DNA of 64,000 bases from Geothrix sp. PMB-07 (GTDB taxonomy: Bacteria; Acidobacteriota; Holophagae; Holophagales; Holophagaceae). The translations under genes and the position numbers were made by a program. Shown here piece after piece: positions 1 to 64,000 of this stretch (positions are counted from its first letter, which is position 1; each line of letters starts with the position of its first letter). The notes under the pieces were generated by a model, which ran no database searches, was not told the origin of the DNA, and saw only the letters and a list, made by a program, of their open reading frames with translations. The stretch lies in assembly GCF_030758935.1 (NCBI RefSeq), contig NZ_CP132333.1, forward strand, positions 930,992-994,991, written 5' to 3'.

Positions 1-869
1 ATGTCCTCCATGGGGTGGCCAAGGCCTATCTGGGCGTTCTGTCCGCCCAGGCTGAGCAGGAAGTCATCGAATCCCGGCGAAGCACCGCTGAGCAGTTTGT
101 TTCGGATGTGAAGGCCAAGCTGGAAGCCCAGACCGCCACGGAACTGGACCGCCTCCGCGCCGAGAGCGAACTGCTGGCGGTCATCCCTGAGGCTCTGCAG
201 GCGGAGGCCCAGGTGAAGCGGGCGTTGGAAGTGCTCAATGGGCAGCTGGGCCTGGATCCCAAGACGCCCCTGTCCCTCGCCCAGATGGGCCTGCCGGAGA
301 TCGGCGCCAAACCCGCTGGGGCGGAGCGCAGTGAGCTGGCCCAGTTGCGGCAGCAGGAAGCGATGTATCGCGCCAACGAGAAGATCATCACCTCGGATCT
401 GCGGCCCAAGTTCGATCTCAGCGCCAGCTACGGCTACCAGGCGGGCAAGACGGAAAACCTGTGGAAAGAACCCTACGACACCTGGAAGGTGAGCGTCACC
501 ATGAAGTTCCCCATCTTCGACGGGCTACGCAGCTCCGGCAAGCGGGCCCAGAACACGGCCCAGCTGGAGCAGGTGAAGCAGGCCCGCATCGATCGCGAGC
601 GCTCTGTGGCCATCGAGCAGAGCACGGCCGACCGCGAACTGGAGAAGGCCATCGCCCTGAATGAGGCGGCCCGGCGCGCTCACGACGCCACTGTCGAGGC
701 CCTGCGCATGAGCCGGGAATCCTTCGAGCAGGGGCTCATCACTTCGCTGGATCTGCTTCAGGCCGAGCGCGCGGAGCGCCAGGCCGAAAGCCAGCGCCGC
801 CGCGCCGAGCTGGGCCTCTGGTCTGCCCGCTTTGACCAGCGCCGCTCCCTCGGCCTTCCCCCTCTTTGA
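1..869 (+). CDS. TolC-family outer-membrane efflux protein, 3' part
   Basis: This is the C-terminal 288 codons of an outer-membrane efflux protein; the gene enters from the left edge and the first complete codon is at 3. The protein is almost all long amphipathic helix rich in Ala, Gln, Glu and Arg, with the heptad pattern of the TolC periplasmic tunnel. A beta-strand stretch containing SASYGYQAG and KVSVTMKFPIFDG matches the second outer-membrane strand pair. The family forms trimeric channels carrying substrate from an inner-membrane pump across the periplasm and outer membrane. It is followed 26 bases later by an adaptor and then an RND pump, so the three probably form one tripartite exporter. 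The GTG at 15 is internal to the frame, not a true start. Confidence 0.9.
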   Translation, partial: VLHGVAKAYLGVLSAQAEQEVIESRRSTAEQFVSDVKAKLEAQTATELDRLRAESELLAVIPEALQAEAQVKRALEVLNGQLGLDPKTPLSLAQMGLPEIGAKPAGAERSELAQLRQQEAMYRANEKIITSDLRPKFDLSASYGYQAGKTENLWKEPYDTWKVSVTMKFPIFDGLRSSGKRAQNTAQLEQVKQARIDRERSVAIEQSTADRELEKAIALNEAARRAHDATVEALRMSRESFEQGLITSLDLLQAERAERQAESQRRRAELGLWSARFDQRRSLGLPPL

Positions 870-895
870 TATCGACGCATTCCTTGGAGCTGACT

Positions 896-2035
896 ATGAA
901 CCGCAAAACCCTTCTCCTCTACGTTGCCCTGCCCGTGGTGGTCATCGCTGGCGCGGCCACCTACCACCGCGGCCAGCGCAACAGCGAACTGAGCCACCAG
1001 GCCACCGTGAAATCCGAAGGCATCGTGCCCGTCACCCTGGTGCCTGTGCAGGAGCGGAGCTTCCACCCTGCGGTGGCCTTCACAGGCACGCTGCTGGCCG
1101 TGAACCGCGCCGAGCTGAAGGCTGAAGTCACCGGGCGGGTGACGCGCGTCGCCGTGCAGGAAGGCGACACGGTCGCTGCGGGAGCCCTGCTGGGCGCCCA
1201 GGATGAGGATGACTACCTGCTGGGTGTCCAGGCCGCCGAGGCCCAGCTGGCCCAGGCCAAGGCCCAGGCTCTGCAGGCCGCGCGCGACAACGAGCGTTCG
1301 GTGGCCCTGCTGGAGAAGCGCAGCATCACCCGCCAGGCGGCCCAGCAGGCCGAGACGGCCTACAACGCCACCAAGGCCGCGGCCCAGGCCGCCGAGAGCA
1401 ACCTCGGCATGGCCCGACTGCGCCTGAAGAAGGCCCGCCTCGTGGCGCCCTTCGCGGGCCAGGTGGCCCGTCGTGCCGTGCAGCCCGGCGAAATGCTGAA
1501 CCCCGGCCAGACGGCCTTCGAGGTGGTGGACAACCGCAAGCTGGAAATCCGCGCGGACCTGCCCACCGAAGCCATGGCTTCCGTGAAGACCGGCCAGAAA
1601 GCCACGTTCCGGGCCGTGGGCCTGGATCGCCCTGTGGAAGGCAAGGTCGCCCAGGTGAGCCCAAGCCTTTCGCAGGATGGCCGCACCCTGCGGGTGCGCA
1701 TCGAAGTCGCCAACCTTGATGGGCAGCTCAAGGGCGGCCTCTTCGTGGAAGGTGTCATCCTCGGCGAGGGCGAGGCCAAGCGTCCGGCCCTGCCTGCCAC
1801 ACTCCTGAAGGCGCAGGATCGTGATGCAGAACTGTTCGTGGCTGAGGAATCCGTGGCCCGCCGCCGCAAGGTGGTGCTCGGCGTCGAGCAGGATGGCTTC
1901 CGCCCCGTCACCGGGCTCGCGGTAGGTGTCCAGGTCATCGACAGCGGCAAGGATCTCGTGGGCGAAGGCAGCCGCCTGCGTGTCATCACCGCTGTGGCCC
2001 CCGCGACCAGCGCCCCCAGCGTGGGAGGGAAGTGA
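896..2035 (+). CDS. RND efflux periplasmic adaptor subunit (membrane fusion protein)
   Basis: This 379-residue protein has an N-terminal hydrophobic segment (about residues 4-22) that serves as a signal or membrane anchor. A lipoyl-like half motif follows (VTGRVTRVAVQEGDTV, about residues 70-100), then an Ala/Gln/Glu-rich helical hairpin (about 105-170), the second lipoyl half (LVAPFAGQVARR) and a beta-barrel domain. This is the order seen in HlyD/AcrA adaptors, which connect an RND pump to TolC. The ATG at 896 is chosen because GGAG lies 6 bases before it; an in-frame TTG at 866 overlaps the previous stop and has no ribosome-binding site. It lies between tolC and the RND gene, 3 bases before the latter, so the three are co-transcribed. 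The substrate cannot be read from the sequence. Confidence 0.92.
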   Translation: MNRKTLLLYVALPVVVIAGAATYHRGQRNSELSHQATVKSEGIVPVTLVPVQERSFHPAVAFTGTLLAVNRAELKAEVTGRVTRVAVQEGDTVAAGALLGAQDEDDYLLGVQAAEAQLAQAKAQALQAARDNERSVALLEKRSITRQAAQQAETAYNATKAAAQAAESNLGMARLRLKKARLVAPFAGQVARRAVQPGEMLNPGQTAFEVVDNRKLEIRADLPTEAMASVKTGQKATFRAVGLDRPVEGKVAQVSPSLSQDGRTLRVRIEVANLDGQLKGGLFVEGVILGEGEAKRPALPATLLKAQDRDAELFVAEESVARRRKVVLGVEQDGFRPVTGLAVGVQVIDSGKDLVGEGSRLRVITAVAPATSAPSVGGK

Positions 2036-2038
2036 TCC

Positions 2039-5000
2039 ATGTTCCTGTCTGACCTTTCCATCCGCCGGCCCGTATTCACGGTCTGCATCATGCTGGCGCT
2101 GGTGGTGCTGGGCCTCTTCTCCGTGAAGAGCCTGGGCATCGACCAGTATCCCAACACCGACATCCCCACCGTCACTGTTTCCGTCATCTACCCCGGCGCC
2201 AGCCCTGAGTCCGTCAAGCAGGACGTGGTCCGCAAGATCGAGGAGGCCGTCAATCCCATCGAGAAGATCAAGGAGATCAGCTCCACCAGCCAGGAGGGCC
2301 TGGGTACGCTCGTGATCCAGTTCCATCTGGGCCGCAACGTCGACAACGCGCTGAACGATGTGCGCACGAAGATTGGCCAGATCCGCCGCGACCTGCCCAG
2401 CAACATCGAAGAGCCGGTCATCTCCAAGTTCGACCCGGCCCAGCTGCCGGTGCTGTCCTTGGTGGTGAAACCCGATGCCAAGCATGCGGACATGAATGAC
2501 CGGGAACTCACCCGCATCGCGGAGGATTTCCTCAAGCGCCGCATCGAGAACATCAACGGTGTGGGCAAGGTCGATCCCGCGGGCGTCAGCACCCGGGAGA
2601 TCCTCGTCAACATCGATCCCCAGAAGCTCGAGTCCCAGGGCCTGTCGCTCCAGGCCGTGAAGAACGCCCTGGGCAGCGACACCATGGCCATTCCCAGCGG
2701 CAACCTGCTGCAGGGCAACCGCGAAGTCTCCGTGAAGGTGGATGCCAAGGCCAAGTCCGTGTCCGACTTCAACCACGTCATCGTGGGGAACAAGGAAGGC
2801 CGTCCCATCGAGCTGCAGGAAGTGGCCAAGATCGTGGACGGCATCAAGGAGAAACGCAGCCTGGCCCGTCTCGACGGCAAGGATGTGGTGGCCCTGGAAA
2901 TCCAGCGGCAGACCGGCGGCAACACCGTGGCCATGGTCACGGCCGTGGAGAAGGCCCTGGAGGAGTTGAAGCCTGAGCTCTCCAAGCAGGGCGTGGAAGT
3001 GGTCAAGGCCAAGGACAACGCCCGCTTCATCATCGACAACGTGGATGACGTGAATGTCTCCATCTACGTGGGCGGCATCCTCACAGTGATCATCGTGTTC
3101 TTCTTCCTGAAGAGCTGGCGCTCCACCCTCATCACCAGCCTCACGCTGCCCGTGTCCGTGATCTCGACTTTCATCATCATGCGGGCGCTGGATTTCACGC
3201 TGAACACCATGACCCTCATGGGCCTCAGCCTCGCCATCGGCATCCTCATCGATGACGCCATCGTGGTGCGCGAGAACATCACGCGGCACGCGGAGATGGG
3301 CAAGGATCACGTGACGGCCGCCCGCGAGGGCACCGCCGAGATCGGGCCCGCGGTCATCGCCACCACCCTGTCGATTCTCGCGGTGTTCGTGCCCGTGGCC
3401 TTCATGGGCGGCATCGTGGGCAAGTTCTTCTTCCCCTTCGGCATCGTCGTGGCCTTCGCCGTGGCCGTGTCGCTGTTCGTCAGCTTCACGCTGGATCCCA
3501 TGCTCAGCGCCGTGTGGCCTGATCCCGAGCACGAGAAGAGCGCCGACGGCCACGTGCACTACCAGGGCCGCAACCCCATCATGCGCAGCGTGGAGGCCTT
3601 CGGCCGCATGCTCGACCGCTGGGAAAGCCTCTACAAGACAGCCATCGAGTGGTCCCTGAACCACCGCTGGACGGTGATGGGCCTGGGTTTCGGCACCTGG
3701 ATCCTGGCCATGGGTCTGTCGGGCCTGCTCGGCAACAACTTCATGCCCGACTATGACCGGGGCGATCTGCAGGTGACCTTCAAGGCGGAACCCGGTTCCA
3801 GCCTCAATGCGACCCGCCAGAAGGCTCTGGCCCTGGAAACGGTCATCAAGAAGGTGCCTGGGGTGGATCTCACCTACACGACCATCGGCACGGGCCTCAA
3901 CGGCACCGTGGATTCCGGTGGCATCTACGTGAAGCTCAAAGAGGGCCGTCGGCCCAACCATGTGGCCATCCGTCGCCAGATCCGCGAAGGTTTCCGCTCC
4001 GTGCCTGGTGTGGATGCGGCCGTGGGCGCCGTGAGCGACTGGGGCACTTCGTATCCCATCATGGTGGCCGTGCAGGCTCCCGAGCGGGATGCGGTGATCC
4101 AGGCCGTGCCCCTGGTGAAGGAGGCGCTGCGCAGCGTTCCCGGCGCCGTGGACGTGACCACCAGTCTCGACAGTGGCAAGCCCGAACTGAAACTGGTTAT
4201 TGACCGCAAGGCTGCGTCGGACCTGGGCGTGAGCCCAGCCCTGGTGGCCCAGATGGTGCGTCCCCTGGTGGATGGCGAGAAGGTGGCCAAATACGAAGAC
4301 GAGAAGGGCGAACAGCGCGATGTGCGCGTTCGCCTGGAAGACCAGCAGCGGCGGTTCACCACCCAGCTGGCCAACATGACCGTGCAGAGCACCAAGGATC
4401 TGGGGGGCGGCAAGCACCCGCTGGTGCGCCTGAACCAGGTGGTGCGCTTCGAGGAGGGCATCGCCCCCGCCAAGCTGCAGCGCCACGACCTCATGGAAGA
4501 AGTGGAAGTGGACGCCAACTTCGACGGCTCCACCCTGGGCGAAGTCTCGGGCCTCGCCGCGAAGAAGGTGGCCGAGCTGAAGGCCAGCGGCCAGCTGCCG
4601 GAAGGCGTGCGCGTGGAGTTCCTGGGCCAAACACGCGACAGCAAGGAAACCGCCGGTTACATGGGCACCTCGCTGCTGCTGGCGGTGTTCTTCATCTACT
4701 TCGTGCTGGCCAGCCAGTTCGAGAGCTTCAAGCTGCCCGTGGCCATCATGGCCAGCCTGCCGCTCTCCATGGTGGGCATGGTGCTCATGCTCCTCATCAC
4801 CGGCGACTCCATGTCCATGATGACCAGCATCGGCATGATCCTGCTCATGGGGCTCGTGACCAAGAACGCCATCCTGCTGGTGGACCACGCGCTGCATCTG
4901 GAACGGGAGGAGGGCATCTCCCGCCGCCAGGCCATCATCCGGGCGGGCACCGTGCGTCTGCGGCCCATCCTCATGACCAGCTTCGCCATGATCGGCGGCA

Positions 5001-5239
5001 TGCTGCCGTTGTTCCTGGCGCTGGGCGCGGGCGCGGAAATGCGCGCACCCATGGCCCGCGCCGTGGTGGGCGGCCTCATCACCTCCACGCTGCTCACCCT
5101 CATCGTCGTGCCCGTGTTCTTCGAGTTCATCGAAGAGCTGAGCCTGGCGAAGGGCTGGAACTGGATCCGGCAGCGCCTGGGCATGGCGGTTCCCGAGCCC
5201 GTGGCAACCCAGCCCCGGGTGGAGGCCCCTGATGCCTGA
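2039..5239 (+). CDS. RND efflux pump, inner-membrane permease (HAE1/AcrB type)
   Basis: At 1066 residues this is the normal length of an AcrB-type proton antiporter. It opens with the family signature ([11 protein letters not shown], then transmembrane helix 1) and has the [10 protein letters not shown] and YPGASPESV stretches of the porter domain. The transmembrane helix 4 motif [10 protein letters not shown] supplies the paired aspartates (residues 405 and 406), and helix 10 supplies the lysine (942, in [11 protein letters not shown]). These correspond to the Asp407/Asp408/Lys940 proton relay of AcrB. The last helices end at the usual place, followed by a short cytoplasmic tail. With the upstream tolC and adaptor it makes a complete tripartite efflux system; substrates are typically hydrophobic drugs, bile salts or detergents, but specificity is unknown. 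The next gene overlaps its stop by 8 bases. Confidence 0.95.
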
Positions 5240-5901
5240 GTCTGGTTTCTACAGTGCGGTGGAAGCCCGCCGCACGGTGCGGGACTTCCTGCCCGAGCCG
5301 GTGCCTCAGGAGGTGTTGAACCGTTGCCTGGACGCGGCTCGCCTCGCGCCGAGCTCCAGCAACCTTCAGCCCTGGGAATTTGTGGTGATCCGCGATCCAA
5401 AGGCCAGACAGGCGGCCAATGCCGCCTGTCTGGACCAAATGCCTGCGAAAACGGCTCCGCTGTTGATCGCCCTGGTCACCCATCGGGAAACCTGGCGCCG
5501 CAACCGCGATGAAATCGTGCGCGTTTTCGAGGGACGGGGCCCCCTGCGGCCGAGCCAGGCCTCCTACTACAAAAAGATCATTCCCTTGATCTACACCACC
5601 GGGCCCTTGGGCATCCTCGGGCCGCTCAAGCGGGTCTTCAGCCGCGTGGGCTCGCTGTTCAAGCCCACGCCGAACCTCATGTCCCAGGCGGATATCCGCG
5701 TCATGGCCCATAAGAGCACGGCCCTGGCCGCCGCCACCTTCATGCTCGCCCTGCGGGCCGAAGGCTACGACAGCTGTCCCATGGAGGGCTTCGATCCCTG
5801 GCGGGCCAAGGCGCTGCTTGGCCTGCCCAGGGGAGCGGAGGTGAACATGTTCCTGGCCATCGGCAAGCGCAGCGAGTCTGGCGTGTGGTGGGACCGGGTG
5901 C

Positions 5902-8211
<2,310 letters not shown>

Positions 8212-8268
8212 GGCCCCTGACCTTTCTGAAAGACATGCAACCCGGCATCGGGCAATCTGGAGAGATCT

Positions 8269-11200
8269 ATGAATGATACGGGTCACGATCTGCGGGATCT
8301 ACTGCGGTCTGCTGAAGCGCCTTTCGAGGGCCTGGGCGCTCCGGGCGCCAAGCTCCGGTGGATGTCGCCTTCGGCCCTGGCTCTGGTGCTGGCCCGCTGG
8401 GCTGGCAAGGATGGGCGGGTGCAGTCGCTCTGGGTGGATGCGCCTAGCGAGGCGGAGGCCCGCAGCCTGGCCCAGGACCTTCAGGCCCTGCTCCCGGGCA
8501 CCGGGGTGGCTTTCTTTCCTGGGTACACAGCCTATGCCGGTGGGGAAAGCAGCCCTCCGGGCATGGTGCTGCGGGAGCGGCTCTCGGCCTTGGTGGGCCT
8601 ATTGGAGCGGCGGGTCCAGATTCTGGTGACCGGTCCCCTCTCGGCCTGTGAGCGGCTCCCTCATCCCACCTGGTTCCAGAAACAGAAGCTGGAATTGCGC
8701 AAAGGCGCCGAGGTGCCCCGGGAGCTGCTGCTGGAAACCCTGGTGGCCCTGGGCTACCGGCGCACCGAGATGGCCTCGGCGCCGGGCGAGTTCAGCTCCC
8801 GCGGCATGGTGGTCGATCTCTGGCCCGACCACCTGGACCAGCCTCTGCGTTTGGAGACCTTCGGCGACGAACTGGAGCGCCTCAGCCCCTTTGATCCCGA
8901 CAGCCAGCGCCGCACCGGCGAATCGCTGGAGGCTCTGACGCTCTATCCCCGTTTCGAGGGCGACCGCGGGAATGGGGAGGCGCTTCTGGCCGCAGTGGAA
9001 TCCCGTGCCCATCTCACCCAGGAGCCCGAGGATGATCTCGCCTTCCGCCGGGCGCGGCTGGCAACCCACGGCCATTTCCCCGGGGAGGAATTGTTCCATC
9101 CGCTGCTGTCGCAGCCCAAGGGCCAGCTCACGCATTGGATGCCGCCCTGCCTCCGGGTGCGGCTGGACGGCGACTGGGAAGAGGCGCTGCGGGATGCCGA
9201 ACGGGCCCGCATCGAGGAGGGGCTGGCCATGCTGCGCCGAGGCGGCGTGGTGTGTCCGGATTTTGAGGACCGCTTCCTGCCCGCCGATCCCAGCCGTCCC
9301 ACGCTGCTGCTGACGGAATGGCAGAGCGAGGCCACGGTGCCCCTGGCGGCCCGGCCGGTGCGGGAGTTCCAGGGCCGCCTGCAGGAGCTGGCGGACCACC
9401 TGCAGGATCTCGCCCTCACAAGCCACCGCGTGTTCCTGGCGGGCTCCACGCCTGGCATGCGCGATCGTTTCCAGGAGTTCATCCGCGAGTACGAGCTGCC
9501 CCAGGCCTACGGCACCGAGATCGGCTGCCGGACGCTGCACCTGTCCCTGAGCGCCGGGTTCCACCTCAAAGAACCCGGTTTGGTGGTGTTCACCGAGCGC
9601 GAGGTCTTCGGACGCAAGGCCATCCAGGCCGCGCCGAAGAAATCCCGAAGTTCGGCCTTCCTCTCGGACCTGCGTGATCTCAAGCCCGGCGACCGCGTGG
9701 TGCACATGGACCATGGCATCGGTGAGTTCGTGGGTTTCTCGATCCTCACCGTGGGTGGTGAGGAGCAGGAGGTGCTGCAGCTGCGCTACGCCGATGGTGG
9801 CCAGCTGAACGTGAGTCTGGAGCGGGCCGACCTCATGCAGCGCTACAGCGGCGCCGAAGGCCACCTGCCGCCCCTGGACAAGCTGGGTGGCGCCTCCTGG
9901 GCCAAGGTCAAGCGCAAGGCCAAGAAGGCCATCCGCGACATGGCCGACGAGCTGCTGAAACTCTATGCCCAGCGTAAGCTGGAGAAGGGCCATGCCTATC
10001 CGCCTGACGGCCCTGACATGGCTGCCTTTGATGCCAGTTTCCCCTTCACGCCCACGCCGGATCAGATCGAGGCCATCGAAGCCGTCAAGGCCGATCTCGA
10101 GTCGCCGCGCCCCATGGATCGCCTGTTGGTGGGCGACGTGGGCTTCGGCAAGACGGAAGTGGCCATGCGCGCCGCGGCCAAGGTGGCCCTGGAAGGCAGG
10201 CAGGTGGCGGTGCTGTGCCCCACCACCATCCTGTGCTTCCAGCACCACCGCACCTTCAAGGAGCGTTTCTCCGGCTTTCCCATTCGCATCGAGATGATGA
10301 ACCGCTTCGTGGATGCGGCCGATCAGAAGCGCATCCTCCAGGAGCTGGCGGATGGCAAGGTCGAGATCGTGGTGGGCACGCACCAGATGCTGGGCGCCAA
10401 GGTGAAGTTCGCGGACCTGGGGCTGGTGATCATCGACGAGGAGCAGCGCTTCGGCGTGGGCCACAAGGAGAAACTGAAGAAGCTCCGCCTCAACGTGGAC
10501 CAGCTGGCCCTCAGCGCCACGCCGATCCCCCGCACGCTGCACATGAGCCTCACCGGCCTCAGAGAGATCAGCCTCATCGAAACGCCGCCCAAGGATCGCC
10601 TGGCCATTGAGACGGTGGTGGCGCCCTGGAGCGACGAACTGGTGCAGACCGCCATCCAGTTCGAGCTGCGGCGGGGCGGGCAGGTCTACCTGGTGCATAA
10701 CCGGGTGGAGTCCATTGTCTCCATCGCGGCCCGCGTGCGCGAACTGGTGCCCGATGCCCGCGTGGCCGTGGGCCACGGCCAGATGACGGACGAGGCTCTG
10801 GAGCAGGCCATGCTGGGCTTCATGGAGGGGCGCATCGATGTGCTGGTGGCCACCACCATCGTGGAGAACGGCCTCGATGTGCCCAACGCCAACACCCTCA
10901 TCGTGCACCGGGCCGACGCCTTCGGTCTCAGTCAGCTCTATCAGCTGCGCGGTCGCGTGGGCCGAAGTGACGTGCCCGCCTACGCCTACCTGCTGATCCC
11001 GCCCAAGCACGAGATCAGCGAGGATGCCCGGAAGCGCCTGCAAGCCCTGGAGGATTTCTCCGAGCTGGGCTCGGGCTTCCGCATCGCCGCCATGGACCTG
11101 GAGCTTCGGGGCGCGGGCAACCTGCTGGGCGGCGAGCAATCGGGCCACATTCACGACATCGGCTTCGAGCTGTACGTGAAGCTGCTGGAGGAGACGCTCC

Positions 11201-11676
11201 AGGAGCTGCAGGGCCAGCCCAGCGGCAGCTTCGACGTGAAGCTAGACGGCCTCGCGCCCGGCGCCCAGCTCAGTCGCCGCTGGATCGATCAGGCCAGCGA
11301 GCGCCTGGTGGCCTACAAGCGTGTCTCGCGGCTGCGCGACGAGAAGGAACTGGAGCTCTACAAGCTGGATCTGGAAGACCGCTTCGGCCGCATTGCGGAA
11401 GATGACTCAGACACCCTCCGCTTCTTTGAGCTGCTCAAGATCAAGCTGAGGGCGCAGCAGCTGGCCGTGTCGGAAGTGGGTGTAGAGAAGGGGCAGCTCA
11501 AATTCCGCCTGAGTCCCCAGACGCCGCTGGATCCCGCCAAGCTCATGGCCTGGGTGGGTCAGAAGAAGGGTGCCCAGCTCAGCCCCGACGGGGCCCTGCG
11601 CCTGCCCCTTCTGGGCACCGAAGCCGGGCCTCTCCTGCAGGCCCAGCGCATCCTGGTGGAGTGGGCAGAGCTATAG
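8269..11676 (+). CDS. mfd: Transcription-repair coupling factor Mfd
   Basis: At 1135 residues this is full length for Mfd. The protein removes RNA polymerase stalled at DNA lesions and recruits the UvrABC excision system. The N-terminal UvrB-like region (containing FFPGYTAYAGGESSPPG) is followed by the RNA-polymerase-binding CarD-like domain around residue 475 (KPGDRVVHMDHGIGEFVGF). The superfamily 2 DNA translocase comes next: Walker A GDVGFGKTEVA with Lys628, Walker B DEEQRFG (723-726) and LSATPIPRTLHMS. The RecG-like segment (GLDVPNANTLIVHRADAFG, QLYQLRGRVGR) and a C-terminal TRCF domain complete it. ATG at 8269 has GGAG 6 bases upstream. It is divergent from the histidine kinase gene across a 57-base gap that must hold both promoters. 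Confidence 0.98.
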   Translation: MNDTGHDLRDLLRSAEAPFEGLGAPGAKLRWMSPSALALVLARWAGKDGRVQSLWVDAPSEAEARSLAQDLQALLPGTGVAFFPGYTAYAGGESSPPGMVLRERLSALVGLLERRVQILVTGPLSACERLPHPTWFQKQKLELRKGAEVPRELLLETLVALGYRRTEMASAPGEFSSRGMVVDLWPDHLDQPLRLETFGDELERLSPFDPDSQRRTGESLEALTLYPRFEGDRGNGEALLAAVESRAHLTQEPEDDLAFRRARLATHGHFPGEELFHPLLSQPKGQLTHWMPPCLRVRLDGDWEEALRDAERARIEEGLAMLRRGGVVCPDFEDRFLPADPSRPTLLLTEWQSEATVPLAARPVREFQGRLQELADHLQDLALTSHRVFLAGSTPGMRDRFQEFIREYELPQAYGTEIGCRTLHLSLSAGFHLKEPGLVVFTEREVFGRKAIQAAPKKSRSSAFLSDLRDLKPGDRVVHMDHGIGEFVGFSILTVGGEEQEVLQLRYADGGQLNVSLERADLMQRYSGAEGHLPPLDKLGGASWAKVKRKAKKAIRDMADELLKLYAQRKLEKGHAYPPDGPDMAAFDASFPFTPTPDQIEAIEAVKADLESPRPMDRLLVGDVGFGKTEVAMRAAAKVALEGRQVAVLCPTTILCFQHHRTFKERFSGFPIRIEMMNRFVDAADQKRILQELADGKVEIVVGTHQMLGAKVKFADLGLVIIDEEQRFGVGHKEKLKKLRLNVDQLALSATPIPRTLHMSLTGLREISLIETPPKDRLAIETVVAPWSDELVQTAIQFELRRGGQVYLVHNRVESIVSIAARVRELVPDARVAVGHGQMTDEALEQAMLGFMEGRIDVLVATTIVENGLDVPNANTLIVHRADAFGLSQLYQLRGRVGRSDVPAYAYLLIPPKHEISEDARKRLQALEDFSELGSGFRIAAMDLELRGAGNLLGGEQSGHIHDIGFELYVKLLEETLQELQGQPSGSFDVKLDGLAPGAQLSRRWIDQASERLVAYKRVSRLRDEKELELYKLDLEDRFGRIAEDDSDTLRFFELLKIKLRAQQLAVSEVGVEKGQLKFRLSPQTPLDPAKLMAWVGQKKGAQLSPDGALRLPLLGTEAGPLLQAQRILVEWAEL

Positions 11677-11781
11677 GTCTTGGCACGGCCCCCTGGTGGA
11701 GATTCAGCCGACTGGATGAACTGGCCGAAAGGCTGGCATGGGCCCTGGAACAGGTGGGCCCAGGAGGCCAGAACTGAAGCC

Positions 11782-13257
11782 ATGAAAACCCGTGTGCCCG
11801 CCAATCCACAGAATCCCCGGGGCCTGGTCACGCTGACCGTGGCCGGAATGGTCGGCGCCTTGGCCATCGCCGGGCTCATCGCCACGCGCGGGATCAATCA
11901 GGGTGTGGATTCGGTGACCCTGCCCGTGGTGGGCCGGACGTTGAATCAGTTCATGGCCGTGGTGCTCACCTGCATCGCCCTCATCGTGCCGCTCACCGCC
12001 AACCTCTATACGCCCAAGCTGGTCACGCTGTACGTGCGTCACCCGTTGATCGTGACCATGCTTTCGCTGCTGCTGGGCAGCCACATCATCTGCCTGTCCC
12101 TGAATTTCATCCCCGCGGGCAGCCTGCTGAACCGCGTGCTGGTGGATGTGCTGGCGCTCATCTACCTCCTGGTCATGCTGGGCGCACTGCCCTTCCTCTA
12201 CGGCATCAGCCGGTTTTTGCGACCCAGCTATTTCATGCCCATGCTCACCCGGAAGGGCGTCCGCAGCCTCAAGGAATTGGCCCGCGGTCGCCGCATCGAG
12301 GCGAACAAGGATGAGCTGTTTGAAACCGTCGACGTGGTGACCAACGTGGCGCTGACGGGCATGGCCCGCGGGGATCGGCAGCTGGTGCTGCTCTCCTTGA
12401 AATCCCTGCACACCCTGCTGGGGGACATCATCCGCTGTGTGGGGACGGAGGCCTCCTACTGGCGCGCCTCCCGGCCCTGGTTCGTGCCGGGCCTGGCCAA
12501 GGAGGGTCAGGACTACCTCACCCGCGAGCTGATCTGGCCGGAGGCTTACATCCTGGCGCAGACCTTGAAGGTGTCCGAAGTGGCCAACCGACGGCAGCAC
12601 GAACTGCTGTCCGAAATGGCCGCGCACCTGGTGGACACGGCCCGTTTGGCCAATGACGCCGGTGAGCAAGGCGTGGTGGAGCTCCACGTCATGACGCTCA
12701 ATACCCTGCTAAGGGAGGCCCTGGAGGAGAAGGATCTGCGCCGCTTCCAGAACCTGTCGTACCACTATCGGTTGCTCATCGAGGCCTTCGCTTCGACGCC
12801 GGAGCGCATGCATGGCACGGTCCGGCATCTGCTGCACTACGCGCGCCTGGCCGCGCGACAGGGCCTGGCCTTCGCCTATGAAACCGTGGTCTACGATCTG
12901 GGCGAGCTGGTGATCAGCATCGCGCCAGACAACGAGGATCGCGCCGTAGAGTTGATCCAGGCCTGGGCCGGGCCGGTGTGGCAGGAGGCCATCGCCCAGG
13001 ACAGCGGCATGAAGAAGGTGGGCTGGCGGGCCCTGCTCCGCACCCACTGGGAGCTGCGCAGCCAGGGGCTGAAGGAGGCCTCGGACGCCATCTACTGGCG
13101 CTTTCTCACGGACGAGGCGATCCACCGAGAACAGCTGGAGCTGCTGCTGGAGGAGAACCGAGAGCTGCACTACGAGTTCAATGATCGCCTCATGCGGTTC
13201 GCGCACCTATCCCCGCGGGCCGAGCGTGAGGCACAGACCTTCCTGGAGCAGTGGTAG
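11782..13257 (+). CDS. Multi-pass membrane protein with large helical cytoplasmic domain, DUF2254-like
   Basis: This is a 491-residue protein of unproven function. Four hydrophobic segments lie in the first 150 residues (LTVAGMVGALAIAGLIA; FMAVVLTCIALIVPLTA; HPLIVTMLSLLLGSHIICL; VLVDVLALIYLLVMLGALPF). A soluble, mostly alpha-helical region of about 330 residues follows. The second and third helices, joined by a YTPKLVTLYVRHP loop, recall the DUF2254 membrane family; that assignment is from pattern memory and is tentative. The start is uncertain. ATG at 11782 (MKTRVPANP) is preferred because the first helix follows closely and AGGAGG lies 14 bases upstream; in-frame alternatives are ATG 11716 and TTG 11680. 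It follows mfd with a gap of about 100 bases and may be read through from it. Confidence 0.75.
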   Translation: MKTRVPANPQNPRGLVTLTVAGMVGALAIAGLIATRGINQGVDSVTLPVVGRTLNQFMAVVLTCIALIVPLTANLYTPKLVTLYVRHPLIVTMLSLLLGSHIICLSLNFIPAGSLLNRVLVDVLALIYLLVMLGALPFLYGISRFLRPSYFMPMLTRKGVRSLKELARGRRIEANKDELFETVDVVTNVALTGMARGDRQLVLLSLKSLHTLLGDIIRCVGTEASYWRASRPWFVPGLAKEGQDYLTRELIWPEAYILAQTLKVSEVANRRQHELLSEMAAHLVDTARLANDAGEQGVVELHVMTLNTLLREALEEKDLRRFQNLSYHYRLLIEAFASTPERMHGTVRHLLHYARLAARQGLAFAYETVVYDLGELVISIAPDNEDRAVELIQAWAGPVWQEAIAQDSGMKKVGWRALLRTHWELRSQGLKEASDAIYWRFLTDEAIHREQLELLLEENRELHYEFNDRLMRFAHLSPRAEREAQTFLEQW

Positions 13258-13383
13258 GTCTGCGCGCCCACGATGCATGAGGCCCTCCTGGGGCCGTTCG
13301 CCGGTGCCGATCCGCCGTTCGCCGATCCCCCCCAGGTTCTGCCATCAGGAGGGCTAGCTTGAAACCATCGCCCGGGGGTTCCG

Positions 13384-14784
13384 ATGCTCTCCTTCCTGAT
13401 GACCGAAGTGCTCAGCCTGGTCCGTGCTGTTCAAGGCGTGGCTCTGTTCGTGATCATGGCCTCCTTCGCTCCCGCCAGCCTCCGTGGCGAGGAACCGCGC
13501 ATCCTGGGACTGCATGGCTTCGAGACCACCGAAGTGCGCCAGCAGGGCTTCACCCTGTCGCGGGCCATGAAGGTCCATGTCTACGCTAAAGGAGGAGGCC
13601 TGCGGCGCATCATCCACAGCGAAGGCGATCACCCGCTCTTCGCCTATGGCTGGATTCTGAACGCCACCACCCGGGAAGTGGTGTGGCAGATGGATGGCTC
13701 GAACATCAAGCGCGATTGGGAATACTGGGTGGCCGACCGCTACATCGATCTGCCCGCGGGTAGCTACGAAGCCTATTTCGCCAACCATGGTTTTGGCCAG
13801 AGCCTGCTGTTCGCGCAGTGGAGCCGCAACATCGACAGGCGGACCATCCAACATGAAGGGCGCGGGCGTTCCCATGGATTTCTTGCAGCCATCGGCGCCG
13901 ATGAATCCAGCCTGCTGCGTCACTGGCGGGAGCAGGTTGGGAACTACGGCATGGAACTCTACGCGGCTGGCGGCCAGGCTTCAGAAGTGACGACCTTCGA
14001 AGCCCCCCTGCGCTGGAAGAACATCGTCGTGTCCCTGCCCGCCGCCACGGATGACGGCCACTGGACTCAGGCCTTCCACGTGCGCCGGCCCATCACCCTG
14101 CACATCTATGCAGAGGGCGAAGGCAGCGGACGGCGCATGCACGACTATGGGTGGATCACCAATGCCCGCACTCGCACGCGGGTATGGGAGATGACCATGG
14201 ACAAATCCCAGTTCGCAGGTGGGGCCCGCAAGAACCGTCGGCAGGTGGAGACCCTCCAACTGCCCGCCGGGGATTACGAGGCCACCTTCGTGACGGACGA
14301 TTCCCACTCCCCCGCGGATTGGAACGCGGCACCCCCCTGTGACCCAGGAATGTACGGGCTGACGTTGTCGGTGCCTTCGGATGCCGACGTTTCAGCGGTT
14401 TCTCTGACTGCATCCCTAGCCTGGACTCCGCTGGCGGAGCTGGTGCAGGTGGGCAATGACCAGGATCGCAGTACCACCTTCACCCTAGGCAGTTCGCAGT
14501 CCGTGCGCATCTATGCCATTGCGGAAGGAAACGGCGACGAGATGGCAGACGAGGCCTGGATCGAAGATGATGCTGGAAAGCGAGTCTGGGTCATGACTCC
14601 CGATCGCACCAGCCACGCCGGGGGTGCCGCGAAAAACCGGCTGGCCGATGAACTTGTGAACCTGCCGAAGGGCACCTACCGTCTCCGTTTCCGTACCGAC
14701 GACAGCCATGCCTACGACCACTGGAACGACGACGCCCCCTGGGACAAAGAACACTACGGCATCACCGTCTATTCAGTCCACTGA
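13384..14784 (+). CDS. Exported protein of unknown function with three internal repeats
   Basis: I do not recognise this family. The 466-residue protein starts with a hydrophobic export signal (VQGVALFVIMASFAP, cleavage likely near residue 35). It then carries three related beta-rich units starting near residues 64, 237 and 374. Each unit opens with a VHVYA/LHIYAEG/VRIYAIAEG strand, continues with a YGWI or AWI plus VWxM pair, and closes with a Leu-Pro-(Ala/Lys)-Gly-(Ser/Asp/Thr)-Tyr strand. Units 2 and 3 share a GG(A)xKNR segment, a TDDSH motif, a Trp-Asn pair and a terminal YG(L/I)T; unit 1 is degenerate in that part. The Asp/His/Trp conservation could form a metal or carbohydrate site, but nothing proves this. 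ATG 13384 has a GGGGG tract 5 bases upstream. The stop overlaps the convergent thioesterase gene by 12 bases. Confidence 0.8.
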   Translation: MLSFLMTEVLSLVRAVQGVALFVIMASFAPASLRGEEPRILGLHGFETTEVRQQGFTLSRAMKVHVYAKGGGLRRIIHSEGDHPLFAYGWILNATTREVVWQMDGSNIKRDWEYWVADRYIDLPAGSYEAYFANHGFGQSLLFAQWSRNIDRRTIQHEGRGRSHGFLAAIGADESSLLRHWREQVGNYGMELYAAGGQASEVTTFEAPLRWKNIVVSLPAATDDGHWTQAFHVRRPITLHIYAEGEGSGRRMHDYGWITNARTRTRVWEMTMDKSQFAGGARKNRRQVETLQLPAGDYEATFVTDDSHSPADWNAAPPCDPGMYGLTLSVPSDADVSAVSLTASLAWTPLAELVQVGNDQDRSTTFTLGSSQSVRIYAIAEGNGDEMADEAWIEDDAGKRVWVMTPDRTSHAGGAAKNRLADELVNLPKGTYRLRFRTDDSHAYDHWNDDAPWDKEHYGITVYSVH

Positions 14785-15231
14785 GGTGGTTTTCAGGACC
14801 TGGAGCACATTCTTCTCCTCACTGATGACCTCGAAAACCGACTTGAATGCCTCTGGGATGTTCCGGGCCCGCCCCGTGTCTCCATCCACGAACACCCATA
14901 CCGTGCGGGCCTTGGCGAGGATCTTCCGGTCGCGCCCCCGCCAGAAGAGGTAGTGGCGGGGCGAGGACTGCTCCTCGAAGCCCCCGATCCAGGTCAGCAG
15001 GGTGATCTCCTCGCCGACGAAGGCGGGCCGGAGGTACTCGATGCTGTGGGAACGGATCACCCAGGTGGTGCGGGTGGCCTGGTAGCGGTCCAGGGTCCAG
15101 CCTTGAGCATCGGAGTGGGCGGTGGCAACCTCCTGCATCCAGCGCAGGTACTCCAGGTTGTTGGCATGGCCGTTCACGTCGATGGCGGATTCGGGAATGG
15201 TGAAGGTATGGGAAAAGAGGCCGGCGCTCAT
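14773..15231 (-). CDS. Acyl-CoA thioesterase, 4HBT hotdog family
   Basis: This is a 152-residue single hotdog-fold protein. The N-terminal DVNGHANNLEYLRWMQE motif places Asp18 at the position of the catalytic aspartate of 4-hydroxybenzoyl-CoA thioesterase, and SIEYLRPAFVGEEITLLTWI is the central hotdog sheet. These enzymes hydrolyse acyl-CoA or acyl-ACP thioesters in the cytoplasm; chain-length preference is not visible here. The gene starts 8 bases after the stop of the HAD nucleotidase on the same strand, so the two form an operon. That pairing suggests a housekeeping or CoA-salvage role, but this is inference. The length is normal for the family. Confidence 0.88.
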   Translation of the reverse strand: MSAGLFSHTFTIPESAIDVNGHANNLEYLRWMQEVATAHSDAQGWTLDRYQATRTTWVIRSHSIEYLRPAFVGEEITLLTWIGGFEEQSSPRHYLFWRGRDRKILAKARTVWVFVDGDTGRARNIPEAFKSVFEVISEEKNVLQVLKTTSVD

Positions 15232-15239
15232 GGGTGGCC

Positions 15240-16682
15240 CTACTCCTTGTTTCCCGCCGGATCGTGGGGCAGGTTCCCGCGCGGTGAGCGGAAGTAGGCA
15301 TAGGGCGTGGCGTGGAGGAAGTTGGACACGCGGCTGGTGTAGATGTCGGCGTAGCGCTCGATCTGGCGAGTGAGGTGGCTCTTGTCGTTGCCGGCGCGGG
15401 TGAGCAGGCCCCAGCGCGCATTGGTCAATTCGGTGCCCGCCTTGGCCAGGGGGGCGATCTCCGCATCCAGTGCCAGCAGGCGGTTCCGCAGCTCGTGGAC
15501 GCGCGTCTCGGCTTCGGATTCATCGGCTCGGGTTGGCTTGGGCTGGGTTCCGCGCAGGCGCTGAAGCACCAGGCGGGCCCGGGATAGGCGGGCCTCCAGG
15601 GTTTCCTTCTCACGCATGAGCGCCATGAGCTGAACCTCTATGGGGCGATAGCCTTCGAGGGCCAGCACCTCGCCCTCCAGCTCCCGCAGCACCAGGGCCG
15701 TCCGCCAGCTGAGGGTGCGCTTGCTCACATGCACATCGCCGAACATGTGGTCGCCCACGTAGAGGATCTCGTCGCCGGAGACGCCCAGGTCCCGCTCCAC
15801 CTGGGCTGCAGAGCCACCCAGGTACATCCCGCCCAAGTGCAGGGGACCCACCAGCGGGCGCAGCAGGCCGGACTCGTCCACCACTTCAAAGAAGGGCCCG
15901 CGCTCGGTGAAGAAGGCCGGCTTGCGGGCGGAGACGATGACTAGGTCGAAGAGCTGGCGCCAGGTCATGCCCTCGGGCAGGTGCCGGTCATAGGCGTGGG
16001 CCATCATCTTCGACGTGAAGCTCCATTCAGAGTTGGTGATGAGCAGCAGCTTCTTCCCGGCATTCTTCTGATCGAGCAGGGCCTGCGCCGCCTCGGGATC
16101 CTGCACCACGTATCGATCAGGCGCCGCGGCGATCTCGGCCTTGAGGTGGCCTTCCAGGTGCTGGGCGTCCACCCGGGCGCGCACGTGCCGGTACAGACTG
16201 GCGTATTCAAAGGGGCGGGGCAGGGCGCCGCGGTCCAGCAGGTCCACGGCCTGGGCGAAGAGGCAGCCCTCCGATAGCGAGAAGAGTGTGTTCAAGAAGA
16301 CCCAGCGGGGATCGGAGAGGTCCACCAGGGTTTGGGCGTAGGCCTCTCGCTGCTCGGCGAATTCCAGCATCCGCGTGCCGTGCATGGCGCGTTTCACGAA
16401 GCCGAAGCGGTTGGCCTTCACGAGGTTGCCCAGCTCGGTGTCGATGACCAGGCCACGGGTCACCATGCGTGCATCGAACTCCAGGCCCTCCGTGGGCCAA
16501 CCCTCGGAGGCCAGGCGCTGCTGGGCCTGGGCGTAGACCATGCGTTCGAAGGCATCCACCCGGTAGTCCACCAGGGTGTAGTCCATGTCGTAGCCGATGG
16601 CCTTCACGGACCGCATGTTCAGCGTGCGGTTGCAGAAAATCCCGCGACCGCGGGGAACTTCGGGGAGCTCGGGATTCAGCAT
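15240..16682 (-). CDS. HAD-superfamily 5'-nucleotidase (purine cytosolic 5'-nucleotidase family)
   Basis: This 480-residue protein carries the HAD nucleophile motif as DMDYTLVDY (Asp32 and Asp34), preceded by the family-specific IFCNRTLNMRSVKAIGY segment. That segment defines the cytosolic IMP/GMP-type 5'-nucleotidase family found in bacteria and eukaryotes. Later motifs include LLITNSEW (motif II) and ILYVGDHMFGDV, the acidic motif that binds magnesium. The enzyme dephosphorylates purine nucleoside monophosphates. A C-terminal coiled coil (about residues 345-420) is typical. The ATG at 16682 has only a weak ribosome-binding site but includes the conserved N-terminal segment. It is divergent from the S9 peptidase gene across 92 bases and is followed by the thioesterase. 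Confidence 0.88.
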   Translation of the reverse strand: MLNPELPEVPRGRGIFCNRTLNMRSVKAIGYDMDYTLVDYRVDAFERMVYAQAQQRLASEGWPTEGLEFDARMVTRGLVIDTELGNLVKANRFGFVKRAMHGTRMLEFAEQREAYAQTLVDLSDPRWVFLNTLFSLSEGCLFAQAVDLLDRGALPRPFEYASLYRHVRARVDAQHLEGHLKAEIAAAPDRYVVQDPEAAQALLDQKNAGKKLLLITNSEWSFTSKMMAHAYDRHLPEGMTWRQLFDLVIVSARKPAFFTERGPFFEVVDESGLLRPLVGPLHLGGMYLGGSAAQVERDLGVSGDEILYVGDHMFGDVHVSKRTLSWRTALVLRELEGEVLALEGYRPIEVQLMALMREKETLEARLSRARLVLQRLRGTQPKPTRADESEAETRVHELRNRLLALDAEIAPLAKAGTELTNARWGLLTRAGNDKSHLTRQIERYADIYTSRVSNFLHATPYAYFRSPRGNLPHDPAGNKE

Positions 16683-16774
16683 GCGTCAGGATACCTTGGC
16701 CCCAGCAGGGATGCCCACCGGTGGAGGCGGACCTCCCAATGTGCCATTCTTGACCTTCGCCTCTGGAGGCCCTT

Positions 16775-18850
16775 ATGCCCCTGCCTTGTCGGCTCCTGAT
16801 TCCCGCCCTCCTCATCGCCGCGTTGCCTGTTGCCTCAGCCGCCGAGAAACGCGCTTTCCAGATCGAGGATCTCTATCGGATCAAGGGGGTGCAGCACCTG
16901 GCCCTGAGCCCCGATGGCGCCAAGCTGGCCTTCGAGGTATCCAGCCAGGATCTGAAGGCCGCCACTCGGAACACCCAGATCTGGGTGCTGGATGTGGCTT
17001 CGGGCCAATCCAAGCAGCTCACTTATTCGGGCAAGTCGGACACGGCGCCGCAGTGGTCCAAGGATGGCAAGACCCTCTACTTCCTCTCCAGCCGGGCGGG
17101 TGGCAGCCAGCTGTGGGCCCTGGATGCCAGCGGCGGCGAGGCGCGCAAGGTCACATCCTTTGAAACCGGCGTAGGCGCCCCGAAGCTGACGGGGAACAAG
17201 GTGGTGTTCGAGGCCTCGGTCTTCCCCGAGGCCATGACCGATGGTGCCAAGCAGAAGGAATGGGGCGAGAAGCTGGAGAATGGCCCGGTGCAGGCCCACA
17301 TGGCGGATTCGCTGCTCTACCGCCACTGGACCGAGTGGCGCGATTTCCAGTACACGCACCTGTTCACCACCACACCCGAGGGCAAGGTCGAGGCCATCAC
17401 CAGCGGCAAGCAGGACTATCCCGCCTTCTGGCAGAGCTGGGATCTGAGCCCCGATGGCAAGGAAGTCTGCGTCACCACCAACACCGATGCGGTGGCCGCC
17501 CGCAGCACCAATCAGGATCTCTTCCTCATTTCACTGGAAGGCGACCACACGCCTCAGCGCATCACCGGCGACAACCCTGCCGCGGATCAGGAACCCAAGT
17601 ACTCACCCGATGGCCGCTACATCGCCTACAAGCTGCAGACTCGGCCTGGCCATGAATCCGACCGCTTCCGCCTGGCGCTCTACGATCGCACAGCCAAAAC
17701 CCGCAAGGTTCTCACCGAGGGCATCGACAACTGGGTGGACGCGTTCCAGTGGTCGGCGGATGGCAAGGCCCTTTGGTTCACGGTTCAGGAAAAGGGCCGC
17801 TGGCCCCTGTACCGCATGGACGTCGCGACGGGCAAGGCCGTGCGCATGCTCGAAGGCCAGAGTGTCCGCGAATTCCAGGTGAGCGCGGACCAGAAGGCCG
17901 TGTTTCTTACCAAGAACCGCGTGGGTGAACCCACGGAAATCTGGCGCTACGCCTTCGACACCAAGGAACTGAAGCGGCTCTCCGCTTTCAACCAGGCCCT
18001 GGCCGATGAAGTGGATTTCCGCCCGGCGGAAGAGCAGTGGGTGAAGGGCGCCGATGGCAAGGACATCCATGTCTTCCTGGTGAAGCCCCACGGCTTCGAT
18101 CCCGCGAAGAAATACCCCCTGATCATGAACGTGCACGGCGGCCCGCAGATGATGTGGTCCGACACCCTGCGCGGCGATTGGCAGGTGTACCCCGGCGCGG
18201 GCTACATTGTGGCCTTCCCCAATCCGCACGGCTCCACGGGCTACGGCCAGGCCTTCACCGATGCCATCAGCGGCGATTGGGATGGCAAGGTGCAGACCGA
18301 CATCGACAAGGTGGCCGATCACCTGGCGGCGCTCCCCTACGTGGACAAGGACCGCATGGGCGCCATGGGCTGGAGCTGGGGCGGCTACGCCATGATGTGG
18401 CTGGAAGGCCACACCAACCGCTACAAGGCCTTGGCCGCCATGATGGGCGTGTACGACCTGCGCTCCATGCACGGCGCCACGGAGGAGCTCTGGTTCCCCG
18501 AGCACGACCTCACGGGCACCCCCTGGGAGAAGTCGGCTGCCTATGAGCGCATGAACCCCAGCAGCCACGTGAAAGCGTTCAAGACGCCCTGCCTGGTCAT
18601 CACCGGCGAGCGCGACTACCGTGTGCCCTACACCCAGAGCCTGCAGTTCTTCACGGGCCTCCAGGAGATGGGCGTGCCCAGCCGCCTCATCGTCTTCAAG
18701 AACGACGGACACTGGCCTGACAACCTCAAATCCATGCCCGTCTACTACAACGCCCACCTGGAGTGGTTCCAGAAATACCTGGGTGGCGGCGCGGCGCCCT
18801 GGAAGACCGAGGACATGATCCGCAACATCGCCTTCTCGGATAAGAAGTAG
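16775..18850 (+). CDS. Exported S9-family prolyl oligopeptidase-like serine peptidase
   Basis: This is a 691-residue peptidase with a Sec signal (LLIPALLIAALPVASA, cleavage near residue 23). A seven-bladed WD40-like/TolB propeller follows, with repeated LSPDGAKLAF, WSKDGKTLYF and YSPDGRYIAY blades, and then an alpha/beta-hydrolase domain. The catalytic triad is visible as Ser534 (GWSWGGY), Asp614 (ERDYRVPY) and His646 (NDGHWP). The family removes dipeptides or acylated residues from peptides, with the propeller limiting substrate size. The ATG at 16775 has GGAGG 6 bases upstream. It is the first of five exported peptidase genes in 12.5 kb. A strong bidirectional terminator follows the stop. 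Confidence 0.95.
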   Translation: MPLPCRLLIPALLIAALPVASAAEKRAFQIEDLYRIKGVQHLALSPDGAKLAFEVSSQDLKAATRNTQIWVLDVASGQSKQLTYSGKSDTAPQWSKDGKTLYFLSSRAGGSQLWALDASGGEARKVTSFETGVGAPKLTGNKVVFEASVFPEAMTDGAKQKEWGEKLENGPVQAHMADSLLYRHWTEWRDFQYTHLFTTTPEGKVEAITSGKQDYPAFWQSWDLSPDGKEVCVTTNTDAVAARSTNQDLFLISLEGDHTPQRITGDNPAADQEPKYSPDGRYIAYKLQTRPGHESDRFRLALYDRTAKTRKVLTEGIDNWVDAFQWSADGKALWFTVQEKGRWPLYRMDVATGKAVRMLEGQSVREFQVSADQKAVFLTKNRVGEPTEIWRYAFDTKELKRLSAFNQALADEVDFRPAEEQWVKGADGKDIHVFLVKPHGFDPAKKYPLIMNVHGGPQMMWSDTLRGDWQVYPGAGYIVAFPNPHGSTGYGQAFTDAISGDWDGKVQTDIDKVADHLAALPYVDKDRMGAMGWSWGGYAMMWLEGHTNRYKALAAMMGVYDLRSMHGATEELWFPEHDLTGTPWEKSAAYERMNPSSHVKAFKTPCLVITGERDYRVPYTQSLQFFTGLQEMGVPSRLIVFKNDGHWPDNLKSMPVYYNAHLEWFQKYLGGGAAPWKTEDMIRNIAFSDKK

Positions 18851-18862
18851 GCCAAGGTCATG

Positions 18863-18898
18863 AAAAGGGCGCCCATCGGGACCGATGGGCGCCCTTTT
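18863..18898. terminator. Bidirectional intrinsic terminator between convergent peptidase genes
   Basis: A perfect 17-base inverted repeat (AAAAGGGCGCCCATCGG and its complement) is separated by 2 bases. The A-run on the left and T-run on the right serve both strands. It sits 12 bases after the S9 stop and 20 bases from the stop of the convergent M4 peptidase gene. Confidence 0.9.
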
Positions 18899-18918
18899 GC
18901 GTGAAGGATCGGCGTGGA

Positions 18919-21900
18919 TCAGCGCTTGATGCTGAGGGTGTATTTGGCGCTGCTCCCCTGCTGGGTCAGGCTGTAGACCTGCAGGTAGACCGTCATCTGG
19001 GCCAGGCCGCGGGGCTGGGCCGGAATGGTGATGACCTGGCCGCCCGCGGACTGGGTGGGCTGGCCGACGAGGCCCTGACCCGCGAGGCCTTGAGGGAAGG
19101 CGATGCCGTAGTACATGCCCGGCGGCGGCATGAGGATGAGCTGGACGGATTGGCCCGCCGTGAGCGTGAGGGCGTAGGTGTCCACATCGGTGCCGGTGGA
19201 GATGGCGCCGATGACCGTGGTGACGCTGCTGCCGATGACATTGGCTGTGGCCACGGTGTCGTTGAATTCCGTCTCGAGCAGGACGCTGGAGGGCGGGGCG
19301 TTGTTGATGCTGAAGGCCACGGTGGCGGAAGTTCCGACGTTTCCGGAGGCATCATAGGCCTTGGCCACCAGGCTGTGGCTGGCGTTGGTCACCGTCGTCG
19401 AGTCGAAGGCGAAGGTGTAGGGCGAAGCCGTGGCGCTGCCTTTCAGTGCGCCATCCACGTAGTAGTCCACGCGGGTGACGCCGACGTTGTCGGTGGCGGT
19501 GGCGCTGAAGGTGACAGTGCCTGAGGTGCCGGAGACCTGGGCCGCCACCGTGGGCGCTGTGTTGTCGTTCTTGATGGCGAAGGCGAGGGCCGCAGAAGTG
19601 CCCACATTGCCGGCGGCATCGTAGGCCTTGGCCACGAGGGTGTGGTTGCCGTCGATCAGGGTGGTGGAGAGGAAGGCGAGGTTGTAGGGCGAAGCGGAGG
19701 CACTGCCCTTGAGCACACCGTCCACGTAATACTCGACGCGGGTGACGCCGACATTGTCCGCGGCGGTGGCGCTGAAGGTGAGGGTGCCGGAGGTGCCGGT
19801 GACCTTGGCCACCACGGTGGGTGCGGTTAGGTCATTGCTGAGTGAGAAGACCACCGTCGCGGAGGTGCCGACATTCCCGGCGGCGTCATAGGCCTTCGCC
19901 ACGAGGCTGTGGTTGCCATTGGCAAGGGCTGTAGAGACAAAGGCGAAGGCATAGGGCGAAGCCGTGGCGCTGCCCTTGAGCACGCCATCCACGTAGTAGT
20001 CCACGCGGGTGACGCCGACGTTGTCGGTGGCGGTGGCGCTGAAGGTGAGGGTGCCCGAGGTGCCCGTGACCTTGGCGGCCACGGTGGGGGCGATCAGGTC
20101 ATTGTTGACGGTGAAGGTCACCGTGGCGGAGGTTCCGACATTCCCGGAGGCGTCATAGGCCTTGGCCACGAGGCTGTGGCTGCCGTTGGCAAGGACTGTG
20201 GACACAAAGGCGAAGGCATAGGGCGAAGCCGTGGCGCTGCCCTTGAGCACGCCATCCACGTAGTAGTCCACGCGGGTGACGCCGACGTTGTCGGTGGCCG
20301 TGGCGCTGAAGCTGAGGGTGCCGGAGGTGCCGGTGACCTTGGCCACCACGGTGGGTGCGGTGATGTCGTTCTTGGTCGCGAAGGTGAGGGTGGCGGAAGT
20401 GCCCACATTCCCCGCGGCGTCGTAGGCCTTGGCCACCAGGCTGTGGTTGCCGTCGGTCAGGGTGGTGGAGAGGAAGGTGACGTTGTAGGGCGAGACAGTG
20501 GAGCTGCCCTTGAGGGCACCATCCACGTAGTAGTCCACGCGGATGACGCCGACATTGTCGGTGGCAGTGGCGCTGAAGGTGAGGGTGCCCGAGGTGCCCG
20601 TGACCTTGGCCACCACATTGGGGGCCGTGAGATCGTTGTTGAGCGTGAAGGCCACGGAGGTGGAGGTGCCGACATTCCCGGCGGCATCATAGGCCTTGGC
20701 CACGAGGCTGTGGCTGCCGTTGGCCAGGGCCGTGGACACAAAGGCGAAGGTGTAGGGCGAAGCGGTGGCGCTGCCCTTGAGCACGCCATCCACGTAGTAG
20801 TCCACACGGGTGACGCCGACGTTGTCCGCGGCGGTGGCGCTGAAGGTGAGGGTTCCGGAGGTGCCGGTGACCTTGGCGGCCACGGTGGGGGCCGTGAAGT
20901 CGTTGTTGAGCGTAAAGGCCACTGTCGAAGAGGTGCCGACATTCCCGGCGGCGTCGTAGGCTTTGGCCACGAGGCTGTGGCTGCCGTTGGCCAGGGCCGT
21001 GGACACAAAGGCGAAGGTGTAGGGCGAAGCGGTGGCGCTGCCTTTGATTACGCCATCCACGTAGTAGTCCACGCGGGTGACGCCCACGTTGTCGGTGGCT
21101 GTGGCGCTGAAGGTCACGGTGCCGGAGGTTCCGGTGGCGGACGCGCTTACCATGGGCGCAGTGGTGTCCGCAGGCTTCCAGGCGCTGCCCACATTGATGG
21201 CGGCAAACGCGTTCCAGACGGCGGCTTCTTCGGCTCCACCGGCGCCGTAGAGCTCGGCCGCTGAGGCAATGGCGCCGTTGCGGGCGGCCAGGTAGTTGCT
21301 GGTGGACGTGAGGCGCGTGCTGAGGGTGCGCCACCAGATGCGCACGGCCTTGTCGTTGCCGATGCCCTTCATGCCTGCGGGAAGGTAGCTGCTGTACGAG
21401 GTGCTGGAGGCGGTGGCGGAGCTGCCCTGGCTGAGGAAGTAGAAGGCGCGGTTCATGGGGCCGGAGCTGTAGTGGACGTCCAGGCTGCCCAGGCTGGCGC
21501 TCCAGGCGTCGGGGCTGGCGCCGTCGAGGCTGGGCTTGTACATGTAGCGAAGGGGATTGGGGAAGGAGGGGTTGGTGAGCTGCTCTCCGATGGTCCAGGT
21601 GCCGCCTGTGTCAGGAACCACCGTTCCGATGCCTTGCGCGCCACGGCTGTAGAACTCCACCATGGTGCCCAGGATGTCGGAGTTGGCCTCGTTGAGACCG
21701 CCACTCTCGCCGTAGTAGGCCAGATTGGCGGTGGTGGCGCAGACGCCGTGGGACATCTCATGGCCCGCCACGTCCAGGGCTGTGAGGGTCTTGAGGACGC
21801 TGCCATCGCCGTAGGTCATGCAGAAGCAGGCATCCGACCAGAAGGCGTTGTCATAGCGCGAACCGTAATGCACCCGGCTGGTCACGGTGCGGCCGGTGCC

Positions 21901-22869
21901 GTCGATGCCATTGCGGCCGAGGACATTCTTGTAGAAATCCCAGGTGGCCTGCATGCCGTAGTGGGCGTCCACCGCGGCGGTTTGGCCATTGGCGGAGGTG
22001 GTGCTACCACCAGCCACGAAGTTGGTACCGTCGCCCCAGCTGTCCGCGGTGGAAGTGTAGATCGTGCCATTGCCCGAGGTGGCACCCGCCATGTTCACGG
22101 TGGCGTTGCTGGAACGGCGCATGTCCCGCAGCTCGTAGCCTGAGGTGAGGCTGTTGGTGCTGAGGGTGACGGTGCCGCTGTACTCCGATTTGCCGACGCC
22201 ATCGTGGACCGCCGTGTGCAGGGTGGACCACTGCTTGATGACGCCGCCGGTGTGGGCATGGACCAAAAGGTCTTCATGCCGGGTGTCGGCATCCTGCTCC
22301 ATTTCGGCATGCACCAGGTAGGCCAGCTCGTGACCCACGGTGACTTCCTCGAAATCCTCGGCGTTCACGGCCTTCTTCACCCCGGTACGGGGCACCAGCC
22401 GCGTGATAGGGACAATGACCAACTCAGCGCTAGGTGGTGCCGAGTAGCCGAATTTGGGAGCGATCTGGAGGTGAGCTGTCGCCAGGGCCTCGCTGGCTTC
22501 AAGCGTGGGTTGAGGATGGATGAAAAGCCCCCTGGACAGGGTGTCTGCGGTGGCTTTCAGACTGCCATCGTGACCTTCCCGCAGGATCAGTTCGCCCCCA
22601 AGCACCCGGAGGCCCTGGAAATACTGCAGTCCGCGGTGATGAACTGCGGCAGTGGCGTCGGGCACGGTCCGCTGCTGCCGGATGGTGTGGCGCTCATCCA
22701 GGCCGCGCCCAAGCTCAGAGTGGGCCCTGACCGCGGCCGTGATCCGGTAATCAGCACTGCGCTCTTCGCCGGAAAGCGTCGGCGTCTCCGCGGCTAGCAC
22801 GAAAGAGAACACGCTAAGGCAGGGAAGGCCGAGACAAGGTAGGGCGATGCGACGGCAGCAACCGGTCAT
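18919..22869 (-). CDS. Secreted M4 (thermolysin-like) metalloprotease with seven Ig-like repeats and a C-terminal PPC domain
   Basis: This 1316-residue secreted protease begins with a Sec signal (residues 1-26) and an FTP/PepSY-like propeptide to about residue 220. The M4 catalytic domain follows: HEMSH supplies zinc ligands His370 and His374 and catalytic Glu371; GGLNEANSD supplies Glu394; DVHYSSGPMNR holds the catalytic His. Residues 568-1190 are seven tandem Ig-like units of 89 residues each (TDNVGVTRVDYYVDG type, as in bacterial Big domains). The last about 125 residues form a PPC-type domain (ETEFNDTVATAN). M4 enzymes degrade extracellular proteins; the repeats probably bind substrate or hold the enzyme at the cell surface. 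The start has GAGG 5 bases upstream. A long intergenic region separates it from the divergent DUF885 gene. Confidence 0.95.
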   Translation of the reverse strand: MTGCCRRIALPCLGLPCLSVFSFVLAAETPTLSGEERSADYRITAAVRAHSELGRGLDERHTIRQQRTVPDATAAVHHRGLQYFQGLRVLGGELILREGHDGSLKATADTLSRGLFIHPQPTLEASEALATAHLQIAPKFGYSAPPSAELVIVPITRLVPRTGVKKAVNAEDFEEVTVGHELAYLVHAEMEQDADTRHEDLLVHAHTGGVIKQWSTLHTAVHDGVGKSEYSGTVTLSTNSLTSGYELRDMRRSSNATVNMAGATSGNGTIYTSTADSWGDGTNFVAGGSTTSANGQTAAVDAHYGMQATWDFYKNVLGRNGIDGTGRTVTSRVHYGSRYDNAFWSDACFCMTYGDGSVLKTLTALDVAGHEMSHGVCATTANLAYYGESGGLNEANSDILGTMVEFYSRGAQGIGTVVPDTGGTWTIGEQLTNPSFPNPLRYMYKPSLDGASPDAWSASLGSLDVHYSSGPMNRAFYFLSQGSSATASSTSYSSYLPAGMKGIGNDKAVRIWWRTLSTRLTSTSNYLAARNGAIASAAELYGAGGAEEAAVWNAFAAINVGSAWKPADTTAPMVSASATGTSGTVTFSATATDNVGVTRVDYYVDGVIKGSATASPYTFAFVSTALANGSHSLVAKAYDAAGNVGTSSTVAFTLNNDFTAPTVAAKVTGTSGTLTFSATAADNVGVTRVDYYVDGVLKGSATASPYTFAFVSTALANGSHSLVAKAYDAAGNVGTSTSVAFTLNNDLTAPNVVAKVTGTSGTLTFSATATDNVGVIRVDYYVDGALKGSSTVSPYNVTFLSTTLTDGNHSLVAKAYDAAGNVGTSATLTFATKNDITAPTVVAKVTGTSGTLSFSATATDNVGVTRVDYYVDGVLKGSATASPYAFAFVSTVLANGSHSLVAKAYDASGNVGTSATVTFTVNNDLIAPTVAAKVTGTSGTLTFSATATDNVGVTRVDYYVDGVLKGSATASPYAFAFVSTALANGNHSLVAKAYDAAGNVGTSATVVFSLSNDLTAPTVVAKVTGTSGTLTFSATAADNVGVTRVEYYVDGVLKGSASASPYNLAFLSTTLIDGNHTLVAKAYDAAGNVGTSAALAFAIKNDNTAPTVAAQVSGTSGTVTFSATATDNVGVTRVDYYVDGALKGSATASPYTFAFDSTTVTNASHSLVAKAYDASGNVGTSATVAFSINNAPPSSVLLETEFNDTVATANVIGSSVTTVIGAISTGTDVDTYALTLTAGQSVQLILMPPPGMYYGIAFPQGLAGQGLVGQPTQSAGGQVITIPAQPRGLAQMTVYLQVYSLTQQGSSAKYTLSIKR
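19300..21168 (-). repeat. Seven tandem 267-base coding repeats in the M4 peptidase gene
   Basis: The segment is 1869 bases, exactly seven units of 267 bases, each encoding one 89-residue Ig-like module. Units share long identical stretches of DNA, for example the block encoding VDYYVDG, and differ mainly at the Ala/Val and ending positions. Such near-identity implies recent duplication or gene conversion, and the copy number may vary between strains. Confidence 0.92.
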
Positions 22870-23178
22870 GGTGGCCTCATGTGGGTGACGGGTGGAGGAG
22901 GCAGTGATCGACTCTGCAGCCCGACGAGCTCTGCGCGCGAATCACAGCTCTTCATCGACGCCCCCTGCTTAAGGCTTAATCGTGCCGAAAAAACACCATT
23001 GATGGTTAAGCGATATAATGAATTTGAATTCCATGTGGTGATTGCGTAATGCCGGATGTTTAAACAGCTCAACAAAGACTGAGCTGCACCGTGGGGCCAG
23101 ACCGAGTGGGACTGTCCCTTGCTGGTGGTCGCCAAGTCCTGCACCATCCAACTGGCTGTTTCAAGAAAGGACCACCTC
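22870..23178. other. Divergent intergenic region with AT-rich core
   Basis: These 309 bases separate the divergent M4 and DUF885 genes and contain no convincing gene. The core, about 22975-23065, is clearly AT-rich compared with its surroundings and contains a consensus TATAAT at 23014-23019 on the plus strand. Because ATATAAT reads ATTATAT on the other strand, the same element could serve either gene. No strong -35 box is seen at the ideal distance, which may mean activator dependence. Confidence 0.5.
23014..23019 (+). promoter_or_regulatory. Candidate -10 element (TATAAT)
   Basis: This is a perfect -10 hexamer in an AT-rich patch 160 bases before the DUF885 start. The best -35 match at 18-base spacing is only AAAACA, so promoter activity is a weak inference. 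Confidence 0.35.
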
Positions 23179-24963
23179 ATGACCCGGCGCCTTCTGATGC
23201 TTCCTGCCCTTCTGGCCCTGGTGGCCGTTCCTCATGTCATGGCGCAGCCCGCCGAGGCCCAGGCGGCCCCCGCCAAGGCCCAGGAGGCTCCCGCCAAGGT
23301 TCCGTTCTCCCGCCTGAAGGCGGATTTCATCGAGGCTTATTGGCGCCAGAACCCGGAAAGCGCGGTGGGGGTCGGCTACTACAAATACGCGGATCGCCTG
23401 CCCATTCCCGATGCGGTGGAGCGTCGGCGGAGCCTGGCTTTCGCGGCCCAGTGGCTGCTGAAGTTCAAGGAGGTGGATGAGCGTGCCCTGGATGTGCAGG
23501 AACGCATTGACCTCCGGCTGATCCAAAGCCAGCTGGAGGCGGAACGCTGGTACACCACCACCTTCAAGAGCCATCAGTGGGATCCATCGAACTACAACGT
23601 GGCGGGCACCTTCGGACTGCTGCTGGGGACCGAATACGCCCCTCTGGAAACGCGCCTGCGAACCGTGGCCAAGCGCCTGCCCAAGGTTGCGCCTTACTAC
23701 GCCGCCGCCAAGACGAACCTCAAAGGCCCCACGCTGGAGCATACGCAGCTGGCCATCCTTCAGAACAAGGGGGCCCTGGGCGTCTTCGGGGAGGGTTTCC
23801 TGAAGCAGGTGGACGGTTCACAGCTTCCGGCGACCGAAAAGGCGCACCTCAAGGAGGATGCGGCCAAGGCCAAGGCTGCGATCCAGGACTACATCACCCA
23901 TCTGGAAGGGGTGGAAACGAAGCTGAAGGCAACGGGCGCCCGCTCGTTCCGCATCGGCAAGGATTTGTTCGAGCAGTCCTTCTTTCATTCCATCCAGGCG
24001 GATTGCACAGCGGAGGAGCTGTATCGCCGGGCTCTGGCGGAAAAGGAGAAGCTGCACGTTCGCATGGCCGAGACGGCCCGCCAGCTTTGGCCGAAATACT
24101 TCGGTGCTGAACCCATGCCGACCGACCGTTTGGAGCTCGTTGGCCGCATGGTGGAGAAGCTTTCCCAGAAGCATGTCACTGCCGAGGGTTTCGTGGCGGA
24201 GGTGAAGCGGCAGATCCCGCTGCTGGAAAGCTGGGTGCGTGAGCACGACCTGGTGGAGCTGGATCCCAGCAAGCCCTTGGTGGTGCGCGAAACGCCCGAG
24301 TACATGCGGGGCGTTGCGGGCGCCAGCATCAGCGCCCCCGGGCCCTATGATCCCAAGGCCAACACCTATTACAACGTGACGCCCCTGGAAGGCACCGATG
24401 CCCAGAAGGAGAGCTACCTCCGCGAGTACAACGAGTACATCCTCCAGGTGCTCAACATCCACGAGGCGGTGCCGGGCCACTATGTGCAGCTGCTGCACGC
24501 CAACAAATCCCCCAGCCTGGTCAAGGCCATCTTCGGCAACGGGGCCATGGTGGAGGGCTGGGCGGTCTACTCCGAGCGCATGATGCTGGAATCCGGCTAC
24601 GGCGGTGACACACCGGAGATGTGGCTCATGTATTCCAAGTGGAACCTGCGCGTGGTCTGCAACGCCATTCTGGATTACAGCGTGCATGTGCAGGGCATGA
24701 CCGAAGAACAGGCCATGAAGCTCCTGGTGCGTGAAGCCTTCCAGCAGGACACCGAGGCCCGGGAGAAGTGGCACCGGGCCCAGGTCACGTCTGTCCAGCT
24801 CTCCAGCTACTTCGCCGGCTATGCGGCCATTTATGATCTGCGCGAGCAGCTGAAAACCCGCCAGGGAGCTGCCTTCAACCTGAAGCGCTTCCACGAGCAG
24901 TTCCTGGGTTACGGCAGTGCCCCTGTGAAGTTCATCCGGGAACTCATGCTGCCCAAACCCTGA
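23179..24963 (+). CDS. Exported DUF885-family putative zinc metallopeptidase
   Basis: This is a 594-residue protein with a signal peptide (LLMLPALLALVAVPHVMA, cleavage near residue 21) and an Ala/Pro-rich linker. The DUF885 domain, mostly helical, fills the rest. The zinc-binding motif is HEAVPGHY with His428, Glu429 and His434; the wider spacing (HExxxxH) is characteristic of this family and of some carboxypeptidase Taq-like enzymes. A downstream AMVEGWAVYSERMM segment supplies the expected third-ligand Glu. The substrate is not established for the family, although peptides are assumed. The start at 23179 is chosen because AAAGGA lies 9 bases upstream and the signal peptide begins there. It lies in the peptidase group and is 41 bases before the PAS protein gene. 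Confidence 0.88.
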   Translation: MTRRLLMLPALLALVAVPHVMAQPAEAQAAPAKAQEAPAKVPFSRLKADFIEAYWRQNPESAVGVGYYKYADRLPIPDAVERRRSLAFAAQWLLKFKEVDERALDVQERIDLRLIQSQLEAERWYTTTFKSHQWDPSNYNVAGTFGLLLGTEYAPLETRLRTVAKRLPKVAPYYAAAKTNLKGPTLEHTQLAILQNKGALGVFGEGFLKQVDGSQLPATEKAHLKEDAAKAKAAIQDYITHLEGVETKLKATGARSFRIGKDLFEQSFFHSIQADCTAEELYRRALAEKEKLHVRMAETARQLWPKYFGAEPMPTDRLELVGRMVEKLSQKHVTAEGFVAEVKRQIPLLESWVREHDLVELDPSKPLVVRETPEYMRGVAGASISAPGPYDPKANTYYNVTPLEGTDAQKESYLREYNEYILQVLNIHEAVPGHYVQLLHANKSPSLVKAIFGNGAMVEGWAVYSERMMLESGYGGDTPEMWLMYSKWNLRVVCNAILDYSVHVQGMTEEQAMKLLVREAFQQDTEAREKWHRAQVTSVQLSSYFAGYAAIYDLREQLKTRQGAAFNLKRFHEQFLGYGSAPVKFIRELMLPKP

Positions 24964-25003
24964 GCCGTTCCACTGTTCCAGAAGGCATGTTTGTGGAGCG
25001 CCC

Positions 25004-25645
25004 ATGGCCGATCCTGGAGATCCCGAGACCAGTGCCGTGGGCCAGCTTTGGCCCTGGCCCGAACAGGCCGAGGTGATGCGGACGGTGCTGGATGCCTCCA
25101 CGGATCCCATCTTCAACATCCTGGAGGACGGCACCTACCGCTACGTCAACGCCGCCTTCTCGGGGCCCTTCGGGAAGACGCCGACGGACATCATCGGAAA
25201 GCGGATCTGGGATCTCTTTGATCGGGCTGAGGCCGAAAAGCGCATGAGCGTGGTCACCCGGGCCTTCGCTACCGGCGAGACCATCGTCTTCGACGTGCGC
25301 GTACCCACCGCGACGGGCGACCGCCACTACATCACCTCGGTACGCCCCATCCTCGATGCAGAGGCGCGGGTGAGTTCGGTGGTCTGCATCTCCAAGGACA
25401 TCACCGAGCGGAAGCGGATCGAACTGGAGCGGGAAAAGCTCATCCAAGACCTGCAGACCGCTCTGGCACGGGTGCAGACCCTTTCAGGCCTGCTGCCCAT
25501 CTGTGCCCATTGCAACAAGATCCGGGATGAGCAAGGCGATTGGACGCGCATCGAGTCCTACATCAGTGCTCACTCCCGCGCCGAATTCAGCCACAGCATC
25601 TGCCCCGACTGCGCCCGGGGGGCCTTCCCGGAAATGAACGGCTGA
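25004..25645 (+). CDS. PAS-domain protein with C-terminal cysteine motif
   Basis: This is a soluble 213-residue protein. A PAS sensor domain covers residues 22-140 (LDASTDPIFNILEDGTYRYVN; SSVVCISKDITERK is the typical end of PAS/PAC), and a short coiled coil follows (about 138-163). The C-terminal module LSGLLPICAHCNKIRDEQG...ESYISAHS...FSHSICPDCARG has two Cys-x2-Cys pairs with a conserved acidic/histidine core. The same module ends many GAF- or PAS-containing signalling proteins and may bind a metal or sense redox, though its function is not known to me. There is no kinase or output domain, so it presumably acts by contact with a partner. ATG 25004 has GGAG 7 bases upstream. It lies between two exported peptidase genes, 41 bases after the first. 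Confidence 0.85.
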   Translation: MADPGDPETSAVGQLWPWPEQAEVMRTVLDASTDPIFNILEDGTYRYVNAAFSGPFGKTPTDIIGKRIWDLFDRAEAEKRMSVVTRAFATGETIVFDVRVPTATGDRHYITSVRPILDAEARVSSVVCISKDITERKRIELEREKLIQDLQTALARVQTLSGLLPICAHCNKIRDEQGDWTRIESYISAHSRAEFSHSICPDCARGAFPEMNG

Positions 25646-25698
25646 CGTGCCTGCCTCGTATGATGATGCTAGAGTCGTGAATGACTCCAGGAGCATCC

Positions 25699-27813
25699 AT
25701 GCGCCCGCTTTCTGTTATGACTGCCCTCATGACGCTGCCCATGCTCGCCGCCGATCCCGCGCAAGCCGCGAATCCGTTCTTCGCGGAATGGAAGACGCCC
25801 TTCGGCGTACCGCCCTTCCAGGAGATCCGGGAAGACCACTTCATGCCTGCCTTCAAGGAGGGCATGGCCCGGCAGAAGGCCGAGGTGGCCGTCATCCTCG
25901 GTACCCAGGCCGCGCCCACCTTTGAGAACACCATCCTGGCCCTGGAGCTGTCTGGCCAGTTCCTGGATCGGGTGGGTTCCGTGTTCTTCAACCTCACGGG
26001 GGCGGAAACCAATCCCAAGCTGCAGACGGTGAACCGCGAAGTGATGCCGCTGATGTCAGCCCACCGCGATGACCTCCACCTGAATGCGAAGCTCTTCCAG
26101 CGGGTGAAGGCGGTGTGGGACGGCCGCGGCGGGTTGAAGCTGGCGCCGGATCAGGCCCGGCTCCTGGAGAACACCTACAAGGCCTTCGTGCGGGCCGGTG
26201 CGGCCCTGACGCCTGAACAGCAGGGGCGCATGCGCGCCATCAACGCCGAGCAATCCCGCCTGGGTGTGGAGTTCAATGATCGCGTGCTCAAGGCCACCAA
26301 GGCCTTCCAGCTGGTGGTGGAGGCCAAGGACCAGGCGGGCCTGCCCGCAGGGGATCTGGCGGGCCTGCCCGAAGGGGTGCGCCTGGCCGCGGCGGCTGCT
26401 GCGCGGAAAGCCGGCCTGGACGGCAAGTGGCTGTTCACCTTGGATGGCCCCAGCATCTGGCCCTTCCTCGAGTACGCGCAGGACCGCGAGCTGCGGAAGC
26501 GCCTCCTCACGGGCTACCTGGAGCGCTGCAACCAGGGCGGTGATACCGATACCAATGCCATCGTGAGCCAGGTGGCGGCACTGCGGGCCGAGAAGGCCCA
26601 GCTGCTGGGCTACGGCACCTGGGCGGATTTCGTCCTCGAAGAGAACATGGCCAAGAATGCCAAGGGTGTCTACGGCCTGCTGGATCAGATCTGGAAGCCG
26701 GCGCTGGAAGTGGCCAAGAAGGAGCGCGCTGAACTGCAGGCCATGATGGCCAAGGACCTTCCAGGCCAGAAGCTGGAGCCCTGGGATTGGCGCTACTACG
26801 CGGAAAAGGAGAAGCGGGCCAAGTACGACTTCGACGAGGAATCGGTGAAGCCGTACTTCGCCATCGATGCCGTGAGGCAGGGCGCCTTCACCTTGGCGGG
26901 CCGACTCTACGGCATCACTTTCACGGAAGTGAAAGGCCTTCCCGTTTACCAGAAGGATGTCCGCTGCTTCGAGGTCAAGGAGCAGGACGGGCGGCACCTG
27001 GGGTTGATCTACGTGGACTACCATCCGCGGCCGGGCAAGCGCGGCGGCGCCTGGATGAGCAGCTACCAGTCCGCTTGGGTGAAGGACGGCCAGCGGGTGG
27101 ATCCCGTGGTGGTGAACGTCTGCAACTTCACCGCGCCCGCCGGGGACCGGCCTGCGCTGCTCACGGCCGACGAGGTGCGCACGCTCTTCCACGAGTTCGG
27201 CCATGGGCTGCACGGCCTCTTCTACAAAGGGCGCTACCGGGGCACGGCGGGCACACCGCGGGATTTCGTGGAACTGCCCAGTCAGGTCATGGAGAACTGG
27301 GCCATGGAACCCGAGGTGCTGAATCTCTACGCCAAGCACTACCAGACTGGCGAGGTCATCCCTGAGGCCCTGGTGGCGAAGATGAAGAAGGCCGCCACCT
27401 TCGGCCAGGGCTTTGCCACGGTGGAATACATGGCCGCCTCGCTGCTGGACATGGACTGGCACACGCTGACCAGCACCAAGCCTCAAGACACCGCCGCCTT
27501 CGAGAAGGCCTCCCTGGCCAAGTGGGGCCTCCTGGCCGAGATTCCGCCCCGCTACCGCAGCCCCTACTTCAGCCACATCATGGGCGGCTACGCCGCGGGC
27601 TACTACAGCTACATCTGGAGTGCGGTCCTCGACAGCGATGCCTTCCAGGCCTTCAAGGAGAAGGGCAACCTCTTCGATCCGGCCACCGCGGGCAGGTTCC
27701 GGGCGGAGGTGCTCTCCAAGGGCGGCACGGCCGATCCCGCGGAGCTCTACCGGCGGTTCCGCGGGCGTGATCCAAAGGTGGAACCGCTGCTCGAGAAACG
27801 CGGGCTGAAGTAG
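25699..27813 (+). CDS. dcp: Exported M3-family peptidyl-dipeptidase (Dcp type)
   Basis: This is a 704-residue zinc metallopeptidase. A signal peptide (residues 1-27, ending ADPAQA) precedes an all-helical M3 fold. The zinc motif LFHEFGHGLHGLF contains His498, Glu499 and His502, and the distal Glu lies in GTPRDFVELPSQVMENW. The Dcp-type N-terminal block (NPFFAEWKTPFGVPPFQEI) distinguishes it from oligopeptidase A. The enzyme releases dipeptides from C-termini of short peptides, here in the periplasm. ATG 25699 is preferred to the in-frame ATG at 25681 because AGGAG is 6 bases upstream and the signal begins there. It probably finishes the breakdown begun by the endo-acting enzymes nearby; this is inference from context. 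Confidence 0.93.
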   Translation: MRPLSVMTALMTLPMLAADPAQAANPFFAEWKTPFGVPPFQEIREDHFMPAFKEGMARQKAEVAVILGTQAAPTFENTILALELSGQFLDRVGSVFFNLTGAETNPKLQTVNREVMPLMSAHRDDLHLNAKLFQRVKAVWDGRGGLKLAPDQARLLENTYKAFVRAGAALTPEQQGRMRAINAEQSRLGVEFNDRVLKATKAFQLVVEAKDQAGLPAGDLAGLPEGVRLAAAAAARKAGLDGKWLFTLDGPSIWPFLEYAQDRELRKRLLTGYLERCNQGGDTDTNAIVSQVAALRAEKAQLLGYGTWADFVLEENMAKNAKGVYGLLDQIWKPALEVAKKERAELQAMMAKDLPGQKLEPWDWRYYAEKEKRAKYDFDEESVKPYFAIDAVRQGAFTLAGRLYGITFTEVKGLPVYQKDVRCFEVKEQDGRHLGLIYVDYHPRPGKRGGAWMSSYQSAWVKDGQRVDPVVVNVCNFTAPAGDRPALLTADEVRTLFHEFGHGLHGLFYKGRYRGTAGTPRDFVELPSQVMENWAMEPEVLNLYAKHYQTGEVIPEALVAKMKKAATFGQGFATVEYMAASLLDMDWHTLTSTKPQDTAAFEKASLAKWGLLAEIPPRYRSPYFSHIMGGYAAGYYSYIWSAVLDSDAFQAFKEKGNLFDPATAGRFRAEVLSKGGTADPAELYRRFRGRDPKVEPLLEKRGLK

Positions 27814-27874
27814 CCTCGCTCAGGAACGCCAGGGAAGAGACTGTGGCAAAGTGGTTCCACCCATCGGAGCCCCC

Positions 27875-29326
27875 ATGCGCTGTCTGACCGCTGCCCTTTC
27901 CATGGTGTCGCTGCTTGGATCGCTACCTGGATCCATGCTTCTCGCCCAGACGCCGCAGGCACCCATGGCCCATCATGGCCTGCGCCTGCCCGACGCGTTC
28001 TTCGCGGGCAACCGGGCGGCGCTGCTGGCCAAGGCCAAGGCCATGGGGCCCGGCACCCTGGTGGTCGCCAAATCCATGCCCACCCAGCCCAGTTCCGGGG
28101 ACGGCGAGCATCCCTACCGGCAGGATTCGGACTTCTACTACCTCACCGGGGTGGAGGAGGAACATGCCGTGGCCCTGCTGGACGCGGACAAGGGCACCTA
28201 CACCCTGCTGGTGCAGGCCCGCGATCCCCGCCGCGAAACCTACACCGGGACACGGCTGGGCGTGGCCGGGGCCAAGGCCAAGGGTGCCGACGAGGCGGTG
28301 GAGTACCCCGCCGCCGAAAAAACGCTGAATGAAGCCCTGCAGCGGGCCAAGCGCGTGGTCTTCATCAACAACTTCGACGACGCCTTCCGCCTCAAGGTGC
28401 TGGATGCGGTCTATCCAAAGGGCACGGTGGGCTGGAAGGTCGATTACGAAAAGATCCTGGTGGATGGACGCCCCATCGTCGGGGAGATGCGGGTCATCAA
28501 GCAGCCCATGGAAGTGCAGATGATCCAGCGGGCGGTGGATGCCAGCATCGAGGGGCACCTTGCGGCCATGCGAGGCAGTGCCACTTTCACCAACGAGGGT
28601 CAGGTGGCGGCGGCTCTCGAAGGCACGGTGCGGGCGCTCGGGGCGCGGTTCCTCTCCTACCAGACCATCGCCGGGGCGGGTGGCAATGGCTGCGTGCTGC
28701 ACTACCCCTTCAACGACCAGCCCATCACGCCGGGTTCGCTCATCCTCATGGATGCCAGCGGCGAAATTGGCTTCTACACCTCGGACATCACCCGCACCTG
28801 GCCCGCCAACGGCACCTTCACGGGGGAACAACGCGCCCTTTACGACATCGTGCTCAAGGCCCAGGAAGCCGGTATCCAGGAACTGCGCCCGGGCCGCCCC
28901 CACGGCGCCAGCATGCGCGCGGCGGCGCGGGTCATCAGCGATGGTCTGGTGGACCTGGGCCTCATCCAGGGCGACAAGGAGGAGGCCTTCAAGCGAGGGG
29001 ACTGGAACAAGTTTCTGCCCCACGGGGTGAGCCACTACCTGGGCCTCGACGTGCATGATGCGGGCAGCTACGGGCCGGCGGACACCTTCCACCGGCATGC
29101 GGGCACCCGGGCCCTGGCGGCGGGCATGGTGCTCACCATGGAGCCTGGCATCTACATCCCGAAGGGGATGGAAGGCGTCGCGGCCAAGTGGCAGGGCATC
29201 GGCATCCGCATCGAGGATGTGATTCTCGTGACCGCCAATGAACCATGCAACCTGAGCGCCCGTCTGCCCCGGCGGGCAGAGGATCTGGAGGCCCTCGTTC
29301 GCGGTGGGGCCAAACGCCTCAAGTAA
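27875..29326 (+). CDS. Exported M24-family Xaa-Pro aminopeptidase (aminopeptidase P)
   Basis: This 483-residue enzyme has a signal peptide (cleavage about residue 26, MLLAQ) and an N-terminal aminopeptidase P domain (DSDFYYLTGVEEEHAVALL). The pita-bread catalytic domain carries the five metal ligands in order: Asp in ILMDASGEIG, Asp in YTSDITRTWP, His in VSHYLGLDVHD, Glu in LTMEPGIYIP and Glu in GIRIEDVILVT. It removes an N-terminal residue preceding proline. Prolyl bonds block most exopeptidases, so this activity complements the Dcp-type and S9 enzymes encoded just upstream. ATG 27875 has GGAG 6 bases before it; an in-frame GTG at 27851 is less likely. The 15-base gap to the convergent beta-barrel gene holds no obvious terminator. 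Confidence 0.93.
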   Translation: MRCLTAALSMVSLLGSLPGSMLLAQTPQAPMAHHGLRLPDAFFAGNRAALLAKAKAMGPGTLVVAKSMPTQPSSGDGEHPYRQDSDFYYLTGVEEEHAVALLDADKGTYTLLVQARDPRRETYTGTRLGVAGAKAKGADEAVEYPAAEKTLNEALQRAKRVVFINNFDDAFRLKVLDAVYPKGTVGWKVDYEKILVDGRPIVGEMRVIKQPMEVQMIQRAVDASIEGHLAAMRGSATFTNEGQVAAALEGTVRALGARFLSYQTIAGAGGNGCVLHYPFNDQPITPGSLILMDASGEIGFYTSDITRTWPANGTFTGEQRALYDIVLKAQEAGIQELRPGRPHGASMRAAARVISDGLVDLGLIQGDKEEAFKRGDWNKFLPHGVSHYLGLDVHDAGSYGPADTFHRHAGTRALAAGMVLTMEPGIYIPKGMEGVAAKWQGIGIRIEDVILVTANEPCNLSARLPRRAEDLEALVRGGAKRLK

Positions 29327-29341
29327 ATTTGCCTGTTTGGC

Positions 29342-29884
29342 CTAAAACTTCATGGTGGCGCCGACCATGAGGCCCGTCGCTGTGAGGGTTGAGTTGATGG
29401 GGCTCCAGAAGCCGCGGACTTCCACCCCGAGCCGGGGGGAGACCTGGTAACCCAGGCCGCCGTTCACGCCCAGCCGTGTGGCGTTGATGGTTGAAGGGGT
29501 GTCGCCGGTGGCGACGATGTGCCACTGCTGCCCGCCCGCGGCGCCCACGAGGTAGGCTCCGTGCTCCGGATCACCACCGGGATACCAGAGCCCTTCCAGC
29601 ATGAAGTCGATGGAGGCCACCCGGGTCTTGGTGCCTGTGAGGCCAAGGGTGTCGCCCTTGGGGATGTATTGGAAGCCGATCAGCGGGCGCAGCAGGAGCC
29701 CATCGCTGATTGGGAAGGCCACGAAAACAGCACCGCCGAGGCCGATCTGGTTGTTGGTCAGGGTGTTCAGGTCTCCCATGGGCGCCACCGCGTGGGCCCT
29801 CGCTCCGATGGTGGCATCCTGAGCGGCCAGGGGCAGGGCCAGGGTGGAGGCCAGAGCAAGCAGCAGAGCGGGAAAGGGTTTCAT
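29342..29884 (-). CDS. Small outer-membrane beta-barrel protein
   Basis: This 180-residue protein has a Sec signal (LLLALASTLALPLAAQ). Alternating hydrophobic strands separated by short turns follow (IGLGGAVFVAFPI, LLLRPLIGFQYIP, GLGYQVSPRLGVEVRGFW), and it ends in Phe (GATMKF), as expected for BAM-inserted barrels. About eight strands fit the length. It resembles the OmpA-like/OmpW-like porin-fold group, but no specific family is certain. The start is fixed at 29884, 1 base after the stop of the kdsC gene on the same strand; a longer reading would overlap kdsC. Co-transcription with a lipopolysaccharide gene agrees with an envelope role. Confidence 0.8.
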   Translation of the reverse strand: MKPFPALLLALASTLALPLAAQDATIGARAHAVAPMGDLNTLTNNQIGLGGAVFVAFPISDGLLLRPLIGFQYIPKGDTLGLTGTKTRVASIDFMLEGLWYPGGDPEHGAYLVGAAGGQQWHIVATGDTPSTINATRLGVNGGLGYQVSPRLGVEVRGFWSPINSTLTATGLMVGATMKF

Positions 29885-29885
29885 G

Positions 29886-30416
29886 TCAAACCTCGTAGCT
29901 GGCCACGATGTCGGCCCAGCGCCCCTGGGCCTTGAGGATGCGCTCGGCCACAGCGCGCAGCAGGCCATGGCCGCCTGGAAGATCGGACACCCAGTGGCAG
30001 GCGGCTTTCACTTCCGGCACGGCGTCAGCGGGACAGCAGGCCAAGCCCACCCGGCGCAGCAAGGGCAGGTCCGGCAGGTCGTCACCCAGGTGCGCGATCT
30101 GATCGTAGGCCAGGCCGTACTTGGCGCAGAGCTGATCCAGCACGGGCTTCTTGGCCAGATGTCCGGCGAAACAATCCTCCACGCCCAGATCCTGGGCCCG
30201 GTGCTCCGTGGCCTTGGAGGCCAGGCCGGAGATGAAGGCCACAGGGATGCCCGACCGCTGCAGCCACTTGATGGCCGCGCCATCCCGCACGTGGAAGGCC
30301 TTGTCGTTGCCCGGGACGGCCCCGTACTGCAGGGCACCCGTGGTGAGCACGCCATCGATGTCGGTGCACAACAGGCGGATCTTGGTGGCGCGCAAATCCA
30401 GGTCGTCCACGGGCAT
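29886..30416 (-). CDS. kdsC: 3-deoxy-D-manno-octulosonate 8-phosphate phosphatase KdsC
   Basis: This 176-residue HAD phosphatase of the C0 (capless) class hydrolyses KDO-8-phosphate to KDO, the inner sugar of lipopolysaccharide. The nucleophile motif is LLCTDIDGVLTTG, motif II lies in VAFISGLAS (the family more often has SGR), the lysine is in GHLAKKPVLDQL, and the magnesium motif is HLGDDLPDLPLL. Length and the absence of a cap match KdsC tetramers. ATG 30416 is used; an in-frame GTG at 30425 is an alternative. Its presence indicates a lipopolysaccharide-bearing outer membrane. The small beta-barrel gene follows directly in the same operon, while the arsR gene is divergent across about 190 bases. 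Confidence 0.92.
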   Translation of the reverse strand: MPVDDLDLRATKIRLLCTDIDGVLTTGALQYGAVPGNDKAFHVRDGAAIKWLQRSGIPVAFISGLASKATEHRAQDLGVEDCFAGHLAKKPVLDQLCAKYGLAYDQIAHLGDDLPDLPLLRRVGLACCPADAVPEVKAACHWVSDLPGGHGLLRAVAERILKAQGRWADIVASYEV

Positions 30417-30557
30417 CTCCAGCACCAGCCTAGCAAATCCAAGCGCCGGTGGAGGAGGCCTTCGTGCTCTCGTTTTTGGGGTGAAGCGGGGCAGAAGTTA
30501 CGTGGTCCGATGAACAGATGGGTATAGAGTTTTTTTGAGAGAAATGCTGTCTGGGGA

Positions 30558-30597
30558 TTGACAAAGCTAAAAACTGAATGACTATAGTCGCATGGAG
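30558..30597 (+). promoter_or_regulatory. Promoter and candidate operator of the arsR-efflux operon
   Basis: A perfect -35 box TTGACA (30558-30563) is followed after 19 bases by TATAGT (30583-30588), a near-consensus -10. A perfect 10-base palindrome, GACTATAGTC (30580-30589), covers the -10, the usual place for an ArsR-family operator, so autorepression is likely. GGAG at 30594-30597 is the ribosome-binding site for the GTG at 30606. Confidence 0.6.
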
Positions 30598-30605
30598 TTT
30601 TGAAC

Positions 30606-30935
30606 GTGAATCACCAGCTCAGCAATCCCATGATCGACGAAGTGAGCGGCCTTTTCAGCGCGCTGGGGGACGCCTCTCGGCTGAAGATCCTGCGCTCGCT
30701 GCTGGATTCCAAGATTCCCCTTAGCCAGGGCGGGGTCGCCGAGGCGGCGGGTCTCTCCCAGGCCAATGCGTCCAAGCATCTGGCCTGCCTCGTGCGGGTG
30801 GGCCTGGTGGCGCGGGAGCCCGAGGGCAACGCCGTCTACTTCACCCCCGTGATGCCCCTGGTGGGCGAACTGTGCGACCTCGTGTGCGGCCACGTCAGTG
30901 ACCGGGCGCGGAGCACCTACAAGGCTCTGAAATGA
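30606..30935 (+). CDS. ArsR/SmtB-family transcriptional regulator
   Basis: This is a 109-residue winged-helix repressor. FSALGDASRLKILRSLL and GLSQANASKHLACLVRVGLV are the typical ArsR helix 1-2 and recognition-helix segments, and EGNAVYF is the wing. Possible sensing residues are Cys61 in the recognition helix and Cys90, Cys94 and His96 in the last helix (ELCDLVCGH). It lacks the ELCVCDL metal site of classical ArsR. The cysteine pattern allows either metal binding through the C-terminal helix or thiol/persulfide sensing. The genes downstream (rhodanese, OsmC, DUF2892) favour the second, but this is inference. GTG 30606 is chosen because GGAG is 8 bases upstream; TTG 30600 is too close. A hairpin with a T-run follows the stop. 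Confidence 0.88.
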   Translation: MNHQLSNPMIDEVSGLFSALGDASRLKILRSLLDSKIPLSQGGVAEAAGLSQANASKHLACLVRVGLVAREPEGNAVYFTPVMPLVGELCDLVCGHVSDRARSTYKALK

Positions 30936-30937
30936 TC

Positions 30938-30957
30938 AGGGCCTTGGCCCTTTTTTT
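30938..30957 (+). terminator. Hairpin with T-run after arsR (terminator or attenuator)
   Basis: AGGGCC and GGCCCT are separated by two bases and followed by seven T. The stem is short (5-6 bp with a tight loop), so termination may be partial. It lies 19 bases before the tolC start in what looks like a single operon, and could set arsR mRNA above that of the pump genes. Confidence 0.6.
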
Positions 30958-30975
30958 GGTTTGGAGTATTCCTTT

Positions 30976-32277
30976 ATGAGTATTAAACGAAGTTTTCCTT
31001 GGATGTTGCTCGGTGTTGGCCTTCTGGCTCAGGAGCCGCTGACGGTGGCCGAGGCCATCCGCCGCGCATGGACGGACCAGGCGGGCCTCCGGGCCGGTCA
31101 GGCCCTGGTGGAGGCCCGCGAGGTCGATGCGGAGGCCCTCCGCGACCTCCGCTTGCCCAGCCTCACCCTGAGCGCCAACGGGGTGCGCACCAACGAGCCC
31201 ATGCAGGCCTTCGGCATCAAGCTGAACCAGGCTCGCATCGCCTCCTCGGATTTCAATCCCACCTCCCTGAACCATCCCGATCCCATCAGCGCCTTTGGCG
31301 GCTCTTTCGTGGTGCAGCAGCCCCTTTACGCGGGTGGCCGCATCAGCTCGGCCCGCAGGGCTGGCGCCTTCATGGCGCAAGCTGAGCAGGCCAGCCAGGA
31401 ACGCCGGAAGCAGGAGACTGCCCAGCAGGTGGTGGAGGCTTATTTCGGCGCTCAGGCGGCGGAGCAGGCTTTGCTCTGGGCGGAGGAAACCCTCGCCTGG
31501 GTGCGGGGCATGGAGGCCTTTGTCGATGCCCGCGTGGCCCAGGGCCTGATGCTGGAAGCGGAAGCCCAGCGCCTGAAGGCCGCCCATGCCCAGGTGGAGG
31601 CCCAGCGGGTCGAGGCTCAGGCCCGGGTGCGCAACGCCCGCTCCGGCTTGGGCCTGCTGACGGGGAAGGGGCCCTTTCAAGGCGGCTTCGCCACGCCACT
31701 GGATTTGGTGCTTCCCGAAGCGGTGATGGGTTCGAATCGCGCGGATCTTGTGGCCGCGAGCTTCCAGGCCCAAGCCGCCCAGGAGCAGGCCAAGGCCGCC
31801 TCGGGGAGTCTGCTGCCCGAGGTGGGGCTTGAGCTGGGCGTCGGCACGCTGCACCAGTCCTGGTCCGATAAGGGCAACTGGAGCTGGGCGGCGGTGGGCG
31901 TGAAGTGGCGGGTCTTTTCGGCACCGGACCGCTCCAAGGCCCATGCGGCCCGCGCCCAGGCTCGGGCGGCGGAAGAGACCAGGACCTTCAAACAGCAGCA
32001 AGCCGAGCACGAAACCCGTGTGGCCCGCGAAAACATGTCGGCTGCCGAAGCCCGAGTGGTGGCGGCCCGCCAAGCCCTGGCCGCGGCAGAAGAATCGAAG
32101 CGGCTCCGCGAGGCCCGGCACCGGGAAGGGCTGACGCCCCTGACGGAAGTGCTGGACGCCGAAGCCGTCCGCCAAGGCGCCCGCGCCCTCCTGCTGCAAA
32201 GCCTCTATGACCTGCGAACCAGCCGGGCGGCCCTGGATCTGGCCACCGGCGCCCCCATCGAAGGAGTGACACCATGA
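30976..32277 (+). CDS. TolC-family outer-membrane efflux protein
   Basis: This complete 433-residue outer-membrane channel subunit has a signal peptide (SFPWMLLGVGLLA) and then the repeated TolC architecture. The first half contains LTVAEAIRRAW and a beta segment GGSFVVQQPLYAGG; the second half contains LPEVGLELGVGT and VGVKWRVFSAPD. Long Ala/Glu-rich helices separate them. It forms a trimer linking the adaptor and RND pump to the outside. ATG 30976 has GGAG 9 bases upstream; the in-frame TTG at 30961 is not supported. The stop overlaps the adaptor start by 4 bases (ATGA), a sign of translational coupling. Confidence 0.92.
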   Translation: MSIKRSFPWMLLGVGLLAQEPLTVAEAIRRAWTDQAGLRAGQALVEAREVDAEALRDLRLPSLTLSANGVRTNEPMQAFGIKLNQARIASSDFNPTSLNHPDPISAFGGSFVVQQPLYAGGRISSARRAGAFMAQAEQASQERRKQETAQQVVEAYFGAQAAEQALLWAEETLAWVRGMEAFVDARVAQGLMLEAEAQRLKAAHAQVEAQRVEAQARVRNARSGLGLLTGKGPFQGGFATPLDLVLPEAVMGSNRADLVAASFQAQAAQEQAKAASGSLLPEVGLELGVGTLHQSWSDKGNWSWAAVGVKWRVFSAPDRSKAHAARAQARAAEETRTFKQQQAEHETRVARENMSAAEARVVAARQALAAAEESKRLREARHREGLTPLTEVLDAEAVRQGARALLLQSLYDLRTSRAALDLATGAPIEGVTP

Positions 32278-33314
32278 TGTTGAATCGGAAGGCTGCGGGC
32301 GTCCTCGCCCTTTCCACGCTGTTGCTCGGAGCCCTCGCCTGCGGGCGCCGGGAGTACCACTCCGAGATCAAGGACCTGCCCAAGGTGGCCGTCACCCTGG
32401 TGGCGGGCAGCTCTTCAGAGAGCGGCAATTGGTTGGCCGCCACCCTGCAAGCCACTCGCACAGCGAACCTGTCGACCCGCGTGGGCACCCAGGTGAAGCG
32501 GGTGTTGGCGCAGGAGGGCCAGCGTGTGGCCGCGGGCAGCCTGCTGCTCGTGCTGGGCGATGAGGACCTGCAGGCTCAGCTCAGGGCTGCGGAAACCGGC
32601 CTGGCCACGGTGGAAGCCCAGCATCGACGCATGACGGCACTCTTCGCGCAGAAGGCCGCGACCACCGCCGAAGTGGAGCAGACCCAGGCCCAGCTGGCCC
32701 AGGCTCAGGCGGGCGTCGCCTCCCTCAAGGCCAACATCGCCTACACCCAGATCCGCGCGCCATTCGCAGGCGTGGTGCAGGCCCGCAAGGTCAACGAAGG
32801 TGACTTCGTGGGCCCCGGCATGCCCTTGATCGAACTGGTGGGTGAAGGCGAGCAGGAGTGGGTGGCTACCTTCTCTGAAGCTGAAGGGCGCTTGTTGAAG
32901 GCTGGCCAGAAGATCCGGTTTGAATCCGAAGGCACTGCCGGCGAGGCCCAGGTGACCGCGTTATCTCCCGGTGGCGACGCCTTCAGCCACAAGGGCACCC
33001 TACGCGCCCGGGTGCTGAAGCCCAAGGACCTGCGCCAGGGCGCCTTCGGCCGCCTTCTGCTGTCTGGCGCCAAATCAGAAGACCTGATGGTGCCCCGCAG
33101 CGCCCTGGTGCTGCGCGGCGAACTCACCGGCGTGTTCCTGGCCAAGGAAGGGCGGACAGAGTTGCGCTGGATCACCCTCGGCGAAGGAAGTGGCAACAGC
33201 CTGCCTGTGCGTTCGGGGCTGAAGGCCGAAGACCGCGTGATTGATCGGCCGGGAAGTCTCCAGGATGGCCAACCCATCGACATCAAGCAAGGTGGGGTGA
33301 GCCATGTCCACTGA
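32274..33314 (+). CDS. RND periplasmic adaptor lipoprotein
   Basis: This is a 346-residue HlyD/AcrA-like adaptor. A lipoprotein signal ends in a lipobox (LGALAC, Cys23), so it is anchored by lipid rather than a helix. The two lipoyl halves are VGTQVKRVLAQEGQRVAAG and IRAPFAGVVQARKVNEGDFV, flanking a short helical hairpin with QLAQAQAGV. The beta-barrel and membrane-proximal domains follow. It joins the downstream RND pump to the upstream TolC. Two adjacent ATG codons (32274 and 32277) are possible starts; the first overlaps the TolC stop. Its own stop lies 11 bases inside the RND gene. Confidence 0.92.
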   Translation: MMLNRKAAGVLALSTLLLGALACGRREYHSEIKDLPKVAVTLVAGSSSESGNWLAATLQATRTANLSTRVGTQVKRVLAQEGQRVAAGSLLLVLGDEDLQAQLRAAETGLATVEAQHRRMTALFAQKAATTAEVEQTQAQLAQAQAGVASLKANIAYTQIRAPFAGVVQARKVNEGDFVGPGMPLIELVGEGEQEWVATFSEAEGRLLKAGQKIRFESEGTAGEAQVTALSPGGDAFSHKGTLRARVLKPKDLRQGAFGRLLLSGAKSEDLMVPRSALVLRGELTGVFLAKEGRTELRWITLGEGSGNSLPVRSGLKAEDRVIDRPGSLQDGQPIDIKQGGVSHVH

Positions 33315-36300
33315 GAGGTCAAGCAGGAGCGCCGGTGAGTCCAGGATCGGCTTGGCGGGGCGGCTCGCCAAGGGCTTCCTTCGCAGCAAGCTGACGCCGC
33401 TGCTGGTGCTGGCCTCCCTGATGCTGGGCCTTCTGGCCGTGTGGCTCACCCCGCGCGAGGAAGAACCCCAGATCGTCGTTCCCATGGTGGACTTGTACGT
33501 GCCCTATCCGGGCGCCAGTCCCAAGGAAGTGGAAAGCCAGGTCACCACGCCGCTGGAGCGGCGCCTGTGGGGCATCCCCGGCGTGGAATACCTCTACAGC
33601 ATGAGTCGTCCCGGCATGGCGCTCATCACCGTGCGCTTCAAGGTGAACGAGCCGCAGGAGCCCAGCCTGGTGAAGCTGCACCAGGAATTGGCAGCCCATC
33701 CGGAACTCCTGCCTGCCGGGGCCATGAAGCCCATTGTGAAGCTGCAGACCATCGACGATGTGCCCTTCCTGGTGCTCACCCTCCACGGCAAGGATCAAAC
33801 TCCCGGCCAGCTGCGCAAAGTGGCCGAGGTGCTTGGACAGGAGTTGTCCACCGTGCCGAGCACGGCGCAGGTGAAGGTGCTGGGCGGGGCCCGCCGCATG
33901 GTGCGGGTGGAGCCCGATCCGGACCGCATGCGTTCCCTGGGCTTCTCGCTGGGGGAACTCCAGCCCGCCCTGCAATCCGCCGAGGCGCAGCTGCCCGCTG
34001 GCGCCCTGGTGGACCGGGGCCGACGCACGGAGGTAGAGGCCGCGGGCTTCATCCTGCAGGCCGCGGAACTGAACCGCCTGGTGGTGGGGGTGCGCAACCA
34101 GCGGCCCATCTACCTGGCTGACGTGGCCAAGGTGGTGGATGGCCCCGACCCCGAGCCGCCGGTCACGCTCTTCGCGGGGCGCGGCACCCAGGGCTTTGAG
34201 ACCGCCGTCAGCGTCACGCTCTCCAAGCGGGCCGGCACCAATGCCACGGCCTTGGCCGAACAGGTGCTGGCCAAGGTGGAGGCGCTGAAAGGCGGGCTCA
34301 TCCCCCGCGACCTCACGCTCACCGTGACGCGCAATTACGGCGAGACGGCAGGCGACAAATCCAACGAACTGATCGAGCACCTGCTCATCGCCACGCTGAG
34401 CGTGATCGCGCTCATCCTGCTGGCCATGGGTTGGCGCAGCGCCGTGGTGGTGGGCATCGCCGTGCCCGTGACGCTGGCCCTCACGCTGCTCATCACCTAT
34501 CTGTTTGGCTACACGCTGAACCGGGTGACGCTCTTCGCCATCATCTTCTCCATCGGCATCCTGGTGGACGACGCCATCGTGGTGGTGGAGAACATCCACC
34601 GGCACATGCAGATGCCGGGCCAGCGGAAATCCTTCGCGGCCATGGTGGTGGAGGCCGTGGATGAGGTGGGCAACCCCACCATCCTGGCCACCTTCGCGGT
34701 CATCGCCGCCATCCTGCCCATGGCCTTCGTGCGCGGGCTCATGGGCCCCTACATGCGGCCCATCCCCGTGGGGGCCAGCCTGGCCATGTTGTTCAGCCTG
34801 GTCATCGCCTTCGTCATCAGCCCCTGGGCGAGCCTGATCGTCTTTAAAAAAGAAGCCCATCTTCCGGAGGTGGATGACAGCGGCCTGCACCCGGCCACAC
34901 CCGAGAATGCCGCCGCGGAGCCTGTCCACGACTGGCCCCACAAGAACCCTGAAGTGGCGCCGGATAGCCGCATGACCGCCCTCTACCGCAAGGTCATGCA
35001 CGCCCTGTTGACCCGCGCCTCGGTGCGCTGGGCCTTCTTCGGCGGGGTGGTTGCCCTGTTGCTGGGAGCCATGTCGCTGGTGGGCTTCGGCGTGGTGAAG
35101 GTGAAGATGCTGCCCTTCGACAACAAGTCGGAGTTCATGGTGCAGCTCGATCTGCCCGCGGGAACGCCACGGGAAGATGCCCTGGCGGTTGGTCAGGATC
35201 TCGCACGGCGCCTGCTGAAGGAGGACACAGTCAAGGATGTGCAGGTCTACGCCGGGGAGGCCGCGCCCTTCACCTTTGTGGGCATGGTGCGCCACAGCTT
35301 CCTCCGCAAGGAGGCAGAGATGGTGGACCTCCAGGTGAACCTCGTGCCCAAGGGAGACCGCAAGGAACAAAGCCACGCCATCGTGGTGCGCCTGCGGCCC
35401 GAGTTGGAGAAGCTTGCGAAGCCTGCCGGGGCCAGAATGAAACTGGTGGAAATTCCGCCCGGCCCGCCGGTCATGGATACCATCGTGGCGGAAATCTACG
35501 GGCCCACCGATACGGAGCGCATCCGTTTATCGAAGGAAGTGCTGTGTGCCTTCCAGCAGGTGGAGGGCATCGTGGACGTGGATTCCACCCTCAATGCCAC
35601 TGGTCCCAAGATCAGCCTGGTGCTGGACCGCGAGAAGGCGGCCCTGCACGGTGTGGCGCCCACCCATGTCATTCAAACCCTGGCCATGGCAGGCTACGGC
35701 CATCAGGCAGGCGCGTTTCATGTGTTGCGCGGCTCCAGCCAGGTACCGGTGGTGATCCAACTCGCGTCAGGCAAGCGTCAGAACCTCGAGCAGCTGCTCC
35801 AGCTCACGGTGCCTGGGGCCCGGGGGCAGGTGCCGGTGCGGGAACTGGTGGCAGTGAAGGAGGGCGTCGAAGATTCCGCCATCCACCACAAGAACCTCAT
35901 GCCGGTGGTCTATGTGTTTTCTGACCTCGCTGGGGCCATCGAAAGCCCGGTGTACGCCCTGGCCGCGCTCAACAAGAAGATCGACGCCATGAAGGGCACC
36001 GCAGGCGCCGCCGTGCCCCGGCTGGGGTTGGCCCACCCCGAAAACACTGAATCGCTCTCCCTCAAGTGGGATGGGGAGTGGCACATCACCCTCGAAGTCT
36101 TCCGCGACCTCGGCATGGCCTTCGCGGCGGTGTTGGTGCTCATCTTCGTGCTGGTGGTGGGCTGGTTCGAGAGCTTCGAGATCCCGTGGGTGATCCTGGT
36201 GCCCATTCCGCTTTCGCTCATTGGCATCATTCCCGCCCATGGGCTGATGGGAGCCTTCTTCACGGCCACCAGCATGATCGGCTTCATCGCCGGGGCCGGC

Positions 36301-36624
36301 ATCATCGTCCGCAACAGCATCATCCTGGTGGACTTCATCGAACTGAAGCTGAAGGAGGGCATGTCGCTCGAAGCGGCGGTGGAGGAAGCGGGCGTGGTGC
36401 GCTTCCGCCCCATGCTCCTCACGGCCTCCGCCGTGTTGGTGGGCAGCGCCGTCATGCTGGCCGACCCCATTTTCCAAGGGCTGGCCATCAGCCTCATGGC
36501 GGGTGAAGTGGCCGCCACCCTGCTTTCGCGCATGGCCGTGCCAGTTCTGTATTACCTCGTGGCCCGCCGGGGCCACGCGGCCAACCTGCAACGCCAAGCG
36601 GCTGTTTCCCTCACTGAGGAGTGA
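33304..36624 (+). CDS. RND efflux permease of the rhodanese/DUF2892-associated type
   Basis: At 1106 residues this is a full RND pump with two porter regions and about 12 transmembrane helices. The family-typical opening is LTPREEEPQIVVPMVDL and YVPYPGASPKEVESQ. Helix 4 has the paired aspartates (422 and 423 in GILVDDAIVVVENI). At the position of the essential helix-10 lysine of AcrB this protein has Arg1003 (GIIVRNSIILVDF), so its proton relay differs from the first pump in this window. I believe that is a property of this subfamily. The pump is followed without a break by DUF2892, DUF6132, rhodanese and OsmC genes, and preceded by arsR, tolC and adaptor. Its substrate is unknown; the neighbours suggest a sulfur or thiol compound. 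Confidence 0.92.
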   Translation: MSTERSSRSAGESRIGLAGRLAKGFLRSKLTPLLVLASLMLGLLAVWLTPREEEPQIVVPMVDLYVPYPGASPKEVESQVTTPLERRLWGIPGVEYLYSMSRPGMALITVRFKVNEPQEPSLVKLHQELAAHPELLPAGAMKPIVKLQTIDDVPFLVLTLHGKDQTPGQLRKVAEVLGQELSTVPSTAQVKVLGGARRMVRVEPDPDRMRSLGFSLGELQPALQSAEAQLPAGALVDRGRRTEVEAAGFILQAAELNRLVVGVRNQRPIYLADVAKVVDGPDPEPPVTLFAGRGTQGFETAVSVTLSKRAGTNATALAEQVLAKVEALKGGLIPRDLTLTVTRNYGETAGDKSNELIEHLLIATLSVIALILLAMGWRSAVVVGIAVPVTLALTLLITYLFGYTLNRVTLFAIIFSIGILVDDAIVVVENIHRHMQMPGQRKSFAAMVVEAVDEVGNPTILATFAVIAAILPMAFVRGLMGPYMRPIPVGASLAMLFSLVIAFVISPWASLIVFKKEAHLPEVDDSGLHPATPENAAAEPVHDWPHKNPEVAPDSRMTALYRKVMHALLTRASVRWAFFGGVVALLLGAMSLVGFGVVKVKMLPFDNKSEFMVQLDLPAGTPREDALAVGQDLARRLLKEDTVKDVQVYAGEAAPFTFVGMVRHSFLRKEAEMVDLQVNLVPKGDRKEQSHAIVVRLRPELEKLAKPAGARMKLVEIPPGPPVMDTIVAEIYGPTDTERIRLSKEVLCAFQQVEGIVDVDSTLNATGPKISLVLDREKAALHGVAPTHVIQTLAMAGYGHQAGAFHVLRGSSQVPVVIQLASGKRQNLEQLLQLTVPGARGQVPVRELVAVKEGVEDSAIHHKNLMPVVYVFSDLAGAIESPVYALAALNKKIDAMKGTAGAAVPRLGLAHPENTESLSLKWDGEWHITLEVFRDLGMAFAAVLVLIFVLVVGWFESFEIPWVILVPIPLSLIGIIPAHGLMGAFFTATSMIGFIAGAGIIVRNSIILVDFIELKLKEGMSLEAAVEEAGVVRFRPMLLTASAVLVGSAVMLADPIFQGLAISLMAGEVAATLLSRMAVPVLYYLVARRGHAANLQRQAAVSLTEE

Positions 36625-36627
36625 CCT

Positions 36628-36840
36628 ATGACCGTCGACCGCATCGTCCACACCATCGCGGGAAGTTTCATCCTGGCGAGCCTCGCCTTGGCGAAGCTGC
36701 ACCACCCCAACTGGCTCTGGTTCACCGCCTTCGTGGGCGCGAACCTGCTGCAGAGCGGCCTCACCAACTGGTGCCTGATGTCGTCCATCCTGCGCAAACT
36801 GGGGGTTCCCGTGGGTGGCCCCGTGGGGGGTTCACGGTGA
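36628..36840 (+). CDS. DUF2892 (YgaP transmembrane-like) small membrane protein
   Basis: This is a 70-residue protein with two short helices (IAGSFILASLALAKL and WLWFTAFVGANLLQSGLT), starting with the family's TVDRIVHTIAG signature. In E. coli YgaP the same domain is fused to a rhodanese and anchors it in the inner membrane. Here it is a separate gene two steps before a rhodanese, so the two products may form the same unit. It starts 3 bases after the RND stop with GAGGAG upstream. The stop overlaps the next start as GTGA. Confidence 0.88.
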   Translation: MTVDRIVHTIAGSFILASLALAKLHHPNWLWFTAFVGANLLQSGLTNWCLMSSILRKLGVPVGGPVGGSR

Positions 36841-37010
36841 AGCCGATGCTGATCCGTATCGCCCTGGGGCTGGTGATGGGAGGTGCGTTGGGCTACGGGT
36901 GGCACCGCCTGGTGGGCTGCAGCACAGGTGCCTGTCCGCTCACAGCCACGCCGCTGCGGGGCATCAGTTATGGTGCTTTCATGGGAGTGATATGGGCCTG
37001 CATGCGCTGA
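36837..37010 (+). CDS. DUF6132-type small membrane protein
   Basis: This is a 57-residue (GTG 36837) or 54-residue (ATG 36846) protein of the DUF6132 type. It consists of one Gly-rich helix (IALGLVMGGALGYGWH), a short loop with two cysteines in GCSTGACPLT, and a second helix (GISYGAFMGVIWA). The paired cysteines with a following Pro are the hallmark of the family, whose function is unknown. It is packed between the DUF2892 and rhodanese genes, overlapping both, so all three are translated together. The cysteines could take part in thiol exchange with the rhodanese; this is speculation. Confidence 0.8.
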   Translation: MKPMLIRIALGLVMGGALGYGWHRLVGCSTGACPLTATPLRGISYGAFMGVIWACMR

Positions 37011-37378
37011 GTGAATACTGGATCTACCTGCTGCCCCTGGCAGCACTGGGCTACTTCTGGTGGAGCCGCCGTTCGGCTTCTCCGGCCGACGTGAAGGCCC
37101 TGCTCGAACGGGGTGCCGTGATCGTGGATGTGCGCACCAAAGGCGAGTTCCAGGCCCAAGCACATCCCCGGGCCCTCAACATCCCCCTCGATCAGTTGGA
37201 AAGCCGACTGAAGGAACTGGACCGCTCGAAGCCGGTGCTCTGCTGCTGTGAATCCGGGGCCCGCAGCGGCTCCGCCGTGGCCCTTCTGAAACGCGCGGGG
37301 TTCACCGCGGTGGCCAACTTGGGTTCCTGGCGCCGCATCGCTTCCCTTCTTCCTCGAGGTGATCATGACGGCCACTAG
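36992..37378 (+). CDS. Membrane-anchored rhodanese-like sulfurtransferase
   Basis: This is a 128-residue single-domain rhodanese with an N-terminal transmembrane helix (YWIYLLPLAALGYFWW, residues 9-24). The domain has VIVDVRTKGEFQAQAHPRALNIPLDQL, the usual CH2A-like entry. The active-site loop is CESGARS with catalytic Cys86, preceded by two more cysteines (84 and 85), giving three in a row. Rhodaneses carry sulfane sulfur as a persulfide on that cysteine. The extra cysteines could permit disulfide or trisulfide chemistry. ATG 36992 lies inside the DUF6132 gene and has GGAG 4 bases upstream. The 3' end overlaps the osmC-family gene by 14 bases. Confidence 0.9.
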   Translation: MGLHALSEYWIYLLPLAALGYFWWSRRSASPADVKALLERGAVIVDVRTKGEFQAQAHPRALNIPLDQLESRLKELDRSKPVLCCCESGARSGSAVALLKRAGFTAVANLGSWRRIASLLPRGDHDGH

Positions 37379-37781
37379 CACCGTTTCCTGGGATTCAGGC
37401 TTGGCCTTTCAGGCAGAGCAGGATGGGCATCGGTTCATGCTGGATGCCAGTGCCGAGGCCGATGGCCGGAATCTGGGACCGCGCCCCAAGGCCCTGCTGT
37501 TATCCGCTCTGGGTGCCTGCACGGGCATCGATGTGGTGAGCATCCTTGAGAAGATGCGCGTGAAACTGGATGGCCTGCAGGTGCAGGTGAGCGCGGAGAT
37601 GCGCGAGGAGCATCCCCGCATCTATACCGGCATCCATGTGCGCTATGTCTTCCGGGGCAGGGATCTCCCCATGGACAAGCTGGAGAGGGCCGTGCAGCTG
37701 TCAGAAGACACCTACTGCGGCGTCTCGGCCATGCTGCGGCCCGCGGTGCCCATCACCTCGGAGATCGTGGTTGAAGGCTGA
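37365..37781 (+). CDS. OsmC-family protein (YhfA-like)
   Basis: This is a 138-residue OsmC/Ohr-fold protein. The two conserved cysteines are Cys52 (LSALGACTGIDV) and Cys118 (EDTYCGVSAML), in the positions of the redox pair of organic hydroperoxide reductases. Members reduce organic peroxides or, as has been described for some, act on persulfides and sulfane sulfur. The YhfA-type spacing and the neighbouring rhodanese point to the second activity here. ATG 37365 has GAGG 6 bases upstream; GTG 37359 is an alternative. It is the last gene of the arsR-efflux cluster. Confidence 0.88.
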   Translation: MTATSTVSWDSGLAFQAEQDGHRFMLDASAEADGRNLGPRPKALLLSALGACTGIDVVSILEKMRVKLDGLQVQVSAEMREEHPRIYTGIHVRYVFRGRDLPMDKLERAVQLSEDTYCGVSAMLRPAVPITSEIVVEG

Positions 37782-38150
37782 GTGACCCCAACTGGCGGAT
37801 AGGCTATCGCCGCTGCCAGGGTGAACCTGACATTCCAGGCGGCTGGCATGACCCTAGAACGGGTCGCCCCAGCTCAATGTGGCTCCGCCCCAGGAATCTG
37901 GTGCCCTGTTTTGGCAGGACCAGATTGAGGGGTCATGCATCGCATCCCCGATTGTTCAGACCTCTGTTTGGCCTCCTTGAAGGCACGGCAGAGGTCTGAA
38001 GGTCTGTCGTCAGAGCGGGTTGCCTCCCCGTGCCCTGGCGGCGGACGGAGATGTGCGGCATCCGACACCTCCGCTCTCGATCTGCCCCCCTTGGATTGAG
38101 ATCCCTTCCCTTCGGGACGCGCCCCAACGTCCCACCCTTCTGGAGCCGCT
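37782..38150. other. 369-base intergenic region with several hairpins before the TonB receptor
   Basis: No gene is seen here. Three inverted repeats stand out. At 37895-37926, AATCTGG/CCAGATT encloses TGCC/GGCA, possibly the end of the osmC operon, although no T-run follows. At 37955-38000 there is a perfect 12-base pair with an inner stem. At 38012-38077, AGAGCGG pairs with CCGCTCT around about 50 bases that can branch further. None matches a riboswitch consensus I know. Confidence 0.5.
37955..38000 (+). promoter_or_regulatory. Long hairpin upstream of the Oar-like receptor gene
   Basis: TTCAGACCTCTG (37955-37966) pairs perfectly with CAGAGGTCTGAA (37989-38000). The 22-base loop contains GCCT and AGGC, which can form an inner 4-bp stem. 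It sits about 150 bases before the receptor start and has no T-run, so it is either a protein-binding palindrome or part of a 5' leader. Confidence 0.5.
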
Positions 38151-40997
38151 ATGAATCTCCTACCCCATCGTCTCAGCCGGTTGACGGCCCTTATCGCTCT
38201 GGGAAGCGCCGTGCTCTGCGCTCAGGGAACTCAGACCGGAAACATCGCGGGCACCGTCAAGGAAACCGGCACGAACAAGCCCATTGCCGGAGCCCGCGTG
38301 GTGTTGACCACGCAGCAGGGCGACCGAGTGACCATCACGAACGCTCAGGGGGCTTTCCGGTTCGCGCTGCTGATACCCGGTCCCGTGACGGTGAAAGCCA
38401 CGGCCGATGGTTTCATCGGTGCTTCGCTGAATTCTCGTGTTCTCGTGGGCGACACGAACATCACCGATTTCCCGCTGAAACCGATCGGTGCGGCTCAAAC
38501 CACGGTGGTGGTGGTGGCCTCCGCCAACATCGTGGACAAGACCGACGCCAAGACGGGCCAAACGTTTGCACTGGAGAACATCAACGATCTGCCCATCCAG
38601 AACCGCACCGTCAACAACATTGCTTCGCTTGCGCCGGGGGTGAGCGCCGATGCCAACGGCCTGACCATTCGTGGCGCCCAGAGCACCCAGGTGCTCTACC
38701 TGGTGGACGGCGCTGATGTGGCCGATCCTGTCACAGGCGGATTCACCGCCCAGCTGAATGAGGACATGCTCTCAGATGTGCAGGTGCTCAGCGGCGGCAT
38801 CTCGGCGGAGTATGGCCGCTTCACGGGCGGCGTCGTGAATACGGTTACTCGGTCGGGCACCAACGAGTTCTCTGGGGTTCTCCGATTCAGCGTGCTCGAC
38901 CCTGCTTGGAATGCCTACAATCCGTTGGGGCGGGGCTTGTCTGGATCCACCACCTTCAAGGATGCGCACAGCGTCCAGCAGAACATCGTGATCGCCGGTC
39001 CCATCCTCAAGGACCGCCTTTTCTTTGTGGTCGGTTATCGGGCCCAGGCCCCCTTTGCGCGGCTCACGGCGAACCAGACCACGGCTGATCCCGTTTTCGG
39101 AGGCGGCCAGCAGTACTACCTGGCCCAGACCGATGATCGCAAGGACATCAAGCTGGACTGGCAGATCAACACAGATCATCGGGTGTTCTGGCAGTACAAC
39201 AAGACACAGATCGACCAGAGGGGACGAGACTACGGCTTCTTCCTGGGGGGCGGAAGCACCTCCCTGGCCACCCTCAGCAACCAGCCCAATACCTTCTCCT
39301 ACTACACGCTGGGGTACCAGGGGCAGCTCACCTCGAACATGCTGCTCACCGCGCATTACGGTTACAAGAAGGAAATCCTCGGCGGTCCCGGCGGTGGCGG
39401 ACAGGGTGGCAAGGCGCCGCTCATGTCGGACAATCAGACAGGCAATATTTTCGACAATGGATTCTTCGGAGCCGATGGCGACTCCCGTCCTATCCAGAAC
39501 GGCTCCATCAGCCTGCTGAACTACCTCACCGGAGCTGGGGAGCATGAACTGAAGGTGGGCATCGACTGGTACCAGTCAGCTCATGCGGCGGCCAATTCCC
39601 AGAGCCCCACCAACACGTTCATCTACTTCAACGGCTTCACCGTGGATCCTGCGGCGGGTGGAAGCACGGCCATTTCCAACCGCATATTTGACATCAACAG
39701 CCCCACCACCACCTGGCTTCAGGTGTGGGTCCCGGTATTTGGCGCCAAGACCAAGAACACGATTCAGGCCGCCTATGTGAACGACAAGTGGAAGCTCAAT
39801 GCCAACTGGAGCTTCAACGTGGGGCTGCGTGCGGACAATTTCAAATCCACCAATGACCTGGGAACCAACAATTTCAACCTCACCACGGTGACGCCGCGCC
39901 TCGCCGCCATCTGGGACTTCAAGGGGGATGGCGCCTGGATCGGGCAACTCTCCTATGGGGAATACGCAGGCCAGGTGCTGCAAGGCTCCACAGATGGCTC
40001 CTCCGTGGTGGGCAACCCCGCCGAGTACGACTATGTCTATCTGGGCGGCGATCCGCTTCAACGATCGAGTTTCTCTGCCACGCCCTTCAAGGTGGTGGAT
40101 CCCAACCGTTACCGAGGCTCCTTCTCCATCGACCCGAACCTCAAGATGCCCACCATGCAGGAGGTGTCGATCAGCCTCAAGCATGCGGATGCACAGAACG
40201 GCATCTGGAGCCTGGCTTACAGCCGCCGTCGCTGGAAGAACTTCGTTGATGACGCAGTCGATCTCCAGACCCACCCTGTGGATGCCGCCGATCTCATCAA
40301 GACCGCGATCAGGAATGACCACACCCTTTGGCGCACCTACCAGAGCCTGGAGCTGCAGTTCCAGCAGCAGATCACGGAGGCCTTCAACTGGGGCGGCAGC
40401 GTCACTCTAAGTGAGCTGCGCGGCAACTATGAAGGCGGCCAGGTGGGAACCACCGAGCAGCTGAACAATTTCGGTCCCTTGGCTGGAACCCCTGGGGCTT
40501 CGCCGGATGCGCTTTCCCGGGCCCAGCTGGGACCTGATGGCTACCTCATCGCCGATGTGCCCGTTCGGGCCCGCATCACCGCCAACTATCTGGTGCACTT
40601 GGGAACCGGCAAACTGAACCTTGGCGCCATCTTCGCCTACACTTCCGGTGCGCCCTACAACAAGAGTGTTCCGACGGCCCCCGTTCCGGCTTCGCTTGCG
40701 GTGTTTGGCAGCACCTACACCGAATACTTTGCGCCGCGGGGGGCCTTCCGCTTCCCGGACACCTATCGCATGGACTTGCAGGTGGCGTACGAAGTGCCTG
40801 TGTGGAGGAAGGCCGCCTTCTTCACTCAGCTGAACCTCATCAATTTCCCGAACCACCAGCAGCAGCAGACCTGGAACACCACGGCCTCGGTGGTGGGCGG
40901 GGCCTGGAGGCCCGGCGCGAACTACGGGCTGGCCCGCACTTCCAACGACTACATTCCAGCCCGCACGGTCCAACTCTCGGCCGGCATCAAGTTCTAG
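38151..40997 (+). CDS. Oar-like TonB-dependent receptor with carboxypeptidase-regulatory-like domain
   Basis: This is a 948-residue outer-membrane receptor. The signal peptide ends near residue 24 (SAVLCAQG). A carboxypeptidase-regulatory-like beta-sandwich covers about residues 30-110 (GNIAGTVKETGTNKPIAGARV). The plug follows to about 240 (DLPIQNRTVNNIASLAPGV, LVDGADV, GGISAEYGRFTGGVVN), then a 22-strand-type barrel ending in SAGIKF with the C-terminal Phe. Receptors of this type are abundant in Acidobacteriota and Bacteroidota and import carbohydrates, peptides or other large ligands with TonB energy. No TonB or ExbBD gene lies in the window. The start has GGAG 6 bases upstream. A strong hairpin follows the stop. 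The peptidase genes earlier in the window make a peptide ligand possible but unproven. Confidence 0.92.
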   Translation: MNLLPHRLSRLTALIALGSAVLCAQGTQTGNIAGTVKETGTNKPIAGARVVLTTQQGDRVTITNAQGAFRFALLIPGPVTVKATADGFIGASLNSRVLVGDTNITDFPLKPIGAAQTTVVVVASANIVDKTDAKTGQTFALENINDLPIQNRTVNNIASLAPGVSADANGLTIRGAQSTQVLYLVDGADVADPVTGGFTAQLNEDMLSDVQVLSGGISAEYGRFTGGVVNTVTRSGTNEFSGVLRFSVLDPAWNAYNPLGRGLSGSTTFKDAHSVQQNIVIAGPILKDRLFFVVGYRAQAPFARLTANQTTADPVFGGGQQYYLAQTDDRKDIKLDWQINTDHRVFWQYNKTQIDQRGRDYGFFLGGGSTSLATLSNQPNTFSYYTLGYQGQLTSNMLLTAHYGYKKEILGGPGGGGQGGKAPLMSDNQTGNIFDNGFFGADGDSRPIQNGSISLLNYLTGAGEHELKVGIDWYQSAHAAANSQSPTNTFIYFNGFTVDPAAGGSTAISNRIFDINSPTTTWLQVWVPVFGAKTKNTIQAAYVNDKWKLNANWSFNVGLRADNFKSTNDLGTNNFNLTTVTPRLAAIWDFKGDGAWIGQLSYGEYAGQVLQGSTDGSSVVGNPAEYDYVYLGGDPLQRSSFSATPFKVVDPNRYRGSFSIDPNLKMPTMQEVSISLKHADAQNGIWSLAYSRRRWKNFVDDAVDLQTHPVDAADLIKTAIRNDHTLWRTYQSLELQFQQQITEAFNWGGSVTLSELRGNYEGGQVGTTEQLNNFGPLAGTPGASPDALSRAQLGPDGYLIADVPVRARITANYLVHLGTGKLNLGAIFAYTSGAPYNKSVPTAPVPASLAVFGSTYTEYFAPRGAFRFPDTYRMDLQVAYEVPVWRKAAFFTQLNLINFPNHQQQQTWNTTASVVGGAWRPGANYGLARTSNDYIPARTVQLSAGIKF

Positions 40998-41015
40998 TCA
41001 TTCCATTCCAGGGAT

Positions 41016-41053
41016 GGAGGGGCAGGGTGGCCCGAGTGGCACCCTGCCCCTCC
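41016..41053 (+). terminator. Strong hairpin after the TonB receptor gene
   Basis: A 14-bp perfect stem (GGAGGGGCAGGGTG and its complement) closes a 10-base loop 19 bases after the stop. No long T-run follows, only TTT a few bases later, so it may act as a factor-assisted terminator or mRNA-stabilising structure. Confidence 0.7.
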
Positions 41054-41239
41054 TCATGCGTTTCCAGGTGCACCCTGGTGAAAGCTGGCCGGATGACCGG
41101 CCATTTGACGTAGTGTGAAAACAATGAATAAATGATGCATAAACAAGGCTTGAATTGAAAACATGGGCCCCGGACTGACCGCCCGCGTGGAAAAATAGAC
41201 AACCGACGTCAGCTATGGGTGTCGGGTTGGGGAGGCACC

Positions 41240-42568
41240 TTGGGCGATCCACTGTTCTGGCACCGGCTGCAATTCGGCTTCACGGCTACGTATCACTACC
41301 TGTTCCCCCAGCTCACCATGGGCTTGGCCTTCATCATCGTGGTGTTGAAGGCCTTGGGCCTGAAGACGGGGGAGGCCCGCTACAACGACGCGGCCCGGTT
41401 CTGGATCCGCATCTTCGGCATCAACTTCGCCGTGGGCGTGGTGACGGGCATTCCCCTGGAGTTCCAGTTCGGCACCAACTGGGCGCGCTTCTCGCGGCTT
41501 TCCGGCGGCATCATCGGCCAAACGCTGGGCATGGAGGGCATGTTCGCCTTCTTCCTGGAGAGCAGCTTCCTGGGCCTGCTGATCTGGGGCGAGAAGAAGC
41601 TGTCGCCCAAGGGGCACTTCGGCGCCGCGGTGGCGCTGTGGCTGGGCAGCTGGCTGTCAGGCTTCTTCATCGTGGCCACCAATGCCTTCATGCAGCATCC
41701 CGTGGGCTACACCCTCATGGCCGATGGCACCCTGCAGCTGCAGAGCTTCTCGGCCTTCCTGATGAACCCCTGGGCCCATGTGCAGTACGCCCACACGATG
41801 ATCGCCTCCGTGGTGACCGGCTCCTTCGTGGTGGCGGCCATCGGTGCGTATTGGACGCTCAAGGGCATCCACCAGGAACAGGCGAAACTGAACCTGCGGG
41901 TGGGCACGATCCTGGGCCTCATCTTCAGTGTGCTCGTCGCCTTCCCCACGGGCGACCTGCAGGGTAAGCAGGTGGCCAAGCACCAGCCCGTCACGCTGGC
42001 GGCCATGGAGGGCCGCTTCGAGAGCGGGCCCAAAGCCAGCCTCACCCTCATCGGCCAGCCCGATGTGGCGCAGCGGAAGATTGAGAACCCCGTGAAGGTT
42101 CCGGCGGTGCTGAGCTTCATCGCCTATGGCACCTTCTCCAGCAATGTGAAGGGCCTGCTCGAATTCCCCGAGGACCAGTGGCCTCAGAACATCGAGCTGC
42201 TCTACTACAGCTTCCACATCATGGCCGGCCTGGGCACGCTGATGATCGCGCTGATGGCTCTGGCGGCGCTGCTGCTTTGGAAAGGGAAGCTGGATGGCAA
42301 CCGGCCCGTGCTCTGGGCGCTGATGCTGGCCTTCCCCTTCCCCTACATCGCCACCACGGCGGGTTGGGCCGTGGCCGAATTTGGTCGCCAGCCCTGGCTC
42401 ATCTATGGCGTGCTGCGCACGGTACACGGCGCCTCGCCTACGGTGCATGCGGGCCACACGGCCTTCACCACCCTGGGCTTCGCCGGCATCTTCGTGGTGC
42501 TGAGCGCCCTGTGGCTCTTCCTCATCGGCCGTGAGATCGCCCACGGCCCCGCTTCCCACCAAGCCTAG
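41240..42568 (+). CDS. cydA: Cytochrome bd ubiquinol/menaquinol oxidase subunit I
   Basis: This 442-residue integral membrane subunit carries the haems and quinol site of the bd-type oxygen reductase. With TTG 41240 as start, His19 (ATYHYLFP) falls exactly at the haem b595 ligand position of the E. coli protein, and His185 (QYAHTMIA) matches the b558 ligand. The conserved AEFGRQPWLIYG segment is present. GGGGAGG lies 4 bases before the TTG, whereas the in-frame GTG at 41219 has no ribosome-binding site. The periplasmic Q-loop is short, as in the CIO-type enzymes. The complex reduces oxygen without pumping protons and gives high oxygen affinity or cyanide/sulfide resistance. cydB follows after 9 bases. 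Confidence 0.95.
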   Translation: MGDPLFWHRLQFGFTATYHYLFPQLTMGLAFIIVVLKALGLKTGEARYNDAARFWIRIFGINFAVGVVTGIPLEFQFGTNWARFSRLSGGIIGQTLGMEGMFAFFLESSFLGLLIWGEKKLSPKGHFGAAVALWLGSWLSGFFIVATNAFMQHPVGYTLMADGTLQLQSFSAFLMNPWAHVQYAHTMIASVVTGSFVVAAIGAYWTLKGIHQEQAKLNLRVGTILGLIFSVLVAFPTGDLQGKQVAKHQPVTLAAMEGRFESGPKASLTLIGQPDVAQRKIENPVKVPAVLSFIAYGTFSSNVKGLLEFPEDQWPQNIELLYYSFHIMAGLGTLMIALMALAALLLWKGKLDGNRPVLWALMLAFPFPYIATTAGWAVAEFGRQPWLIYGVLRTVHGASPTVHAGHTAFTTLGFAGIFVVLSALWLFLIGREIAHGPASHQA

Positions 42569-42577
42569 GAGATCGCC

Positions 42578-43624
42578 ATGGAAATGCTTTGGTTCTGGCT
42601 GGTCTCCGTGATGGTCGCCATCTACGTGGTCATGGATGGCTTTGATTTCGGTGCGGGCATCCTGCACCTCTTTGTGGCGAAGACCAACGAGGAGCGGCGC
42701 GAAGTGCTGGGGGCCATCGGCCCCTTCTGGGATGGCAACGAGGTGTGGCTGCTGGCGGGCGGCGGCTCCCTGTTCCTGGCCTTCCCCAAGGTGCTGGCCT
42801 CGGGTTTCTCCGGGTTCTACCTGGCCATGTGGCTGGTGGTCTGGTGCCTGATGCTGCGGGGCATCTCCATCGAATTCCGTTCCCACGTGGAAGACAGCCT
42901 CTGGCGCGCCTTCTGGGATGGCACCTTCGCCGTGTCCAGCATCCTGCTGCCGGTGCTGTTGGGCGCGGCCCTGGGCAACGTGCTGCGGGGCGTGCCGCTG
43001 GACGCCAGCGGCTACTTCGGCATGGCTCTCTGGACGAATTTCCGCATGGGCGCCCAGCCCGGCATCCTCGATTGGTACACGCTGCTGGTGGGCGTGCTGG
43101 TGCTGGCCACGGTGGCGGGCCACGGCGCACTGTTTCTTACCTGGAAAACGGAGGGGGCCGTGCATGAACGCTCCCGGAAGCTGGCCGGGCCACTGTGGCT
43201 CGCGGTGCTGGTGCTGTGGGTGCTGGCCACCGCCGCCACCTCCACCGTCAACGCTGGCCTCTTTGTGAACTGGCAGAAGGCGCCCCTGGCCTGGCTGGCC
43301 ACAGCCATCTTTGTCGGTGGGCTGGGCGTGGTGTTCTTTGGATTGCGCCGCGAGAAGCACCTGCTGGCCTTCCTCGGATCCGGCGCCTTCATCGTGGGCA
43401 TTCTGGCCGCCAGCGCCGCCTGCTCCTACCCCGTGATGCTGAAATCGACCCTCGACCCTGCCTACGACCTCACGGCGCTCAACGCCAGCGTGGGCCAGCA
43501 CGGCCTCCGCACGGGCCTGGTCTGGTGGTTCATCGGCTTCCCCCTGGCCATCGGCTACCTGACCTTCCTGTTCCGCTTCCACCGCGGCAAGGTGAAGGCG
43601 GCGGCGGAAGGCGAGGGCTACTGA
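42578..43624 (+). CDS. cydB: Cytochrome bd oxidase subunit II
   Basis: This is a 348-residue protein with about eight to nine transmembrane helices. The signature opening VVMDGFDFGAGIL and the WDGNEVWLLAGGGSLFLAFP and RGISIEFR stretches identify CydB. It supports haem assembly and stability of subunit I. AGGAG lies 8 bases before the ATG, and the gene is co-transcribed with cydA. No small cydX/cydY reading frame is visible in the short region after the stop, and no cydCD exporter is nearby. The next gene is convergent. Confidence 0.95.
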   Translation: MEMLWFWLVSVMVAIYVVMDGFDFGAGILHLFVAKTNEERREVLGAIGPFWDGNEVWLLAGGGSLFLAFPKVLASGFSGFYLAMWLVVWCLMLRGISIEFRSHVEDSLWRAFWDGTFAVSSILLPVLLGAALGNVLRGVPLDASGYFGMALWTNFRMGAQPGILDWYTLLVGVLVLATVAGHGALFLTWKTEGAVHERSRKLAGPLWLAVLVLWVLATAATSTVNAGLFVNWQKAPLAWLATAIFVGGLGVVFFGLRREKHLLAFLGSGAFIVGILAASAACSYPVMLKSTLDPAYDLTALNASVGQHGLRTGLVWWFIGFPLAIGYLTFLFRFHRGKVKAAAEGEGY

Positions 43625-43671
43625 GGCGGCCCCTTATACCAAGTTGCGTTCAATCCAATAAAAAGGACTTT

Positions 43672-43743
43672 CACGACCAAGGCACCAAGAACTACCTGAA
43701 TAGCGGCTCTGGTTTTTCTTGGTGTCTTGGCGCCTTGGTGGTG
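43672..43743. repeat. REP-like inverted repeat built from CCAAG units
   Basis: The left arm (43672-43691, CACGACCAAGGCACCAAGAA) is the complement of the right arm (43716-43743) except for one mismatch and an 8-base unit present only on the right. The right arm, read on the minus strand, has three consecutive 8-base units each containing CCAAG. The element lies between the convergent cydB and YdcF-type genes and could also act as a transcription terminator. Similar palindromic repeats are scattered in many large genomes. Confidence 0.65.
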
Positions 43744-43781
43744 CTCCTGATGGTTTGAACTCAAATCCGGATGGATGGTCC

Positions 43782-44435
43782 TCAGGCAGGCTTGGACATC
43801 AGATGTCCAGTGAAGCCCGCCTCCACCAGGGCTTGCCAGGATTCCAGCACCGCTTCCGGCAAGGCGTGAGGCGCCTGGAAGCCAAGGGCCGGGTAGGCCT
43901 GGATGCGCTGCACGTCGCCCACCATTTCTTCGATGAGCCCGAGGATGCCCACCACGTTGGAGGTCTCTTCAGGGAACCGGATTTCGGGAGCATCCACGCA
44001 GGCGGTGATCTCCTGCCACTGGATGGGAAGAGATAGGGCCACGCGGAGCATGGAGTTGGGCTTCGTGACGAAGGTCGCGCTCTGGAGGTTCGGAAGCAGG
44101 GCTCGAGTGAAGCGGAGGTTCTCGCCGAAGTTGGTGGCACGGTCCTCCACCAGGATGGCTTCGGGTGGGATGCCCTGTGCGAGGGCATGATCCCGGAAGA
44201 TGTGCGACTCGGGCCGGGACCAGAGGTGCCGGGTCCAGGTTCCCGTCTTGCCGGTGAAGACGATGCGGGGCGCCAGCCCTTGGTGGAACAGCGCGCAGGC
44301 GTGATCGGCCACGCGGAGGTCGTAGGAGCAGCACACGACGATGGCTTCACAGACCTGCCGTTGCCGACCCGAGGCAAGATACTCCCAAAGGCGGGTGGCG
44401 TGGGCGAGGGTCGCGGTTGCGCAGGGCTCAGGCAT
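43782..44435 (-). CDS. YdcF/SanA-family protein (DUF218)
   Basis: This is a 217-residue protein of the ElyC/SanA/YdcF family. Recognisable blocks are EAIVVCCSYDLRVADHACALF, GLAPRIVFTGKTG and ILVEDRATNFGENLRFT (the Glu/Asn block that closes the family's conserved cleft). E. coli YdcF binds S-adenosylmethionine, while ElyC and SanA affect envelope carbon flow and vancomycin resistance; no activity can be assigned here. It has no signal peptide or membrane helix, unlike ElyC and SanA, so it should be cytoplasmic like YdcF. Its ATG overlaps the cmk stop by 8 bases, indicating translational coupling. Confidence 0.85.
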   Translation of the reverse strand: MPEPCATATLAHATRLWEYLASGRQRQVCEAIVVCCSYDLRVADHACALFHQGLAPRIVFTGKTGTWTRHLWSRPESHIFRDHALAQGIPPEAILVEDRATNFGENLRFTRALLPNLQSATFVTKPNSMLRVALSLPIQWQEITACVDAPEIRFPEETSNVVGILGLIEEMVGDVQRIQAYPALGFQAPHALPEAVLESWQALVEAGFTGHLMSKPA

Positions 44436-45093
44436 GGGCGAGGTGCTTCGCCACGATCCAATCCACCACCTGATCCAGGCTCAGGTCGCTGGAATCCAGC
44501 TCGGTGGCGTCTTCGGCCTTGCGCAGCGGGGCCACGGCGCGGGTGCTGTCGGCGAGGTCACGGCGTTGGAGATCGGTCAACACCTCGTCGACATCCGCGG
44601 GCTGGCCCTTGGCCTCCAGCTCCAGGAAGCGGCGACGGGCCCGGGCCTCGGGGCTGGCGGTGAGGAAGACCTTGCAGCAGGCCTGGGTGAACACCACGGT
44701 GCCGATGTCGCGGCCATCCACCACCCAGCCACCGCTTGCACCGATGCGCCGCTGCTGCTCCACGAGCACCTCGCGCACTCGGGCATGGGCGCTGGCGGGC
44801 GACACCAGGCGGGTGACCTCCTGGCTGCGGATGGCTTCGCTGATGTCTTCACCGCCGAGGAACATGCGGCCCTGATCTTGAGCAAGGTCCAGCCTGGAAA
44901 GCAGGCCTTCCAGGGCGGGGGCATCGTCCAGGGAGATGCCGGCACGCTGGATGGCCAGGGCCACGGCGCGGTACATGGCGCCGGTATCCAGATACTGCCA
45001 TCCCAGGCGTGCCGCGACCCGCCGGGCGGTGGTGGATTTCCCCACACCCGACGGGCCGTCGATGGCGATCAGTGGAAGGGCGGACGCGGTCAT
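44428..45093 (-). CDS. cmk: Cytidylate kinase
   Basis: This 221-residue kinase phosphorylates CMP and dCMP with ATP. The P-loop is AIDGPSGVGKST near residue 15, followed by the family's YLDTGAMYRAVAL, then DGRDIGTVVF, which belongs to the CMP-binding site, and RRFLELEAKG in the lid region. Length is normal. ATG 45093 is chosen so that the protein begins just before the P-loop; an in-frame ATG at 45132 would overlap the cytochrome gene. The gene lies between the multihaem cytochrome (35-base gap) and the YdcF-type gene. The usual neighbour rpsA is not seen here. Confidence 0.94.
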   Translation of the reverse strand: MTASALPLIAIDGPSGVGKSTTARRVAARLGWQYLDTGAMYRAVALAIQRAGISLDDAPALEGLLSRLDLAQDQGRMFLGGEDISEAIRSQEVTRLVSPASAHARVREVLVEQQRRIGASGGWVVDGRDIGTVVFTQACCKVFLTASPEARARRRFLELEAKGQPADVDEVLTDLQRRDLADSTRAVAPLRKAEDATELDSSDLSLDQVVDWIVAKHLAHA

Positions 45094-45128
45094 GCCTTCA
45101 TTCTGGAGTGCCGCGCACCGCCATTCCA

Positions 45129-46580
45129 TCACTTCATGCCGAAGTCCTTGAGGATCTTCGGATCCTTCTCATCCTGGGCCAGGATGGTGTGGCAGGTATC
45201 GCAGTCGCCCTTGATGGTGCGGCCATCGGTGGCGGTGTGCATGCCGTCGTGGCAGCGGAAACAGCCCACGGCTTCCTCATGCCCGATGTTGTTGGGATGG
45301 GTGCCCCAGGTGATCTTCATTTCGGGGAAGACGTTGCGGAGGTAGATGGCCTTCACCACCTCACCGGCGGTGTCCACGGCCGCGCGCTTCTGCTTGTAGA
45401 TCTCGGGGTACGTGGTGCGGTAATACTCGGCCAGGTCCACGGGGATCTTGGCGGCGGCGGCCTTTTGATCGGTGTATTCCACCTTCAGCAGTTCCACGGC
45501 CTTCTTCTTGATGAAGGGCAGCTCGGCGCTCATGCGCTTGCTGGCCAGGGCCTTGTCTACGGCGCGATCCGGCAGCTGGAAGGCGTGGGTGGGGCGGTTG
45601 TGGCAGTCGATGCAATCCATGGCGCGGGTGCTGGCCTTGTCCAGCTTCTCCTTGGGCAGGGTCTTGTAGTCGTCTGACACATATTCGGTGAGCGTGCCGT
45701 TCTCCTCGCGGTAGGTGACCTTGGGGATCTCCTGGCGGCGGGGATCGGTGCTCACGTAGGTGATGCGGGACATGGCATCGAGATGTCGGCCATGAATGCC
45801 CGTGGTGCCATTGGGCGTGTGGCCGCCGATCTTCAGCAGCAGGATGCTGGTGGTGGCGGTGTTGGCTTCGTCATCCGCGAACTTGGTGCGCACGATGAGC
45901 TTGTCGTCGGAGAACTTCTGGGGCCAGTGGCACTGTTCGCAGGTTTCGCGGGCGGGGCGCAGGTGTTCGACGGGGCTGGGAATGGGGCGGGAGAAGGTGC
46001 CGAAGGCCACCGCGAAGAGCTGGCGGGTGCCCGAGAGCTTCGCGCGCACCAGGGCCGGAGCGCCATGGCCGATGTGACACTGGGCGCAGCCCACGCGGGA
46101 GTGGGGTGAATCCAGGAAGGCCGTGTACTCGGGGCTCATCACCGTGTGGCAGGTGAGGCCGCAGAACTGGTTGGAATCCATGTATTCCACGCCCTTGAGT
46201 CCGGCGGTGCCCAGGATGCTCACGTTGATGAAGGTGAGCACGCCCACCACGGTGAGCAGGCGCCGCACACCCGGTTGTTTGAAATCCACGGCCTGCAGGG
46301 GCAGGGTGGCTTCACCCGCGGCCTTGCGCTTGCGGCGCTCGCGCAGGATGCCGAAGGGGATGAGCACCAGGCCCACGAGGAACAGGGCAGGCAGGGCGAT
46401 GAACAGCAGGATGCCCGCGTAGGGATGGATCTGCCGGGGGCTGCTGAGTTCCATGAACCAGAACCAGATGAGCACGAAGGCGGAGCTGGTGGTCAGGGCC
46501 GTGCCCGCCAAGGTCATCCAGTTGTTGCCCATCTGGAAAGCCAGCCGGGTCAGATCCCTGACGCGTTCTCCCAAAGTCAT
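45129..46580 (-). CDS. Membrane-anchored multihaem c-type cytochrome, NapC/NirT-like (ImcH-like layout)
   Basis: This 483-residue protein has three N-terminal transmembrane helices (about residues 22-44, 54-78 and 105-128) and a large periplasmic domain. Haem motifs are seen at residue 140 (CGLTCH, with three residues between the cysteines), 165 (CAQCH), 214 (CEQCH), 323 (CIDCH), 440 (CFRCH) and 460 (CDTCH), giving six candidate haems. The VMSPEY and SPHSRVGC stretches are typical of NapC/NirT quinol dehydrogenases. Three helices followed by a NapC core and extra haems is the arrangement of ImcH, the quinol oxidase used for extracellular electron transfer in Geobacter. The start has GGAGG 6 bases upstream. 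It is the first gene of an operon with cmk. Confidence 0.88.
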   Translation of the reverse strand: MTLGERVRDLTRLAFQMGNNWMTLAGTALTTSSAFVLIWFWFMELSSPRQIHPYAGILLFIALPALFLVGLVLIPFGILRERRKRKAAGEATLPLQAVDFKQPGVRRLLTVVGVLTFINVSILGTAGLKGVEYMDSNQFCGLTCHTVMSPEYTAFLDSPHSRVGCAQCHIGHGAPALVRAKLSGTRQLFAVAFGTFSRPIPSPVEHLRPARETCEQCHWPQKFSDDKLIVRTKFADDEANTATTSILLLKIGGHTPNGTTGIHGRHLDAMSRITYVSTDPRRQEIPKVTYREENGTLTEYVSDDYKTLPKEKLDKASTRAMDCIDCHNRPTHAFQLPDRAVDKALASKRMSAELPFIKKKAVELLKVEYTDQKAAAAKIPVDLAEYYRTTYPEIYKQKRAAVDTAGEVVKAIYLRNVFPEMKITWGTHPNNIGHEEAVGCFRCHDGMHTATDGRTIKGDCDTCHTILAQDEKDPKILKDFGMK

Positions 46581-46761
46581 GAACCACCTCCAAAATTCGG
46601 GGCATACCAAAGGACATCCGAGTGTGAAATGCCTTTGATTACCCTAATTTCCACCCCTGAGTTCCGCAAGACGGCGAAGGGTCACAAGAGCTACTAACTG
46701 CTTTGATATCAATCGACGACACTCCGGGTTGTGACAGATGTCCTGACCGAGATTGGGCCCT

Positions 46762-48570
46762 TCAGTGCCCCTGCTGCCGGAGCAGGTGCAGGAAGGCGTC
46801 GCCGTACTGCTGAAGCTTTTTCGGACCGACGCCGCTCAAGGCTAAGAATTCTGCTTCGGTGGCGGGTTGGAACCGGGCCATCTGCTGGAGGGTGGCGTCG
46901 CTGAAGATCACGTAGGCAGGTACGCCCTTGGCATCCGCCAGGCGCTTGCGCAGCGCCTTCAGGTCACGGTACAGACCCTCTTCGCCGTCCACGGGCCCCT
47001 CGGGCAGCGGGGCTCGGGTTCCCCGCGGCGAGCCCCGCTTGGCCTTGCCGGGTTTTGGGGCTGCTTCCATGGGATCGGCGCCGCTGCAGATGTCGCAGGA
47101 GGTGCCGCAGGCAGGCATGCTCTCGCCGAAGTGGGCCAGGAGCGCCTGATGCCGACAGCGCAAGGACTCGGCGAGCCGGAAGAGGTCACGGGTCTGCTTC
47201 TGCTGGGCCTGGGCCAGGGTGGCTTCGAGATCTTCAGTAAAGCGGTCGTAGCTGAGCACATCACCCCAGCTGTAGAACATGATGCAGTCGGCATCGGCGC
47301 CATCGCGGCCGGCGCGGCCGATCTCCTGGTACCAGCCCTCCACGCTCTTGGGCATGTCGCGGTGGATGACGTAGCGGATGTTGCTCTTGTCGATGCCCAT
47401 GCCGAAGGCCACCGTGGCCACGATGACATCCACATCGTCGCGCTGGAAGGCTTCCTGCGCCGTGGAGCGCGCGGTGGCATCCATGCCCGCATGGTAGGCG
47501 GCAGCCCGCACCCCTTCCCCGGAGAGGAAGGCGGCTGTGGCCTCCACGGCCTTCCGCGACAGGCAGTAGATGATGCCGCTCTCGCCCCGACGCGCCAGCA
47601 CCAGCCGCAACAGGGCCTCGCGCACCGGCGGAAGTCCTTCGACGCCCTTGCGGTAGGCACTGATGCGCAGGTTGGAGCGGTAGAAGGAGCCCTGCACGTC
47701 CAGAGGGTTCTTCATCTCCAGCTGCGCGGCGATGTCGCGGCGCACTTCGGGTGTGGCCGTGGCCGTGAGGGCCAGCACCGGCACTTTGGGGAAGCGCTGC
47801 TTGAGGCCAGCCAAGGTGCGGTAGGCGGGGCGGAAATCATGGCCCCAGTGGCTGATGCAGTGAGCCTCGTCCACGGCGATGAGGCGCAGATCCACCTCTC
47901 GCAGCAGATCGGCGAGGTAGAGTTCCAGCCCCTCTGGCGCGGCGTAGACCAGTTCCAGTTCCCCATTCTTGAGGGCGCGGATGCGCTCTCGGCGAGCCTC
48001 GGCATCGAGGCTGGAGTTGAGGAAGGTGGCTCGGAGGCCCGCTTCGGTGAGGGCATCCACCTGGTCCTTCATGAGCGCGATCAGGGGCGAGACCACCAGT
48101 GTCACGCCGCCCAAGAGCCGGGCCGGCAGCTGGTAGGTGAGGGATTTGCCCGCGCCCGTGGGCATGATGCCCACCACGTCGCGGCCCGTCAGCACGGCCT
48201 CGATGATCTGGCGCTGGCCGGGACGGAAGGAACCGTAGCCGAAGGTGGCCTTGAGGGCCGACTCCAGGTCTGGATGATTCGCGCTTGAGATGGAAGGATC
48301 CACCACGGAGGGGCACGGAGCGCTCCGTGTCCCCTCCGTGCATTCCGTGTCTCCGCGGTGATCCGTTATCTTTTGAGGCTGGCTTGTGTTCGACAGAGTC
48401 TCCAATGCTGAGGCCAAAGCCCTGAGCGCAGCGATGGATTCAGCATCAAAGTCTCCGGGATCCACCCGGTAGCGGGCCCGCAACGCCTCCATGCCTTGGC
48501 GGCAGGCGGACCGCTCTCCACGCTGGAGGAGATCCTTCAGGAGGCCGATCTCCTCGGTGATTGGCGCCAA
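46762..48570 (-). CDS. recQ: RecQ-family ATP-dependent DNA helicase with HRDC domain
   Basis: This is a 602-residue 3'-5' helicase. The core begins near residue 103 ([14 protein letters not shown]) with Walker A MPTGAGKS, motif [18 protein letters not shown], and motif [12 protein letters not shown] four-cysteine zinc region (Cys in SLRCRH, then ACGTSCDIC) follows, and an HRDC domain ends the protein ([16 protein letters not shown]). No winged-helix RQC domain is obvious between zinc region and HRDC. The TTG start at 48570 directly abuts the hisC stop, so translation is probably coupled. Residues 63-90 are low-complexity and come from an inserted palindromic repeat, so the real start could be later. 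RecQ acts in recombination and fork repair. Confidence 0.9.
48305..48341. repeat. REP-like palindrome inside the recQ reading frame
   Basis: CACGGAGGGG plus CACGGAGC is followed directly by its complement with a single extra base, a near-perfect 37-base hairpin. Further CCGTG units continue to about 48370. It encodes part of the non-conserved recQ N-terminus (about residues 77-89). Palindromes of this CACGGAG type are usually intergenic, so its presence in a gene is unusual. Confidence 0.7.
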
Positions 48571-49698
48571 TCAGCAGCCGCCATCGAGGATGGGCGCTGC
48601 CGCAGCCCAGAAGGCATCCATCTCCTCGGGCTTGCCGAAGGTGACACGAATGTGGTTCGGCAGCCCGTAGCCCTGCATGGGACGGACGATGACGCCGCGC
48701 TGCAAGAGCTCCTTGAACAGGTCAGCCGCTGGCAGGGCGGTTTCCATGAGCACGAAGTTGCCGCTGGTGCCCGAGAGCTGGCAGCGGTGCTTCGCAGCTT
48801 CGAGGCTGAAAGCCAGCCGCGCTTCGGCGTTCTTCTGCCGGGAGAAGGCCTCGAAGGCCAAGTCCTGGACGGAAACCTCGGCCGCTGCCTGGGCCAGATG
48901 ATTGGTGTTGAAAGGACTGCGCACCCGATCGAGGTAGGCCATCAGCTCTGCAGAACCCAGTCCGTACCCGATGCGCAGACCCGCCAGGGCGTGGATCTTG
49001 GAGAAGGTGTGGAGCACCAGCAGATTGGGGCGCTCGTCCAGGTAGGCCGCGGCATCCGGATATTCCGCGGGGTCTTCGTATTCGGCGTAGGCCTGATCCA
49101 CCACCAGCACGATGTCCTCGCGCAGCTGGCGCACCAGGCGCTCCAGGGCGCTGCGCTCGATGCGGATGCCGGTGGGGTTGTTGGGATGGCCCAGGTAGAC
49201 CAGGCGGGTGTCTTCAGCCACGGAGCGCAGGATGTCATCCACATCAAGTTCGATGGCGCTGGCGCGGGATTCGATCACCCGGCCTCCTGCGGTCTGGGTG
49301 GCGATGCCGTAGATGGCGAAGCTGTGTTTGGGGATGACCGCGCTGCCACCCTCCAGGAAGGCGGCCTTGGCCACCATTTCGAGGATTTCGCTGCTGCCAT
49401 TGCCCAGGACCACGCGATCCACGGACAGGCCCTTGCGCTCGGCGATGCGCTTGCGGAGGTAGTAGCCGTCGCTGACCGGGTAGAGGCCCAGGCCCTCGAA
49501 TTCAGAACCGGCGATGACAGAAGCCACGCGGGCCTTCACCGCTTCGGTGGGGCCCCAGGGATTCTCGTTGGAGGCGAGCTTGACGATGCGGCTGAGGCCC
49601 AACTCGCGCTGGACTTCCTGGATGGGCTTGCCAGGGACATAGAGGGGAATGCGGGAAAGGCGATCGAAGCCGGTCACGCTGGAAAGCTTGGAATTCAT
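48571..49698 (-). CDS. hisC: Histidinol-phosphate aminotransferase
   Basis: This 375-residue fold-type I PLP aminotransferase interconverts imidazole-acetol phosphate and histidinol phosphate in histidine synthesis. KLASNENPWGP is the classic HisC N-terminal motif, GHPNNPTG precedes the PLP contact Asp/Tyr pair in VVDQAYAEYEDP, and Lys234 (TFSKIHALAGLRIGYG) is the Schiff-base lysine. Related paralogues act on aromatic amino acids, so an aromatic transaminase role is also possible because no other his genes are near. The ATG overlaps the clpP stop by one base, and recQ begins right after the hisC stop, forming a tightly packed clpP-hisC-recQ unit. Confidence 0.9.
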   Translation of the reverse strand: MNSKLSSVTGFDRLSRIPLYVPGKPIQEVQRELGLSRIVKLASNENPWGPTEAVKARVASVIAGSEFEGLGLYPVSDGYYLRKRIAERKGLSVDRVVLGNGSSEILEMVAKAAFLEGGSAVIPKHSFAIYGIATQTAGGRVIESRASAIELDVDDILRSVAEDTRLVYLGHPNNPTGIRIERSALERLVRQLREDIVLVVDQAYAEYEDPAEYPDAAAYLDERPNLLVLHTFSKIHALAGLRIGYGLGSAELMAYLDRVRSPFNTNHLAQAAAEVSVQDLAFEAFSRQKNAEARLAFSLEAAKHRCQLSGTSGNFVLMETALPAADLFKELLQRGVIVRPMQGYGLPNHIRVTFGKPEEMDAFWAAAAPILDGGC

Positions 49699-50294
49699 CA
49701 GGCGGGCCGCTCCGAAAGCACCTTGTCGACGATGCCGTATTCGAGCGCCTCTTCAGCGCTCATGAAGAAGTCCCGGTCCATGTCCTTGATGACCTTCTTC
49801 AAGGGCTGGCCGGTGTGCTTGGCGAAGGTGGCGGCGAGGTTGTCCTTCAGGCGCTGGATCTCCTTGAAGGTGATCTCGATTTCGGTGGCCTGGCCCTGGG
49901 CGCCGCCGCTGGGCTGATGGATCATGATGCGGGCGTTGGGCAGGGCGAAGCGCTTGCCCTTGGTGCCCGCGGACAGCAGGTGGGCGCCCATGGAGGCGCA
50001 CTGGCCGATGCAGTAGGTGACGATGTCGTTCTTCACGAACTGCATGGTGTCGTAGATGGCCAGGCCCGCGGTGACGCTGCCGCCGGGGCTGTTGATGTAG
50101 ATCTGGATGTCCTTGTCCGGGTCTTCGCTTTCGAGGAACAGCATCTGCGCGACGATGGCGTTGGCCACGCTGTCATCGATGGGCGTGCCCAGGAAGATGA
50201 TGTTGTCCTTCAGCAGGCGCGAGTAGATGTCGTAGCTGCGCTCACCGCGGGGGGTCTGCTCGATGACGATGGGGGGATAGTAGCTGCTGGGCAT
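49698..50294 (-). CDS. clpP: ATP-dependent Clp protease proteolytic subunit
   Basis: This 198-residue serine peptidase forms the tetradecameric chamber of the Clp protease. The triad is Ser101 ([11 protein letters not shown]), His126 ([11 protein letters not shown]) and Asp171 (KDMDRDFF). [11 protein letters not shown] supplies the oxyanion region, and the N-terminal [17 protein letters not shown] is standard. ATG 50294 is chosen because GGAGG is 5 bases upstream; an in-frame ATG at 50315 lacks one. It follows tig, as in many bacteria, but clpX and lon, the usual next genes, are absent; hisC follows instead. The partner ATPase must be encoded elsewhere. Confidence 0.97.
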
Positions 50295-50325
50295 GGGCCC
50301 TCCGGCTGAATCCATCAGAATAGCA

Positions 50326-50349
50326 AGAAGGCGCCGTGCGGCGCCTTCT
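50326..50349 (-). terminator. Hairpin between tig and clpP
   Basis: AGAAGGCGCC and its exact complement flank a 4-base loop, a 10-bp GC-rich stem 18 bases after the tig stop. On the minus strand it is followed by TGCTATTCT, a poor T-run, so termination is probably partial and clpP may have its own promoter. Confidence 0.6.
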
Positions 50350-50367
50350 CGATGAAGCGGCGACCGG

Positions 50368-51984
50368 CTACTTCTTGGCGGCAGTCTTTTTGGCCTTGGG
50401 TTTTTCTTCAGCCGGTTCCTCAGCCTTGGTTTCCTTGGCTTTGGCGGCCTTCTTGGGTTTCTCCTCGGCGGGTTCCTCGGCCTTCTTGATCACCTTCTTT
50501 TTTGGCTTCGCTTCTTCCGCCGGGGCCTCGTGCTCGTGATCATGGTCGCAGTCAGGGCCGTGGACATGGCCCGCGGGAGCGACAACGGCGGGCTCGCCGC
50601 CCTCCTGGCCTTCCAGGTCACCGCCTTCCAGGCCGCCCGCGTCGAAGCGGTTCACGGGGATGCCGGCCTCGCGCTTGCGCTCGAGCTCCACCAGGGCCTC
50701 GAAGGCCTCCTTGTCGAGGAGCTCCTCGGTCACCTTGGCGGTGGCGAGCAGGTGGTCGAAGATGCGGTCGGTGCGGAGGCGGCCCTTGATTTCGGTGGTA
50801 TTGCCGCGCTTCTCCAGCTCGGCCTTGAAGGCCTCGAAGGGTTGCTGGATCTGATGCTCGGCCATGAGGTTGCGGATCTCAACGTCGATGTCGGCCTCGG
50901 GCACTTCAATGGATTCGGCGTTGCCAACGGCCTGCAGCAGGTAGCCGCTGCGCACCGCGCGTTCGGCATCGTTGAGGCGGTACTGGCGGTAGGCCTGCCA
51001 GTTCACCTTCTTGGGATCCATGCCCTGGCGGCTCACGTGCTGGGCGAACTCCTGGCAGTAGTCGTCCAGCTGCAGGCCCACCATGGAGCGGGGCACTTCG
51101 AAGGGCGCGGCCTCCAGGAGGGTGTCGAGCATGGTGGCGTGGAGGCGGGCCACGGCGTCGCGCTCGGCGGCCTCTTCCAGATCCTTGCGGACGGCGGCCT
51201 TCAGCGCCTCGAGGTTCTCGAAGGCGCCCATGTCCTTGGCGAAGTCATCGTTCAGCTCGGGCACTTCCTTGCGGCGCAGGTCCTTGACGTGCACTTCGTA
51301 GGCGATGGTCTTGCCCGCGAGCACCTTGTTGGCATCATCGGCAGGGTGGGTCAGGGTGAAGGACTTCTTTTCGTCGGCCTTCATGCCCGCCAGTTCGCCA
51401 TCGAAGGGGCGGGTGGTATCGATTTCCAGCACCTGGTCCTGGTAGGACTGGGCCTTCAGGCCCTGGGGCTTCACGCGGATGTCGCAGGTGACGATGATGC
51501 CGGTCGCCACGGCGCCGTCATCCACAGGCAGGAACTTGGTGGCGCGCTGACGCAGGCCTTCGAGGTGTTCCGCCAGGGTGGCTTCGTCAAGGGCGCGCTT
51601 CTTCTTGGTGACGACCATGGCCTTGTAGTCCGGCAGCGCCACAACAGGCGCCACGTCGAACTGGGCGCGGAAGACGGCATCGGCGCCTTCCTTCAAATCT
51701 AGTTTCTCAAGGGAGGGGTGGGAGATGGGCATGGCGCCCGCTTCCTGGGCGGCCTTCCAGAAATGCCGCTCCACGAGCTGCTGCGCCACATCGGACTGGA
51801 TCTCCCGGGCGTACTTCTGCAAGAGCACGGGACGGGGAGCCTTGCCCGGGCGGAAGCCGGGAATCCGGACCTTGGGCGCGATCTTCGCCACCACATCGTT
51901 GAATGTGGCGCTCACCTCGGCGGCGGGCACCGTCACTTCGACGGCTTTGCGGGTGGCGGACTGGTGGTGGAGGGTGGCGGACAT
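50368..51984 (-). CDS. tig: Trigger factor with His-rich and Lys/Glu-rich C-terminal tail
   Basis: This 538-residue ribosome-associated chaperone/prolyl isomerase is about 100 residues longer than the usual 430. The N-terminal ribosome-binding domain has the signature [14 protein letters not shown]. The FKBP-like domain follows (about residues 150-240), then the helical C-terminal chaperone arms to about 460. The extra tail starts with [15 protein letters not shown] (472-486), a likely metal-binding cluster. It ends in a charged stretch in which [10 protein letters not shown] occurs twice among Lys/Ala-rich segments. Similar charged ends occur on some acidobacterial and myxobacterial proteins. 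The ATG has GGAG 6 bases upstream. It lies downstream of two tRNA genes and upstream of clpP. Confidence 0.95.
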
Positions 51985-52040
51985 GGATGCTCCGTGATGC
52001 GAATGAAATGCCTTGGAATCATTCGGCTTTTTTTAAAACC

Positions 52041-52065
52041 CCAGAATCGCTGAAGGCGATTCTGG
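52041..52065 (-). terminator. Intrinsic terminator after tRNA-Leu
   Basis: CCAGAATCGC pairs with GCGATTCTGG around a 5-base loop. On the minus strand, GGGGTTTT then follows. It begins 3 bases after the tRNA-Leu CCA end and separates the tRNA unit from tig. Confidence 0.75.
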
Positions 52066-52067
52066 AG

Positions 52068-52152
52068 TGGTGCGAACGGTCGGACTCGAACCGACACGGT
52101 GTGAACCGCTGGAACCTAAATCCAGTGCGTCTACCAGTTCCGCCACGCTCGC
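52068..52152 (-). tRNA. tRNA-Leu (anticodon UAG)
   Basis: This is an 85-base class II tRNA with encoded CCA. The acceptor stem GCGAGCG pairs with CGTTCGC (one G-T pair). The anticodon stem CTGGA/TCCAG carries loop TTTAGGT, giving anticodon TAG. The variable arm is the long type, and the T-arm GTCGG-TTCGAGT-CCGAC is standard. Confidence 0.96.
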
Positions 52153-52173
52153 AAAGCCGAATTGTCAAACCGG

Positions 52174-52250
52174 TGGTGCGCCCAGAGCGACTCGAACGCC
52201 CGACCCTCAGGTTCGAAGCCTGATGCTCTATCCAGCTGAGCTATGGGCGC
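52174..52250 (-). tRNA. tRNA-Arg (anticodon UCG)
   Basis: This is a 77-base tRNA with encoded CCA. The acceptor stem GCGCCCA pairs with TGGGCGC. The D-arm contains AGCTCAGCTGGATAGAGC, and the anticodon loop CTTCGAA gives anticodon TCG for CGA codons. It is 21 bases upstream of tRNA-Leu on the same strand, so both are probably transcribed together. Confidence 0.96.
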
Positions 52251-52344
52251 GCACCGAATCCACTAGTCTACCTGGAACCGGGGATGGCATCGACCCCTGG
52301 TTGTCGGGTGGCCCTTGAAGCCTCCTGGAACCCTGATGGCTGGG

Positions 52345-53280
52345 TCAATCCTGGAGGCACCAGGCATCTTTCGCTCCGTTCTGTCGAAGGGTGGCCAGGG
52401 CCGCGTCATCCAGCCCCATGGCGCGGCAGGCGCTGGCTTCTGTTCCCAGGTCGCAGGGGATCACGCCGGGATCATCGGTGCCCAGGGCGCAGCGAACCCC
52501 CGCGGCGAGCATGCGCGGCAGGGGATGGGGCGTCACGTCTGAGGCGAGGGCGCGGTTGGAGGAAGGACAGACATCCACCGGAATTCGGCGTTCCGCCAGC
52601 AGATCGAAGGTGGCGGCATCGGCTCGAAGGCCGTGGATGATGCGCGCCACACCCCCTTCCAGGATGGCCTCGCGAACGTTGGAGCCGGGCCCGTTCTCGC
52701 CCGCATGGGCGGCGATGCGCAGGCCCGCGGCCCGGGCGCGGTCGAAGATCGGGGCCCAGTCGCGGAAGGGCGTGCCCTCCAGGCCGCCGGTGGAAAAGCC
52801 CTTCACGAAGGAGGGCAGGCCGGGCAACACCAGGTCGAGAACGGCCTGGCCGTGGGTGGGGCCAAAGTGGTTGACCGCATCGATCACCAGGCAGCCGCGC
52901 AGGCCCAGGGTGGCTGCTTCCTCCAAGCCTTCCTCCACGCCCCGCCAGAACGCGTCGAGATGGATTTGCGCGCGGTGGACCACCAGGAAATGGGGCGAAG
53001 CCCAAAGGTCGAAGCCCGAGCCACCGGCCTTCTGCGTGCGCCTCGCCACGGCCAGCACGGCCTCCCGGATGGCGTCGCGTCCATCCAGCAGGGACGCGCC
53101 AAACAGGAAGGCTTCAATGAAGCCCTCGAAGGGAACAGGCTCACCGGACCACAGCACCTCGAGGTTCCGGGGCAGGCTCAGTCCGCGGCGATGCGATTCC
53201 TGCCGCACCCAGGAGGGATCCAGGGCTCCTTCCAGGTGGGTATGGCGATCAATGAGGGGGGGGAGGGCGGGCGCAGTCAC
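52345..53280 (-). CDS. Adenosine deaminase-family metal-dependent hydrolase
   Basis: This 311-residue amidohydrolase has the adenosine deaminase layout. The N-terminal metal site is DRHTHLEGAL, the catalytic Glu lies in AAHAGENGPGS, the next His in ARIIHGLRA, and the late Asp pair in LGTDDPGV. It deaminates adenosine, adenine or a modified purine nucleoside. Some bacterial members act on aminofutalosine in menaquinone synthesis, which would suit an anaerobe, but the sequence alone does not decide. GTG 53280 is the start, with no strong ribosome-binding site. It lies downstream of the FYDLN-type gene (39-base gap) on the same strand. Confidence 0.86.
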   Translation of the reverse strand: MTAPALPPLIDRHTHLEGALDPSWVRQESHRRGLSLPRNLEVLWSGEPVPFEGFIEAFLFGASLLDGRDAIREAVLAVARRTQKAGGSGFDLWASPHFLVVHRAQIHLDAFWRGVEEGLEEAATLGLRGCLVIDAVNHFGPTHGQAVLDLVLPGLPSFVKGFSTGGLEGTPFRDWAPIFDRARAAGLRIAAHAGENGPGSNVREAILEGGVARIIHGLRADAATFDLLAERRIPVDVCPSSNRALASDVTPHPLPRMLAAGVRCALGTDDPGVIPCDLGTEASACRAMGLDDAALATLRQNGAKDAWCLQD

Positions 53281-53319
53281 CGGGACATTATGCTCACCAC
53301 TCGAACCGCCCTACTCGCC

Positions 53320-53613
53320 CTACTCGTCGTAGTCGTCCATGCGCAGGTCGCCGGGATCGAAACCTTCGCCGCGGCCGCGCTCGACCACCACGCCGCTCTC
53401 GCTGAAGGTCTCTTCGAGGTTCTCGGCCTCGGGCTCGGCAGCGAAATCATCTTCGATGACGTGGACGGTCTTTTCCTTCTTCACGGCCTTGGGCTTGGCG
53501 GGGGCGGCCTTCTGATTGGCCCCGCACTTGGGGCAGAGAGCCTCGGGCTTCCCGAAGTCGTAGAACTTCGACGCGCACTGAAAACATGTGAACTTCTTGC
53601 CAAGATCCGCCAT
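53320..53613 (-). CDS. FYDLN-type small zinc-binding acidic protein
   Basis: This is a 97-residue protein. The N-terminal zinc ribbon (LGKKFTCFQCASKFYDFGK, then CPKCG) matches the FYDLN_acid family, here with FYDFG instead of FYDLN. The rest is an Ala/Lys linker and a very acidic tail (DDFAAEPEAENLEE, DDYDE). The family is widespread in proteobacteria and acidobacteria without a known function; the ribbon plus acidic tail suggests a nucleic-acid-machinery accessory factor. The start at 53613 (MADLG) fits the family's N-terminus; ATG 53619 is two codons earlier. It is upstream of the deaminase-family gene. Confidence 0.82.
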   Translation of the reverse strand: MADLGKKFTCFQCASKFYDFGKPEALCPKCGANQKAAPAKPKAVKKEKTVHVIEDDFAAEPEAENLEETFSESGVVVERGRGEGFDPGDLRMDDYDE

Positions 53614-53703
53614 TGCCATCCCCGTCCAAAGCCTCGTCCAAACCCAAAGGAACAAGGTTTTACCAGAATCCGACAGGAATGTCACCCCGCTTTCGGGTGA
53701 ACT

Positions 53704-54744
53704 TTATGCCCAGGGGGCGGCTCCCAGCTTGGAAGCGTCGCCATCGCACAGCAGTTGAATGAGGGTGGTGGTGAAAATCCGGTGTCGATTTTCCACCTCT
53801 TCGCCGAACCGTTCCACGAAAGTAGCCCGGCTCCGTTCAAGCTCGGCCCGAAGCTGCCGGTAGAGATCGCCCTGGGCCCGGGCCTGGGCCACTTTGGCAG
53901 GGAAGTAGAGCTCCACATCGCCCACCAGAACCCGCGCCAGGCGCTCAGCCGCGGCTCGGGCCTTGGCGTCGAGTTCCACGGGAGGCGCCGGTTCGATGGG
54001 CTCCGGGATGATCTGGGTGGGCCCGCTGGCGTTGGGGCTTGCTGCGGGGGCGATCTGGTTCTTGGGCTCCTCCTCCTTGGTGGCTGCCAGGAGTCCAAGC
54101 ATGGCTGAGGCGGCCAGGACCAGGGCCCGGGCATGTTCGGGGTGATCGAGTTTCTGCCGCAGGCCGCTGTCCACCAGGACGACGGCCACGGGCCGACGCT
54201 TGTGTAAGAGGGGGAACAGGGCCACATCCGCGGCCTCGAAGCCGCTGATGGCCGTGAGCAGGGCCGAGTAGGCGGGCCCTTTCCTCCGCAGGTTTTTGGT
54301 CCCGCCGTGGATGAGGCCCTCCAGTTCAGGCGGGGGCAGCACAGAGCCGGGCTTCTGGGGGGTGTCGGCCTCGAAACCCCGGTGGGCGTACACCGAGGCC
54401 AGTCCCTGTTTGAGGATGAAGATGGCGCTGCGCTCCACCAGGATGGCGAGGCCATCCAGCAGGCGCTTGAGCAGATCGCTCTGGCTGGTGGCCCCTTCCA
54501 GCAGATCCAGGGCAGCTGCCAGATCCTGATCGGCCGAGCCTGTGGGGGCGGGCGCTTCGGGAACGGGCACGGCGTCCTGAAGATCCGCGATCAAGGCAGC
54601 GTCAGGCCGGAAGTGGTCGAGCCCCTTCTGCCAGGAGGCCATGACTTCTTCCAGGAGCGCCTGGTTCTGGCGGTTGAGCCAGGCCTCCAGACGGGCCCGA
54701 AGGGCATCGTTCTGGGGCTGGTCCGCGGGGCGGGGGTCGCTCAT
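53704..54744 (-). CDS. GAF-like domain protein of unknown function
   Basis: This is a soluble 346-residue protein. Residues about 80-210 look like a GAF domain (LLKRLLDGLAILVERSAIFILKQG, VAVVLVDSG). A Pro/Ala-rich linker follows. The C-terminal helical module (AERLARVLVGDVELYFPAKV, then a Leu/Glu/Arg helix with ERSRATFVERFG) occurs, as far as I recall, at the ends of various acidobacterial signalling proteins. No catalytic output is visible. ATG 54744 is preferred to the TTG at 54771, which has no ribosome-binding site. It is divergent from the STAS gene across about 110 bases, and could feed into that partner-switching system; this is inference. Confidence 0.72.
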   Translation of the reverse strand: MSDPRPADQPQNDALRARLEAWLNRQNQALLEEVMASWQKGLDHFRPDAALIADLQDAVPVPEAPAPTGSADQDLAAALDLLEGATSQSDLLKRLLDGLAILVERSAIFILKQGLASVYAHRGFEADTPQKPGSVLPPPELEGLIHGGTKNLRRKGPAYSALLTAISGFEAADVALFPLLHKRRPVAVVLVDSGLRQKLDHPEHARALVLAASAMLGLLAATKEEEPKNQIAPAASPNASGPTQIIPEPIEPAPPVELDAKARAAAERLARVLVGDVELYFPAKVAQARAQGDLYRQLRAELERSRATFVERFGEEVENRHRIFTTTLIQLLCDGDASKLGAAPWA

Positions 54745-54857
54745 CAGTGGCTCGCCGGTAGTAGGCTTCAAGGGTATCCCATTCCAAAGGTTTTCCAGTC
54801 TGCTGGCATTTGGACCGGGGAACCGATAGCATGGCGCAGGTTCCTTGGAGTCGTCGG

Positions 54858-55217
54858 ATGGCGGATCTTTCTATTGCGGTAAGGCAAGTCGGGGATGTGG
54901 CGGTGCTCCTTCCCGCCGGCTTCATCAATGCCCATACCGTCCGGGACTTCGAGGAGGGCCTCGAAGGACTGGTGCAGGAGGGGCGCTACACCATCCTGCT
55001 CAACTGCAAAGACCTCCACTACATCAGTTCCGCTGGCCTGGGCGCCATCATGGGCTTGATCGAGACGGTGCGTGAGCATGGCGGCGATATCCTGCTTTCC
55101 AACCTCCAGGCCAATGTTTTCGCCATCTTCGATACCCTCGGCTTCACCCAGCTCTACCGTGTGTTTGAGGACGAGGAGCAGGCCCTGGCGGCGGCAACGC
55201 CGGAGCGGAAGGGCTGA
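54858..55217 (+). CDS. STAS-domain anti-sigma factor antagonist (RsbV-like)
   Basis: This 119-residue single STAS domain has the conserved switch serine in YISSAGLGAIMGL, and GFINAHTVRDFEEGL is the first helix. In partner-switching systems the unphosphorylated form binds the kinase/anti-sigma protein and frees a sigma factor or other target. Phosphorylation at the serine by that kinase reverses this. ATG 54858 has GGAG 7 bases upstream; an earlier in-frame start is not supported. It is followed after 2 bases by the RsbW-like kinase and then a SpoIIE-type phosphatase, a complete cycle. Confidence 0.92.
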   Translation: MADLSIAVRQVGDVAVLLPAGFINAHTVRDFEEGLEGLVQEGRYTILLNCKDLHYISSAGLGAIMGLIETVREHGGDILLSNLQANVFAIFDTLGFTQLYRVFEDEEQALAAATPERKG

Positions 55218-55219
55218 GG

Positions 55220-55657
55220 GTGGCGGCTAAAATGGACCACGCCCAATTCAGGCTCGTCATCCCGAGCCAGACCCGTTATCTCAACCTAGTGACGGGGTTG
55301 GCCAAGCGGGCCTCCCTGGTGGCCGGGCTGGATGACGCCGCCGCCGCCAAGGTGAGCATCGCTGTTGATGAGGCGGTGACCAATGTGATTCTCCACGCCT
55401 ACAACGGCGAGGGCGAGCACAGCGTCGAGCTGGAACTGCGCTTCACGGAAGCGGCCCTGGAAATCCACATCTGGCACTCCGGCAAAGGCATCCGCGGCGA
55501 CCAGCTGGTGCTGCCGGATCCCAAGGAATACATCAAGCACCCGCGCAAAGGGGGGCTGGGGCTGCTGCTCATGAGCCGCTTCATGGACGAAGTCCAATTC
55601 AAGGCGGATGAAGTCTCCGGCCGCAACGAGTGCTGTCTGATCAAGAAGATCAGCTGA
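55220..55657 (+). CDS. Anti-sigma regulatory serine kinase (RsbW-like ATPase)
   Basis: This is a 145-residue GHKL ATPase. The N box is VDEAVTNVILHAY, the G1 region is degenerate (HSGKGIRGD), and GGLGLLLMSRFMDEV is the G2 region and final helix. Such kinases phosphorylate the STAS partner and bind the target when the STAS protein is phosphorylated. The GTG at 55220 is close to the STAS stop; ATG 55232 is an alternative start. No sigma factor gene is adjacent, so the final target is unknown. Confidence 0.9.
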   Translation: MAAKMDHAQFRLVIPSQTRYLNLVTGLAKRASLVAGLDDAAAAKVSIAVDEAVTNVILHAYNGEGEHSVELELRFTEAALEIHIWHSGKGIRGDQLVLPDPKEYIKHPRKGGLGLLLMSRFMDEVQFKADEVSGRNECCLIKKIS

Positions 55658-55677
55658 ACCGCTCCGGTTCACCGCCC

Positions 55678-57246
55678 ATGCCCACCAATCCCTTCGACCG
55701 CCTCCGCCAGCTGGCGCTGAAGATCCCTGAAGGGGCCCAGGAACTCCTTCCGCTCCTCGACTTCCTGGAGACCTTCCCGGAGCAGGGCACGGAAGAGGAT
55801 CTGGTTCACCTGGTGGGCATCACCGCCATGGGCATCGCCAAGGCGCGCCAGGGCGGCATCTGGGATGGCAGCAAGTGGCTGTTCCTGCGGGGCGCGGCGC
55901 CCGCCTTCCCCACCCATCCCGGCGAGGGCTGGCAGGTGCTGCCCTGGCAGTACGGCGACGAGCACTATGGCCACCTGGTGCTGAAGGCGGAACCGCCTCC
56001 GGATGCGGTGCCCCTCCTGCTTTCCATCAGCGCGCCGCTTCTGGCCTGGCGCCGGGCCGAGGCCGTGCGCAGCATCCAGAACCAGTCCCTGGCCCTGCAA
56101 CTGTCCCGGTTGAACACCGTCTTTGATCTGACACGCAACCTCGGCGAGGTGGAAACCCGCCGCGACCTGGTGCGGCTCATGGCCAACACCCTCATGGGCG
56201 AGTTCCGCATCATGCGGCTGCTGGTGGTGGATGCCCAGGGTCAGGTGCTGCATGCCAAGGGCCTGGGCACCGTGCCCGAGGTGTTGGAGGGCGAGCAGCT
56301 CCACGACGTCGTGCAGGCCCGGGAACTGGTCCATGCCATCGAACTGGGAGACCAGTCCCACAGCCACGGCTTCGCCTACGCGGCCGAGCCAGCCGTGGGA
56401 AAGCTCTCTGAAGATGATCTGGTCTTCCTGCGCACCCTGCTGAACCTCACCTCCTCGCAGTTGTCCAGCCTGGAGCTGCGGGAAGCCCGGCTGCAGGCCG
56501 AGCGCATGGAGAAGGATCTGGACCTGGCCCGCAACATCCAGCGCAGCCTGCTGCCCAACACCCTGCCCGAACCCGAGGGCTGGCAGTGTGCGGCGGCCAA
56601 CCTGCCCTACCAGGCCGTGGGCGGCGACCTCTACGACCTTTGGATGGCGCGCGATGAAAGCCATGGTGACCGCCTGCATATCGCGGTGGGCGACATCTCC
56701 GGCAAGGGGCTGCCCGCCTCGCTCATGATGACCCAGCTCTCGGCCTTCCTCCGCGCCATGGCGGACCGCCGGGTGGACCACTGGGGCAAGCTGGCGGAGC
56801 GCGTGAACCGCCGCATGAACAATGTCCGGGATGGAAACCGCTACACCACCCTGTTCGCCGGAAGCCTCAACCCCTTGAATGGCGACCTCCGCTATGTGAA
56901 TGGTGGCCACAATCCCCCACTGCTGGTTCGGGCCAACCGGGAGGTGGTGCGACTGGCTCCCACGGGTCCCATGGTGGGCCTGCTGCCAGGCGTCAGCTTT
57001 GCCGAAGGCCGGGCCCACGTGGATCCGGGCGACACCCTGGTGATCTTCACCGACGGCGTGGTGGAGGCGGAGAACGCCGCGGGCGAGGAACTGGGCGATG
57101 GCCGCCTGGCCGACGTCGTGTTGCGCCGCCCTGGCGCCGGCGCGGATGAGCTGTTCGAGGCCCTGCTGGTGGAGGCCTTCCAGCACCTGGAAGAGGGGCG
57201 CTTCCGGGACGACGTCACGCTGGTGGTCATCAAGCGCATGGGCTGA
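55678..57246 (+). CDS. PP2C-type SpoIIE phosphatase with GAF-like sensor (RsbU-like)
   Basis: This is a 522-residue phosphatase. An N-terminal region of about 140 residues is unassigned; a GAF-like domain (about 150-275, NTVFDLTRNLGEVETRRDLVRL) follows, then a coiled linker (LEKDLDLARNIQRSLLP type) and the SpoIIE domain. Metal ligands are in VGGDLYDLW, GDISGKGLPASL and FTDGVVEAEN, and NGGHNPPL is the conserved loop. It should dephosphorylate the STAS protein encoded upstream when the sensor is triggered, completing the switch. The start at 55678 lies 20 bases after the kinase stop, with a weak ribosome-binding site. Confidence 0.92.
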   Translation: MPTNPFDRLRQLALKIPEGAQELLPLLDFLETFPEQGTEEDLVHLVGITAMGIAKARQGGIWDGSKWLFLRGAAPAFPTHPGEGWQVLPWQYGDEHYGHLVLKAEPPPDAVPLLLSISAPLLAWRRAEAVRSIQNQSLALQLSRLNTVFDLTRNLGEVETRRDLVRLMANTLMGEFRIMRLLVVDAQGQVLHAKGLGTVPEVLEGEQLHDVVQARELVHAIELGDQSHSHGFAYAAEPAVGKLSEDDLVFLRTLLNLTSSQLSSLELREARLQAERMEKDLDLARNIQRSLLPNTLPEPEGWQCAAANLPYQAVGGDLYDLWMARDESHGDRLHIAVGDISGKGLPASLMMTQLSAFLRAMADRRVDHWGKLAERVNRRMNNVRDGNRYTTLFAGSLNPLNGDLRYVNGGHNPPLLVRANREVVRLAPTGPMVGLLPGVSFAEGRAHVDPGDTLVIFTDGVVEAENAAGEELGDGRLADVVLRRPGAGADELFEALLVEAFQHLEEGRFRDDVTLVVIKRMG

Positions 57247-57288
57247 CGGTCCTTGAAGGCTTTCGTATCCTGGTTGTTGGAGGCCGGC

Positions 57289-58128
57289 ATGAATCAGACC
57301 AAGACCCTGCTCATCATCGTGGCCATGACCGGCCTGCTGGTGTGGATCGGCGGGATGTTCGGAGGCCAATCAGGCATGGTGCTGGCGCTGGCCATCGGCC
57401 TGGTGATGAACGGCGTGAGCTACTTCTTCTCCGACAAGATCGTCCTGGCCAGCTACGGTGCCCAGCCCGTCACCCAGGCGCAGGCTCCGGAGCTGCATGC
57501 CATCGTGGCAAACCTGGCCCAGCGGGCGGGTTTGCCCATGCCCCGCATCGCCATCATTCCCGACGACACCCCCAACGCCTTCGCCACGGGACGCAACCCG
57601 GAACACGCGGTGGTGGCGGTCACCGAAGGGATCATGCGGGTGCTGAGCCGGCCCGAGCTGGAAGCCGTCATCGGCCACGAGCTGGGCCACGTGAAGCACC
57701 GCGACATCCTCATCGGCAGCCTGGCCGCCGTGCTGGCCCAGGCCATCATGTTCCTCTCGCGGCTCGCCGGGTATTTCGGCGTGCGGGATGAGGAAGGCCG
57801 CTCCAATCCCATCGCGGGAATCGCCATCATGATCCTGGGGCCCATCGCCGCCTTCATGCTGCAGATGGCCGTCAGCCGCTCCCGCGAGTACATGGCCGAC
57901 GCCTACAGCGCGCACCTCACCGGTCGGCCGGACATGCTGGCCTCGGCCCTGGAGCGCCTGGAGGGCTACAACCGCCAGCTGCCCATGCACGACGCCCAGC
58001 CGGCCACGGCCCACATGATGATCGTGAACCCCCTGGCCGGCGGCGGTCTCATGAGCCTTTTTTCCACCCACCCTCCCATGGCGGCCCGGATTGAGCGCCT
58101 GCGTGGCATGCCCATCGAGGCCCGGTGA
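57289..58128 (+). CDS. htpX: M48-family membrane zinc protease HtpX
   Basis: This is a 279-residue inner-membrane protease. Two N-terminal helices (LLIIVAMTGLLVWIGGMF, MVLALAIGLVMNGVSYFF) precede the catalytic motif GHELGHVKHRD; two further helices follow (IGSLAAVLAQAIMFLSRLA, AGIAIMILGPIAAFMLQMA). SREYMADAYSAHL supplies the third zinc ligand. HtpX degrades misfolded membrane proteins with FtsH. ATG 57289 has GGAGG 6 bases upstream. It follows the phosphatase by about 40 bases, and its stop overlaps a possible GTG of the kinase gene. Confidence 0.95.
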   Translation: MNQTKTLLIIVAMTGLLVWIGGMFGGQSGMVLALAIGLVMNGVSYFFSDKIVLASYGAQPVTQAQAPELHAIVANLAQRAGLPMPRIAIIPDDTPNAFATGRNPEHAVVAVTEGIMRVLSRPELEAVIGHELGHVKHRDILIGSLAAVLAQAIMFLSRLAGYFGVRDEEGRSNPIAGIAIMILGPIAAFMLQMAVSRSREYMADAYSAHLTGRPDMLASALERLEGYNRQLPMHDAQPATAHMMIVNPLAGGGLMSLFSTHPPMAARIERLRGMPIEAR

Positions 58129-58172
58129 TCCCCGATCTGAATGCTGGACGGGGATCTGCCGATAGAGGGTCC

Positions 58173-60329
58173 ATGCGGGAGAGGCTCGGGAAATTCGAGG
58201 TGGTGCGCCTTCTGGGCAAGGGCGCCATGGGCGAAGTCTACCTGGGCCGGGATCCCAAACTGGGCCGCGAGGTGGCCCTGAAGGTGGTCAGCACGGGGTC
58301 GGCCTTCGGCGAAGAGGCCAACGCGCGCTTCGAGCGAGAGGCCCGGGCCGCGGCTCTTCTGAACCACCCCCACATCGTCACCGTGTTCGAGTTCGGCGAG
58401 GACGAGGGCACCCACTACCTGGCCATGGAGTACATCCAGGGCGAGGAGCTGGAGGCCATCATCCGCGCCCGCAAGGCGCCCAAGGCGGAGTTGCTGGAAG
58501 TGCTGGCCCAGGTGTGTGAGGGCTTGTCTTACGCCCACGAGCACGGCGTGATCCACCGGGACATCAAGCCCGCCAACATCCTGGTGACCCGGCAGGGCAA
58601 GCGCGTGCGGGCCAAGCTCATGGATTTCGGCGTGGCTCAGCTGGGCCCTTCGGGCCTGACCCAGGCCGGTACCTGGATGGGCACCGTGAGCTACATGGCT
58701 CCAGAATACCTGGATTCCGGCCAGGCCAATGCCAGCTCCGACATGTTCGCCCTGGGGGTGATCCTCTACGAGATCCTCACCGGTGGGCGCAAGCCCTTTC
58801 AGGGGGATAGCACGTCTGCGGTGCTGAACCGCATTCTGCTGCATCCCCACGCGCCCTTGGTGGCCGATGATCTGCGGGATGTCCCGCGGCGGCTCCAGGC
58901 CGTGGTGGAGCGGGCCCTGGCCAAGCGACCCGAGGACCGCTACCCCGATGCGGAAGCGCTGGGAACGGCCATCCGCGATGCCCTGGCCGAACCGGCCGAG
59001 CCAGTGCCTTCCCTGCCCCTGGTCGTTCCAGCCCCGGCGGAGCGCGAGGCCACAGGGCAGCGCATCCGCGTGGGCAAAGGCGGCCAGGGGCAGTGCCTGA
59101 GCCTCAAGGTGGCGATGCGTCAGGCCCGGAATGGCACCGAGATCATCCTGCTTCCGGGCATCTACCGGGAATCGGTGGTGGTGGACAAGGACGTGACCAT
59201 CCTGGCTCTGGGTGAGCCCGGGGAAGTGGTGATCGAAGGCGCTGCCGCCTCGGCCCTGATCATTCAAACGCCTGCGGCGATCCTGCGGGGCCTTACCCTG
59301 ACCTCCACGGGCACGGCGTCGGCGCTGCGGATCCAAAGCGGCTCGCCGCTGATCGAGGGCTGCCTGATGCGCGCCCGAAGCTGCTGTGCCGAACTGGAGG
59401 GCGCGGGCTCGTCGCCGCTTTTTCGCGACTGCACGTTCCTGGCTGAGGGGGCCGCCGGTCTGCGCATCGGCGTGGGAACCCAGGCCCGGGTTGAGGGTGG
59501 GCACGTGCTCGTGTTCCCCGGCGTGGGCATCACGGTGGAGCAGGGCGCTCAGGTATCCATGCAGGGCGTGGCGGTGGGACCGGGTGAGGGCCTGGGGCTG
59601 AAGATCCGCAGCCGCGGTCATGCCAACCTGGATGGGTGCTCCATCTCGGCGGGATCGGGCTCGGTGGAGGTGGAGGGCGATGGGCGAGTGCAACTCAACC
59701 ACTGCCGCCTCATGGAGAGCCGCTTCGCGGGCCTCGTGGCCCTGGAGCACAGCCAGGCGGTGCTGGAATCCTGCGACATCGACCACCACGTCTGTTCCGG
59801 CGTGCATGTGCTGGCGGGTGCCAACGTCTTTCTGAAACAGTGCCGGATCAATGGCAATGCTGGTTTCGGTGTGTCAATCATGGACCGTGGGCTGGCCACT
59901 CTGGAGGGCTGCCTGGTGCAGGGCAATGGGGGGACCGGGCTGCTGATTCACCACGGGGCCACCGTGCAAGCCCGCAGCTGTTCCTTCTCCGAGGGCAAGT
60001 CGCTGGGCGTGGATTGCGCCGAGGGCGGCCAGGGCGTGCTGGATGCCTGCGAAGTATCGGGCAACGGTGGCGCAGGTGTGCAGGTGGAACCGGGCGGAAG
60101 CCTGTTGTTGGTCCGCTGCACCCTCAAGGAAGGGCGGGACACGGGCCTGCTGTTGTTGGAGGATTCGCAGGTGACCCTGGAAGAGTGCGTGGTGCACCGC
60201 AACGCCCGGGGCGGCATCCTGCTGGCCAAAGAGGCGGCGGATCCCATCCTTCGCGGCGGCAACCGCATCGAGGACGGCTTCCTCCGGGTGGATGCCAGCG
60301 GCAACCTGGTGCGCCTGGCGCCGCTTTAG
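58173..60329 (+). CDS. Ser/Thr protein kinase fused to a right-handed beta-helix
   Basis: This is a 718-residue protein. The first 275 residues are a complete Hanks-type kinase: GKGAMGEVYLG loop, Lys37 (VALKVV), HRDIKPANIL with Asp130, DFG in MDFGVAQLG, and APEYL. After a Pro-rich linker, residues about 303-718 form a long series of beta-helix turns of the DUF1565/NosD type (GIYRESVVVDKDVTILALG, then repeated GxxVxVxxGAxVxLxxCxI turns). There is no transmembrane helix, unlike PknB kinases. The beta-helix could bind a carbohydrate or protein ligand, but that is inference. ATG 58173 has GAGGG 3-4 bases upstream; GTG 58125 is less likely. The stop overlaps the convergent PilZ gene by 4 bases. 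Confidence 0.93.
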   Translation: MRERLGKFEVVRLLGKGAMGEVYLGRDPKLGREVALKVVSTGSAFGEEANARFEREARAAALLNHPHIVTVFEFGEDEGTHYLAMEYIQGEELEAIIRARKAPKAELLEVLAQVCEGLSYAHEHGVIHRDIKPANILVTRQGKRVRAKLMDFGVAQLGPSGLTQAGTWMGTVSYMAPEYLDSGQANASSDMFALGVILYEILTGGRKPFQGDSTSAVLNRILLHPHAPLVADDLRDVPRRLQAVVERALAKRPEDRYPDAEALGTAIRDALAEPAEPVPSLPLVVPAPAEREATGQRIRVGKGGQGQCLSLKVAMRQARNGTEIILLPGIYRESVVVDKDVTILALGEPGEVVIEGAAASALIIQTPAAILRGLTLTSTGTASALRIQSGSPLIEGCLMRARSCCAELEGAGSSPLFRDCTFLAEGAAGLRIGVGTQARVEGGHVLVFPGVGITVEQGAQVSMQGVAVGPGEGLGLKIRSRGHANLDGCSISAGSGSVEVEGDGRVQLNHCRLMESRFAGLVALEHSQAVLESCDIDHHVCSGVHVLAGANVFLKQCRINGNAGFGVSIMDRGLATLEGCLVQGNGGTGLLIHHGATVQARSCSFSEGKSLGVDCAEGGQGVLDACEVSGNGGAGVQVEPGGSLLLVRCTLKEGRDTGLLLLEDSQVTLEECVVHRNARGGILLAKEAADPILRGGNRIEDGFLRVDASGNLVRLAPL

Positions 60330-61585
60330 TGCTCGTGTTCCAGCCCGGCCAGCTCGTCCAGGATGGGCTGCCAGGAGGTGCTGACGGCCTCGGGCCAGGG
60401 CACCGGACGGATGAGCGGATCCTCGCTGGGCGGCAAGTGTTCTTCCCGCATCAGCAACGCCACGGTCAGTTCCCGCGTCTCTCCCAGATCCTTCTGGAGG
60501 GACTGGATGGCCGTGATGGCGCGGGCCTCTGCGGGACCCGATTCCAGCACGAGGAGGGGGCAGGCGGCGCTTCGTTCGGCGCGGACTTCAGCCAGGGCGC
60601 GTTCCAGCGTATCGACGGCTTCCAGCCTGAGGAATCCCGCCGAGTGGAAGGCCTGCTGGACCTGCTCCCGGGCCTGCCCGGGCTCCATGGCCAGGATGAT
60701 GCGCGTACAGCGGCGTCCCAGGCGATGGAGGGCGTCTGGTGTCTGGGTTCCAGCGGGGGAGACTCTGGCGGCTGGCCCTTTGTTTTCCCGAGCGCTTCTC
60801 GGACTGGCGTCGCGCCGAGCCTCGCCGGTGGACACGGAGGCCGCCCGCTGCATGTTCTCCCGGATGGTCAGGACATCCAGGATCTCTTTGAGTTCAGACT
60901 CCCTGAGCTCGCCGAATTGCACGCCGATGATGAATTCCCCATCGCGCTCACAGGCGTTGGCCAGGGTGCCGCGGGCCTCGAACAGGGGCAGGTTGGGCAG
61001 GTCGCGGATCTTGAGCATGGGCAGCGCCTTGCCGCGCTCGAAAAAGCCCAGGCCCGGCGTGATGCGCATGTGATCATCCAGCCGCATCACCCGGTCCACG
61101 CGGAAGGACAGGCCTCCCACGGACAGGTTGACCAGGGGGCCCGAGAGGCCATGCCCCGGGACGCCACCATCCTGGGCGATGACATAGGCCTTCTCCCGGG
61201 GGCGGAAAGGGTAGCGCTTGGCCACCCGGCGGTCCGAGGGCTGGAGGCGGACAGGGATGCTGAAGCGGTAGAGCAGGTAGTCTTCTCGGCCCTGGAACAC
61301 CGTGGGGGCCTCGAAGCGTTGCTCCATGAGGGAGAAGAGCATCTCAAAGGCCGCCCCCGCGGGCAGTTCGTGGGGCAGAGGCCGAATGAGCTTGAGGTGG
61401 ATCAGGCCCTTGGTCTCGTCCACGCGCAGCACCCGGGCCGTGTAGGGCAGGGTGTGGGTGCCCTCCACCTTGATGGGGAATTCCACCTCCTGGGCCCGGA
61501 GATCCTGCATGGCTTGGCGGATGAGGGCAGGGTCCTCCACTGGCGTGGCACGCCCAGACCCTCCACTGGCTTTCACCTGGTTCAT
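60326..61585 (-). CDS. PilZ-domain (YcgR-like) protein with C-terminal receiver-like region
   Basis: This is a 419-residue cytoplasmic protein. An N-terminal YcgR-type beta domain (about 40-110) precedes a PilZ domain whose c-di-GMP motif is RRVAKR followed by LVNLSVGGLSF, that is Arg-x3-Arg plus Asn-x-Ser-x-Gly-Gly. A Ser/Ala-rich linker joins it to a C-terminal alpha/beta segment (RCTRIILAMEPGQAREQVQQAF, then LLVLESGPAEAR). That segment resembles a response-regulator receiver without a clear phosphoacceptor Asp. The start is uncertain: ATG 61585 has AGGCGGGG upstream, while ATG 61603 has none. The protein should bind c-di-GMP and affect motility or surface behaviour. Confidence 0.82.
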   Translation of the reverse strand: MNQVKASGGSGRATPVEDPALIRQAMQDLRAQEVEFPIKVEGTHTLPYTARVLRVDETKGLIHLKLIRPLPHELPAGAAFEMLFSLMEQRFEAPTVFQGREDYLLYRFSIPVRLQPSDRRVAKRYPFRPREKAYVIAQDGGVPGHGLSGPLVNLSVGGLSFRVDRVMRLDDHMRITPGLGFFERGKALPMLKIRDLPNLPLFEARGTLANACERDGEFIIGVQFGELRESELKEILDVLTIRENMQRAASVSTGEARRDASPRSARENKGPAARVSPAGTQTPDALHRLGRRCTRIILAMEPGQAREQVQQAFHSAGFLRLEAVDTLERALAEVRAERSAACPLLVLESGPAEARAITAIQSLQKDLGETRELTVALLMREEHLPPSEDPLIRPVPWPEAVSTSWQPILDELAGLEHEH

Positions 61586-61635
61586 CGCCCCGCCTGTGAC
61601 CATGGCATCGGGAGGTGGCGCATCAGGAATGAATC

Positions 61636-62736
61636 TTAGACATTGAACAGGAAGTTCATGAGGTCGCCATCCTTGACCACGTATTCCTTGCCTTCGGTGC
61701 GCATCTTCCCGGCATCCTTGGCACCCTGCTCGCCCTTGCAGGCGATGAAGTCGTCATAGGCGATGACCTGGGCGCGGATGAAGCCCTTCTCGAAGTCCGT
61801 GTGGATGACGCCGGCGGCCTGGGGGGCCGTGTCGCCCTTGTGGATGGTCCAGGCGCGGACTTCCTTCACCCCTGCGGTGAAGTAGGTCTGAAGGCCCAGC
61901 AGGTCGTAGCTGGCGTGGATGAGGACGTTCAGTCCCGGTTCGGCGAGGCCTGCCTCCTCCAGGAAGAGCGGGCGGTCCTCCTCGGGCAGATCCTGGATCT
62001 CAGCCTCGAGTTTGGAGCAGATGGGGATGCAGGGGGCGTCGCGCTCGGCAGCGAGGGCCTGGAGCTTCACGTAGTGGGGATTGCCTTCGGGGTTGCGGAT
62101 GTCCTCCTCGCCGATGTTGCCCACGAAGAGGGTGGGCTTCAGGGTGAGCAGGCCGTAGGACTTCACCAGGGCCTTGTCCTCGTTGGACAGGCCGGCGGTG
62201 CGGGCCCACTTGCCCTCGTTCAGCACGGCGAAGAGGCGCTCCAGCACCGCCACCATGGCGATGGATTCCTTGTTGCCCGTCTTGGCGACCTTGCGGTGGC
62301 GCTCCAGGCCCTTTTCGATGGCGTCGAGATCCTTGATGACCAGTTCCGTCTCGATGATGCTCAGGTCGCGCTCAGGGTTCACGCCGCCCTCCACGTGGGT
62401 GACGTTGGTGTCCTCGAAGCAGCGCACCACCTGCACGATGGCATCCGTTTCGCGGATGTGGCCCAGGAAGGCGTTGCCCAGGCCCTCGCCTTTGCTGGCG
62501 CCGCGCACCAGACCGGCAATGTCTACGAATTCCTGGGCCGCGGGCAGCACCCGCTGGGGCTTGACGATGTCCGCCAGGAACTGGAGCCGGGGATCCGGAA
62601 CATCCACCACGCCCGTGTTGGGCTCGATGGTGCAGAAGGGATAGTTGGCCGAAGCCGCGCCCGCACGGGTGAGGGCGTTGAAAAGGGTGGATTTCCCCAC
62701 GTTGGGCAAGCCCACGATGCCACAAGCGACCGCCAT
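61636..62736 (-). CDS. ychF: Ribosome-binding ATPase YchF (Obg-related)
   Basis: This is a 366-residue P-loop ATPase. The Walker A is [14 protein letters not shown]; the switch regions include [20 protein letters not shown]; a coiled-coil insertion (about residues 130-200) and a C-terminal TGS domain ([14 protein letters not shown]) follow, and it ends with the usual MNFLFNV. YchF prefers ATP and binds ribosomes; it is linked to stress responses. ATG 62736 is chosen because GGAGG is 5 bases upstream and it matches the family length (about 363); an upstream in-frame reading to 62868 has no support. It is divergent from the biotinyl-domain gene. Confidence 0.96.
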
Positions 62737-62866
62737 TCCATCCTCCAAGCCTTCCAGTATCCCAGAGACGAGATGTGACGAAAAGAACTGCTTCCGGGGC
62801 TTGCGCAGGACCTCGTGGCGCCATACTCTCCCCGCCAAGGTCTCGGGTGGACTGAGGGGAGGCAGC

Positions 62867-63103
62867 ATGATTGTGCGGGCGGAATGGCCGGGTTACGTGG
62901 TGGACGTTCTCGTCCGTCCCGGCCAGGAAGTGGAAGAAGACGAGCCCCTGATGATCCTTGAGGGCACGGATTCCTCCCGCACCTCGTTCTACATCAACGC
63001 TCCCGAAGGCGGCAAAATCCGCGAGATCCTCCTGGAGGAGGGCGACTTCGCCTACGAGGACGACGACTTGGTGGTGATCGGCGATTCCGACCGGGATGAT
63101 TGA
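62867..63103 (+). CDS. Biotinyl/lipoyl-domain protein lacking the acceptor lysine
   Basis: This is a 78-residue stand-alone biotinyl-like domain with the canonical beta pattern ([25 protein letters not shown] and [24 protein letters not shown]). At the hairpin where carriers have Met-Lys-Met it has GTDSSRTSF, so there is no lysine for biotin or lipoate. It may be a structural or decoy domain, or bind without modification. GAGG sits 4 bases before the ATG. It lies 115 bases upstream of a normal biotin carrier gene on the same strand. Confidence 0.78.
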
Positions 63104-63160
63104 TGCCACCGGGGGGAACGCTTCCGGCTCGGGGCGAACCCGCGCCAGAAGCCGAGTTGC

Positions 63161-63187
63161 TTGACGCGGGTGTTGGCTGGATACACT
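63161..63187 (+). promoter_or_regulatory. Candidate promoter before the biotin carrier gene
   Basis: TTGACG (63161-63166) and TACACT (63182-63187) lie 15 bases apart. The spacing is slightly short, but both hexamers are good matches in a GC-rich context and the gene starts 32 bases later. Confidence 0.4.
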
Positions 63188-63218
63188 GAGGCCAACATTC
63201 CTCAACAAGGAGCGGCTG

Positions 63219-63431
63219 ATGGTGGTGGTGCGGGCCGAAATGGCTGGGAAGGTTCTGGAAGTCTGCGTGGCCGAAGGCGACGCCGTGGGTGAGGACCAGG
63301 ATCTGGTCATCCTCGAATCCATGAAGATGCAGATCCCGGTGGCAAGCCCCGAAGAAGGCACGGTCAAGAAGGTGTTCGTGACGGCCGAGCAATTCCTCAA
63401 CGAGGGGGATCCCATCGTCGAGCTGGGCTGA
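63219..63431 (+). CDS. Biotin carboxyl carrier domain protein
   Basis: This is a 70-residue stand-alone carrier domain with the biotin-acceptor motif ILESMKMQIPV (lysine at residue 36) and the symmetrical half GTVKKVFVTAEQFLNEGDPI. It shuttles carboxybiotin between a biotin carboxylase and a carboxyltransferase; such separate domains serve acyl-CoA or oxaloacetate-type carboxylases. AAGGAG lies 6 bases before the ATG. The stop overlaps the start of an enoyl-CoA hydratase gene, so the pair probably works in branched-chain (leucine) breakdown alongside methylcrotonyl-CoA carboxylase. That is inference; the carboxylase genes are not in the window. Confidence 0.9.
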   Translation: MVVVRAEMAGKVLEVCVAEGDAVGEDQDLVILESMKMQIPVASPEEGTVKKVFVTAEQFLNEGDPIVELG

Positions 63432-64000
63432 TGGACATCCGCCTGGAACGACTGGAGGGGGCGGACGCTGGAATCGTCCTGCTGGGCCTGGATCGGCCCG
63501 CTGCCAAGAACGCCCTGGGGCGCCAGCTTCTCGCGGAATTCGCCGAGGTCATGCAGGCTTTGACCGCGGATCGCTCCGTGCGAATCGTCATCGTCCATAG
63601 CCTGGTGCCCGGTGTTTTCTGCGCCGGGGCTGACCTGAAGGAACGGGAGGGCATGTCCCAGGAAGAAGCAGCTGCCTTCGTGAAACGGCTCCGTGCCGCC
63701 TTCACGGAGCTGGAACAGCTGCCCATGCCCGTGCTGGTGGCCTTGGAGGGCGCCGCCTTCGGTGGCGGCTTGGAACTGGCTTTGGCTGCGGATCTGCGAG
63801 TGGCTGGGAGCGAGGCCCGGATGGGCTTGGTGGAGACATCCCTGGCGATTATTCCCGGCGCGGGGGGGACTCAGCGCCTCCCGCGCCTCATCGGGGCGTC
63901 ACGAGCCAAGGAACTGATCTTCACCGCCCGCCGCCTGGGGGCGGAGGAGGCGGGTCGCCTGGGGCTGGTGGACCGTGTGGTGCTTCCAGGGCGGGCGCTG
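63431..64000 (+). CDS. Enoyl-CoA hydratase/isomerase family protein, 5' part
   Basis: This crotonase-fold gene is cut by the right edge; 190 codons are visible. The oxyanion-hole segment VFCAGADLKE and the second, GAAFGGGLELALAADLRVA, are present, and the candidate catalytic glutamates lie in GGGLELAL and VETSLAIIPGAGGTQRL. The latter stretch is typical of hydratases such as methylglutaconyl-CoA and short-chain enoyl-CoA hydratases. The ATG overlaps the stop of the biotin carrier gene (TGATG), so they are translationally coupled. The carrier supports a role in leucine or similar acyl-CoA breakdown, but the specific substrate cannot be fixed from this part. Confidence 0.9.
   Translation, partial: MDIRLERLEGADAGIVLLGLDRPAAKNALGRQLLAEFAEVMQALTADRSVRIVIVHSLVPGVFCAGADLKEREGMSQEEAAAFVKRLRAAFTELEQLPMPVLVALEGAAFGGGLELALAADLRVAGSEARMGLVETSLAIIPGAGGTQRLPRLIGASRAKELIFTARRLGAEEAGRLGLVDRVVLPGRAL

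Follow-up and report, generated by a model that had tools for sequence, protein, structure and literature searches.

An ImcH-type hexahaem cytochrome in Geothrix sp. PMB-07 and a likely link between its acidobacterial relatives and Mtr-type conduits

CymA, NapC and TorC are membrane cytochromes of the NapC/NirT type that oxidise quinol and deliver to the periplasm. CymA has been characterized in print as such a quinol-oxidising NapC/NirT membrane cytochrome, of 187-364 aa with one helix and four or five haems (PMC6295460). The same survey (Zhong and Shi, 2018, PMC6295460) describes a further family, ImcH, by three N-terminal helices, an adjacent atypical CX3CH and 5-9 CX2CH motifs, with NapC/NirT similarity that spans helix 3 together with the first haem sites, and lists Geothrix fermentans among the organisms that have it; identity between ImcH groups is reported as 31.5-49%. 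In Geobacter, ImcH is stated to work at potentials above about -0.1 V, oxidising menaquinol and passing electrons to PpcA (2025 review, PMC12307469). ImcH, CbcL, CbcBA and CymA have been ranked with the best available markers for extracellular electron transfer (EET; PMC12977616), and imcH and cbcL were among the transcribed genes of sediment MAGs that include a Holophaga and a Geothrix (PMC11748539). Two surveys frame the genetic setting of these systems. In the first, no mtrAB lay next to imcH (Zhong and Shi, 2018, PMC6295460); the second describes acidobacterial 'Group 5' mtrCAB clusters in which a tetrahaem gene directly follows mtrB and no inner-membrane quinone oxidoreductase is encoded nearby (Baker and others, 2022, PMC8805035).

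The locus considered here lies in a window of 64,000 nucleotides (the whole stretch of DNA that was analysed), which corresponds to C1:930992-994991 of the 4.24-Mb single-contig genome of Geothrix sp. PMB-07. On its minus strand an open frame fills 45129-46580, with an ATG at 46580 and a stop at 45129, and encodes a 483-aa protein, P0001, with a computed apo mass of 53.9 kDa. A preliminary description had read this protein as a cytochrome with six haem motifs including an atypical CGLTCH first site, a NapC/NirT core and three membrane helices. All of these elements are borne out: one CX3CH and five CX2CH motifs are counted, PF03264 (NapC/NirT) matches residues 112-197 at 48.8 bits against a cut-off of 24.1, and three helices are found both in an AlphaFold model (mean pLDDT 82.5) and by hydropathy, which is weaker for helix 1 (1.47) and strong for helices 2 (2.91) and 3 (2.02). 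The CGLTCH site (residues 140-145) sits after helix 3. The features are as follows.

45129..46580, minus strand: imcH-type gene encoding P0001, a predicted 483-aa inner-membrane hexahaem cytochrome
46443..46520, minus strand: predicted membrane helix 1, residues 21-46 (model; hydropathy weaker, 1.47)
46320..46424, minus strand: predicted membrane helix 2, residues 53-87 (model and hydropathy)
46179..46274, minus strand: predicted membrane helix 3, residues 103-134, where the NapC/NirT core begins (model, hydropathy and PF03264)
46146..46163, minus strand: haem site 1, CGLTCH (CX3CH), residues 140-145
46137..46139, minus strand: Met148, proposed haem 1 ligand, aligned with the methionine of NrfH CxxCHxM (invariant, 57/57)
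46074..46088, minus strand: haem site 2, CAQCH, residues 165-169
46038..46040, minus strand: Lys181, aligned with NrfH Lys82 of the quinol site (invariant, 57/57)
46020..46022, minus strand: Gln187, where NrfH has Asp89 (invariant, 57/57)
45927..45941, minus strand: haem site 3, CEQCH, residues 214-218
45600..45614, minus strand: haem site 4, CIDCH, residues 323-327
45249..45263, minus strand: haem site 5, CFRCH, residues 440-444
45189..45203, minus strand: haem site 6, CDTCH, residues 460-464

The gene stands between a recQ-like frame upstream and a cmk-like frame downstream (both named by eye), the latter overlapping its 3' end by 4 bases if the first start is used. Frames that read by eye as cydA and cydB (cytochrome bd oxidase) lie near it on the opposite strand (41219-43624, plus), and cydAB-like frames also occur in 13-14 of 80 related loci (the best 80 of 584 relatives). 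The only other frame of the window with two CX2CH motifs is a 117-aa stretch (21795-22145, plus) with CRRCH and CRSCH, which may be a zinc protein or a product of chance.

Relatives are represented by the best 80 of 584 matches to P0001, mostly Acidobacteriota, which form the named loci. The closest among them are Geothrix and Holophagaceae, with identities of 95% in a groundwater Acidobacteria MAG (L003), 85% in Geothrix limicola (L008) and 79% in Geothrix fermentans DSM 14018 (L015). When these 80 loci are joined by 30 rows from a phylum draw and 7 repeats, giving 117 rows in which many genes are present twice, exactly one CX3CH and five CX2CH are found in every row (117/117), and the motif pattern of P0001 is therefore not a matter of chance. 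Six haem sites are not a fixed rule for the clade, a proposition that was dropped, since the homologue at L189 carries one CX3CH and six CX2CH. Conservation by residue was assessed in a non-redundant set of 57 rows less than 85% identical. Every Cys and His of all six motifs is invariant there (57/57), as are Met148, Lys181, Gln187 and exactly five non-motif histidines (160, 263, 266, 332 and 434); His448 is present in 54/57. Five invariant histidines are enough for five bis-histidine haems, and we infer that the methionine serves haem 1 and the five histidines ligate haems 2-6.

Set beside the published ImcH description, P0001 shows the three N-terminal helices, the CX3CH beside them, five further CX2CH, and a NapC/NirT match over helix 3 and the first sites (PF03264, 112-197; NrfH profile, 115-219). 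PF03264 has three matches in the G. fermentans genome (G297), namely a 193-aa NrfH-like frame, a 505-aa orthologue of P0001 and a 1321-aa multihaem frame, and the orthologue, 79% identical to P0001, is the single gene of ImcH layout. Because G. fermentans is a named ImcH holder and has one gene of this layout, its published ImcH should, by exclusion, be that orthologue; as represented at L015, it has the same length and motifs as P0001 and differs by sequence divergence alone. The ImcH of Geobacter sulfurreducens, by its published description, resembles P0001 in its helices, CX3CH, NapC/NirT span and further CX2CH (PMC6295460), whereas the papers give six CX2CH and 495-519 aa for the Geobacter group, against five and 483 aa in P0001. 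Since Geobacter ImcH is known here from papers, the family link runs through the layout and the G. fermentans orthologue. The evidence supports placing P0001 with ImcH, its likeness to the Geobacter protein being one of description, and the ImcH-like layout noted in the preliminary description agrees with that of the published family, of which the orthologue is the sole such gene in G. fermentans. P0001 is a further ImcH in a genus for which ImcH has already been published, and as a candidate it is therefore not novel.

Other quinone-linked cytochromes fit less well. With 483 aa, three helices and six sites, P0001 departs from CymA, NapC and TorC, which have one helix and four or five haems; NapC and TorC also separate from it in the core tree described below. 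Proteins of the CbcL/MtoC/MtrH type are, like P0001, quinone-linked inner-membrane multihaem cytochromes of EET and are often its neighbours in relatives. They differ in a b561-type domain (PF01292) with the haems before it, a C-terminal b-type (HydC/FdnI-like) membrane domain of about six helices, and the NapC core is absent from their description. The helices of P0001 are N-terminal, and PF01292 reaches only E 0.067. The CX3CH site was rejected as proof of ImcH: it also occurs in Rhodoferax CymA (PMC6295460) and in a Selenomonas NapC/NirT protein, and is therefore not ImcH-specific. The latter, the one match in a plasmid search, is a 175-aa cytochrome with a CGEQCH first site, encoded beside a molybdopterin oxidoreductase (plasmid NC_017078.1, L172 2941-3468) and carrying Glu at the place of NrfH Asp89 (by eye). 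A viral scan gave no match.

The nearest solved structures are those of NrfH, and they raise the alternative that P0001 serves nitrite or nitrate reduction as a member of NrfH/NapC to which further haems have been added. By sequence, the best solved relative is NrfH (2j7a_C, E 3.7e-6 and 4.6e-6); by structure, the top Foldseek match of the P0001 model is NrfH 2vr0_F (probability 0.99 but E 0.076), and VIA-align superposes 144/145 NrfH residues on the model (Z 7.6, rmsd 3.7). VIA-align rows 1-3, which rank above NrfH, were set aside, as they cover the helical N-terminus alone at rmsd >8. The core likewise matches the NrfH profile TIGR03153, but at 53.1 bits it stays far under the cut-off of 134.2, just as the NapC/NirT subfamily profile TIGR02161 gives 26.1 bits against 310.6. 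A tree of the NapC/NirT core sets the family of P0001 apart from 10 NrfH/NapC rows with support of 94/88; having 133 columns and 67 rows, with ImcH rows picked by similarity, it shows this separation and no more. The grouping with NrfH that the preliminary description had named as contrary to its reading is thus not what the tree gives. Moreover, the P0001 gene is not beside nrfA; the nrfA-type gene is some 2.6 Mb along the contig, where it adjoins another PF03264 gene as an nrfHA pair. Membership of NrfH/NapC was rejected on the profile scores and the tree, and the probability that P0001 is an enlarged protein of this kind is negligible.

Comparison with NrfH is nevertheless instructive for the putative quinol site. 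P0001 shares with NrfH of Desulfovibrio vulgaris (2j7a, 2vr0) the core fold, the haem 1 methionine and Lys82, whereas NrfH has one helix, four haems and a CX2CH first site and is bound to NrfA. In the alignments, Met148 falls on the NrfH methionine, Lys181 on Lys82 and Gln187 on Asp89. In NrfH, Met49 and Asp89 have been called essential for menaquinol oxidation (PMC10654088), and Lys82 is named together with Asp89 (PMC4683180). That the ImcH-type family has Gln where NrfH has an acid thought essential is a counterpoint to reading P0001 as an ImcH-type menaquinol dehydrogenase. The NrfH encoded by this genome also seems to be without that acid (by eye), and the proposition that Gln187 is unique to the ImcH-type family was dropped for that reason.

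Taken as a member of the ImcH family, P0001 is likely to be a menaquinol dehydrogenase whose electrons leave by way of a periplasmic cytochrome and a porin-cytochrome conduit and end on Fe(III) or some other acceptor outside the cell. Its three N-terminal helices would anchor it in the inner membrane, and menaquinol, the presumed substrate, would be oxidised beside the CX3CH haem, held by Met148, near Lys181 and Gln187. From there, electrons would run along the five further haems, probably bis-histidine, to be handed to a periplasmic cytochrome as the putative partner, and the flow, assumed to be outward, would continue via the porin-cytochrome conduit to the acceptor. If that acceptor is iron, P0001 would carry electrons for iron reduction in this Geothrix.

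Other candidate EET parts are encoded elsewhere in the genome.

C1:411,150-416,829 (L162 7150-12829): OmcA/MtrC-family cluster made up of a haem-free frame (464 aa), two proteins with five haems each and one with ten (1004 aa)
C1:2,333,190-2,335,055 (L184 9190-11055): CbcL-type protein with 11 haem sites and a b-type domain

The ten-haem protein scores 404.6 bits with the OmcA/MtrC profile (cut-off 209.3). Porin-cytochrome genes have already been reported in Geothrix MAGs (PMC6344600). The CbcL-type protein was found through 55% identity to that of an acidobacterial relative; its gene is absent from our motif census of multihaem genes in this genome, which is accordingly incomplete. Two-haem and monohaem genes flank it. 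In most other genomes of the genus a second CbcL-type gene (about 35% identical) adjoins the first, and our genome and G240 have a single match each. A 1170-aa cytochrome at C1:4,009,493-4,013,005 (L169 9493-13005) carries 22 CX2CH and additionally three CX3CH (CALTCH, CALTCH and CTLSCH) and four CX4CH-like sites.

The same genome encodes several c3-type tetrahaem proteins, a flavocytochrome that resembles FccA in joining a c3-type haem domain to FAD_binding_2 (L165), and nrfHA, the second PF03264 gene standing beside the nrfA-type gene (L168). At L168 5206-10106, nrfH and the nrfA-type gene are followed by a 916-aa frame reading by eye as a molybdopterin oxidoreductase. This inventory would suit a general periplasmic quinol hub like Shewanella CymA, feeding fumarate and nitrate reductases, with extracellular respiration as one outlet or none in Geothrix, and such a hub would also agree with the fact that imcH in Geothrix is unclustered with EET genes. 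We nonetheless think a hub unlikely, as the informative neighbours of imcH in relatives are EET genes and rarely soluble reductases (L038 has nrfHA-like genes), and the nrfA of this genome has a separate NrfH.

Those neighbours were counted, with thresholds set by us, in the best 80 of 584 relatives, comprising 18 loci of the Geothrix lineage and 62 other named loci. None of the 18 Geothrix loci, some on short contigs, has a decahaem, barrel, CbcL-type or monohaem neighbour, a counterpoint to an EET role in this genus. Among the 62 loci outside the lineage, an MtrA-family decahaem gene accompanied by an MtrB-fold barrel gene occurs near imcH in 28, a barrel gene without a decahaem in 3 (where contigs end nearby), a CbcL-type gene in 23 and a small monohaem class I cytochrome gene in 40. 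Altogether 47/62 loci have one or more of the decahaem, barrel and CbcL neighbours, and 12/62 have none of the four types, several of these on short contigs. The decahaem at L058 scores 260.5 bits with TIGR03508 (cut-off 192.2) and matches 6r2q_A (E 1.2e-33), from an entry titled 'Structure of the Mtr complex' whose molecule label in the sequence match reads otherwise; we take chain A to be MtrA and chain B to be MtrB. Its 867-aa partner gene has no match among Pfam, NCBIfam or solved-sequence profiles. A model of the partner that draws on 24 relatives has a mean pLDDT of 65.6, with barrel strands often >90 and long loops <50; its first match is 6r2q_B both in Foldseek (E 1.2e-12) and in VIA-align (Z 20.2 over 557 residues at rmsd 3.8, against rmsd of about 9 to 11 in the rows that follow). 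By its predicted structure, the partner is an MtrB-fold barrel. Further afield, an OmcA/MtrC-family gene lies near imcH in Hydrogenedentota (L064 and L077). In Zixibacteria RBG-1 (L056 5086-14298), an imcH relative adjoins 9-haem and 19-haem genes preceded by Rieske-like and cytochrome b-like frames, perhaps a combined quinol-oxidising cluster, and in a member of Terriglobia (L038 8001-15467) imcH shares a stretch of less than 8 kb with a CbcL-type gene of 13 haems and a pair resembling nrfHA.

Four clusters in relatives were read gene by gene. In a Bryobacterales MAG (L045 1068-11403), one strand carries an mtrC-type gene (TIGR03507, 462.7 bits), an mtrA-type gene (240.8 bits), a 719-aa barrel-type gene, a tetrahaem gene, imcH and a CbcL-type gene; mtrA and barrel, and barrel and tetrahaem, overlap by 4 bases each, and imcH starts 135 bases past the tetrahaem gene. 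This cluster shares the 'Group 5' gene order, a match made by order and taxonomy. At L185 2128-8850 (G121), imcH lies inside a set of an mtrC-type, an mtrA-type and a 740-aa haem-free gene, between the first two of these. L187 1821-6781 holds a monohaem gene, imcH, an mtrA-type gene that overlaps imcH, and a 723-aa gene, and L189 664-9891 an imcH with seven sites followed by an mtrA-type and a 707-aa gene. The mtrC- and mtrA-type genes of L185, L187 and L189 are those called in the genome-wide searches described below, and the 740-, 723- and 707-aa genes are barrel candidates by size and place. In two clusters, then, imcH stands inside (L185) or directly after (L045) an mtrCAB set, and the clusters in relatives disagree with the 2018 survey on mtrAB beside imcH and with the 2022 survey on a quinone oxidoreductase near acidobacterial mtrCAB. 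The accessible part of the open-licence literature yielded no more recent account of an acidobacterial imcH adjoining mtrAB, and no acidobacterial terms were found in a paper on porin-cytochrome clusters (PMC4245776).

The sequences give no indication of the direction of electron flow, and the gene content of these clusters also invites a reverse reading for some relatives, in which ImcH would be a quinone reductase taking up electrons from Fe(II) or an electrode, as proposed for CymA and MtoC with MtoAB. MtrA/MtrB-type genes together with monohaem class I genes (the latter in 40/62 loci outside the Geothrix lineage, best 80 of 584) resemble MtoABD, and PioA/MtoA homologues have been reported in Acidobacteriia (PMC10654088). 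However, the literature portrays Geothrix as reducing Fe(III) (PMC6344600), the 2018 survey found ImcH only in Fe(III) reducers (PMC6295460), and some clusters include an OmcA/MtrC-family surface cytochrome. We regard electron uptake as highly improbable.

To place these clusters in the phylum at large, 297 Acidobacteriota genomes were drawn evenly. P0001 has matches at E 1e-3 in 157/297, and a call of imcH at 200 bits or more leaves 129, spanning many families, the other 28 being short or weak matches. An MtrA-type decahaem (E 1e-40) is present in 113/297 and both genes in 78/297 (odds ratio 5.8, Fisher 3e-12; Fisher tests here ignore shared ancestry). In those 78 genomes, the two share a contig in 38, lie within 10 kb in 32 and within 5 kb in 24. 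Genes of mtrC type, called at E 1e-40 with L045 as query (a threshold below which those of Geothrix fall), are found in 20/297, 17 of them with imcH, and within 10 kb of imcH in 5/20. Because many contigs are short, these adjacency counts are lower bounds. Within the draw, imcH is kept in 22/22 genomes of the genus of P0001, and in 31 Geothrix genomes the TIGR03508 cut-off is reached in one, via a long frame that joins neighbours, and in none of the others. Counterpoints to an EET role are that the 129 genomes with imcH span many families and that most named relatives (best 80 of 584) are soil and peat MAGs not known for metal respiration.

What is new here is that, in relatives, ImcH is linked to Mtr-type conduits, which weighs more than the P0001 gene itself. 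ImcH is a standard marker of extracellular respiration whose mechanism is thinly tested outside Geobacter, and this clade offers a compact hexahaem ImcH with a sharp list of invariant residues, including Gln where NrfH has the catalytic acid. After the two surveys, imcH had no mtrAB beside it and the mtrCAB of Acidobacteriota had no quinol gate; the clusters of relatives fill both gaps. Since imcH adjoins mtrAB or mtrCAB genes there, ImcH is likely the quinol gate of these Mtr-type conduits. A broader proposition, which we consider evenly poised, is that imcH is the missing quinol gate of acidobacterial MtrCAB-type conduits, that imcH and mtrAB, sometimes with mtrC and a CbcL-type gene, form one module from quinone pool to cell surface, and that Geothrix kept the gate without the MtrA/MtrB pair and wired it to a different porin-cytochrome cluster. 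If this is true, ImcH and Mtr would not be separate Geobacter-type and Shewanella-type pathways but would mix parts, and respiration outside the cell, or electron uptake, may extend across soil Acidobacteriota not known for it. With both gaps filled in sequenced clusters, the whole route of electrons in Acidobacteriota of soil and peat becomes directly testable.
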